Assembly (NCBI GenBank): GCA_947589115.1
Contig: CANPZP010000013.1
Coordinates: 1 to 38,427, forward strand
Direction of reading: 5' to 3'
From: Candidatus Gastranaerophilales bacterium
GTDB lineage: Bacteria; Cyanobacteriota; Vampirovibrionia; Gastranaerophilales; Gastranaerophilaceae
Length of the DNA stretch: 38,427 nucleotides
Positions 1 through 38,427 of this stretch are shown here, piece by piece. Under the pieces are notes generated by a model that saw only the letters and a list, made by a program, of their open reading frames with translations, did no database searches and had not been told where the DNA came from. The position numbers were made by a program, and so were the translations under genes. Within the stretch, counting starts at the first letter, position 1, and each line of letters starts with the position of its first letter.

Positions 1-47
1 TCTGACGAAGACTAATTTCTCTCTTTATATTCTTTTATTTTCTTTTT

Positions 48-69
48 GGGGAACTTTTTATAGTTCCCC
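48..69 (+). terminator. Hairpin, likely terminator of an upstream gene
   Basis: Perfect 8-bp inverted repeat GGGGAACT (48-55) and AGTTCCCC (62-69) around a 6-base AT loop, followed by the T-rich stretch CTATTTATTTG. It lies just before the promoter of the TPR gene, so it most likely ends a plus-strand transcript that starts outside the window. The T tract is interrupted, so efficiency is uncertain. Confidence 0.6.
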
Positions 70-85
70 CTATTTATTTGTAAAT

Positions 86-114
86 TTGACTTATAGCGCA
101 TAATTTAAGATAAT
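86..114 (+). promoter_or_regulatory. Sigma-70-type promoter of the TPR gene
   Basis: TTGACT at 86-91, a 17-base spacer, and GATAAT at 109-114. This predicts transcription from about 121, giving a leader of roughly 16 bases that holds the AGGGG ribosome binding site before the ATG at 137. Inferred from consensus match only. Confidence 0.6.
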
Positions 115-136
115 ATAATTGTTAGGGGAATTATTT

Positions 137-1897
137 ATGAAATTTAAATTATACGGTTTGTGTATTATTTTTTTTATAGGGTGTGCAGCATATGCGAGCG
201 CAATAATTGAAAGACCCGTAAATTCACACCCATCCGCAATGCAGCGTTCAAATATTATTAACTATGCAGGGCCTAAAAATTATTCCGAAGATTATGAATA
301 TTTAAAATCGGCAATAAATGAATTGAATGAGAAAATAAAAAAATCACCGGGCAATTATGCGTTAAATATTTCTCTTGCCGATTTATATATAAAAAATAAG
401 CAATACGATAAATCTTATTATGAACTTATTTATTTATACAATTTAAGTAAAGGGGGCAAATTAAACGCTCAAAATAAAAATGAAATATTAAATATTTATA
501 ATAATTTAAAAAAACAGGTAATATACAGTCAAAATAAGTCATTAATATATATCAACCTTGCAATCATGGCATTAATAAGCGAAGATAACGCAAAGGCTGA
601 AAAATATACAGAAGCATCGGCAAGTATAAATACAGACCAAAATATTTTAAAAGATGCAATCAAAAAAGTATTTGACGAAACGCAAAATTATTCCGCAGCT
701 GTAAGTATATGCGATAAATTATTAACTTTTAAACCCTCAGATAACAATTTAAGAGAGTTAAAAGCCTATTACTTAATACAGATGAAGGATAAAAACAGTG
801 CAATAAAAGAATATGCAGCTATTTTAGACTACAATCCCGAAGATATTAAAGTAAAATATGAATTATATAAGCTTCTTATTTCTGAAAATAAACAGAGTAA
901 AGACATTATTAATGAAATGTATAAAGGAAAATTAAAAGAAGAAGATGCACTCAATGATTTGGCAAATATGCTTTTAAAAAATAATAATGTAGCGGAAGCA
1001 AAAAAATATGCAAATATATTAGCCGATAAATATCAGGAAAATGCAAACGGTTATATACTTTTAGCCGAAATATACAGAAAAGAAGGAAAACTTAAAGAAT
1101 CATATGAAGTATTAAATAAAGTAAGAGATAAAGCCGACAGTAACGAAGCCATATCTCAATATAACGTATTATTGGCAAAATTATCCGATGAACCGTTACA
1201 AGAAGCTAACTCATTAATGGCTGCCGGATTATACTCTCAAGCTCTATCAGTCCTTGAAAGCAGCAATCAGGAAAATTTATACGTTATACTTGCGCAAGCA
1301 AGAGCGTACTATTTTCTTAAACAAAAACAAAAATCATTGGATTATTTGAATAAAGCCATGACTTTATATCCTGCCAATTCAGATGTATTTTGCGCTTTCG
1401 GTTACATTTACCTTCAGGAAAACGACCTTGAAAGTGCAAATAAATACGTAAATGAATCTTTAAAAATTAACCCTGATAATCAGACGGCTCAATCACTGTT
1501 AAAGATGGTAAATAAATCCGAAGCAGAAAAATACGTAAACGGAATTATTTCTTCGTTTGAGGCTCAAAATTATCCCGAAACAATGAATATGATAAATGAA
1601 GCTTTAAAAATCAGTCCTGATTATGCCTTGTTACATTATTATAAAGGCTTGACATATATAGCTCAAAATAAATATGCCGATTCAACCGCTTCTTTATATA
1701 AGTGTATTGAGCTTGATAAAAATAATTCTACCGCATATTTTTATTTGGGAATCGCATTTGATAATTTATCAGAACCTCAAAATGCACTTAATAATTATAA
1801 AAAGTTTATTCAATTACTGCCAAAAGATGAACTCGGCGAAAGTGATAAAGTTGAATACGCAAAAGACAGGATTTCAAAAATTCAAAACAGCAAATAA
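137..1897 (+). CDS. Secreted tetratricopeptide-repeat protein
   Basis: 586-residue protein with an N-terminal signal peptide (about residues 1-22, hydrophobic core then AYASA) and TPR-like helical repeats over most of the length. The C-terminal third carries clear TPR consensus such as ALKISPDYALLHYYKGLTY. TPR proteins are protein-protein scaffolds; the signal peptide places this one in the periplasm or envelope. The 'FFIGC' stretch is only a weak lipobox, so lipidation is doubtful. I chose the ATG at 137 over an in-frame TTG at 119 because AGGGGAA (124-130) sits 6 bases before it. It stands alone behind its own promoter. A precise partner or function cannot be read from the sequence. Confidence 0.85.
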   Translation: MKFKLYGLCIIFFIGCAAYASAIIERPVNSHPSAMQRSNIINYAGPKNYSEDYEYLKSAINELNEKIKKSPGNYALNISLADLYIKNKQYDKSYYELIYLYNLSKGGKLNAQNKNEILNIYNNLKKQVIYSQNKSLIYINLAIMALISEDNAKAEKYTEASASINTDQNILKDAIKKVFDETQNYSAAVSICDKLLTFKPSDNNLRELKAYYLIQMKDKNSAIKEYAAILDYNPEDIKVKYELYKLLISENKQSKDIINEMYKGKLKEEDALNDLANMLLKNNNVAEAKKYANILADKYQENANGYILLAEIYRKEGKLKESYEVLNKVRDKADSNEAISQYNVLLAKLSDEPLQEANSLMAAGLYSQALSVLESSNQENLYVILAQARAYYFLKQKQKSLDYLNKAMTLYPANSDVFCAFGYIYLQENDLESANKYVNESLKINPDNQTAQSLLKMVNKSEAEKYVNGIISSFEAQNYPETMNMINEALKISPDYALLHYYKGLTYIAQNKYADSTASLYKCIELDKNNSTAYFYLGIAFDNLSEPQNALNNYKKFIQLLPKDELGESDKVEYAKDRISKIQNSK

Positions 1898-1954
1898 AAT
1901 TAACAATATTTGATATTTATACAAAAATTTATATAAATTTGCTATTATATAGAA

Positions 1955-2227
1955 ATGGACATATTAAAAACATTCGAAATATTTTTATCAGCGCCTTTAA
2001 GTATAATACACAAGCGGAAAATTAAAATAATGCATGTGGAAACTAATATTTTTGCGCCTAATCTGCCTTTTGAATTAAATCTTGACGATGATATTGAATT
2101 GACAATATATAACAATAAAAAAGTATACAACTTACTTTCAAGCGTAATATATAAAAGAAGAATGAAAGATGAAAATAACAAAAGCAAAGTTTATAAAGAG
2201 CGCACCCTCCTTAAAAGATTGTCCTGA
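1955..2227 (+). CDS. Possible small protein overlapping the start of engB
   Basis: A 90-codon open frame that overlaps engB by 59 bases in another frame. The product is Lys/Asn-rich with a segment of alternating hydrophobic and charged residues, and I do not recognise a family. No ribosome binding site precedes the ATG. A TATTAT at 1943-1948 lies where a -10 box would put the transcript start right at the ATG, so a leaderless message is possible. It may instead be non-coding leader of engB. Low confidence. Confidence 0.35.
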   Translation: MDILKTFEIFLSAPLSIIHKRKIKIMHVETNIFAPNLPFELNLDDDIELTIYNNKKVYNLLSSVIYKRRMKDENNKSKVYKERTLLKRLS

Positions 2228-2768
2228 ATTTAACATGCCTGAGTTTGCATTAATAGGACGTTCTAATGTCGGAAAATCTTCTTTTATAAATTCCGTAGTA
2301 AATATAAAAGGATTGGCAAAAACAAGTAATACCCCGGGGAAAACCAAGTTAATAAATTTTTTCAATGTTGATGATTTATTTATTTTCGCTGACCTGCCCG
2401 GATACGGATACGCTAAAGTTACGGATAAAACAAGAAATATTTGGCAAAAAACACTTGAAGAATACCTGTTAAAAAGAAACTCAATAGTAAGTTTAATCCA
2501 GCTTATCGATGCAAGACATCCCGTTCAAAAAAATGATTTACAGATGGCGGAATGGATAAAACATAATAATCTTCCTTTTTTTGTTATTGCTTCTAAAGTG
2601 GATGAAATAAAGCGCAGTCAAATTAATACAGTATGTAAAAACTTCGAAAAGACTTTAAATACAAAAGTTTTACCCTTTTGCAAATCCGATAATTACTATA
2701 ATAAAGATATAACAGCGCTAATGGAAGAGATAATAACAAAATCCCGCATTAATAAGGAGAACGTCTGA
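2169..2768 (+). CDS. engB: Ribosome-biogenesis GTP-binding protein EngB/YsxC
   Basis: 199-residue TRAFAC-class GTPase of normal length for the family, needed for maturation of the large ribosomal subunit. The P-loop GRSNVGKS is at residues 30-37, the G3 motif DLPG at 75-78 within DLPGYGYAK, and the G4 motif SKVD (in place of NKxD/TKxD) at 142-145, as is usual for EngB. The ATG at 2169 follows a GAAGAATGA purine stretch. The 3' end overlaps the convergent minus-strand gene by 20 bases. It may be translationally linked to the small open frame upstream. Confidence 0.95.
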   Translation: MKITKAKFIKSAPSLKDCPEFNMPEFALIGRSNVGKSSFINSVVNIKGLAKTSNTPGKTKLINFFNVDDLFIFADLPGYGYAKVTDKTRNIWQKTLEEYLLKRNSIVSLIQLIDARHPVQKNDLQMAEWIKHNNLPFFVIASKVDEIKRSQINTVCKNFEKTLNTKVLPFCKSDNYYNKDITALMEEIITKSRINKENV

Positions 2769-3309
2769 ATATTGAAATATATTTGTCATCACCATAGTAC
2801 AAGGTCAATACAATATATTTTGTTTCAACTTCAACATTTATAACGGAATTGGGAGGAGATATCCGCATTGAATCTTTTGCCGTATTATAAAACTTCTTTT
2901 TTACCGCACCTGAAAATTTTTGCCATTGAGTCTGTTTCATCTTTGGTGTATTGGCATTATAAAAATTTAACGGCGTTTTTTCTTTCTTTACAACGGGGAT
3001 AATGAACTTGACTTTACCGTTTTGTTTAAAAAGAATATAATCTTTTTCCCCCAGTTTCCTCGGAGTCAGCGTATAATATCCGGGTTCTATTGTGAAATCC
3101 TTAAAATAAAGGAATGCGGATGTTCTGAATAAAGGATAAGGCGACCAGGCATATCTGATTGTATCTTCATCCTGAAACGGGTCAACATCATTAAATAACT
3201 TGGATTGATAAGGCTTTGCCTCATCATATAAGGCATCATAGTCAGACTGCGCATATACTATGGGATTTAAAGCTATTATAATTGTTAATATTAATATTAT
3301 ACGTTTCAT
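2749..3309 (-). CDS. Small secreted protein of unknown function
   Basis: 186 residues from the ATG at 3309, beginning MKRIILILTIIIALNPIVYA, a good signal peptide. The mature part is rich in Tyr and Lys and looks like a globular beta-rich periplasmic protein. The C-terminal part contains paired strand-like segments (VINVEVETKYIVLTLYYGDDKY). I recognise no family. A TTG nine codons upstream is also in frame, but it would put a charged, Tyr-rich segment before the signal peptide. The gene is divergent from lysA and its tail overlaps the engB stop region. Confidence 0.7.
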   Translation of the reverse strand: MKRIILILTIIIALNPIVYAQSDYDALYDEAKPYQSKLFNDVDPFQDEDTIRYAWSPYPLFRTSAFLYFKDFTIEPGYYTLTPRKLGEKDYILFKQNGKVKFIIPVVKKEKTPLNFYNANTPKMKQTQWQKFSGAVKKKFYNTAKDSMRISPPNSVINVEVETKYIVLTLYYGDDKYISIFRRSPY

Positions 3310-3394
3310 ATTTTTATAATAATACTTTTTATTCAATTATCAAGTTTATTATGATATTATTAAAATTAATAATAAATAAACAGGAGCAATGAAA

Positions 3395-4720
3395 ATGAAA
3401 ACAGCTAATCAGGATATAAAACCTATAACAACAAAAATAAACAAAAACGGTAATATAGAAATAGGCGGATGTGACTTGGTTGAATTGGCAAATCAATACG
3501 GAACACCTTTATATGTATATGATGAAGCAACTATAAGAGCAATAACAAAAAGTTATAAAGATGCGTTTAAAACATATCCTAAAATAAGTATGATGTTTGC
3601 GGCAAAAGCATTTATGACAAAAGCAATATGCAAAATAATGGATGAAGAAGGCTTCGGATTGGATTTATGCTCAGGCGGTGAAATATTTACCGCAAAATCC
3701 GCAGGTTTTGATATGTCAAAAACTTTATTTAACGGAAATAATAAATCATTTGACGAACTTAATCTCGCAATCTCCTCCGGAGTTAAAACAATATCTGTTG
3801 ATAACTTTTTTGAGCTTGCACTTTTAAATGATATAGCCCAATCAAATAATAAAACCGTAAGAATTTTACTTAGAATAACCCCCGGAATTGAATGTCATAC
3901 GCATGAATATATACAAACCGGACATCTTGACTCAAAATTCGGATTCGATTTAACTCAAGTTGATGAAGCCATAGATTTAATACAAGAAGAATACTCAAAT
4001 TTAAATCTGGTAGGACTTCACGCACATATCGGCTCTCAAATTTTTGAAAAACAAGTATACTATGATGAAATAGGTGTTATTTTTAAAGAAATAAAAAGAA
4101 TAAAAGATAAATACGGAATAATATTAAAGGAAGTAAATTTAGGCGGCGGACTCGGAATTAAATACACAGAAGATGATAAACCTATCTCCGTATATGAAAT
4201 AGCACAGACAATAATTGAATCCATAGAAAATCATTCAAAAGAATACGATATTGAGGAACCTTATATATTTATAGAACCCGGAAGAAGTGTAGTAGGCACT
4301 GCGGGAGTAACATTGTATACGGCAGGAAGCTCGAAAACAGTACCAAACGGAAGAACATATCAGGCTGTTGACGGCGGGATGTCCGATAACGCAAGACCAA
4401 GTTTATATCAAGCAAAATATACGGCAGATATAGCTAATAACCCCAACGGAGAAAAAGACACAAAAGTTACAATCGCAGGCAGACATTGTGAATCCGGAGA
4501 TATTTTAGCAAAAGATATTATGCTGCCTGAAATAGAAGAAGGAGATACCATTTGCTTCTACACTACAGGGGCATACGGGTACTCTATGTCCAGTAATTAC
4601 AACAGAGTTTTAAAGCCTGCTGCAGTACTTGTAAATAATGGAAAATCTGATATTATTATAAATAGACAAACATATGAACAGTTAATTCAATCAGATGTAA
4701 TTCCGGACAGATTAAATTAG
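3395..4720 (+). CDS. lysA: Diaminopimelate decarboxylase
   Basis: 441-residue fold-III PLP enzyme that decarboxylates meso-diaminopimelate to L-lysine, the last step of lysine synthesis. The PLP lysine is in FAAKAF (residue 71). Further on come HIGSQ, the phosphate-binding GGGLGIKY, EPGRSVVG, the substrate-binding cysteine region GRHCESGD, and the C-terminal GAYGYSMSSNYN. These features distinguish it from ornithine or arginine decarboxylases. An ATG at 3389 is only 2 bases from AGGAG (3382-3386), whereas the one at 3395 is 8 bases away, so I prefer 3395. It is followed 7 bases later by cdaA, so it is probably the first gene of a lysA-cdaA-eda operon. Confidence 0.96.
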   Translation: MKTANQDIKPITTKINKNGNIEIGGCDLVELANQYGTPLYVYDEATIRAITKSYKDAFKTYPKISMMFAAKAFMTKAICKIMDEEGFGLDLCSGGEIFTAKSAGFDMSKTLFNGNNKSFDELNLAISSGVKTISVDNFFELALLNDIAQSNNKTVRILLRITPGIECHTHEYIQTGHLDSKFGFDLTQVDEAIDLIQEEYSNLNLVGLHAHIGSQIFEKQVYYDEIGVIFKEIKRIKDKYGIILKEVNLGGGLGIKYTEDDKPISVYEIAQTIIESIENHSKEYDIEEPYIFIEPGRSVVGTAGVTLYTAGSSKTVPNGRTYQAVDGGMSDNARPSLYQAKYTADIANNPNGEKDTKVTIAGRHCESGDILAKDIMLPEIEEGDTICFYTTGAYGYSMSSNYNRVLKPAAVLVNNGKSDIIINRQTYEQLIQSDVIPDRLN

Positions 4721-4727
4721 GTAATTA

Positions 4728-5624
4728 ATGCTTGACACAATCTTAAATCTATACAGAGATTTCCTTTCGGGGGGCGACATAGTAAAAACTGCCGCAGCTT
4801 TTACTTGGAAAGATTTCTTTCAAATTCTGTTCATTGTTTTACTCGTTACTATATTTTACTTTAGATTTATAAAAAATACTCAAGCTGAAAAATTAGTAAG
4901 AGGAATTTTCTTATTCACAATTGCAGCTTGGTTATTCAGTGCAGTTCTTATTGCAATCGATTTGGAAATTTTAGGCAGAATAGCTCAATATCTGCTTTCA
5001 GGTATTTTACTCTCTTTAGTTATTGTATTTCAGCCTGAACTGAGAAAATTACTTGTACACTTGGGACAAACAAAGTTTGATGCTAAAAATTTCTTCTTCT
5101 TTAAAAATAACAATACTCAAAAAACAAATACAGTTAAAGAAATAACGGAAGCCGTAAAGTATTGCAGCCGTGTTAAAAGAGGAGCTTTGATAGTTGTACA
5201 AAAAACGGAAGATAAATCTTTTTACAACGAAGTAGGCACAATAATTAATTCCGATATAACAACGGAATTAATACTCACGATATTCTTTCCGAATACCCCC
5301 TTGCACGACGGAGCAATGGTAATTTGCAATGATAAAATACTGGCAGCCGGAGTGTTATTGCCGTTAACCGAAGACCCTAAATTAAGCTGGAGATACGGAA
5401 CAAGACACAGAGCCGCAATAGGAGCCAGCGAAATTACCGATTCAGCCTGCATCGTAGTATCAGAAGAAACGGGAGATATCTCTATTGCCATTGACGGTAT
5501 TTTAAGGAAATATGATGATATTTCTAAATTTAAAGAAGATTTGGAAACTTTAATCGGAGCTGACACACCCGATAAAATAGAAAATATATTTATTCAAAAT
5601 CTGTTGAAATTAAGAAAGAAATAA
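4728..5624 (+). CDS. cdaA: Membrane diadenylate cyclase CdaA (DAC domain)
   Basis: 298 residues. Three hydrophobic helices (about 30-48, 60-78 and 85-102) precede a cytoplasmic DAC domain, the CdaA architecture. The catalytic signatures DGAMVI (194-199) and RHRAA (226-230) are intact, so the enzyme should condense two ATP to cyclic di-AMP, a second messenger for potassium and osmotic homeostasis. There is no adjacent cdaR/ybbR or glmM, the usual Firmicutes partners; the upstream neighbour is lysA. It starts 7 bases after lysA and ends 1 base before the aldolase gene, consistent with one transcript. Confidence 0.95.
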   Translation: MLDTILNLYRDFLSGGDIVKTAAAFTWKDFFQILFIVLLVTIFYFRFIKNTQAEKLVRGIFLFTIAAWLFSAVLIAIDLEILGRIAQYLLSGILLSLVIVFQPELRKLLVHLGQTKFDAKNFFFFKNNNTQKTNTVKEITEAVKYCSRVKRGALIVVQKTEDKSFYNEVGTIINSDITTELILTIFFPNTPLHDGAMVICNDKILAAGVLLPLTEDPKLSWRYGTRHRAAIGASEITDSACIVVSEETGDISIAIDGILRKYDDISKFKEDLETLIGADTPDKIENIFIQNLLKLRKK

Positions 5625-5625
5625 A

Positions 5626-6252
5626 ATGAACCCTATAGAACAAATTTCAAAAGAAAAAATTTTTGCGGTATTAAGACTTCAAGAGCCGAAAACAACAAAA
5701 GAAATAATTCAATCTCTCACTGCAGGAGGGATTAATATTATTGAATTAGTTATAGAAAAGCCGGAAATGGTTTCCGTGATTAAAGAAATAACCGAAGAAA
5801 AAGAACGTCCTTTAATTATGGCAGGAGGAATAATTACACAAAGACAAGCTCAAATAGCAATTGAATCAGGTGCCGACGTTATTGTATCCCCTGTTTTTCA
5901 AATGAATCTGGTAAGATTATGCAAGAGCCAAAAAATTCCGTTAATTATGACGGCAACAACACCAAATGAAGCATATTCCGCATGGAAAGCAAGAACTCAA
6001 TTAATTAAAATATCACCGTCTAATCCTATGGGCGGCGCTGAATACATTGAAGACATCTTAAGACCCATGAAATTTATTAATGTTATTGCGGCGGGCAGTA
6101 TTAAAATCGACGATATACCGGCTTATTTAAAAGCAGGCGCTAAAGCGGTCGGTTTAGGCAGAGCTCTTTATAAAAACTATGATTTTAATAATATAAAAAT
6201 TAATGCACAAAAAGCTAAACTTAAAGTTAATGAATTTTTAAGTAATATATAA
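5626..6252 (+). CDS. eda: KDPG/KHG aldolase-family protein
   Basis: 208-residue class I aldolase of the Eda family, which cleaves 2-keto-3-deoxy-6-phosphogluconate (or 4-hydroxy-2-oxoglutarate). The catalytic pair is visible: Glu40 (IIELVIEKP) and the Schiff-base Lys128 (LIKISPSNPMGG), 88 residues apart as I recall for E. coli Eda. The C-terminal phosphate-binding part reads VIAAGSI...KAVGLGRALY. The usual arginine after the catalytic Glu is replaced (IEKP) and the region before Lys128 is unusual, so the natural substrate may differ. It follows cdaA by one base. No edd dehydratase is in the window, so a complete Entner-Doudoroff role is not shown. Confidence 0.82.
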   Translation: MNPIEQISKEKIFAVLRLQEPKTTKEIIQSLTAGGINIIELVIEKPEMVSVIKEITEEKERPLIMAGGIITQRQAQIAIESGADVIVSPVFQMNLVRLCKSQKIPLIMTATTPNEAYSAWKARTQLIKISPSNPMGGAEYIEDILRPMKFINVIAAGSIKIDDIPAYLKAGAKAVGLGRALYKNYDFNNIKINAQKAKLKVNEFLSNI

Positions 6253-6308
6253 TTCTGTGACAATCTCAGCTTTACTAAACGTATACAGGCTTTTTGATTC
6301 CGTCTGTC

Positions 6309-6342
6309 CGCTAAATAATTTGTTTTGCATCCTTTTTTAGCG
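6309..6342. other. Inverted repeat between eda-like and umuC-like genes
   Basis: Seven-base arms CGCTAAA (6309-6315) and TTTAGCG (6336-6342) around a 20-base loop, in the 109-base gap between two convergent genes. Neither side has a clean T tract, so it is a poor terminator candidate. A competing pairing TTTTGC/GCAAAA lies inside the same stretch. Function unknown. Confidence 0.25.
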
Positions 6343-6361
6343 CAAAATTTTCCCGAACCCC

Positions 6362-7576
6362 CTAAGAAGAAACAAAATTCATAATCCTCTTATGATTTTC
6401 TGATATATTTTTTATCCCCATAGAACCTAAAAAAATAGCACCGCTTCCGTATTTATTTTCTACTTTATCTAATATTTCAGAAATTTTAATACTTTTTTTA
6501 TTATCAAAAGTATTAAAAAATGACAGCTGCTTAGTATTTTGATTATATAAATCCCAAGCCCATATTCCTGAAGAACGATATACTATTCCTTTTTTATATA
6601 CAGAATTAAATAAATTATTTATACTTTCCGTCAGAAATATCTCAGAATTTGAAGAAAAAGTTAACTGCTCTTCTTTAAAAAATACCCTGAAATCTTTTGT
6701 CCTCAACATAACAGCAATATGTTTAGCCTCTAAATTTTTTTCTCTTAATTTTTTACAAATATTATGCAAATGATAACTTAGTTCAGCTTTAATATAATCT
6801 TTATCAGAGGAAAATTGAGGAAATGCACGTGAACGCTGAATGGACTTAGGGCTTTCCTGTATTCCGGTTAAAGGAATAACACTGTTTCCCATTAGTTCAT
6901 ACTTTAATTCCAAGCCTTTTTTACCGTAATTTGTTTTATAAAAATCATCATCTTTAAGCAATATTTCATCAGCATAAAATATCCCGTATTTTCTCAAACT
7001 TTTAGCAATATTTTTACCTACACCCCAAATTTCATCAACAGGCAGATTTGCTAATTCCTCTTTAATTAAATGACGCTCTATAACATAAGCTCCTTTTCTT
7101 GATTTTGCCTTATGATTAGCAATTTTAGCCAGAATTTTTGAATTTGCAATTCCCACAGAAACACTTAATCCTATACTTTTTTCTATATCCTGTTTTATTT
7201 TATACGCTAACTGTTTAAAATCCGTTCCGAATACTTTATCAACACCCGTTAAATCTATAAACGCTTCATCTATTGAATATATATCAACTTTATCAGAATA
7301 TTTATACAAAAAAGTCATCATTCGTTGTGAAAGTTCATGGTAAAGAGCAAAATTTGCACTCAGATAAACAACTCCCGAGAAATCCCTTTTTGCCATAAAA
7401 TAAGGAATCCCCATTTTAATACCTAATTTTTTTGCTTCATTAGAACGGGCAATAACACATCCGTCATTATTACTTAATACACATACAGGCTTTCCCCTTA
7501 ATGCAGGATTCATTAATATTTCACATCCCGCAAAAAAATTATTCCCGTCTATCAATGCTATTACTTTTTGTTTCAT
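6362..7576 (-). CDS. umuC: Y-family DNA polymerase, UmuC type (Pol V catalytic subunit)
   Basis: 404 residues. The palm starts MKQKVIALIDGNNFF with metal-binding Asp10, followed by the catalytic SIDEAFIDLT (Asp103 and Glu104). A helix-hairpin-helix thumb (VDEIWGVGKNIAKSLRKYGI) and a C-terminal little-finger region ending near LGSMGIK follow. The length and the C-terminal extension fit UmuC rather than DinB. It should perform error-prone translesion synthesis. An in-frame ATG at 7582 exists, but AAGGA is better spaced from the ATG at 7576. It lies 80 bases downstream of the LexA/UmuD-like gene on the same strand, with a terminator-like hairpin in between, so expression may depend on read-through. 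Confidence 0.93.
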   Translation of the reverse strand: MKQKVIALIDGNNFFAGCEILMNPALRGKPVCVLSNNDGCVIARSNEAKKLGIKMGIPYFMAKRDFSGVVYLSANFALYHELSQRMMTFLYKYSDKVDIYSIDEAFIDLTGVDKVFGTDFKQLAYKIKQDIEKSIGLSVSVGIANSKILAKIANHKAKSRKGAYVIERHLIKEELANLPVDEIWGVGKNIAKSLRKYGIFYADEILLKDDDFYKTNYGKKGLELKYELMGNSVIPLTGIQESPKSIQRSRAFPQFSSDKDYIKAELSYHLHNICKKLREKNLEAKHIAVMLRTKDFRVFFKEEQLTFSSNSEIFLTESINNLFNSVYKKGIVYRSSGIWAWDLYNQNTKQLSFFNTFDNKKSIKISEILDKVENKYGSGAIFLGSMGIKNISENHKRIMNFVSS

Positions 7577-7597
7577 AACCATCCTTAAAGAAAAATC

Positions 7598-7628
7598 TGC
7601 GGGGCATTTTGGAGGAATTTTCCCCGCA
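7598..7628 (-). terminator. Terminator-like hairpin between the SOS repressor and umuC
   Basis: Arms TGCGGGG (7598-7604) and CCCCGCA (7622-7628) form a GC-rich 7-bp stem with a 17-base loop. On the minus strand the stem is followed by GATTTTTCTTT and then, with hardly a gap, by the AAGGA ribosome binding site of umuC. It has the form of an intrinsic terminator, but no promoter fits between it and umuC, so it probably acts as a partial terminator or attenuator. Confidence 0.65.
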
Positions 7629-7656
7629 CATTAATTAACAATACATATTTGAATTT

Positions 7657-8232
7657 TTATAATTTTCTTACAATCCCTTGCGCAACCCCAAAAATTATAA
7701 GTTCCGTTTCAGGGTACAAATTAGGATAATTTTTATTTGCAGGTTCAAGCCACACTTTTGAGTTTTTACAACGATAAGTTTTTAATGTATACCCTCCGTC
7801 AATAAAGGCTATTACTATATCTCCGTTTTTTGCGGTATTTGTTTTTCTTACAATAACTTTATCGCCTTCATAAATGCCTAAATCAATCATTGAATCTCCG
7901 GATACGGTAAAAAGAAAAGTAGAAGGATTATTTATTTCAAAACTTTCATCCAAAGACACTCTTTTCTCGGCATAATCATCCGCTACCGATGCAAAACCGG
8001 CTTTTACCGCTGATGAAAATAATACGGCACCAAATAATTCTTTATTTATGAAAAATCTTCCGTTTCTTTCTTCTATTAAATTTTCTTCTTTTAACTTATT
8101 AAAATACTGCCATACCGAATTTTTATGTTTAAACCCGAAATTTTTAGAAATAACCTCAAAACTCGGAAGCACTTCTTTTCCGTATGATTCTTTTAATTTT
8201 TCAAAGAATATTTTTTGTTTTTCCGTAAGCAT
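7657..8232 (-). CDS. Self-cleaving SOS repressor, LexA-type DNA-binding domain with UmuD-type S24 domain
   Basis: 191 residues. Residues 1-65 form a LexA-like winged helix-turn-helix (LTEKQKIFF... then SVWQYFNKLKEENLIEE). Residues 72-191 are an S24 peptidase domain. The cleavage site is Ala78-Gly79 in the UmuD-like context AGFASVADDY; the nucleophile is Ser114 (SGDSM) and the general base Lys151 (TLKTY). From Gly79 to Ser114 is 35 residues and to Lys151 a further 37, the spacing I recall for UmuD. It should repress its own promoter and, after RecA-stimulated cleavage, release a UmuD'-like C-terminal part that could partner with the UmuC encoded next to it. There is no ribosome binding site, and the predicted transcript start coincides with the ATG at 8232. 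Whether it is also the genome's only LexA cannot be told here. Confidence 0.88.
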   Translation of the reverse strand: MLTEKQKIFFEKLKESYGKEVLPSFEVISKNFGFKHKNSVWQYFNKLKEENLIEERNGRFFINKELFGAVLFSSAVKAGFASVADDYAEKRVSLDESFEINNPSTFLFTVSGDSMIDLGIYEGDKVIVRKTNTAKNGDIVIAFIDGGYTLKTYRCKNSKVWLEPANKNYPNLYPETELIIFGVAQGIVRKL

Positions 8233-8238
8233 ATTTAT

Positions 8239-8267
8239 ATTATAGACAATTGTCTATAAAAAGTCAA
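8239..8267 (-). promoter_or_regulatory. Promoter of the SOS repressor gene
   Basis: On the minus strand, TTGACT (8267-8262), a 17-base spacer and a perfect TATAAT (8244-8239). The expected transcript start, about 7 bases beyond the -10 box, is at or next to the ATG at 8232, implying a leaderless message. The spacer and -10 box are covered by the palindrome at 8240-8259. Confidence 0.85.
8240..8259. promoter_or_regulatory. 20-bp perfect palindrome, operator of the SOS repressor
   Basis: The sequence TTATAGACAATTGTCTATAA is a perfect inverted repeat with core TAGACAATTGTCTA. It overlaps the -10 box and most of the spacer of the promoter, the position expected for an autorepressor site. It differs from the E. 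coli (CTGT-N8-ACAG) and Bacillus (GAAC-N4-GTTC) SOS boxes. I did not notice a second good copy in the window. Confidence 0.8.
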
Positions 8268-8275
8268 GAGAATAA

Positions 8276-8302
8276 AAAAGACCGAAATAAATTCGGTCTT
8301 TT
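8276..8302 (-). terminator. Terminator of the rpsL-rpsG operon
   Basis: Perfect 11-bp stem AAAAGACCGAA (8276-8286) and TTCGGTCTTTT (8292-8302) with a 5-base loop. In the minus direction the stem runs into a T tract, giving a strong intrinsic terminator just after rpsG and before the SOS promoter. The symmetric A/T flanks could also let it work in the other direction. Confidence 0.9.
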
Positions 8303-8324
8303 AAATATTAAAAAAACAAAAAGA

Positions 8325-8795
8325 TTAGTATCTGTAGTGAGCAAAAGCTTTGTTAGCTTCAGCCATTTTGTGGGTATCTTCACGTTTTTTACAAGCAGCG
8401 CCCGTACCGTTTGAAGCATCCATCAATTCGTTGGTTAATTTTTCAATCATTGATTTACCGCTGCGTTTTTTAGCCGCCTCAATAATCCAAGTTGAACCTA
8501 AAACCATACCTCTATCTGCTTTAACTTCAAGAGGAACTTGATATGTAGAACCGCCGATTCTTCTTGCTTTAACTTCCAATAAAGGAGTAGCGTTTGTTAA
8601 TGCTTTTTTGAATATTTCCAACGGTTCGTCTTTTGATTTAGTTTTTAAATTTTCTAATGTTGAATAAAATATTTTTTCTGCAACAGATTTTTTACCGCGT
8701 CTCATTAATCTGTTTATAAAGCTTGCAATATCAACACTGTTATATACAGCATCAGGAGCCGGTATTCTTCTTGCAGGTTTACTACGTCTTGACAT
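8325..8795 (-). CDS. rpsG: 30S ribosomal protein S7
   Basis: 156 residues, full length for S7, which binds the 3' major domain of 16S rRNA and nucleates the small-subunit head. The N-terminus MSRRSKPARR and the internal FINRLMRRGKKSVAEKI and EVKARRIGGSTYQVPLEV are diagnostic. It lies 15 bases after rpsL on the same strand, with AAAGGCG as ribosome binding site. A terminator follows immediately, so fusA and tuf, the usual next genes of the str operon, are not here. S7 is a known translational repressor of this operon in other bacteria; no specific S7 site was identified in the short rpsL-rpsG gap. Confidence 0.97.
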   Translation of the reverse strand: MSRRSKPARRIPAPDAVYNSVDIASFINRLMRRGKKSVAEKIFYSTLENLKTKSKDEPLEIFKKALTNATPLLEVKARRIGGSTYQVPLEVKADRGMVLGSTWIIEAAKKRSGKSMIEKLTNELMDASNGTGAACKKREDTHKMAEANKAFAHYRY

Positions 8796-8810
8796 TATAA
8801 ATCGCCTTTC

Positions 8811-9188
8811 TTATTTTTTCTTAGCTCTTTTAGCGCCGTATTTAGATCTTGATTTTGCTCTGTTTGCGACGCCTGCTGTATCTAATGTACCTCTTACTAT
8901 GTGATATCTTACACCGGGAAGATCTTTAACCCTTCCGCCTCTTATAAGAACAACAGAGTGTTCTTGTAAGTTGTGCCCGATACCGGGGATATATGAAGTA
9001 ACTTCAAATCCGTTTGTCAGTCTTACCCTTGCTACCTTTCTTAATGCAGAATTAGGTTTTTTTGGAGTTGTTGTATAAACCCTTGTACATACACCTCTTT
9101 TTTGCGGGCAATTTGCTAACGCCGGCGATTTAGTCTTATCAGTTGTTCTTTTACGTTCTTTACGTACTAACTGTGCTATTGTTGGCAT
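8811..9188 (-). CDS. rpsL: 30S ribosomal protein S12
   Basis: 125 residues, full length. S12 sits at the decoding centre. The conserved loop [13 protein letters not shown] and the second loop [13 protein letters not shown] keep the lysines that correspond to the streptomycin-sensitivity positions (E. coli Lys43 and Lys88), so the sequence predicts a streptomycin-sensitive ribosome. The ATG at 9188 is preceded by AAGGAG at good spacing. It is the first gene of a two-gene operon with rpsG, read from a sigma-70-type promoter about 120 bases upstream through a structured leader. Confidence 0.97.
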
Positions 9189-9223
9189 GTTTTCTCCTTG
9201 TTTAGTTTTGTTTTAGCCGTAAC

Positions 9224-9283
9224 TTTGTGCCGCCTCCTCGTCGTCATTCCGTTACCGCTCGCAGTCTGTTCAGCACAAACAGA
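9224..9283 (-). ncRNA. Structured 5' leader of rpsL with two alternative folds
   Basis: The leader is more GC-rich than its surroundings. On the minus strand a local hairpin TCTGTT/AACAGA (9283-9278 with 9270-9265) competes with a long-range 9-bp stem, TTTGTGCTG (9279-9271) with CGGCACAAA (9232-9224, one G-U pair). The two use overlapping bases and cannot form together. This resembles a ribosomal-protein autoregulatory leader, but no known family is recognised. Confidence 0.45.
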
Positions 9284-9307
9284 ACCACTCTTTACTTTCT
9301 TTATCTA

Positions 9308-9336
9308 TTGATACTACAAGCATAATTCATTGTCAA
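9308..9336 (-). promoter_or_regulatory. Promoter of the rpsL-rpsG operon
   Basis: On the minus strand, a perfect TTGACA (9336-9331), a 17-base spacer and TATCAA (9313-9308). This gives a leader of about 110 bases before the rpsL ATG. Confidence 0.65.
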
Positions 9337-9375
9337 CGCTTTATATTTACATAAATTAAGTTTTTTAAAATAAAA

Positions 9376-9403
9376 AAAGGGCGGTTGTAATTAACTGCCC
9401 TTT
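9376..9403 (-). terminator. Terminator of the 9430-10395 gene
   Basis: An 11-bp stem with one G-U pair: AAAGGGCGGTT (9376-9386) and AACTGCCCTTT (9393-9403), loop of 6. It is followed on the minus strand by a T-rich run. It separates the gene at 9430-10395 from the rpsL promoter. Confidence 0.85.
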
Positions 9404-9429
9404 ATTATTGATTTATATATTATCATTAA

Positions 9430-10395
9430 TTATATATATAAATTGTTTAATATAATATCTTTTATTCCGTCCTTTTGTATACCTAAGATATCACCTTCAG
9501 CACCTCTAAAATTACCTATGAAGGATCTTAATGTGTTAGCCAGCCTGTTTGAGCCGTTTTCTCCGTAAACACTGGTAATTACGTGTCCGTCGTTTAGTCT
9601 GTATGTTCTGTCCAGCATTTTGTCATAAACTTTGTTTGTACGTGTACTAAAATTCAGCATATCAGGCTTAACAGTCGATTTTACTGTTTTTCCGTTTGGT
9701 GCATAATGAACTACTGAGTCTACCATAGAATCATAACCGTTTTGCTTTATAACTGCGGATAATTTACCGTTCTTATCAAAAAATTCATGTTTAAACGGGA
9801 ATCCGTTATCTTTATAGGCATCTATTTTAAAGTTGGATGTTACAGTCTTATATTTCTTTCCATCTTTATTAAAACGGGTTAATATTTCTCTAAATGTTTC
9901 TCCGTCTTTTTTCGTAAGAACAAGCACGGATTCTTTATTGCCTTTATTATTAAAAACAGTACTTACAATATCTTTTCCGTTAGGTTTAAATAATGTTTTT
10001 GATTTTCTGATTGATTGACCTTTTGCTCCTTCAATAAAAGTTAATAATTTCTTTTCGCCGTTTTTTGCAGTGATGGTTGAATGTTGAATAACACCGTCTT
10101 TATATTGTAAAACTGCATTTTTACCGCTTTTTAAGTTATCACAAATTGTTCCGGTAAAATTTTTGCCGTGAAGTTTTGCAATCCCGTTTTCGAACTTAAT
10201 TGATTTTAATTTTATAGGTTTTTTGCTTACAACTGCAATAATTCCCAGTGCGGCTGCCGCAGCTGCTGCTGAAACAATTGCCAGTGTTTTTTTGTTAATG
10301 TGTAGTGCTTGCTGCGGATTTTCGGGAGCTATCTTTTTTTCTCCTGAAAGTGCAACTTGTTTGTTTAAGCCATTTGATACAGAATTTACTAACAT
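9430..10395 (-). CDS. Unknown protein with a transmembrane helix and NGK-type repeats
   Basis: 321 residues, no family recognised. A short polar N-terminus (1-34) is followed by an Ala-rich membrane segment (about 36-56). Then comes a long region with at least five spaced copies of a motif like F-x-x-(N/D)-G-K: FKPNGKD, FNNKGNK, FNKDGKK, FDKNGKL and YAPNGKT. These are reminiscent of the strand-turn repeats in MORN-variant or Rhs/YD-like proteins. AAGGAG precedes the ATG at 10395 and a clear terminator follows, so it is a single-gene unit. The pattern suggests a membrane-anchored beta-rich repeat protein; the side of the membrane is not certain. Confidence 0.7.
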   Translation of the reverse strand: MLVNSVSNGLNKQVALSGEKKIAPENPQQALHINKKTLAIVSAAAAAAALGIIAVVSKKPIKLKSIKFENGIAKLHGKNFTGTICDNLKSGKNAVLQYKDGVIQHSTITAKNGEKKLLTFIEGAKGQSIRKSKTLFKPNGKDIVSTVFNNKGNKESVLVLTKKDGETFREILTRFNKDGKKYKTVTSNFKIDAYKDNGFPFKHEFFDKNGKLSAVIKQNGYDSMVDSVVHYAPNGKTVKSTVKPDMLNFSTRTNKVYDKMLDRTYRLNDGHVITSVYGENGSNRLANTLRSFIGNFRGAEGDILGIQKDGIKDIILNNLYI

Positions 10396-10516
10396 ATCGA
10401 GTCTCCTTTTTTTTGTGATTACTATCTATGAATTAATAAAGTAATTTTATTTTTTTAAATTGCTTTATTTAAGATAATTTTGTTACATTTCTTATAATTA
10501 AATAGCCATATAATTA

Positions 10517-10543
10517 GTTAATTAATTTGTTAAACTAATTAAC
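10517..10543. promoter_or_regulatory. Inverted repeat before the XRE regulator, possible operator
   Basis: Perfect 8-base arms GTTAATTA (10517-10524) and TAATTAAC (10536-10543) separated by 11 bases. It overlaps a weak -35 (TTGTTA, 10527-10532) that pairs with TATAAA (10551-10556) at 18-base spacing. This placement suits autorepression by the HTH protein encoded next door. The AT-only arms lower confidence. Confidence 0.4.
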
Positions 10544-10564
10544 CATATATTATAAATTATTAGA

Positions 10565-10885
10565 ATGGATTATAAGAAATTAATAAATACAAACATAAAA
10601 AAATTAAGGCAGCTTAATTCATTAACTCAAGAGGAATTTGCGGAAAAAGTAGGGCTGAGTCTGCAAGGTTTGTCAAATATTGAAAGAAACCGATATCAAC
10701 CTAATGCAAAGACTATTGATAACATTTGTAATGCTTTTAAAATTTGCCCCGCAGAATTATTGTTGTATAACCAAAATAACGATAATGAAGAAATTATAAA
10801 AAATATAGGATTCTTACTCAGCAAATGTTCCAAGGCAAAACTGAAAAAAATTTATACTATAATTTCAATCTTAATTAAATTATGA
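10565..10885 (+). CDS. XRE/Cro-type helix-turn-helix regulator
   Basis: 106 residues. Residues 5-65 form a typical XRE domain: LRQLNSLTQEEFAEKVGLS, the recognition helix QGLSNIERNRYQPNAKTI, and a capping ICNAFKICPAELL. A short C-terminal helical tail (about 75-106) may mediate dimerisation. There is no toxin partner or phage gene nearby, so it is not obviously an antitoxin or prophage repressor. No ribosome binding site is visible before the ATG, and the -10-like TATAAA lies 8 bases before it, so the message may be leaderless. Its stop codon abuts the stop of the convergent gene. Confidence 0.88.
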   Translation: MDYKKLINTNIKKLRQLNSLTQEEFAEKVGLSLQGLSNIERNRYQPNAKTIDNICNAFKICPAELLLYNQNNDNEEIIKNIGFLLSKCSKAKLKKIYTIISILIKL

Positions 10886-11242
10886 TTATTTATTTTTTAA
10901 TGCATTTTCAAGCGCAATTTCCAAAGAAGCTATTTTTCTTTTTAAAACTTCAGTATCATCCGTATTTATTTCATTCTGTAAGGATAGTTTTTCAGTACGT
11001 TTTTCATACTGTTTCAGCAGGTTTTTATATCTGGCTGAAGAAACAACAGAATGTAATAATCCCGCAAAAAGACCTATAAAATAACCTATTATAACAACCA
11101 TTGATACACTTAGAGTATAAGTTATTGTTGTTTTTGGTATTGTAATACTCAATGTTTCTTTTATCATATTTGTCTGTAATAATAAAGCGCAAAGTACTGC
11201 CAATAACCCTACTTCTAATATCACCATTAATATATTTTTCAT
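10886..11242 (-). CDS. Small membrane protein, LapA-like (two helices plus coiled coil)
   Basis: 118 residues with two transmembrane helices (about 3-23 and 42-66) and a charged C-terminal coiled coil (about 75-116, EKRTEKLSLQNEI... then LKRKIASLEIALENALK). This is the layout of LapA/DUF1049 envelope proteins, some of which help assemble LPS. Family assignment rests on topology and is tentative. Its ATG overlaps the stop codon of the pseudouridine synthase gene (TAATG), so it is translationally coupled and last in that operon. Confidence 0.7.
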   Translation of the reverse strand: MKNILMVILEVGLLAVLCALLLQTNMIKETLSITIPKTTITYTLSVSMVVIIGYFIGLFAGLLHSVVSSARYKNLLKQYEKRTEKLSLQNEINTDDTEVLKRKIASLEIALENALKNK

Positions 11243-12168
11243 TATTTTTGACTCCTTAAATATCTTAAAACTTTTTCCATATCTTCATCACAATTAATTT
11301 TAAGTTCTATTATACCATTATTATTCGTACTCTCAAAACTAAGACGGTAAGATTGAAGCACCTGTTCTTGAGTTTTTACTTTAAAAGGGATTTTATTATA
11401 CAGAGAATCATTTACTACAGGGTGATTAATATAGTTCATATGTACTCTTATTTGATGTGTTCTGCCCGTATCAATCGTTAATTCAATGAATGAATATCCC
11501 TTAAATTGTTCAAGAACTTTATAATGAGTTACTGAGGGTTTCCCTGAATCTATAACTGTCATTTGTTCGGGCTTTTTTGGATTTCTTCCGACGGGAGCAT
11601 CAACAGTTCCTTCAATATTATCAAAATTTCCGTGTACAACACAAAGATATTTTCTTTTAGCTGTTTTTGATTTAATTTGATTAACTAAAAATTCGTGAGC
11701 CTTGTTTGTTTTTGCAGCCATTATAAGTCCCGAGGTATTTCTGTCAAGCCTGTGAACAATACCTGGGCGCATTATTCCGTTTATATCCGATAATCCCTCA
11801 TAGCCGTACCTGAATAACAGTGCATTTACGAGTGTGGAGTGTATCTCTTTTGATGTCGGATGTGTCAACATATTTTTAGGTTTATTTACAACCAGCATTT
11901 CGTCATCTTCATAAACAATATCAAGAGGGATATCTTCAGGTTCAATAATTAAAGATAATTCATCACTTAAAATTACGGTAATTTCATCATCATTTTTTAT
12001 TAAAAAAGAAGTTTTGGCGGTTGTTTCTCCGTTAACATAAACCTGCCCTTTTTTAATTAAATTTTGAACTTGCGCTCTTGAATTAAATATATTTTCTTTA
12101 GCTAAAAAGCAGTCAAGCCGTTCTTCTTTTCCTGTTAATTGAGCATTAAAAATATATTTTTTACTCAT
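11242..12168 (-). CDS. rluD: RluD-family 23S rRNA pseudouridine synthase
   Basis: 308 residues: an N-terminal S4 RNA-binding domain (about 15-75) followed by a pseudouridine synthase catalytic domain. The catalytic aspartate is Asp142 in the signature HRLDRNTSG, and the C-terminal part has RTHQIRVHM. The combination is typical of RluD/RluA-type large-subunit enzymes. Which uridines are modified cannot be told from sequence alone, so the symbol is by family. It lies directly downstream of lspA (13-base gap), a pairing I recall from several Gram-positive and Gram-negative genomes. Confidence 0.92.
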   Translation of the reverse strand: MSKKYIFNAQLTGKEERLDCFLAKENIFNSRAQVQNLIKKGQVYVNGETTAKTSFLIKNDDEITVILSDELSLIIEPEDIPLDIVYEDDEMLVVNKPKNMLTHPTSKEIHSTLVNALLFRYGYEGLSDINGIMRPGIVHRLDRNTSGLIMAAKTNKAHEFLVNQIKSKTAKRKYLCVVHGNFDNIEGTVDAPVGRNPKKPEQMTVIDSGKPSVTHYKVLEQFKGYSFIELTIDTGRTHQIRVHMNYINHPVVNDSLYNKIPFKVKTQEQVLQSYRLSFESTNNNGIIELKINCDEDMEKVLRYLRSQK

Positions 12169-12181
12169 AAAATAAAACCTT

Positions 12182-12664
12182 TTATTTTCTTCTTATTACG
12201 GAATAAATAATTAAAGAAGCCCCGATTACAATCATTATATCCGGAACATTAAATACGGGAATATCGGGAAATAAATTAAAATAAAAATAATCAGTTACAT
12301 ACCCGTAATTAATTCTTTCAAAAGTATTAACGGATATACCTGCGCTCAAAAGAGCCATTGAAATACGGGATAAAAAAGATATTCCGGCAGAATAATAAAT
12401 TATTACGGCAGTTAAAATCAATAAAGCTATAAAAGAGGCAATTATTATAAACTCCTGATGATTAGAAAGAATATTAAATGCCGCACCCGTATTATGAACT
12501 TCAAATATTGTGAAAATATTATTATTTCTGAAAATTTCATACTTAGATATTTTAAATAAAAATACGCTTTTTAAAAATAAAGCACTGCAAAAAAATATTA
12601 ACCAAAGAGATAGAAAACCCAAAAAGGAAGAAAAAGAAAATTTATTACCCTTGTGATTTTCCAT
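12182..12664 (-). CDS. lspA: Lipoprotein signal peptidase (signal peptidase II)
   Basis: 160 residues and four hydrophobic helices, the size of LspA, which cleaves diacylated prolipoproteins before the lipobox cysteine. The motif NTGAAFN (58-64) is present. The catalytic aspartates are Asp125 (YVTDYFYF) and Asp142 (FNVPDI). The usual GNxxDR motif is degenerate (VNTFER, with Asp replaced by Glu), and FNxAD reads FNVPD, but both catalytic residues are kept. The ATG at 12664 follows GAGG at about 9 bases; the start overlaps the end of the upstream gene by 20 bases. Confidence 0.92.
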   Translation of the reverse strand: MENHKGNKFSFSSFLGFLSLWLIFFCSALFLKSVFLFKISKYEIFRNNNIFTIFEVHNTGAAFNILSNHQEFIIIASFIALLILTAVIIYYSAGISFLSRISMALLSAGISVNTFERINYGYVTDYFYFNLFPDIPVFNVPDIMIVIGASLIIYSVIRRK

Positions 12665-13625
12665 CAAAACTTACCTCATCAAGATTAATATTATTTACTT
12701 TTAAAACGTTAACACGCTTCATAATAAAAGCCATACCCGTCATATTTATTACAACGGCAGGAGGCTCAATCATTGCTCTTGTTACGGCAACCGAAACTGT
12801 TGCATATTCATTTTCATCTTTATTATTTGATTTTATTACCCTTGCCAATTCGTTAGACTTTATTGCTCTATATACGTCATTTTTTTGAGAAACGGGGAAC
12901 TCTATGGGTTCATTAATAATGGCGCCTACTAAAAATGATTCCGGAAGCGCTTCTGCTTTAACTGTTACTTCATAATCAGTATCAGCTGCAACATAATCAG
13001 GCGCACTAACTTCAACTTTTAAATTTTTTGCTTCCCCGTACTTTATAGAAACAACCTCCGATTTAACATCGGTTGCAATAATTTTCCAATCATTCCCGTC
13101 TTTGCGCAAATAATTTGTATAGTATATTTCTGAATTAATAGTCCCTTTATCTTCAAACTCTTTTATAGCTTTAACGGTATCACCTTTTATTATTTCATGC
13201 CCGTCAACAGCCGCATAATTACCGTTAATTTTTATTTTATCAAGCATAGTCATATATTCGACATTTTCATATGAATCACTTGATAACTCCATCATTTTAA
13301 ATATTGTATCTTTATTAAAACCGTCATTATTAACGAAATTATCGTCATACATCCGTCTTAATTTTTCCGTATTATTACCGGATGAGTATTTGTCATAGTT
13401 TTTAAAAAAATCTATTATTTGTTTTTCAGGCGTTTTTTTGAATTTATTTTTTAAACTAATTTTTTCAATTATACCTATTTCTTTAGTATCAAATTGACCT
13501 TCTTCCACTTTTATTGTTTCTTTTAGTGCATTATCAGGAATAGGTGTAAGTGCAAAAGACTCATTCGGCAATATAAAAATAATAAATAATACTAATAATA
13601 AATCCCTAAATTTTCTGTTATTCAT
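12645..13625 (-). CDS. Secreted protein with an NTF2-like/SnoaL-like segment
   Basis: 326 residues from the ATG at 13625, which has AGAGA before it; longer in-frame starts overlap the upstream gene. A signal peptide (about 1-25, ending SFA) leads to a region (about 65-195) with the look of an NTF2-like fold: a helix around FFKNYDKYSSGN and strands ending YYTNYLRKDGNDWKIIAT. A second beta-rich domain (about 205-320) follows, with VEVSAPDYVAADTDYEVTV. Periplasmic location is likely; the function is not known. It sits between a small membrane protein and lspA in one operon. Confidence 0.72.
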   Translation of the reverse strand: MNNRKFRDLLLVLFIIFILPNESFALTPIPDNALKETIKVEEGQFDTKEIGIIEKISLKNKFKKTPEKQIIDFFKNYDKYSSGNNTEKLRRMYDDNFVNNDGFNKDTIFKMMELSSDSYENVEYMTMLDKIKINGNYAAVDGHEIIKGDTVKAIKEFEDKGTINSEIYYTNYLRKDGNDWKIIATDVKSEVVSIKYGEAKNLKVEVSAPDYVAADTDYEVTVKAEALPESFLVGAIINEPIEFPVSQKNDVYRAIKSNELARVIKSNNKDENEYATVSVAVTRAMIEPPAVVINMTGMAFIMKRVNVLKVNNINLDEVSFDGKSQG

Positions 13626-13633
13626 AATAATCT

Positions 13634-13930
13634 CTAACTTTCTCTGTTTCTGTACAATAAACATAAAAATAAATCCGTACTGACTAATAACAAGTTTATA
13701 ACATATAACCAAAAAACAATATCCACAGTATTGATGATTTTGTTAATCATTCCGAAAATATAGCCTATAATAATAAGGCTTAAAAACAGCCTGCTTTTTC
13801 CTTTAACCGATTTTGTTTTGTAAGTTTTTAAAACGGCAAAAGGCCAGCTTGCACCGAAGCAGATAAGCATCACCGCTTCAAATACACTCATTGAATTTAT
13901 ATGAAAACTCTGAATTAAAAAATTTAACAT
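13634..13930 (-). CDS. Small three-helix PQ-loop-like membrane protein
   Basis: 98 residues with three transmembrane segments (about 14-32, 48-66 and 70-92) and a conserved loop ASWPFAVLKTYKTKSVKGKS. That loop recalls the PQ-loop of SemiSWEET-type half transporters, although the exact PQ pair is replaced by WPF. I recall similar short proteins in Firmicutes without known substrate. AAGGAG precedes the ATG at 13930. It is the first gene of a minus-strand run of five (13930 down to 10886) and is divergent from coaX. Confidence 0.72.
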   Translation of the reverse strand: MLNFLIQSFHINSMSVFEAVMLICFGASWPFAVLKTYKTKSVKGKSRLFLSLIIIGYIFGMINKIINTVDIVFWLYVINLLLVSTDLFLCLLYRNRES

Positions 13931-14004
13931 TTTAATCTCCTTTATTTTACTTAAATTTTAGCATGAATTTTTTTTTGGTAGAATATGAAAAAAGGAAAAA
14001 TTAT

Positions 14005-14775
14005 ATGATTTTAGTAATTGATATAGGAAATACAAATATAACCTTGGGAGTCTTTAAAGATAATGAAATAAAAAACTCCTGGAGATTATCAACGGAAATA
14101 ACAAGAACGGAAGATGAATACGGTATATATATAAAAAATTTATTAAGAGAAGCCCATTTGGAAAATGAAATAAAAAATGCCGTAATATGCAGTGTTGTGG
14201 TTCAATTGACCGAAAAAATAGAAAGTGCAATAAAAAAATATTTAAGTATAAATTCTTTTATAATTTCACATAAAATAAAAACAAACATCAAATTAAAAAC
14301 AGATAATCCTTCACAAATAGGAGCAGACAGGATAGCAAATGCATGTGCTTTGGCAAAATTATATAAACTTCCGGCAATTGCAGTGGATTTTGGAACAGCC
14401 ACCTCTTTTGATATAGTAAATGCCGAGGATGAATTTGTAGGAGGAATAATAACGGCGGGAATGAAAATTCAAGCGGAAGCACTTAGCAGTAAAACATCAA
14501 AATTACCCGATTTAAATATAGAAATACCTAAAAGTGCAATAGGTAAAAATACAATAGATGCAATGCTTTCAGGTGTTGTTTTGGGACATGCCACCATGAT
14601 TGACGGTCTGATTGAAGAGTGCGAAAAAGAATTGGGGCAAAAAGCCTATATTGTTGCAACAGGCGGATATTCTTCCGTTATATCCAATTATTTAAGAAGA
14701 AAATTTGATGACATAAATCCCGATTTAACTTTAATTGGCGCAAAAATATTATTTGATATGAATAATATTGCATAA
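14005..14775 (+). CDS. coaX: Type III pantothenate kinase
   Basis: 256-residue ASKHA-fold kinase catalysing the first step of coenzyme A synthesis, phosphorylation of pantothenate. The N-terminal phosphate-binding motif DIGNTN has Asp6. GADRIAN carries a conserved Asp for pantothenate binding, DFGTATSFD is the second phosphate motif, and GGYS is near the end. I chose the ATG at 14005 because AAGGA lies 8 bases before it and the protein then begins MILVIDIGNTN as in other CoaX proteins; an ATG at 13963 would add 14 atypical residues. The promoter of the following pilin gene appears to lie within its last codons. Confidence 0.95.
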   Translation: MILVIDIGNTNITLGVFKDNEIKNSWRLSTEITRTEDEYGIYIKNLLREAHLENEIKNAVICSVVVQLTEKIESAIKKYLSINSFIISHKIKTNIKLKTDNPSQIGADRIANACALAKLYKLPAIAVDFGTATSFDIVNAEDEFVGGIITAGMKIQAEALSSKTSKLPDLNIEIPKSAIGKNTIDAMLSGVVLGHATMIDGLIEECEKELGQKAYIVATGGYSSVISNYLRRKFDDINPDLTLIGAKILFDMNNIA

Positions 14776-14796
14776 ATCCAATAATTATGCTAAAAT
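14768..14796 (+). promoter_or_regulatory. Promoter of the pilin-like gene (extended -10)
   Basis: A weak TTGCAT (14768-14773), a 17-base spacer, and TAAAAT (14791-14796) preceded by TGC, an extended -10. The start would be near 14803, followed at once by TAAGGAGG (14807-14814) and an ATG at 14823. The arrangement is aimed at 14823, not at the GTG at 14851 where the pilin frame opens. Confidence 0.55.
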
Positions 14797-14839
14797 TTTC
14801 CTGCTGTAAGGAGGAAAATGAAATGAGAAAAGCAATCTA

Positions 14840-14848
14840 CCCCCCCCC
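14840..14848 (+). repeat. Homopolymer of nine C, candidate phase-variation tract
   Basis: Nine consecutive C in a strongly AT-rich genome, between a strong ribosome binding site with ATG (14823) and the pilin frame (14851). With nine C the ATG frame ends at a TAA after 14 sense codons. With eight C (or eleven) it would run straight into the pilin. Confidence 0.7.
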
Positions 14849-14850
14849 GG

Positions 14851-15486
14851 GTGAAAAAACATTATAAAAGTTTTACTTTAGCCGAGGTTCTTATTACTCT
14901 TGTTATTATAGGAATTATTGCGGTATTAACAATACAAATTTTATTTGCGGATACAAGGAAGAAAGATTATTCCGGCCGAATAAAGAAATTTTATTCCGCT
15001 TTAAATCAAGCACAAATGAGAGCAAAAGCAGACGGGAACGATTGGGAAGAATGGGCATATAATGCAAGCGGAGAGAATGACTTCTCAGGTGAAACAGTTA
15101 AGAGTTTCTTAGATAAATATTTATTGCCTTATATGATATATACAGATGTTTATAAGGATGCTTCTTCAACCCAAGGTTATTATTACGTTATACTAAATGA
15201 CGGAACATTTTTTAAAATAGCAAAATTTACCTGTATTGACATACAATTTGATGTTAACGGGTTTAAAGGTCCAAATAAGGAAGGAGTGGACAAATATTGG
15301 TTTTTATACTGTCCTTTAGCAGATACTTTCAGCCCTGTCAAAGCTAAAATTACTTCCTACAAAAATACCTCAATAACATCCAGAGAAAAAGCTTTAGATA
15401 AATGTAAAGAAAGCAGAGGTTACTGCTCGGGACTCCTTGAATACGATTCTTGGGAATTTAAAGATGATTACCCCCATCATATTTAA
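14851..15486 (+). CDS. Type IV pilin-like protein, apparently out of frame with its start signals
   Basis: 211 residues from a GTG at 14851. It has a prepilin-type N-terminus: KKHYKS, then the cleavage position before FTLAEVLITL with conserved Glu, and a 20-residue hydrophobic helix. Ser replaces Gly at -1, which some prepilin peptidases accept. The globular domain has four cysteines in its second half and the motif DVNGFKGPNKEG, and ends WEFKDDYPHHI, closely like the end of the partial protein at 37973. The GTG has no ribosome binding site. The strong site TAAGGAGG serves an ATG at 14823 that is one base out of frame because of the nine-C tract; with eight C the product would be 220 residues. 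It is either a phase-off pilin or a homopolymer miscount. Confidence 0.8.
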   Translation: MKKHYKSFTLAEVLITLVIIGIIAVLTIQILFADTRKKDYSGRIKKFYSALNQAQMRAKADGNDWEEWAYNASGENDFSGETVKSFLDKYLLPYMIYTDVYKDASSTQGYYYVILNDGTFFKIAKFTCIDIQFDVNGFKGPNKEGVDKYWFLYCPLADTFSPVKAKITSYKNTSITSREKALDKCKESRGYCSGLLEYDSWEFKDDYPHHI

Positions 15487-15506
15487 AAGAAATAAGAGGT
15501 TTAGAA

Positions 15507-16013
15507 TTATATTGTCAATTTTTGCACTTTATATATTAAATCGGTAAGTTCTCTTACCGCTCCTCTTCCTCCACGTTTTGAGGATACAAAATGACAAACG
15601 GCTTTAACCTCACTAACCGCATCACTTGGGCAGCATGCCAGTCCAACTTCTTTTAATACGCATATATCAGGTAAATCATCACCCATATAAGCAACCTGAG
15701 AGAAATCCAGCTTAAATTCCTCCAATAATTCTTTCATTGCATTCAGTTTATTTTTTTGTCCCATATATAATTTAGTCATTCCAAGGTTATTAAAACGATG
15801 TTTAACTGTTGCATTATCCCTTGCGGTAATTATAGCGGTATATATTCCGCTTCTTGTTAACATAACTATACCTTGTCCGTCTTTTGCATTAAACGTTTTG
15901 TATTCTTTACCGTCCTCATCAAATATAATACTGCCGTCAGTCATTACACCGTCAACATCGAACACAACCATTTTTATTTTTAATGCTTTATTTCTTAATT
16001 CAATATTAAACAC
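15507..16013 (-). CDS. kdsC: 3-deoxy-D-manno-octulosonate 8-phosphate phosphatase
   Basis: 168-residue HAD-family C0 phosphatase that removes the phosphate from Kdo-8-P on the way to CMP-Kdo for LPS. The nucleophile motif FDVDGVMTDG gives Asp19 and Asp21. The second motif is IITARDN, and a GDDLPD motif binds the metal. Length and motifs fit KdsC with no fused domain. It begins with GTG, whose first base overlaps the kdsD stop codon, so the two are translationally coupled. Confidence 0.94.
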   Translation of the reverse strand: MFNIELRNKALKIKMVVFDVDGVMTDGSIIFDEDGKEYKTFNAKDGQGIVMLTRSGIYTAIITARDNATVKHRFNNLGMTKLYMGQKNKLNAMKELLEEFKLDFSQVAYMGDDLPDICVLKEVGLACCPSDAVSEVKAVCHFVSSKRGGRGAVRELTDLIYKVQKLTI

Positions 16014-16996
16014 TATGCCACTCCCGCTTTAAGTAAATCATGAATATGCAGTATTCCTACGGGATGATTATTTTCATCACATACCGCAAGAGAAGTAATA
16101 GAGTACTTTTCCATTAATGCCAGAGCTTTTGATGCCATATCATCCCCTGAAATGGTCTTAGGATTTTTAGTCATAACCGATTCGTTTTGGAGAACAGAAA
16201 CATCGGGATATCTCAATAAAATTCTTCTGATATCTCCGTCTGTAATAAGTCCCGTTAATTTTCCTTCTTTGTTAATAATCAAAGCGCAGCCTAATCTTTT
16301 TTTAGAGATTAAATCAACAGTTTCAAGAAAAGTATCATTTTCATGCGCTACGGGTAATAAATCTTTATCTTTCAGCATTAAATCTTTAACCAAATAAATA
16401 AACCCTTTTCCGAGTTTACCCGAAGGATGGTAAAGCAAGAAATCTTCCGTAGAGAAACCTCGTTTTTTTAATAAGCATACGGCAATGGCATCACCCATCG
16501 CCAATGTAGCCGTCGTACTTGCCGTAGGAGCTTTCCCCAAAGGGCATGCTTCTTTTTCCACAGAAATATCAAAATATATGTCAGAAGCCTTACCGAGTGT
16601 TGAATTTTTGTTGCCGGCAAGGACTATAAGCGGAACTTCAAACCTCTTTATTAAAGGAAGCAAATTTAATAATTCTATTGTTTCTCCGCTGTTTGATATT
16701 GCAATTACAACATCTTCTCTTGTGATAATACCCGAATCACCATGAGTACTTTCCGCCGGATGAAGAAAATATGCCGGAGTACCGGTGGAAGAAAGTGTTG
16801 CGGCTATCTTTCTTGCAATCAAGCCGGATTTGCCCATCCCCGTTACTATTACTCTTCCTTTTGACGAAATTATTGTTTCTATTGCATTTTCAAGATTATC
16901 ATTTAATCTTTCCTTCAATTTTAAAATAGAGTCAGACTCAATTTGAAAAACTTCCTTTGCCAACTCTTCCATTTGAGAACTTTTTAATATTTCCAC
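16013..16996 (-). CDS. kdsD: Arabinose-5-phosphate isomerase (KdsD/KpsF family)
   Basis: 327 residues: an N-terminal SIS sugar-isomerase domain (about 40-175, with GMGKSGLIARKIAATLSSTG and the HGDSG loop) and two C-terminal CBS domains (about 205-325). It converts ribulose-5-phosphate to arabinose-5-phosphate, the precursor of Kdo. The order kdsD-kdsC matches many LPS-making bacteria. The GTG start at 16996 has AGAAGGA 8 bases upstream. A TATAAT at 17032-17027 on the minus strand could be its -10 box, though no good -35 accompanies it. Confidence 0.94.
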   Translation of the reverse strand: MEILKSSQMEELAKEVFQIESDSILKLKERLNDNLENAIETIISSKGRVIVTGMGKSGLIARKIAATLSSTGTPAYFLHPAESTHGDSGIITREDVVIAISNSGETIELLNLLPLIKRFEVPLIVLAGNKNSTLGKASDIYFDISVEKEACPLGKAPTASTTATLAMGDAIAVCLLKKRGFSTEDFLLYHPSGKLGKGFIYLVKDLMLKDKDLLPVAHENDTFLETVDLISKKRLGCALIINKEGKLTGLITDGDIRRILLRYPDVSVLQNESVMTKNPKTISGDDMASKALALMEKYSITSLAVCDENNHPVGILHIHDLLKAGVA

Positions 16997-17064
16997 TTAA
17001 ACAATCCTTCTATCCCTGCCTTTTAAATTATACAATAAAGAAGTTAAATAATATATATAGATTA

Positions 17065-17093
17065 TTGTTTTGTTAAGTTTAAAATTGTATATT
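17065..17093 (+). promoter_or_regulatory. Possible promoter of the first M49 peptidase gene
   Basis: TTGTTT (17065-17070), a 17-base spacer, and TATATT (17088-17093). A small hairpin CTGTC-TGA-GACAG (17098-17110) follows in the leader. The -35 match is weak. Confidence 0.35.
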
Positions 17094-17133
17094 TATTCTG
17101 TCTGAGACAGGCAAAAATTTTAAGGAGAAAAAC

Positions 17134-18861
17134 ATGAACTTTGAATTAAATCTTTCAATTGAAGAATTAAAAAAAAGAACGCATAAAGACTACTTAATAA
17201 GAAAACCTATGCTTGATAAAGATGCAAAAGAATATCTTGATTTATCATCCGGAGATAAAGAAGCTCTCAAACATCTTGTTAAAGCCGCTCAATATGCCAA
17301 TATTATTTTCATGAAGCAGGATAATGAACTTAATATACCTTTTATGAAATATTTAGAAGAAAATAAAGACAATGAAGCTATACAGTTAACAAAAATCTTA
17401 TTTGATGCTCAGCTCGGAATAACAGGTATAGATTCAGAATCAAATAAAGTAATTCTGTTAAAATCAGTAAAAGAACTTGACGGAAAAGCTTTTTATCCCT
17501 CAGATATCACGAAAGAAGAATTACAATCCATACTTAAACAGATGCTTAAAGATTCCGAAACAGAAGAAGTTAAAAAAATACTATCTCAAAGAACAATAGT
17601 TAAAAGAAACGGGAAGAAACTATACGCTCTTGACTACACGGAAGCATTTAAAGAAGAATTTAATAAAATAGCGGATGAATTGGAATTAGCAGCTAAAACA
17701 TCAACAAACAAAGATTTTAATGAATATTTAATCCTTCAGGCAAAGGCATTACGGGAAAATAATCCTATGCTTGACGCCCAAGCCGATAAAAAATGGGCAT
17801 CACTTCAAGATACTCCATTAGAATTTACCATTTCCAGAGAACAATATGCCGATTTATTAACCGGTACCGTAGTAGAAGATAATGAGTTAAAACAACTGCT
17901 CGATAAAAATAATATAATGCCTTTATCAAAAGATTCCATAGGTATAAGAGTAGGAATAGTAAACAAAAAAGGAACACAAGATTTATTAAAAGTAAAACAT
18001 TTCCTTCCGTTAATGGCTGAAAATATGCCGTTAAAAGAACGTTATGAACAAAATATATCATCCGAAAACGATAATCTTCAAACAATGGCTGATGTTGATA
18101 TCGTTGCTTTAAGAGGAGATGAAGGTTCATATAGAGGCGGGATTACTATAGCCCAAAATCTTCCGAACAATGATAAATTGTCATTAACGATAGGGGGCGG
18201 AAGGAGAAACGTATATCACAGACAAGTAAGAACAAGTAATTCTCCCGAAGCGGAAGAAAGAAGAAAAAAACGATTAAGGGCAACTTTAAATCCCGAACTG
18301 CATAAATATTATAACCCCGAAGCTGACCATTGGTTTACAATAGGGCATGAAAACGTTCACTCATTAGGCCCGAAATCAGGAACGGAAGCGCTGGGTAAAT
18401 ATAAAAACATAATTGAAGAAAATAAAGCCGATATGGGTTCTTTAGCTTTGCTTGACGTATTATGCGAAAACGGAGTTTACACTCCGGAAGAGAAAAAACA
18501 AATTTTAGTCACTTTTGGAGCAAATGCTTTTCTTAAAGCAAAACCCGAACTTTCGCAAGCTCATAGGGTAAGAACTGTTATGCAGACTTATTTCTTTATT
18601 AAAGAAGGAGCCATAAAGGTTAATAATGAAGGGATAATTGACCTTGATACCGATAAAATGATTTCCGCCGCAAGAAAAATGCTTACAGAAATTATAGAAG
18701 TACAGCTTTCTCAAGATTATATTAAAGGTGAAAATTACGTTAACAAGTATTTTCAATGGACTAAAGATTTTGAAATTATGGCGGAAAAACTCAAAGAAAC
18801 GGATAAATCCTTAAACGGAATAATAATTACACCTCTTGCCGATTTTCTTATTAAAGAATAA
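17134..18861 (+). CDS. M49-type (dipeptidyl peptidase III-like) zinc peptidase, paralogue 1
   Basis: 575 residues, no signal peptide, probably cytosolic. The zinc site is HENVH at 405-409 with the third ligand in EENKAD (428-433). The intervening LGKYKNIIEE and the upstream ITIAQNLPNND match the layout of bacterial M49 peptidases; the motif is the five-residue HExxH form rather than the six-residue HELLGH of classical DPP III. M49 enzymes release dipeptides from the N-terminus of peptides; substrate specificity here is inferred. AAGGAG precedes the ATG at 17134 and an in-frame stop lies upstream, so the short N-terminus is real. It is a tandem paralogue of the next gene, with a 50-residue identical run (175-224). 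Confidence 0.85.
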   Translation: MNFELNLSIEELKKRTHKDYLIRKPMLDKDAKEYLDLSSGDKEALKHLVKAAQYANIIFMKQDNELNIPFMKYLEENKDNEAIQLTKILFDAQLGITGIDSESNKVILLKSVKELDGKAFYPSDITKEELQSILKQMLKDSETEEVKKILSQRTIVKRNGKKLYALDYTEAFKEEFNKIADELELAAKTSTNKDFNEYLILQAKALRENNPMLDAQADKKWASLQDTPLEFTISREQYADLLTGTVVEDNELKQLLDKNNIMPLSKDSIGIRVGIVNKKGTQDLLKVKHFLPLMAENMPLKERYEQNISSENDNLQTMADVDIVALRGDEGSYRGGITIAQNLPNNDKLSLTIGGGRRNVYHRQVRTSNSPEAEERRKKRLRATLNPELHKYYNPEADHWFTIGHENVHSLGPKSGTEALGKYKNIIEENKADMGSLALLDVLCENGVYTPEEKKQILVTFGANAFLKAKPELSQAHRVRTVMQTYFFIKEGAIKVNNEGIIDLDTDKMISAARKMLTEIIEVQLSQDYIKGENYVNKYFQWTKDFEIMAEKLKETDKSLNGIIITPLADFLIKE

Positions 18862-18880
18862 TTGTTAAATATTATTAAAA

Positions 18881-18914
18881 AAGCATATCTGTTATAAATA
18901 TAACAGATATGCTT
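18881..18914. terminator. 15-bp perfect hairpin between the two M49 genes
   Basis: Perfect arms AAGCATATCTGTTAT (18881-18895) and ATAACAGATATGCTT (18900-18914) with a 4-base loop. It stands 20 bases after the first M49 gene. The plus-strand exit has no T run (ATGTTAAATT), whereas the minus-strand exit reads TTTTTTAAT, so as a terminator it faces the wrong way for the genes here. It may be an RNA-stabilising or processing element. Confidence 0.5.
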
Positions 18915-18953
18915 ATGTTAAATTAATAGTAAGTTTTCATATAAGGATGTGTC

Positions 18954-20825
18954 ATGCAAATAAAACCCGTAAATTATAATTTCAGCTTAACTAATCATTC
19001 AAGATTACATTCTCAAAATATTTTCAGACAAAATTACACTAAGTCTGTATCAAAAGATACTTTTGAGTGTATTTCATTCGGAAAAAAAGAAAAATCAGAT
19101 ACCGAATTTGAATTGAATTTATCAGAAAAAGAGTTGGATAAGCGGCTTGAAAAAGATTATTTTAAAACAATAAAGATGTTAACATTTCAAGACAGCCAAT
19201 ATCAAGATTTAGATGAGGGAGATAAAGAAGCACTCATGCATCTTGTAAAAGCTGCTCAATACGGAGATGAAATATTTTATCAACAGGATAACAAATATAA
19301 TAAAGCATTTTTGGAATATTTAAACAGGGAATCCGAAAAAGGCAATACAGCAGCAATGAAAACAAAAATTCTTTTTGACGGTCAAAAAGGAATAATAGGA
19401 GTAGATAATAAAGCCAATGAAGTTAAATTGGCAAAAGGAATTAAAGAACCTAAAGGTAAAGGTTTTTATCCGTATGATTTAGAGGCTGATGAGTTTCGGA
19501 AAATACTCAAGAATATGTTAAAATCCAATCAAGCAGAAGAAGTCAGACGTATATTAAGCCAGAGAACAATGGTTGTGAGAGATTCAAATCAATTAAAGGC
19601 AGTGGATTATACGGAAGCATTTAAATATGAATTTAACAAAATAGCGGATGAATTGGAATTAGCGGCTAAAACTTCAACCAATAAAGATTTTAACGAATAT
19701 TTAATATTGCAGGCAAAGGCATTAAGAGAAAATAATCCTATGCTTGATGCCCAAGCCGATAAAAAATGGGCATCACTTGAGGATACGCCGTTAGAATTTA
19801 CCATTGCAAGAGAACAATATGCTGATGAATTAACCGATTCTGTATTCGAAGATAAAGAGTTAAAGCATATGCTCGAGGAAAACAATATAAAACCCGTATC
19901 AAAAGATTCAATCGGAATAAGGGTCGGAATAGTAAATAAAGAGGGAACGGAAAATATATTAAGAATAAAAAAATATTTGCCGTTATTGGCAAAAAATATG
20001 CCTCTAAATGAATTATACGAACAAAATATTTCTTCTTCTAATAATCTTCAAACAATGGCAGATGCAGACATAGTAACATTAACAGGAGATGAAGGTTCAT
20101 ATAGAGGCGGAATTACCATTGCGCAAAATCTTCCGAATAACGATAAACCGTCATTGCAAATCGGAGGAGGAAAACGTAATGTATACCACAGACAGGTAAG
20201 AAAAAGCGGTATAAAAAACGGGAATATGAAGGATAATCTTCATAAAATTTTAAATCCCGAATTACATAAATATTACAATAATGAAGCATCTCATTGGATA
20301 ACAATAGGACATGAAAATGCGCACTCTTTAGGACCGGTAAAAGGGAAAAGTGCCTTAGGCAAATACAAAAATATTATAGAAGAAAGTAAAGCGGATATGG
20401 GTTCTATTGCCTTTCTTGATATCCTAACCCAAGAGGGAGTTTATACGGAAGAAGAAAAAAATCAAATGCTTACTGTTTTTGCATTAGATTGTTTTCTAAA
20501 GGCGAAACCCAATTTATCCCAAGCACACAGAGTCCGCAGTGTAATGCAGTCATATTATTTTATGAAGGAAGGTGCCGTAAGTGTTGATAAAAACGGAGTA
20601 ATTGATATAAATTTAGATAAAATGATTCCGACAGCAAATAAAATGCTCACGGATTTAATAAAAATTCAATTATCCCAAAACCCTGAAGCGGCTGAAAAAT
20701 TTGTAAACGAAAACTTTCAATGGACAAACGATATAGAAAATGTTGCAAAAAATTTAAGAGAAATAAACAAAGTTCTAAACGGTACAATTGAAACACCGCT
20801 TGCCGATTATTTACTTCAAATATAA
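18954..20825 (+). CDS. M49-type (dipeptidyl peptidase III-like) zinc peptidase, paralogue 2
   Basis: 623 residues. The catalytic part has HENAH (453-457) and EESKAD (476-481), with ITIAQNLPNND upstream, so the zinc site is complete. Compared with its upstream neighbour it has an extra polar N-terminus of about 50 residues (MQIKPVNYNFSLTNHS... ending ISFGKKEK) before the shared FELNLSxxEL segment. That extension is not a classical signal peptide, but it resembles N-termini I associate with this bacterial group. The ATG at 18954 follows AAGG. A run of 50 residues (226-275) is identical to the paralogue, suggesting recent duplication or gene conversion. Confidence 0.85.
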   Translation: MQIKPVNYNFSLTNHSRLHSQNIFRQNYTKSVSKDTFECISFGKKEKSDTEFELNLSEKELDKRLEKDYFKTIKMLTFQDSQYQDLDEGDKEALMHLVKAAQYGDEIFYQQDNKYNKAFLEYLNRESEKGNTAAMKTKILFDGQKGIIGVDNKANEVKLAKGIKEPKGKGFYPYDLEADEFRKILKNMLKSNQAEEVRRILSQRTMVVRDSNQLKAVDYTEAFKYEFNKIADELELAAKTSTNKDFNEYLILQAKALRENNPMLDAQADKKWASLEDTPLEFTIAREQYADELTDSVFEDKELKHMLEENNIKPVSKDSIGIRVGIVNKEGTENILRIKKYLPLLAKNMPLNELYEQNISSSNNLQTMADADIVTLTGDEGSYRGGITIAQNLPNNDKPSLQIGGGKRNVYHRQVRKSGIKNGNMKDNLHKILNPELHKYYNNEASHWITIGHENAHSLGPVKGKSALGKYKNIIEESKADMGSIAFLDILTQEGVYTEEEKNQMLTVFALDCFLKAKPNLSQAHRVRSVMQSYYFMKEGAVSVDKNGVIDINLDKMIPTANKMLTDLIKIQLSQNPEAAEKFVNENFQWTNDIENVAKNLREINKVLNGTIETPLADYLLQI

Positions 20826-20921
20826 TTTATCCGAAGAAAAATAGCCCGCAATAACAGTTGAAAATAAAATATTACTGTGATAGTATTGAGTCATGGATGT
20901 TTATACAAAGGGGGAAGTTTA

Positions 20922-21179
20922 ATGGAAATACAGGCTGTAAAACCAATTCACTCTAATCAAGCTGAAAGTTATTTAGCTTCTGTTAGTCCCGTTAAAAAAG
21001 TTGTTGTTCAACCGAATATAGATAACGATAAAAATTGTAATAATGCCTGTTGTGATATTTTTGAAAACAGTTATTCTCCCGATTTAATTGAGAAAAAATA
21101 TGATTTAGCATGCAGACTTGCGGCATACTATAAAAATCAATACGAAAAACTTTCCCAAAACGGTTGTTGTGTTGCATAA
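20922..21179 (+). CDS. Small Cys-rich protein of unknown function
   Basis: 85 residues from the ATG at 20922, which has a strong AGGGGGAAG site; an in-frame start at 20877 would lack one. The N-terminus MEIQAVKPI resembles that of the M49 paralogue just upstream (MQIKPVNY). The middle has CNNACCDIF, and after a predicted helix (LIEKKYDLACRLAAYYKNQY) the chain ends NGCCVA. Six cysteines in a short protein suggest metal binding or disulphides. No family is recognised. It is about 100 bases downstream of the second M49 gene and may share its transcript. Confidence 0.7.
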   Translation: MEIQAVKPIHSNQAESYLASVSPVKKVVVQPNIDNDKNCNNACCDIFENSYSPDLIEKKYDLACRLAAYYKNQYEKLSQNGCCVA

Positions 21180-21234
21180 TTTAACATTAAATAAATAACT
21201 GGACTTAGCTCTTATTATATGTTATTTATTTTTT

Positions 21235-22332
21235 ATGAGTAATAATGAAAAGTATTGGTATGGGTTTGCAAAATTAACAAAAGCATCTTCGCACTTTGTT
21301 AATATATTATATAATTATTTCGGCTCAATAGAATTAGCTTGGAATGCGCAAACATACGATTTATGGAAAATACCAGGGCTTAAAAAATCCACAATAGAAG
21401 CATTTCTTGAAGAAAGAAAAAATATTAATCCTGAAGAATGTATGGATTATATAAAAGAAAGAGGATTTGATTTTATACATCCCGAAGATAAAAGATATCC
21501 CGAGGCATTAAAAAATATTGATAACCCGCCCACAGGGCTTTTTATGACAGGGGATATTGAACTATGCAATTTGGAGCGTGCAATAGCCGTGGTCGGTTCA
21601 AGAAGAGCAAGCGAAAATTCTAAAGCGGTTTTAAGAAACATTTTAGACGGATTTCATAACACTGACGTCTGCATAATCTCCGGTATGGCAGAAGGAATAG
21701 ATACCGTTGCGCACACAAGTGCGCTTAATAATAATTTAAAAACCATAGCCGTTATTGGCGGAGGTTTTGATAAACTTTACCCTAAGTCAAATAAAAAATT
21801 ATTTGAAAGAATAAAAGATAACCAAGGCGCAGTATTAACGGAATATTGGCCTGATTCAGATGCTTTAAGCTTCCATTTTCCGTTAAGAAACAGAATAGTA
21901 TCGGGATTATCAAAAGGAGTACTCGTCGCAGAAGCCGCACTAAAATCAGGCGCCATGATTACGGCACGTCTTGCTCTGGAGCAAGGAAAAGAACTAATGT
22001 GCATGCCGGGATTAATTTCCAATCCCAATACCCAAGGAGTATATAAACTAATAAAAACAGGCGCCTCAGTTATTACATCATATGAGGATATTCTTGATGC
22101 TATGGGCTGGAAAATTGAAAAAATACCTTCAAATAATAATAAATCCGATAATAAGTTTTCAACCGAGGAATTATTAATTCTCGATGCAATAAAAAAAGAT
22201 ATGCTAAATATAGATGAATTAATTTTAAAAACTAATTTGAATATAAACGATTTAATGATAATATTAACAAAGTTAGAACTAGAAGGCATAATTTCCCAAA
22301 CAAACGGGGAAAAATATATTTCATTAATATAG
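21235..22332 (+). CDS. dprA: DNA-processing protein DprA/Smf
   Basis: 365 residues. An N-terminal helical region (1-70) is followed by the Rossmann-like DprA core: VVGSRRAS for the phosphate-binding loop, ISGMAEGIDTVAHTSAL, GGGFDKLYPKSNK, and PGLISNPNTQGVYKLIKTGA. A C-terminal winged-helix segment (about 300-365, DMLNIDELILKTNLNINDL) is the DprA3-type tail. DprA loads RecA on incoming single-stranded DNA during transformation. No ribosome binding site precedes the ATG. A weak TGGACT-N17-TATTTA (21201-21229) would start the message at the ATG. It is followed 8 bases later by topA, a common pairing. Confidence 0.95.
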   Translation: MSNNEKYWYGFAKLTKASSHFVNILYNYFGSIELAWNAQTYDLWKIPGLKKSTIEAFLEERKNINPEECMDYIKERGFDFIHPEDKRYPEALKNIDNPPTGLFMTGDIELCNLERAIAVVGSRRASENSKAVLRNILDGFHNTDVCIISGMAEGIDTVAHTSALNNNLKTIAVIGGGFDKLYPKSNKKLFERIKDNQGAVLTEYWPDSDALSFHFPLRNRIVSGLSKGVLVAEAALKSGAMITARLALEQGKELMCMPGLISNPNTQGVYKLIKTGASVITSYEDILDAMGWKIEKIPSNNNKSDNKFSTEELLILDAIKKDMLNIDELILKTNLNINDLMIILTKLELEGIISQTNGEKYISLI

Positions 22333-22340
22333 AGAGAAAC

Positions 22341-24572
22341 ATGGCAAAGAAAAAAGAAAATATATTGGTAATAGTGGAATCACCCGCAAAGTCAAAAACA
22401 ATAAAGAAGATATTGGGAAATTCATATGACATAGAAGCAAGTTACGGACATATAAGGGATTTTCCTCCAAAAGTTTTAGGGTTTAATGTACAAAATAATT
22501 TTACCCCCACATTTGAAATTATTCCCGAGAAAAAAGCACTTGTAAAAAAACTGAATGAAATGGCAAAGAAAGCCGATAAAGTCTATTTGGCATCTGACCC
22601 TGACCGTGAAGGAGAAGCAATAGCTTGGCATGTAAGACAGGTTATTGATGTTCCTGATGAGAAAGTATTCAGAATTGAATTTAACGAAATAACCCCAAAA
22701 GCTGTAACATATGCCGTGGAGCATTCAAGACAAATAGACATGAAGAGGGTAAAAGCTCAACAAACAAGACAGATTTTGGACAGATTGGTAGGTTACAAAA
22801 TAAGCCCTGTATTATGGGAAAAAATGAGAAATTATCATTTATCGGCGGGAAGAGTTCAAAGTGTTGCATTAAAAATGATATGCGAACGTGAAGAGGAAAT
22901 TAATGCATTTACTCCCGTTGAATTTTGGACTGTTTCAATTGAGTTGATGAAAGGTAAAATTAAGTTTAATGCAGAGCTGGCAAAATATAAAAATTCAAAA
23001 GTCGATATCAAGACCGAAAAAGAAGCCGATAAAATTGTAAAATATTTAAAAGAAGTAAAAGAATACACGGTTTCAAAAATAACAACAAAAAATACAAAAA
23101 GAAAGCCAACCGCACCGTTTATCACCTCAACTCTCCAACGAGAAGCAAGCAATAAACTCGGCTACGGTGTTTCAAAAACGATGCAAATTGCTCAAAAGTT
23201 GTATGAAGGAATAGATATAGGTTCTGACGGCCCTGTCGGGCTTATTACATATATGAGAACGGATTCCGTTCGTATTTCCGATGATGCACAAGCATTTGCA
23301 AAAGATTTTATTATAAATAATTACGGAGAAAAATATTATCCTAAAACTCCGAATAATTATGTAAAAAAATCAAAAAATGTTCAAGATGCCCACGAAGCAA
23401 TAAGACCGTCATATATAGATAAGACTCCCGAAAGTATAAGACAATATTTAACCGCAGAACAATATAATTTATATAAGTTAATATGGAGTAAGTTTGTAGC
23501 TTCACAAATGGAGAATGCGGAAGTAAAAAATACGACCGTAGATATAGAAGCAGGTGATTGTCTGTTTAAGTCAGGAGTTAGTAAGATAACTTTTGACGGC
23601 TATTTAAAAATATATAATGAGTCAGACGAAGAAGAAATAAAAACTAAAATCCCCGATTTAAAAGAAGGTGACAAATTAGAATTAAAAGACATAATTCCGA
23701 AACAACATTTTACAAGTCCGCCGGCAAGATATACGGAAGCCTCGCTTGTTAAAGCGCTGGAGGAGCACGGAATAGGCAGACCGAGTACATATGCGCCTAT
23801 CATATCAAAAATTCAACAAAAAAATTATGTTGAAAAAAAGGAGAAAGCACTTGCTCCTACACTTTTAGGAACTAACTTATGCAAACAGCTTTCCGAACAT
23901 TTTAAAGATATTATGAATTACGAATTTACCGCCAATATGGAAAGTAAACTTGATGATATAGCAGAAGATAAACTTAAGTGGAATGAAGTAATACAAGAAT
24001 TTTATACCCCTTTTATAGAAACAGTATCGGAAGCTAAGAAGAATATGCAAAAAGTAAGTATGGAAACTGATGTAGTATGTCCGAACTGCGGAAGTAAAAT
24101 GGTAATAAGAACAAGCCGATTCGGAACACAATTTTTAGGTTGTTCAAAATATCCCGAATGCAAAACAATGCTGCCGTTAAATAAAGAAGGACAAATAGAA
24201 AACCAACCGCAAGAAACAGATGAAAAATGCGAGAAATGCGGGTCTGATATGATACAAAAAACAGGTCCTTACGGCCCGTACTTAGAATGCACCAATGAAA
24301 ATTGCAAGAACAGAAAAAGAATTATAAAATCAACAGGTGTAACGTGTCCAAAATGCAATAAAGGTGAAATTGTATTTAAAAAATCGAAATACGGAAAAGT
24401 ATTTTTCGGCTGCAGTAAATATCCGGAGTGCGATTTCGTATCTTGGTATGAACCTGTTAACGAAAAATGCCCCGAATGCGGGAATATTTTAGTAAAAAAG
24501 ATTACGAAAAAGTCAAAAAAATTAGTATGTTCTAACACAAAGTGTAAGTTTTCAAAAGATATGGAAGAATAA
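22341..24572 (+). CDS. topA: DNA topoisomerase I (type IA)
   Basis: 743 residues. The Toprim domain begins ILVIVESPAKSKTIKKIL with SDPDREGEAIAWH. The active-site tyrosine is Tyr304 in TYMRTDSVRIS. The C-terminal part (from about residue 575) holds four Cys4 zinc ribbons (CPNCGSK, CEKCGSD, CPKCNKG and CPECGNI, each closed by a second Cys pair). The enzyme relaxes negative supercoils. Length and domain order are normal for a zinc-ribbon-bearing bacterial TopA. AGAGAG precedes the ATG. It lies between dprA and aroE in a tight three-gene operon. Confidence 0.97.
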   Translation: MAKKKENILVIVESPAKSKTIKKILGNSYDIEASYGHIRDFPPKVLGFNVQNNFTPTFEIIPEKKALVKKLNEMAKKADKVYLASDPDREGEAIAWHVRQVIDVPDEKVFRIEFNEITPKAVTYAVEHSRQIDMKRVKAQQTRQILDRLVGYKISPVLWEKMRNYHLSAGRVQSVALKMICEREEEINAFTPVEFWTVSIELMKGKIKFNAELAKYKNSKVDIKTEKEADKIVKYLKEVKEYTVSKITTKNTKRKPTAPFITSTLQREASNKLGYGVSKTMQIAQKLYEGIDIGSDGPVGLITYMRTDSVRISDDAQAFAKDFIINNYGEKYYPKTPNNYVKKSKNVQDAHEAIRPSYIDKTPESIRQYLTAEQYNLYKLIWSKFVASQMENAEVKNTTVDIEAGDCLFKSGVSKITFDGYLKIYNESDEEEIKTKIPDLKEGDKLELKDIIPKQHFTSPPARYTEASLVKALEEHGIGRPSTYAPIISKIQQKNYVEKKEKALAPTLLGTNLCKQLSEHFKDIMNYEFTANMESKLDDIAEDKLKWNEVIQEFYTPFIETVSEAKKNMQKVSMETDVVCPNCGSKMVIRTSRFGTQFLGCSKYPECKTMLPLNKEGQIENQPQETDEKCEKCGSDMIQKTGPYGPYLECTNENCKNRKRIIKSTGVTCPKCNKGEIVFKKSKYGKVFFGCSKYPECDFVSWYEPVNEKCPECGNILVKKITKKSKKLVCSNTKCKFSKDMEE

Positions 24573-24575
24573 ATT

Positions 24576-25427
24576 ATGTATAAATTCGCATTAATAGGTT
24601 ATCCTCTTTCACATTCAATGTCAAAAGTAATACATGAAGCGGCATTTAAATCATTAGGTTTGGAAGGCAGTTATGAATTACTTGAAACAACCGGAGAAGA
24701 ACTGGTAGATACATTAAAGAACATAAGGTACGGAGGATATAACGGATTTAACGTAACAATCCCGTATAAAGTTCCTGTTACATTGTTTTTATCAGGTTCA
24801 GATAAAACGGCAAATATAGCGGGCAGTGTCAATACCGTAAAAGTAATGGAGGATTCATCATTATACGGATACAATACGGATGTATACGGATTTGTAGAAG
24901 CAATAGAAGATAATGCAAAAAAAGAAATAGCAGACAATAATGCGGCAATATTAGGTTCAGGCGGAGCCGCAAGAGCTGTGGGAGTCGGTATTTCTCTGTT
25001 AAAAGCCAAAAAAATTGATTTTTATGCAAGAAATATTCTAAATGCATCCGAAACAATTGACATTCTAAGAAAAACTTTTCCTGATGTCCAAATGGATTGT
25101 ATACAAATAGACAATTTAAAAGATTTGTCAGAATATAAAATTGTAGTTAATACAACCCCGATAGGAATGAAAAATAAAGCAATGGGGTTATCTCCTATAG
25201 ACGAAAATATAATAAAAACAATGTCTTGTGAGTCAATAATATATGATATTGTTTATAATCCTTTGAATACGGAATTAATAAAGCTGGCAAAGAAGTATAA
25301 TATAAGAACAATAAGAGGTCTTGATATGCTTATTCACCAAGGCGCAAAAGCATTTGAAATATGGACGGGGAAAAAACCCGACATATTAAAAATGAAAATA
25401 GCAGCCTTGGAAGAAATGGCAGAATAA
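24576..25427 (+). CDS. aroE: Shikimate dehydrogenase
   Basis: 283 residues catalysing NADPH-dependent reduction of 3-dehydroshikimate in the aromatic amino-acid pathway. The shikimate-binding GYPLSHSMS is at 8-16, catalytic Lys65 is in NVTIPYKVP, and Asp102 is in YNTDVYGF. The nucleotide loop is GSGGAARAV; then come NTTPIGM and the C-terminal GLDMLIHQGAKAFEIWTG. It begins 3 bases after the topA stop, with GGAAGAA as ribosome binding site. It converges with the next gene, with only 5 bases between stops and no evident terminator. Confidence 0.96.
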   Translation: MYKFALIGYPLSHSMSKVIHEAAFKSLGLEGSYELLETTGEELVDTLKNIRYGGYNGFNVTIPYKVPVTLFLSGSDKTANIAGSVNTVKVMEDSSLYGYNTDVYGFVEAIEDNAKKEIADNNAAILGSGGAARAVGVGISLLKAKKIDFYARNILNASETIDILRKTFPDVQMDCIQIDNLKDLSEYKIVVNTTPIGMKNKAMGLSPIDENIIKTMSCESIIYDIVYNPLNTELIKLAKKYNIRTIRGLDMLIHQGAKAFEIWTGKKPDILKMKIAALEEMAE

Positions 25428-25432
25428 ACCGA

Positions 25433-25927
25433 TTAATGACCGTGATGGTGATTGTTGGGATGCATCGGAGGTTTAGCCGGAGGTCTGTTTGGATTTGCCG
25501 GCGGTATAGGAGGTCTTATTCCTGTTTGAGGTGAAGGCCCGAACGGCGGGTATTTTTTCCCATAATTAAAACCGAATCCTCTGTAGTTAAAACTTCCCAT
25601 ATAACCTCCATACGGGTAATAAACAGGATTTCTGTATTGTATTATATTTGTATAATAAGGCAAAGGATAATATATAGGCTGTTGTCCGTTCTTTAATATT
25701 TCTGATTCTAATTTTTTATTTTCAGCTTCCGCTTTTTTATTTTCTTCTTCAAGTTTTTCCAGTTCTAATTTTTTTAATTCGGATTCCTGCCTCAATTTTT
25801 CCTGTTCTATTTGCTCCTTTGAAGGATTAATTTGTAAAACTTTTGTATACCCGCCTTTTGAGTATGCGGTTTCAGGAAAAATAAAAATAATTAAAAATAC
25901 TATTAATAATATAAGTTTTTTATTCAT
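25433..25927 (-). CDS. Secreted coiled-coil protein with Pro/Tyr-rich and His-rich tail
   Basis: 164 residues. A signal peptide (about 1-23, ending TAYS) is followed by a Glu/Lys-rich coiled coil (about 37-80, repeats of LEKLEEENKKAEAENKKLE). A Tyr/Pro/Gly-rich stretch (YYPLPYY, YYPYGGYMG) comes next, then a Pro-rich tail (IRPPIPPANPNRPPAKPP) ending HPNNHHHGH. The layout suggests an envelope protein with an extended, wall-spanning part and a metal-binding end. No family is recognised. AGGA precedes the ATG at 25927. It is a single gene converging on aroE. Confidence 0.75.
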   Translation of the reverse strand: MNKKLILLIVFLIIFIFPETAYSKGGYTKVLQINPSKEQIEQEKLRQESELKKLELEKLEEENKKAEAENKKLESEILKNGQQPIYYPLPYYTNIIQYRNPVYYPYGGYMGSFNYRGFGFNYGKKYPPFGPSPQTGIRPPIPPANPNRPPAKPPMHPNNHHHGH

Positions 25928-25978
25928 ATTATAAAGTTCCTGACATGTAAAACGAAGTCAAATAAAAAAAGTTCAAAA

Positions 25979-26479
25979 TTATCTGTAATTTTGAAATTGC
26001 AGCGGCACCGAATAAGCATCCTCATTTTGTCTTAACATTTTAATAACCGCCTGAAGCTCATCCTTGTCTTTACCCGAAACTCTTATTTGTTCACCTTGAA
26101 TCGAAGCCTGCACTTTTAATTTCGTATTTTTTATATCCGCAACAATTTTTTTTGCAAGCTCTTGACTCAAGCCTTTTTTCAGATTAAAAACTTGTCTTAC
26201 ATTGCCGCCGAGTGCATTTTCTATTTGTTGTGCATCCAAAATTTTAATACTTAAGTTTCTTTTAATCATTTTTGATTGAAGAATATCAATAATATTTCTC
26301 AATTTCATTTCGTCGTTTGTTACAATGGTAACAGATTTATCCGTATCTAAAATAACATCCGAATTAGAACCTTTAAGGTCAAATCTGGTTGCCAATTCCC
26401 TTTTTACCTGATCAACCGCATTAACAAGTTCTTGTTTGTCAAATTCAGAAACAATATCGAAACTGCAATCTTTCGCCAT
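25979..26479 (-). CDS. yajQ: YajQ-family nucleotide-binding protein
   Basis: 166 residues with two ferredoxin-like repeats. The N-terminus MAKDCSFDIVSEFDKQEL and the internal TRFDLKGSNSD and VRVSGKDKDELQAVI-like segments are diagnostic of YajQ (UPF0234). Family members bind nucleotides, including cyclic di-GMP in Xanthomonas, but the role here is unknown. The ATG at 26479 has AAGGAG 7 bases upstream; a longer frame from 26515 lacks one. It follows fliI by 64 bases and seems to have its own promoter, though read-through from the flagellar operon is possible. Confidence 0.93.
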   Translation of the reverse strand: MAKDCSFDIVSEFDKQELVNAVDQVKRELATRFDLKGSNSDVILDTDKSVTIVTNDEMKLRNIIDILQSKMIKRNLSIKILDAQQIENALGGNVRQVFNLKKGLSQELAKKIVADIKNTKLKVQASIQGEQIRVSGKDKDELQAVIKMLRQNEDAYSVPLQFQNYR

Positions 26480-26506
26480 AAATAAACTCCTTATCTTAAT
26501 TATACA

Positions 26507-26534
26507 ATTATACAATAATGTTAAGAATTTACAA
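26507..26534 (-). promoter_or_regulatory. Promoter of yajQ
   Basis: On the minus strand, TTGTAA (26534-26529), a 16-base spacer and a perfect TATAAT (26512-26507), in the gap between fliI and yajQ. Confidence 0.5.
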
Positions 26535-26543
26535 AATTATGTG

Positions 26544-27893
26544 TTAGATATCAACATCTTTCATCATTGAAATTAAGGTAGAAATGGTATTTTCCATAGA
26601 AACACTGTCAGAAGTTCTTTGCTGTAAGAATCCGTTTATTTGAGGCATAAGTTCAATAGCTATATCTAATTTCGGATTAGACCCCGGATTATACATTCCC
26701 ACATCAATTAAATCTTTATTTTCTCTGTATAGAGCCATCAGTTTTCTCATTTTATATGAAGCCTGTTTATGCTCTTCGGTAACTATTTCCGTAAATAAAC
26801 GGCTTACACTTCCCAAAACATCAATAGCGGGATAATGATTCATTTCCGCAATTTTTCTTGAAAGAAATATATGTCCGTCTACAATACCTCTAACCGTATC
26901 AACAACAGGGTCATTAATGTCATCTCCCTCCATTAAAACCGTATACAAGGCAGTAATGGAGCCTCTTGGACTATTTCCGCTTCTTTCAAGCACTTTTTGA
27001 AGCCAAGAGAATATAGAAGGCGGATATCCTTTAATTGTAGGCGGTTCACCAATAGATAACCCCACTTCTCTTCCTGCCATTGCGCAACGTGTAACGGTAT
27101 CCGTCATTAAGAATACCTTTTTACCTTTATCTCTAAAATATTCACAAACCGCAGTAGCGGACAATAAACACTTTTGTCTGATTAAAGGAGGCTGGTCGCC
27201 CGTAGAACAGACAATAACTGATTTTCTCATACCTTCTTCACCGAGAGAATTTTCAATAAATTCTTTAACTTCCCTTCCACGTTCTCCGATTAGAGCAACT
27301 ACGTTAACATCGGCATCCGAATTTCTTGCAATCATACCGAGCATCGTACTTTTACCGACACCTGAGCCTGCGAATAATCCCATTCTCTGACCTGCACCTA
27401 ATGTCAGCATTGAATCAATAGCCCTTACTCCGGTAGAAAACATTGTTTTAATTATCGGTCTGTCAAAAGCACCGGGTGCGGGATTTTCGATACTTACCAA
27501 AGGTGCGCCTCTTGTATCTAAAGGTTTTCCGTCTATAGGTTCACCTAACGGACTAATTAACCTGCCGAGTAAAAAATCCCCCATCGGTATTTTTATAGAA
27601 GTACCGGTTGACTCAACAAGACTTCCCTGCCCTATACCTGCTCCGTCATACAATAACAACAACTGCGCACTTTCACCTTTAAACGCAACTACTTCGGCAG
27701 GTTTTCTTTCTCCTTCCGCCGTTTCAATAAAACATAAATCACCTATTTTTAAACCGGGAAGCTTAACCTCTACTGTCAAACCCAATAATTTTGAAACTGA
27801 GCCTTTATATGAATATAATTTTGTGGAATTAATTATATCATAGGCTTGTTTCTTAACATATTCAATTGATTTTTCCGTTGATTGTTCTATCAT
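26544..27893 (-). CDS. fliI: Flagellar type III export ATPase FliI
   Basis: 449 residues from the ATG at 27893; the longer open frame to 27986 runs into flhA and is not used. It is related to F1-ATPase beta subunits. The Walker A motif GSGVGKST is at 176-183, Walker B is VFLMTDTV, and GERGREVKEFIE lies between. It powers unfolding and export of flagellar subunits at the base of the export gate. It starts 4 bases after flhA with a short AGGA site. It is the last gene of the flagellar run in this window; no fliJ follows. Confidence 0.95.
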   Translation of the reverse strand: MIEQSTEKSIEYVKKQAYDIINSTKLYSYKGSVSKLLGLTVEVKLPGLKIGDLCFIETAEGERKPAEVVAFKGESAQLLLLYDGAGIGQGSLVESTGTSIKIPMGDFLLGRLISPLGEPIDGKPLDTRGAPLVSIENPAPGAFDRPIIKTMFSTGVRAIDSMLTLGAGQRMGLFAGSGVGKSTMLGMIARNSDADVNVVALIGERGREVKEFIENSLGEEGMRKSVIVCSTGDQPPLIRQKCLLSATAVCEYFRDKGKKVFLMTDTVTRCAMAGREVGLSIGEPPTIKGYPPSIFSWLQKVLERSGNSPRGSITALYTVLMEGDDINDPVVDTVRGIVDGHIFLSRKIAEMNHYPAIDVLGSVSRLFTEIVTEEHKQASYKMRKLMALYRENKDLIDVGMYNPGSNPKLDIAIELMPQINGFLQQRTSDSVSMENTISTLISMMKDVDI

Positions 27894-27897
27894 AATC

Positions 27898-30000
27898 CTA
27901 CTCAAAATTGTAATTAAGTGCTTCACCGATTGTATCAACAGCTTCAACACGAATATCCGTAATAAGTTCAGAATAAGAAATAACAACTATTGTGGGTATA
28001 TGACGTTCAAGAAGCTGATATAGAGGTAATCTTATTCTTGGAGAGCAAAGTATAACAGGCTGAACATTAATACTCTGGTGCGCTCTAATTAATGTTGATG
28101 CGGCAGATTCAATAAGTTCCTGAACTTGGAGCGGATTTAACAAGAACATTGTACCGAGTTCAGTTCTTTGGCAACTGTCATCAAGTGTTTTCTCCCATTC
28201 GGGAGATAAAGTCAAAGCATATAATATTTTATCTTTTGTGCAATTAGCAAGACAGATTTGACGCCCGAGAGCAGCTCTTAAACGTTCCGATAATATATCG
28301 GGTTCTTTTGAAAATCTTGCATAGTCGCATAATCTTTCAAATATGAACATAATATCTTTTATAGAAACTTTTTCTCTTATTAAGTTTACGAATATTTTTC
28401 TTAAATCACTGGTTGAAATGATTGTGGGTACGAGGTCATTAACAAGCGTAGGATCTTGGCTTTTTACCAATTCCATAAGTTTAAGTACGTCAGTTTTAGT
28501 CATAATTTCATCAACATATTTTCTGACACATTCCTGAAGGTGAGTAATAATAACATCAACGGAATCGACAGCAGTAATACCCTGCTGAGTCTTTAAAAAT
28601 TCAGTATCCATCCAGTAAGCTTGAGTTTGATACGTAGGGTCAAGTCCGATAATAGCATCTTTAGGCACTTCTCTGCCTGTTGAATCCCACTGGTCAGCAA
28701 TAACCATACTCTTTTTAGGATATACCGTTCCCGTTGCAACCCTGTTATTTCTTACGGAAATCATATATTCATTAGGCCCTATTGCCGAAGAATCCATAAT
28801 TCTAATATTAGGTATAATATATCCGAGTTCATCCGTAACACGCTGTCTTAAAGCTGCAATTTTAGGAAGCAATAGCCCGTCTTGCTCAGGGTCGGCAATT
28901 ACCAAAAGACCTGTTCCGACTTGGAGATTTAATACATCAACCCCCAATCTTTCATACATTCTGTTAGGATTGGTTAAATCGGACATACTTCTTTTTACTG
29001 ATTCCAACTGACCTAATTGGGATTGAACATCTTTATTAACGGAAACAATCAAAAATGCGCCCAGGATTACAAGTGCATAAACAGTAAAAGTATACCAAGG
29101 CAATCCTGTAATAAAGCTCGTAAGAGCAATCAAAACAAGGAAAACGACGGTAAAAATCAAGCTGGAGGGTTTATTAAGTATCTGTCCAGCCAAATCACCG
29201 CCTAAAGAACCGCCTGCCGCAGTAGAACGGGTCATAACGATACCTGCCGCAATTGCCATTAACAAAGAAGGTAATTGAGCTGCAAGTCCGTCACCTACGG
29301 TTAATACCGTATATTTTTGAACGGCTTCGGCCGGCTGCATTCCCTGCATTAAAACACCAATGGTTAATCCGCCTACAATATTGATGACAACAATGATTAT
29401 ACCTGCCATTGTATCACCTTTTACGAATTTCATCGCACCATCCATTGAACCGTATAAGTTTGACTCTCTTTGTAAGTCCTCTCTTCTTTTTACAGCTTCA
29501 TCCGGAGAAATTAATCCCGCATTAAAGTCAGCATCAATTGTCATCTGTTTACCGGGCATAGCATCTAATGCGAATCTTGCCGCAACCTCGGCAATACGTT
29601 CGGAACCTTTTGTTATTACCATAAACTGAACAATAGTAATAATTATAAATATAACAAACCCTACAACCAGATTACCGCCGGTAACGAAATTCCCGAATGC
29701 ATCTATTACTTCTCCTGCCTCACCTTTTGCAAGTATTAATCTTGTTGAGGCAATTGATAATACCAATCTGAACATTGTACCGATAAGTATTATTGAAGGA
29801 AATGATGCCAATTCCAAAGGACGCTGTATATACAACGATATCATTAATAATAATATACCAAGAGTTATATTAAAGCTTATAGCGAAGTTAACAACAACCG
29901 GAGGAAGCTCACAAATAAGCAAGACAATAAGCAATATTACAAATATTGCCAAAGCAATTTCACTTATCATTGAAGGTTTAGCACCTTGAGGCTGAGCCAT
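27898..30000 (-). CDS. flhA: Flagellar export gate protein FlhA
   Basis: 700 residues, full length. The N-terminal half has about eight transmembrane helices with the FHIPEP-family core (GEAGEVIDAFGNFV, SERIAEVAARFALDAMPGKQMTIDADFNAG). The C-terminal half is the cytoplasmic domain that docks export chaperones and substrates and ends EALNYNFE. It forms the nonameric ring of the flagellar type III export gate. It begins 3 bases after fliH, and its position between fliH and fliI is unusual. ATAAGGA overlaps the fliH stop and serves as ribosome binding site. Confidence 0.96.
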   Translation of the reverse strand: MAQPQGAKPSMISEIALAIFVILLIVLLICELPPVVVNFAISFNITLGILLLMISLYIQRPLELASFPSIILIGTMFRLVLSIASTRLILAKGEAGEVIDAFGNFVTGGNLVVGFVIFIIITIVQFMVITKGSERIAEVAARFALDAMPGKQMTIDADFNAGLISPDEAVKRREDLQRESNLYGSMDGAMKFVKGDTMAGIIIVVINIVGGLTIGVLMQGMQPAEAVQKYTVLTVGDGLAAQLPSLLMAIAAGIVMTRSTAAGGSLGGDLAGQILNKPSSLIFTVVFLVLIALTSFITGLPWYTFTVYALVILGAFLIVSVNKDVQSQLGQLESVKRSMSDLTNPNRMYERLGVDVLNLQVGTGLLVIADPEQDGLLLPKIAALRQRVTDELGYIIPNIRIMDSSAIGPNEYMISVRNNRVATGTVYPKKSMVIADQWDSTGREVPKDAIIGLDPTYQTQAYWMDTEFLKTQQGITAVDSVDVIITHLQECVRKYVDEIMTKTDVLKLMELVKSQDPTLVNDLVPTIISTSDLRKIFVNLIREKVSIKDIMFIFERLCDYARFSKEPDILSERLRAALGRQICLANCTKDKILYALTLSPEWEKTLDDSCQRTELGTMFLLNPLQVQELIESAASTLIRAHQSINVQPVILCSPRIRLPLYQLLERHIPTIVVISYSELITDIRVEAVDTIGEALNYNFE

Positions 30001-30003
30001 TCC

Positions 30004-30762
30004 TTATGCACCCTCCTTTCCCGCTTTCAAAGCTTTTGCTATTATCATTAACTGTGTTTCCAATGAAGCATCCACTATTCCGTTAGATGTTTCAACTATT
30101 ACTCCCCCTTCTTTTATATTATTATCGGGTATTACCATTATTTTTGCTTCCGTATTATTATCCGAAAATATTTCGGGCAGATTATCTTTTACCAATTCCA
30201 CATCTTTGGGCATAACTCTTAATGTTATTTTATTTTCTGTTCTGTTTATATCCGCAACAGCTTCTTTAATTATGGGAATTAATACATTTTGATTAGCTTC
30301 CACCTGAGTTTGAAGAATTTTTTTTGCTATTTCAACGGAAATATCAAAAATACACTCCGAAACCTTTTGGAACACTTCATCTTTATAAGTATAAAACTCC
30401 GTGAACTTACTTTTTATTGTTTCCAAGTCTTTAACCGCATTTTGAATCCCCGTTTCATATCCTTCGATTCTTGCCGCTTCTTTAATAGAAATAGCCTCTT
30501 GTTGAGCACGTGTAATAAGATTTCTGTCCTGAGTTCTTCTGTATCCTCTTCTTCTTGTTCCTTCTCTTCTTTCTTCCCTTTGCTCAAATTTAATATTTTC
30601 AATATCTAAATCATCAAAATCATCAATATCATTTTCCTGTAATTGATTTTCATCCTCAATATTTTCAGCCTCATTTTCATTTAACATTTCAGGCTGAACA
30701 TCTTCAGGTTGAGTTTCAATTTCATTATTTAAATTTTTTAAATATTTTTTTTTAATTATCAT
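30004..30762 (-). CDS. fliH: Flagellar export regulator FliH
   Basis: 252 residues. The N-terminal 60 are very acidic (many Glu/Asp), followed by an Arg-rich patch (REERREGTRRRGYRR). A helical stalk from about 85 leads to the C-terminal FliH/HrpE-type domain (about 125-250, with EIAKKILQTQV and IKEGGVIVETSNGIVDASLETQL). FliH binds FliI and links it to the export gate and C ring. The acidic-then-basic N-terminus is longer than in common FliH proteins. It overlaps fliG by 11 bases. Confidence 0.88.
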   Translation of the reverse strand: MIIKKKYLKNLNNEIETQPEDVQPEMLNENEAENIEDENQLQENDIDDFDDLDIENIKFEQREERREGTRRRGYRRTQDRNLITRAQQEAISIKEAARIEGYETGIQNAVKDLETIKSKFTEFYTYKDEVFQKVSECIFDISVEIAKKILQTQVEANQNVLIPIIKEAVADINRTENKITLRVMPKDVELVKDNLPEIFSDNNTEAKIMVIPDNNIKEGGVIVETSNGIVDASLETQLMIIAKALKAGKEGA

Positions 30763-31747
30763 TGATTTTTTCTTCTATACTTTTCACAAGTGAAAATAAG
30801 ACTCTGGGGGTGAATACTTCTTTTGCCGGAAATTGCGTATCTAAAATTAAATCTTTTACGGCTTCTCTCTCATTTAGAGCTATTTGGCTTAATATATCTA
30901 TCGGTGTTGATTTAAGGAGTTTATAGTGCTGCTTTAAAATTTTATCAACATTTATTGTTCCTGAAATAGGCAATATTTTTTTTATTTCTTCAAGAGATTT
31001 TAAAATAACATCATGGTCAATTTTATCTTCCAAATTACCCATTTTCATATAATTTAAGACGTGTGAGGCATCTTCTCCGTTCAAATTTGACAATATTTCC
31101 TGTGCTTTATCAGAAGGAAGTTTTTTTAAAACTATTGCTAAAGACGCAAGTTTTAAGACTTTTTTATCCTTATTATTCGGTGCATTATCAGAACCTTGTT
31201 GTATCTTTTTAAGATTTACTTCATCCTCAGTCTTTTGCACCATATCTTTTAAATTTGATTTATTTACGGCATTATTATACTGTTCTTCATTTAACTCGCC
31301 CCTTTTTACAAGTTTTTTCAATTCGTCTGAGTATACCTGCTGAACTTTTTCTTCAACTAAAGATATAATGGCATCTTGGGGCATCTTTTTTATAATAGCC
31401 AATTTTGCGGTATTAAATATATTTGCCGCAATAATTTGAAGAATATTTCCCCTTCTGTCCTCGGGAATATTTCCGGTTATTAAATCAATGGATTTATGAA
31501 AAGTCCATTCGCCTATAAATTGAGTTACGATAGAAGCTTGGTCTGCGGTAAAATTAAGCTGAGCATCGTTATTTAAAGCTTCACCCGCCATTAAACAGAA
31601 TTTTTTTACGGTTTCGACTATATCTTTTTTTTCTTTATCGCTTATTCCCTCAGGCGCAACGTTAGAATTCGGCTGCATCAGGACTTCCAATGCCTGACGT
31701 GCTAAGTCTATTGAAAATGCTTTATAATCGAATCCCTCTATCGGCAT
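30752..31747 (-). CDS. fliG: Divergent FliG-like flagellar protein
   Basis: 331 residues, placed as FliG by position between fliF and fliH. Residues 195-270 look like a FliG armadillo-type segment (LASLAIVLKKLPSDKAQEILSNLNGEDASHVL). The N-terminal 150 residues are helical and unfamiliar. The end reads NEREAVKDLILDTQFPAKEVF, and I cannot find the charged torque-generating helix or the EHPQ/ALKGA-type signatures of a normal FliG motor domain. FliG is the rotor part of the C ring. This may be a highly diverged copy, or a structural variant whose motor part is supplied elsewhere. Function is inferred. Confidence 0.68.
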   Translation of the reverse strand: MPIEGFDYKAFSIDLARQALEVLMQPNSNVAPEGISDKEKKDIVETVKKFCLMAGEALNNDAQLNFTADQASIVTQFIGEWTFHKSIDLITGNIPEDRRGNILQIIAANIFNTAKLAIIKKMPQDAIISLVEEKVQQVYSDELKKLVKRGELNEEQYNNAVNKSNLKDMVQKTEDEVNLKKIQQGSDNAPNNKDKKVLKLASLAIVLKKLPSDKAQEILSNLNGEDASHVLNYMKMGNLEDKIDHDVILKSLEEIKKILPISGTINVDKILKQHYKLLKSTPIDILSQIALNEREAVKDLILDTQFPAKEVFTPRVLFSLVKSIEEKINDN

Positions 31748-31759
31748 TTATTACTCCAA

Positions 31760-33424
31760 CTACGATTTTTCTATCCAACTCTTTAATTCTTTAAGAGTCT
31801 TTTCACTATCCCCTCTTTGTATATCGGACGAAACTTCTTCAATTACATCATCCAATGAATTATTTGAATTGCTTCTGTCCCTCATTTTTTCAATTTGCAA
31901 TTGTTTTTGCTGTTCCAAAAGTTCTTGGGTCAAAATTGTTTGTTTCTCGATTAATTCTGCCGCTTTTAAATTTACATCAACAATTTGTTGTTCTTGTTCA
32001 TTAGATTTTATTTTTAATTTTTTAAGCTCCTCTTCCTGTTCATAAGAAGAATCCTGCAATTTTTTATGAACAAAAACGAATCCTACAAACAATCCGATAA
32101 TGATTAGAGCAACAGCAAGCCACCACGGATTACCCGATGAAGCCGGCACAGGCAGATTTACAGGTCTGTCTGCCGCCAAATACGGATCAATTGTTTCAGC
32201 ATATGCAATAGAAACATCATCAGGTGAGACCTTAGGTGATGCAGCCTTTGCTATCTGATATTTCAATTCTTTTTCCGTCATATTTGTCGGCATTGCATCA
32301 GCATTCATTGTTACCGCAATTGATATTTTTTCTATTATTCCCGTTTTATAATATTCTGTCGTATGAGTTTTACCCACACCATATGTAGTTTCAGTAGCAT
32401 TTCTTGAATAGTTTTTATTTTGTGTTGAACTTGATGATGATGTTTGAAGCCCGTTGGGAAGATAAACACTAACCGCATCAGAACCTTTATTTGAGTCTTG
32501 TGAATTATCTCCTAAACCTTCATTAAATGTCTGCTCTACTACAGGAGTTTTATTCTCCGAATCATATGAAATACTTGTAGTTTCTTTAGGCACCTGATTC
32601 AAAAACGTACTTACCGTAACAACATAATTCCCGTGACCTAAAAGCATATCAAGCTGAGAAGCCACTTTATTCTGCATATATGAATCATTTTCCTGTACTT
32701 TAGATATCTGATCATCAATTGCTTTTACTAAACTGTTATATACATTACCGTTAGAATCAGTAATGGAAATATTTTCAGCTTCCAAATCAATCACACTGCC
32801 CATTAATAAGCTTTTTATAGCTTTAATAATAGAGCTGTCAAGTTTAACTCCGGCAGCAACCGTTAACATTACGGTTGCGCTTATAGGTTTTTTATCGGCT
32901 TTAAACATAGTATTTTCAGGAATTGAAACCAAAACAGAAGCATTATCAATTCCGGGCATTTGCCTGATTAATCTTGACAATTCACCGTTGACGGCACGTG
33001 CAAGTTTTATTCTTTTATCTTCTCTTGTTGATGTAAAATCATTTTTATCAAAGATTTCAAGCCCTACATTTTGGTCAACCAAGCCGCTTTTTACGACCAA
33101 TAACAATGCAGCATCTCTTTGGGAATTTGTATATTTTCCGCCTTCTAAGAATACCGTGGTTTTAGAGCCGTCAGCTCTTCTTTTTGACTGGATTTGCTGG
33201 CGAGCCAACAAGGTCTGTATTTCTATTGCCTTGCCTTGATTATCAGTGGTGACAATATCAAATGATTCCTTTTGTATTTTATCAATGGTAGCACCTGCTC
33301 CGTTTGATGACTTTGCTCCGCCCGCAAGTACCGCAAACAAAACTATTATAATTAACAGTGCTGCGGCAGCTCCTATTACGGAATATAATATTGTCTTATT
33401 TTGCAATAATTCTTTAAAATTCAT
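31760..33424 (-). CDS. fliF: Flagellar MS-ring protein FliF
   Basis: 554 residues, normal length. A first transmembrane helix (about 13-34) and a second near 428-450 (WWLAVALIIIGLFVGFVFV) flank the periplasmic ring-building motifs, such as FDKNDFTSTREDKRIKLARAVNGEL and the MPGIDNASVLVSIPE segment. A charged coiled coil follows the second helix. The cytoplasmic tail ends ELKSWIEKS, the part that normally binds FliG. FliF is the assembly platform of the basal body. It starts 84 bases after fliE, with a possible weak TATAAT in that gap. Confidence 0.95.
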   Translation of the reverse strand: MNFKELLQNKTILYSVIGAAAALLIIIVLFAVLAGGAKSSNGAGATIDKIQKESFDIVTTDNQGKAIEIQTLLARQQIQSKRRADGSKTTVFLEGGKYTNSQRDAALLLVVKSGLVDQNVGLEIFDKNDFTSTREDKRIKLARAVNGELSRLIRQMPGIDNASVLVSIPENTMFKADKKPISATVMLTVAAGVKLDSSIIKAIKSLLMGSVIDLEAENISITDSNGNVYNSLVKAIDDQISKVQENDSYMQNKVASQLDMLLGHGNYVVTVSTFLNQVPKETTSISYDSENKTPVVEQTFNEGLGDNSQDSNKGSDAVSVYLPNGLQTSSSSSTQNKNYSRNATETTYGVGKTHTTEYYKTGIIEKISIAVTMNADAMPTNMTEKELKYQIAKAASPKVSPDDVSIAYAETIDPYLAADRPVNLPVPASSGNPWWLAVALIIIGLFVGFVFVHKKLQDSSYEQEEELKKLKIKSNEQEQQIVDVNLKAAELIEKQTILTQELLEQQKQLQIEKMRDRSNSNNSLDDVIEEVSSDIQRGDSEKTLKELKSWIEKS

Positions 33425-33508
33425 AAATCCCTAATCTAAATATATACTTTCATCCACTTGATATTATACTATTTTTTTAAAAAAAGGGTAATATCTTTAC
33501 AATTACAT

Positions 33509-33850
33509 TTATATAGAAATTTGCATAACCGTATTATAAGCATTAACTACTTTTGAAGTGATTTGGCTCGCCATGGTAATACCTAACTCAGCTTTAGTTA
33601 TTGCAGCCATTACATCATGTATATCAACTTCCGAGCTTCCTGTTATTTGCTGGTTTAATAATTGGTCGGGTTTTTGAACTTCGTTATTCAAATTGCTTAC
33701 TAAACCGGATAAAACCGTTTTAAAATCACTATCCGGTGATTCACTCAAAGAACTTACACCAAATCCTTTTTGAGAAAATTCGTCAATAGGCATTGACCTT
33801 GATAAATCGGAAAAAATGTTAATATTTGGAACTAACTTACTTTCAAGCAT
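33509..33850 (-). CDS. fliE: Flagellar MS-ring/rod junction protein FliE
   Basis: 113 residues. The C-terminal half carries the FliE signature (DIHDVMAAITKAELGITMASQITSKVVNAY...). The N-terminal 45 residues are variable, as is common. FliE joins the MS ring to the rod. AAAGGT precedes the ATG at 33850. It lies between the transglycosylase gene and fliF. Confidence 0.93.
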   Translation of the reverse strand: MLESKLVPNINIFSDLSRSMPIDEFSQKGFGVSSLSESPDSDFKTVLSGLVSNLNNEVQKPDQLLNQQITGSSEVDIHDVMAAITKAELGITMASQITSKVVNAYNTVMQISI

Positions 33851-33868
33851 TTATACTTACCTTTCATA

Positions 33869-34594
33869 TTATAAATAATTAGCCATTATATTTCTTACAT
33901 AATTTTGAGTTTCTTTAAAAGGCGGAACGCCGTCATATTTATCCACATTGCCGGGACCTGCATTATAAGCCGCAAGGGCTAATATAATATTTCCGTTATA
34001 ACGTTCCATCATACTTTTTAGATATTTAACTCCGCCTTCCACATTTTGAACAGGGTTAAAAGGATCTGTCACTCCCAGTGATTTTGCGGTTGACGGCATT
34101 AATTGCATTAATCCCTGCGCTCCGGCTGATGATTTTGCCTTCGGATTAAATCCTGATTCTTGCTTAATTAATGCATTTACCAGTTTTTCATCCACTCCGT
34201 ATTTTTTTGATACTTTTGATATTAAATCTCTTATTTGTGATTTATCATTATAATTTGAAGGCAATATGGGAGTATACAAAGAAAGTGAATCATCATCATC
34301 CAAAAAGAAGTTTTCGCCGGTAAAGTTATTTTCCAATTTTACGGCATCGACTTGTTTTGTTGTAAGGTTGCCGAATTTAACTAAACCGTCTGTTTTTGGC
34401 TTATTAATATCAAATCTGGTATGAACATCCAAAGAAGAATTCATAACATCTTTAAAAGTTCTTAACTCTTCACCATCGGGAAATTCAACGGAATTAGTTT
34501 TTGTCTGTACAAAATTACTTAATTGCTGTGCTCTTGCAACAGCCGCCTGCTGTCCCGAACTGTTTAATAAACTTTGTATTATCCCTGTAAACAT
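33869..34594 (-). CDS. SLT-family lytic transglycosylase in the flagellar operon
   Basis: 241 residues. The C-terminal domain (about 120-241) is a GH23/SLT lytic transglycosylase: catalytic Glu146 in IKQESGFNP, then [21 protein letters not shown], and the closing [13 protein letters not shown]. The N-terminal 115 residues have no signal peptide and no known domain, but resemble a flagellar rod-type export segment ([10 protein letters not shown]). Its place between flgC and fliE suggests that it opens peptidoglycan for the rod, as FlgJ does elsewhere, and is exported by the flagellar apparatus. Confidence 0.88.
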
Positions 34595-34616
34595 AACATA
34601 CTTACCTTATCAGAAT

Positions 34617-35060
34617 TTATGTGCCGATAGAAGCTGCCCTATCTGCCATTGCTTTACTCATACTCAAAATAGCCAAACTTGCTTCATAAGCTCTTTGTGC
34701 CATTATAGCATCCGTAATTTCCACCAGCGGATCAACATTTGAGGTTCTTATATAACCGTTTTCATCCGCATCCGGATGTCCGGGCTTATATAATTTATCA
34801 CCCAATGTAGGGTCCTCAACTATTCCCGCCATTGCGACACTTCCTGTGGAATACGGCAATGTTCCCGCACCAAAAGTTGTTTCTTTCATTTGATTCATTA
34901 CACTTAGAAACGAGCTTCTGTCAGTCGCAACCACAAGCGGTATTTTTCTTACATAATTCGGTGTATCAAGATTGGCTATATTTCTTGAATTGATATCCAA
35001 TCTCATACCATGTACTCTAAGGCCGTCACAGCCTATATTCATTGCACTAAATATTCCCAT
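34617..35060 (-). CDS. flgC: Flagellar proximal rod protein FlgC
   Basis: 147 residues. The N-terminal rod motif is MRLDINSRNIANLDTPNYVRK. Central DPLVEITDAIMAQRAYEASL and a helical C-terminus, SMSKAMADRAASIGT, match FlgC. Its ATG overlaps the flgB stop (TAATG), so the two rod genes are coupled. Confidence 0.95.
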   Translation of the reverse strand: MGIFSAMNIGCDGLRVHGMRLDINSRNIANLDTPNYVRKIPLVVATDRSSFLSVMNQMKETTFGAGTLPYSTGSVAMAGIVEDPTLGDKLYKPGHPDADENGYIRTSNVDPLVEITDAIMAQRAYEASLAILSMSKAMADRAASIGT

Positions 35061-35413
35061 TAGCTGTTACCCATATTTATTACTGTTCTCATTTGTGTTA
35101 TTAAAGAAGTCATTCTTCTTGTTGCTATTGTGAAAAGTACTGAATTTTTCTGCATTTCAGATAATTCTCTTGCAACATCAATTCTTTCCGTCGAACTTTC
35201 ATCCACAGATATGGGAGAAGGTCCCATTTTATGTGCTAAATTTGTTTCCAACGGGTCTGAATATGCACCTAAATACTGTGAAAAAGATACATCTTTTCTT
35301 CTGTAATTCGGAGTATTCATATTCGCAACATTTGATGCCAGAGCTTTATGTCTTTCGGTTATCAAATCCATTGCTTTTAATGTATTGCCCATAGGGTCGT
35401 GCGGTATTATCAT
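35060..35413 (-). CDS. flgB: Flagellar proximal rod protein FlgB
   Basis: 117 residues. The N-terminal motif is HKALASNVANMNTPNYRRKDVSF, and the C-terminal helix contains LSEMQKNSVLFTIATRRM, both typical of FlgB. The length is near the lower end for the family. It precedes flgC with a one-base overlap and follows the flgG-like gene by 13 bases. Confidence 0.94.
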   Translation of the reverse strand: MIIPHDPMGNTLKAMDLITERHKALASNVANMNTPNYRRKDVSFSQYLGAYSDPLETNLAHKMGPSPISVDESSTERIDVARELSEMQKNSVLFTIATRRMTSLITQMRTVINMGNS

Positions 35414-35426
35414 TTACTCACCTTCT

Positions 35427-36140
35427 TTATTGATTCAATTGAAGTGCTTTTGAATACATATCATTGATAGTTTTCATTACTTTGAAGCTTGCCAGCATTG
35501 ATGCATTCAGTCTTAACATTGAATTAACTTCATTCAGCATATCAACATTGGTTACTTCTATATTTCCCTGTTTAAATCTTGAATGGTTTTTTAATAATAA
35601 AGGTTCTCCTGATTCAACAGTTAAATAAAATTTGTTATTATCACCTTTTTTTAACCCTTCGGGATTTTGGAAATTAACCAACGGAATATTGCCTAATATT
35701 TCGACCTCAGTTCCGTCATTAGAAATTATTTCCACGTCGCCGTTAGGTTTAATTACAAAGTTATCATAGTTTACCGGAACCTGAATCCCGTCGCCGACCA
35801 AATAACCGTCATTAGTTATTAAATAACCGTCTTTGTCAACTTTAAAAGAACCTTCTCTTGTATATGATACATCACCGTTAGGAGAAGTCACGGGAATAAA
35901 TCCGACACCGTCAATAGCAACATCAAATTCTCTTGATGTTCTTTGTATTGCTCCGGGGCTGAAATCAGTACGTTCTACACCTGTCAGATACCCGTTTTCA
36001 TCAAGCATCTGCTCAAATCTTACATTTTTATATCCGTTTGTATTATAATTTGAAACGTTTGTTGATATATACCCCATTTTCTCAAATTGGAGTTCCGAAT
36101 TGATTATTCCTCTGTTAATTATGCCTTGAAGTGTTGTCAT
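35427..36140 (-). CDS. flgG: Flagellar hook-basal body rod protein, FlgG-like
   Basis: 237 residues of the FlgE/F/G family: an N-terminal MGYISTNVSNYNTNGYKNVRF rod motif, the central beta domain (VAIDGVGFIPVTSPNGDVSYTREGSF), and a C-terminal helix EVTNVDMLNEVNSMLRLNASM. Somewhat shorter than usual FlgG (about 260). Identified as the distal rod protein because the C-terminal signature is complete; FlgF is the alternative. AAAGGT for this gene overlaps the end of the upstream gene. Confidence 0.82.
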   Translation of the reverse strand: MTTLQGIINRGIINSELQFEKMGYISTNVSNYNTNGYKNVRFEQMLDENGYLTGVERTDFSPGAIQRTSREFDVAIDGVGFIPVTSPNGDVSYTREGSFKVDKDGYLITNDGYLVGDGIQVPVNYDNFVIKPNGDVEIISNDGTEVEILGNIPLVNFQNPEGLKKGDNNKFYLTVESGEPLLLKNHSRFKQGNIEVTNVDMLNEVNSMLRLNASMLASFKVMKTINDMYSKALQLNQ

Positions 36141-36151
36141 TTATTACCTTT

Positions 36152-36841
36152 CTAGTTCGTTAACGATGAGATGGCTCTTTGTAAATTTGAATTTTGTATC
36201 GTATATAATTGTCTGTTAGCTTCAAAAGTCTTAGGATATGGCATGGCTTGAATAAATTCGGATTGCAGACTGACATTAGAATATTCATTATAACCTTGTC
36301 TTACATTCGGAGATAAAACAGCAATACCGTCTTGAGTTACAACGCTCAATATTCCGGCTAATTCCATTTCACGTGTTTTGTTATTTAAAACCCGTACCGT
36401 ACCGTTTAAATCAATAGAAATATCTTCAAGTTTCTCGGGAATACAAGGCAAAACCAAGGGAGTACCGTTATTAGTTAACACTTTAGACCCGTCTAAAGAC
36501 AGGATTTCTCCCTCTTTATTCATTTTAAACCTGCCGTCACGTGTTAATTTAATTCCGTCTTTTGTCAGTATTTGAAAATATCCTTTTTCCGCAAGCGCAA
36601 CATCTAAAGGATTTTCCGTTAAACCAAGCCTGCCGACGGTATCATCCGTAGTTGTTGATATTGCATCCTCACCTAAAAACTCGGCAAATGAAGATACTAC
36701 GGGTATTTTCCTTTGATACCCGACTTTATCAAATCCGACAACATTTTCGTTTGTTATACCCATCAAAACTTCTTGCATGCGCATTGCTCGTATGTTGTCA
36801 ACTATTCCGGATTTATAAAAATGTACTGAGCCGTTTATCAT
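36152..36841 (-). CDS. flgF: Flagellar rod protein, FlgF-like
   Basis: 229 residues of the same family as its downstream neighbour. The N-terminal motif is diverged (MGITNENVVGFDKVGYQRK). The central part has VALAEKGYFQILTKDGIKLTRDGRF with GEILSLDGSKVLTNNGTPL, and the C-terminus is SNVSLQSEFIQAMPYPKTFEANRQ. By order and divergence it is most likely FlgF, but FlgG/FlgF assignment is not secure. It is the first gene of the flagellar run. No sigma-28 or sigma-54 promoter was recognised upstream of its AGGGG site. Confidence 0.78.
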   Translation of the reverse strand: MINGSVHFYKSGIVDNIRAMRMQEVLMGITNENVVGFDKVGYQRKIPVVSSFAEFLGEDAISTTTDDTVGRLGLTENPLDVALAEKGYFQILTKDGIKLTRDGRFKMNKEGEILSLDGSKVLTNNGTPLVLPCIPEKLEDISIDLNGTVRVLNNKTREMELAGILSVVTQDGIAVLSPNVRQGYNEYSNVSLQSEFIQAMPYPKTFEANRQLYTIQNSNLQRAISSLTN

Positions 36842-36909
36842 ACTATTTACCCCTTTTTCCCTCTTTTTAATGATATAATATTGAAAGTCAATTGTTGTCG
36901 TTTTTTCGG

Positions 36910-36938
36910 TTGATAATTATAATATTATTTAATACAAT
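36910..36938 (+). promoter_or_regulatory. Promoter of the SpoIID-type gene
   Basis: TTGATA (36910-36915), a 17-base spacer, and TACAAT (36933-36938), each 5 of 6 to consensus, giving a leader of about 80 bases. A second candidate, CTGACC-N17-TAAAAT, lies closer to the gene. The 181-base gap to the divergent flagellar operon presumably holds both promoters. Confidence 0.5.
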
Positions 36939-37022
36939 TTCATCCGTTTATAGGAGATTTCTGACCTCGTTTTTAATGTATGATAAAATATTATAAAGAT
37001 TAAATAATAACGGTTTTGGGAA

Positions 37023-37895
37023 ATGTATATCAAAAAAATTATATTTATAATCCTTACTCTTCTTATATTTAACCTAAGAGCAGAAGCAATAAAAATAGGG
37101 ATACAGCCTGATGTAAAAGAGGTTAAAATTGCTGCCTCCGTTGCCGCAGAAATATATGACGGATATAAAAATAAACTGTTATATGAAATACGTCCGATGC
37201 AATATTATATTTTTAAAATCAAAAACGGACAAATTACGGTAAATATCGACAGAAAAAATATAAATTTATCAACCGGTCAGGTAATAATAAAAACAAAATC
37301 AGCAGGATTTTTATGCACAAAAAAAACTTGGTACAGAGGTAAATTCTTACTTCAAAACAGAAGCGGAAATACAATGACACTTGTAAATGACTTACCGCTT
37401 GAAGAGTATTTAAAAGGAGTTGTTCCGTCGGAAATGCCTTCAAAATGGAACAATGAAGCACTAAAAGCTCAGGCAATAGCCGCAAGAAGCTATGCTGTTG
37501 CGACTTCGGCGGCAGGAAAACACGCTTCTCAAGGCTTCGATTTAGTTGATACAACCCAAGACCAAGCATATGGAGGCGCAAGTGCCGAAAAAAGAGCAAC
37601 ATCAAAAGCAGTAGAAGATACTAAAGGGATTGTACTCGTTCAGAATAAAAAAGTATTACCCACCTATTATCACGCAAGCTCAGGCGGGGAAACAAAAGTA
37701 TGGAATTCGGGAAGCTCATTTCTTAAATCCGTACCCTCCTTTGATGCAGGCACAAAAAAGAACGGACACGGGGTCGGGATGAGTCAGCACGGCGCTAATA
37801 ATATGGCAGCTAAAGGCTATAACGCATACCAAATACTTAGCTACTTTTATAAGGACTTTAAATTCGCAAAACTTAGTGACAGCTGGGACCTTTAA
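37023..37895 (+). CDS. Short SpoIID/LytB-domain protein (peptidoglycan-acting)
   Basis: 290 residues. A signal peptide (about 1-22, ending RAEA) precedes a SpoIID domain with the catalytic Glu137 in EEYLKGVVPSEMP, followed by ALKAQAIAARSYAVA, TQDQAYGG, HASSGGETK and the closing NGHGVGMSQHGA. SpoIID of Bacillus is a lytic transglycosylase that acts on stripped glycans during engulfment; relatives occur in cyanobacteria and other non-sporulators. Here the stretch between SGGETKVW and GHGVGMSQ is only about 25 residues, much shorter than in SpoIID, so the substrate-groove insert seems lost. Periplasmic wall remodelling is the likely role. Confidence 0.9.
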   Translation: MYIKKIIFIILTLLIFNLRAEAIKIGIQPDVKEVKIAASVAAEIYDGYKNKLLYEIRPMQYYIFKIKNGQITVNIDRKNINLSTGQVIIKTKSAGFLCTKKTWYRGKFLLQNRSGNTMTLVNDLPLEEYLKGVVPSEMPSKWNNEALKAQAIAARSYAVATSAAGKHASQGFDLVDTTQDQAYGGASAEKRATSKAVEDTKGIVLVQNKKVLPTYYHASSGGETKVWNSGSSFLKSVPSFDAGTKKNGHGVGMSQHGANNMAAKGYNAYQILSYFYKDFKFAKLSDSWDL

Positions 37896-37972
37896 AAAGC
37901 TTCTATTTAATAAATTTTATACTTTTCTCGCTAAAACCTTTTACCTCAAAGATTATATAAAATTTTGATTTA

Positions 37973-38427
37973 TTATAATCTTATGGGATAATCACTTTTA
38001 AATTCCCACCCGTCTTTTTCAAGCAGTTGCGTACAATAGTGTAAATCCGTACCTTGTTTACACCAAAAGATATCTGTATCACGACGAGCACTATAGAAAC
38101 AAGAACTTCCACCACAAACTTTTACCCAGTGTATACCCATTTCAGAATTATCATACTGTTGAATATGGAACATAAATACATCACGCCCTTTATAATTCGG
38201 ACCTTTTTCTCCATTAACATCATATAATAAAGTGCAGGTATCCTCATCGCAATATTCACTAAAAACTACCAGTGAGCCGTCATTTAATGAATATATGTAA
38301 TCAGGTGTAATTCCCGCCTCATCTGTTGCCGAAGTAATTTTATATGTTGTATTCTCATGTTTTGTTATAGGTAAGCTGCTTAAATACTTATTCCACCATA
38401 AATCTAAATTATTATCTTTATATACAT
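37973..38427 (-). CDS. Pilin-like protein, C-terminal part (runs off the window)
   Basis: The minus-strand frame is open from the window edge to the stop at 37973, giving about 150 residues without the N-terminus. It contains YSLNDGSLVVF, then YDVNGEKGPNYKGRDVFMF, and closes LLEKDGWEFKSDYPIRL. The same two signatures occur in the pilin-like protein at 14851, so the missing part very probably holds a prepilin leader and hydrophobic helix. Several cysteines (EYCDEDTC, VCGGSSC, FWCK, YCTQ) suggest disulphides. An ATG at 38173 is internal, not the start. Confidence 0.82.
   Translation of the reverse strand, partial: VYKDNNLDLWWNKYLSSLPITKHENTTYKITSATDEAGITPDYIYSLNDGSLVVFSEYCDEDTCTLLYDVNGEKGPNYKGRDVFMFHIQQYDNSEMGIHWVKVCGGSSCFYSARRDTDIFWCKQGTDLHYCTQLLEKDGWEFKSDYPIRL

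Follow-up and report, generated by a model that had tools for sequence, protein, structure and literature searches.

A predicted one-operon repressor of umuC in a Gastranaerophilales bacterium joins a LexA-type winged helix to a UmuD-lineage S24 domain

Introduction

Is the small autoprotease encoded beside umuC in a Gastranaerophilales bacterium a LexA, a UmuD, or a protein that acts as both? The question was raised by a 38,427-nt stretch of DNA (the window) from Candidatus Gastranaerophilales bacterium (GenBank assembly GCA_947589115.1, contig CANPZP010000013.1). The original prediction, made from the letters of this stretch, described an SOS repressor with a LexA-like N-terminus and a UmuD-type cleavage domain, encoded next to umuC, which may repress its own operon and, after cleavage, supply the UmuD′ subunit, with Acinetobacter UmuDAb as the precedent. 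Within the library searched, no publication describing a Gastranaerophilales SOS switch was found.

Results

Protein architecture

The gene (7657 to 8232, minus strand, start codon ATG) encodes 191 aa, which ORF, Pfam, NCBIfam, tree, and AlphaFold2 data together mark as a probable LexA-type winged helix followed by a UmuD-lineage S24 autoprotease. Pfam matched Peptidase_S24 alone (8e-24; residues 74 to 183, positions 7684 to 8013, minus strand). The LexA-like N-terminus of the original prediction was borne out: T. maritima LexA (3k2z) aligned end to end with residues 3 to 191 in phmmer (E = 3.2e-20), and the AlphaFold2 model (mean pLDDT 86) placed helices at residues 4 to 17, 25 to 32, and 37 to 49 and strands at 53 to 56 and 59 to 62. 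Residues 4 to 62, with three helices and two strands, are modeled as a winged helix; the winged helix-turn-helix (wHTH) domain was delimited as residues 1 to 66 (8035 to 8232, minus strand) from the model and alignment to 3k2z and 3jso, and its predicted recognition helix as residues 37 to 49 (8086 to 8124, minus strand) from the model and ortholog comparison. Structure alignment with VIA-align paired the model with 3k2z over residues 1 to 191 (Z = 15.4) at an rmsd of 12.6 Å, which is due to domain orientation, and the C-terminal domain gave similar matches to the C-domains of UmuD′ and of LexA (Z = 15 to 16).

Alignment across orthologs placed the predicted self-cleavage site at A78-G79 (7996 to 8001), the catalytic serine at Ser114 (7891 to 7893), and the catalytic lysine at Lys151 (7780 to 7782), all on the minus strand; these residues, together with the G-to-S spacing of 35 and the S-to-K spacing of 37, were kept in 52 of 52 intact orthologs checked. 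Cleavage there would free a 113-aa fragment; E. coli UmuD′ has 115 aa. The cleavage site and both spacings had been taken as UmuD-like, and part of this stood. A G-to-S spacing of 35 was found in the aligned UmuDs (one sister-order protein departs from it, with 37), compared to 33 in cyanobacterial LexAs and 34 in most other LexAs, and it is the one diagnostic spacing, a UmuD trait; the S-to-K spacing of 37 is not diagnostic, because E. coli LexA has 37 too. The arm after the cut in this genus, GFASVADDY, resembles the UmuD arm, GFPSPAxDY, only in part; deeper relatives have GFPSPAEDY. The protein scored just under the cut-off of both NCBIfam models, UmuD (PRK10276; 107.8, cut-off 110) and LexA (TIGR00498; 106.9, cut-off 110.95).

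Position in the S24 tree

In a tree of 98 S24 rows, built from 126 columns of a short domain and rooted by midpoint only, the repressor domain fell in one clade with all stand-alone UmuDs (support 100/97), and the LexAs lay outside. A homolog from the sister order and wHTH-S24 proteins from Betaproteobacteria also belong to this clade, and the fused proteins linked to umuC in other phyla branch as a grade between LexA and UmuD. Forcing the domain to group with LexA cost 23.6 log units, a difference that fell short of significance in the AU test (p-AU 0.131). In these sequences, the S24 half groups with the UmuD lineage and a LexA placement is disfavored; a position firmly inside LexA, named beforehand as the outcome that would count against the original prediction, was not recovered, though the p-AU value tempers the result. 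The best matches to the repressor in Cyanobacteriia were stand-alone UmuDs (44 to 48%), ahead of LexAs (about 30%). The sister-order genome G310 has a separate umuD-umuC pair and an unlinked wHTH-S24 gene.

Operator and regulon size

Upstream of the gene, a predicted minus-strand promoter consists of a −35 element, TTGACT (8262 to 8267), and a −10 element, TATAAT (8239 to 8244), with a 17-nt spacer that is occupied by the perfect 20-bp palindrome TTATAGACAATTGTCTATAA (half-site AGAC-N4-GTCT; 8240 to 8259), recognized as a putative operator by pattern scans and comparison of ortholog upstream sequences. With 6 nt between the −10 element and the ATG, the transcript is predicted to be leaderless. 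Equivalent operators in AGAC-, GTAC-, or GAAC-N4 forms lie at the same position at all orthologs with readable upstream sequence, and their frame, NNAC-N4-GTNN, is that of the LexA boxes of cyanobacteria and Gram-positives (PMC3091678). HKNS proteins have half-sites that are all (A/G)GAC, GTAC half-sites occur where the helix starts with SKNSIK, SRNSVV, or SKNSVA, and GAAC half-sites where it starts with SKNSIW (one g17 site is GAAC/GTAC). Residues H36, just before the recognition helix, and W41, within it, vary together with the operator across orthologs, with kinship cutting the independent changes to perhaps two or three. This single promoter-embedded operator, kept in the readable orthologs and co-varying with the recognition helix, strongly supports the predicted repression of the protein's own operon, and we consider a repressor role highly probable.

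Genome-wide pattern searches found one copy of TAGAC-N4-GTCTA in the bacterium's own genome, compared to four of a control pattern, and a single copy in most genus genomes too; with three mismatches allowed over 18 bp, the own genome showed no excess over the control. The recA gene is present, and no operator-type site was found within 300 nt upstream of it. As far as these scans tell, the protein is a one-operon switch and not a global LexA, because its own genome holds no second operator and recA has none. No separate LexA was found: the repressor was the sole S24 match in the 1.82-Mb assembly (98 contigs, 95.7% complete).

A second target was considered in the 18-mer TGTAAACAAATGTCTATA, which is identical in several genus genomes and at L036 (1501 to 1518) covers the start codon of a gene for a small Cys-cluster protein, with no promoter around it; owing to this overlap and the lack of a promoter, coding conservation is the likelier cause, and the candidate was set aside. 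The palindrome TAGACTTTAGTCTA, repeated in G165, G154, and G147 (pattern counts 90, 28, and 7), seems to be a repeat family with no relation to the operator. Genome G162 carries two intact repressor-umuC cassettes (L174 and L176) with an operator at each, and a truncated second repressor copy with the altered operator TATAGGCATTTGCCTATA is present in G156, G157, and G159 (L177, L178, and L179), the one in G156 lying some 3 kb away from the intact site.

The umuC gene and its distribution

The expected neighbor is in place: a gene for a umuC-type Y-family polymerase (406 aa; 6362 to 7582, minus strand), assigned by ORF, Pfam, NCBIfam, and the UmuC tree, starts 74 nt downstream of the repressor gene. 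Its product has a putative beta-clamp motif, QLSFF (6515 to 6529, minus strand; from sequence and knowledge of the family), and a RecA-NT-like motif, ISEILDKVENKYGSGAIFLG (6425 to 6484, minus strand; from comparison of UmuC tails, PMC6511836 and PMC11791011), and lacks the tail that in E. coli follows the RecA-NT motif and binds UmuD′. Between the two genes lies a hairpin, TGCGGGG-(CCTCC-containing loop)-CCCCGCA, followed by a T-run (7598 to 7628, minus strand), the sole one of its kind within the window. It recurs in most own-genus orthologs with a long intergenic region, where the stems differ yet still pair, and an Rfam search gave no match. The hairpin is terminator- or attenuator-like, a possible attenuator of umuC, and may limit read-through into that gene.

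Repressor orthologs were found in 38 of the 146 genomes of the order and umuC homologs in 133. The two genes adjoin at almost all loci of sufficient length (at L018, umuC lay beyond the stretch read), and in another genus they overlap (−4/−1). The UmuC tree kept the order together and resolved the linked forms as a grade, a pattern that suggests an early presence with later loss, and the 28 unlinked forms, which have no linked repressor gene, as a single derived clade (SH-aLRT 99); many genomes of this clade have no S24 protein whatever. At two loci of the clade (L134 and L160), another S24 protein of 218 aa with a different N-terminus lies upstream of umuC and is transcribed away from it, as though a new switch had taken the polymerase over. 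Specific to linked genomes were 7 UmuC positions, compared to 4 in the reverse direction, too weak a signal for use. Among the rows examined, none showed the fused protein with umuC on a plasmid or phage.

Evidence on a possible UmuD-like role

The proposal that the cleaved fragment serves as a UmuD′ subunit met evidence on both sides. In genus g22, eight of nine species have an S24 gene without the wHTH but with intact catalytic residues, encoding about 20 to 35 residues ahead of the cut and preceded by no recognizable operator; in one species, G115, the S24 gene is lost as well. The umuC gene follows at −4 to +7 nt in the seven readable species, locus L321 being cut by a contig end and unreadable for this distance. 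Since these genes nest within the fused clade (97/99), the wHTH was lost. Their pairwise dN/dS was mostly 0.05 to 0.29, with dS saturated in several pairs, similar to the pN/pS of 0.12 in the own-genus fused S24 domain, and this purifying selection implies that selection on the domain outlasted DNA binding. These relatives, which have kept everything but the DNA-binding half, suggest that the released piece is of use to the polymerase as well; its retention could also reflect a role besides UmuC binding.

The arm lies near the UmuC active site in a published Pol V model (PMC11791011). Where a Betaproteobacterial-type cassette also carries a separate umuD (L213, L226, L245, and three more), the repressor arm has drifted to LexA-like values: the median score for the UmuD′ arm motif was 27.1 in two-gene cassettes versus 5.8 in those with a separate umuD (P = 0.001), with reference values of 52.5 for UmuD and 7.4 for LexA. 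The L207 arm was scored 7.7 from its wHTH, its true arm being GWPSPAEEELL, which makes the test conservative. The pattern is suggestive only, because kinship connects the six three-gene loci and a UmuD-like arm is also found in some fused genes that have no umuC nearby. The order wHTH-S24 repressor, separate umuD, and umuC is seen at L213 (2492 to 4858) and L245 (2471 to 4797), and repressor followed by separate umuD at L226 (2456 to 3551). UmuD-type proteins at L289, L293, L304, L231, L253, L259, and L262 bear an N-terminal extension, GxRxGAGRPxG-KYGEPTK-VRxP, which may be a further module for DNA binding or targeting on UmuD.

Against the subunit role, UmuCs paired with a stand-alone UmuD carry a C-terminal DUF4113 tail (degenerate in sister-order L283), whereas those of the order, linked or unlinked, end shortly past the RecA-NT-like motif and have none. 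In E. coli, the last residues of UmuC are required for UmuD′ (PMC11791011, PMC6511836), and removal of the last 26 abolishes UmuD′ binding (PMC11791011). The proposal thus drew support from the wHTH-less g22 genes beside umuC and was weakened by the missing tail, by a large sister clade that has umuC without the gene, by the loss of the gene in G115, and by UmuDAb, which did not replace umuD (PMC4807011).

Discussion

The protein is filed here neither as a LexA nor as a UmuD, because it departs from tested defining features of both. With LexA (TIGR00498; 3k2z, E. coli), it shares the winged helix, the Ala-Gly site, the Ser-Lys dyad, predicted autoregulation, and the box geometry (cyanobacterial box AGTACWNWTGTACT; PMC3091678); it differs in having one target operon and no regulon with recA, an S24 domain outside the LexA clades, a G-S spacing of 35 versus 33 to 34, and a score below the LexA cut-off. 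With UmuD of DNA polymerase V (PRK10276), it shares the S24 clade, the 35/37 spacing, the gene order with umuC, a predicted cleaved fragment of 113 aa, and, in deeper relatives, the GFPSPAEDY arm; it differs in its DNA-binding domain and own operator, a score just below the UmuD cut-off, and a partner UmuC without the UmuD′-binding tail, and the short N-terminal arm of UmuD without a DNA-binding domain is found in genus g22 only.

Acinetobacter UmuDAb, likened here by its published description, is likewise a UmuD-lineage, self-cleaving repressor of umuDC in a genome without LexA. Unlike the present one, its N-terminal region shows no alignment to LexA (PMC4807011); the protein has a site, AACTTGAA-N11-TTCAAGTT, that differs from the operator described here, and it represses several loci. 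The precedent holds for repression of umuDC and does not extend to the polymerase subunit, as a umuD mutant is not complemented by UmuDAb (PMC4807011). Streptococcaceae HdiR is likewise an S24 repressor of itself and of a umuC-type polymerase but, unlike this repressor, originates from a phage repressor (PMC8565304). HdiR and UmuDAb are precedents for a single-operon switch, each differing in the DNA-binding domain. The LexA-like/umuC operons found here in Lentisphaerae, Nitrospirales, Kaiserbacteria, and Omnitrophota also have a wHTH-S24 gene followed by a UmuC-type gene, and most of their promoters contain a palindromic operator of matching geometry; they differ in an S24 domain that belongs to the grade between LexA and UmuD and in UmuC tails that are different again.

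The reading favored here, at a probability of roughly 0.55, is a UmuD-lineage protein that represses its own operon and whose C-terminal part, once cleaved off, probably also acts as a partner of UmuC. The architecture, catalytic residues, operator, one-site regulon within the bacterium's own genome, linkage, and conservation are features of the sequence itself; from them, we infer DNA binding by the repressor, RecA-triggered cleavage, and induction. A repressor dimer would hold the one palindrome between −35 and −10 with its LexA-type winged helix and block transcription of the two-gene repressor-umuC operon. Upon DNA damage, a RecA filament would stimulate cleavage at A78-G79, the DNA-binding half would leave the operator, and umuC would be expressed. 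The released fragment would then probably act as a UmuD-like partner of UmuC, docking without an E. coli-type UmuC tail, and this partnership is the least certain part of the best explanation.

The protein might instead only switch umuC, the released C-terminal fragment having no role and the UmuD likeness being ancestry, as for Acinetobacter UmuDAb, with UmuC working alone or with RecA through the RecA-NT-like motif. This we rate at less than even odds: the order's UmuCs lack the UmuD′-binding tail and have the RecA-NT-like motif, umuC persists without the gene in the 28-row clade, UmuDAb offers the precedent (PMC4807011), and the arm of the own genus reads GFASVA, having drifted from GFPSPA, but a pure repressor leaves unexplained the g22 S24 genes under purifying selection beside umuC with wHTH and operator gone, and the −4/−1 gene overlap in another genus resembles umuDC coupling.

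An ordinary global LexA that merely lies beside umuC is very improbable and was rejected when the genome scans gave one site, with none upstream of recA; the S24 domain groups with UmuD and the gene is absent from most of the order (present in 38 of 146 genomes), in spite of the LexA-type wHTH, the NNAC-N4-GTNN geometry as in cyanobacteria (PMC3091678), and a TIGR00498 score just below the cut-off. Harder still to credit is a mobile or prophage-type S24 switch that arrived recently with umuC. A single-operon regulon as in HdiR (PMC8565304) and the patchy distribution in the order would suit it, but the wHTH is of LexA type and not a CI-type HTH, the UmuC tree keeps the order together with the linked forms as a grade, and none of the trees put the cassette within a phage clade.

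Beyond the favored autorepressor with a UmuC-partnering fragment, and at less than even odds, the protein may be a living LexA-UmuD intermediate, a bifunctional repressor whose fragment is a polymerase subunit, UmuD as a whole having arisen from operon autorepressors that shed their winged helix, a step that g22 would have repeated independently. If true, LexA and UmuD would be linked by an intermediate that has survived and by a case in which nature repeated the loss of DNA binding, and a single cleavage could both activate a mutagenic polymerase and produce the partner for it. With fused, HTH-less, and absent forms, the lineage provides a comparative series for testing the need for UmuD, and in this gut cyanobacterial relative an error-prone DNA polymerase would stand under a dedicated repressor with a LexA-type and a UmuD-type half.
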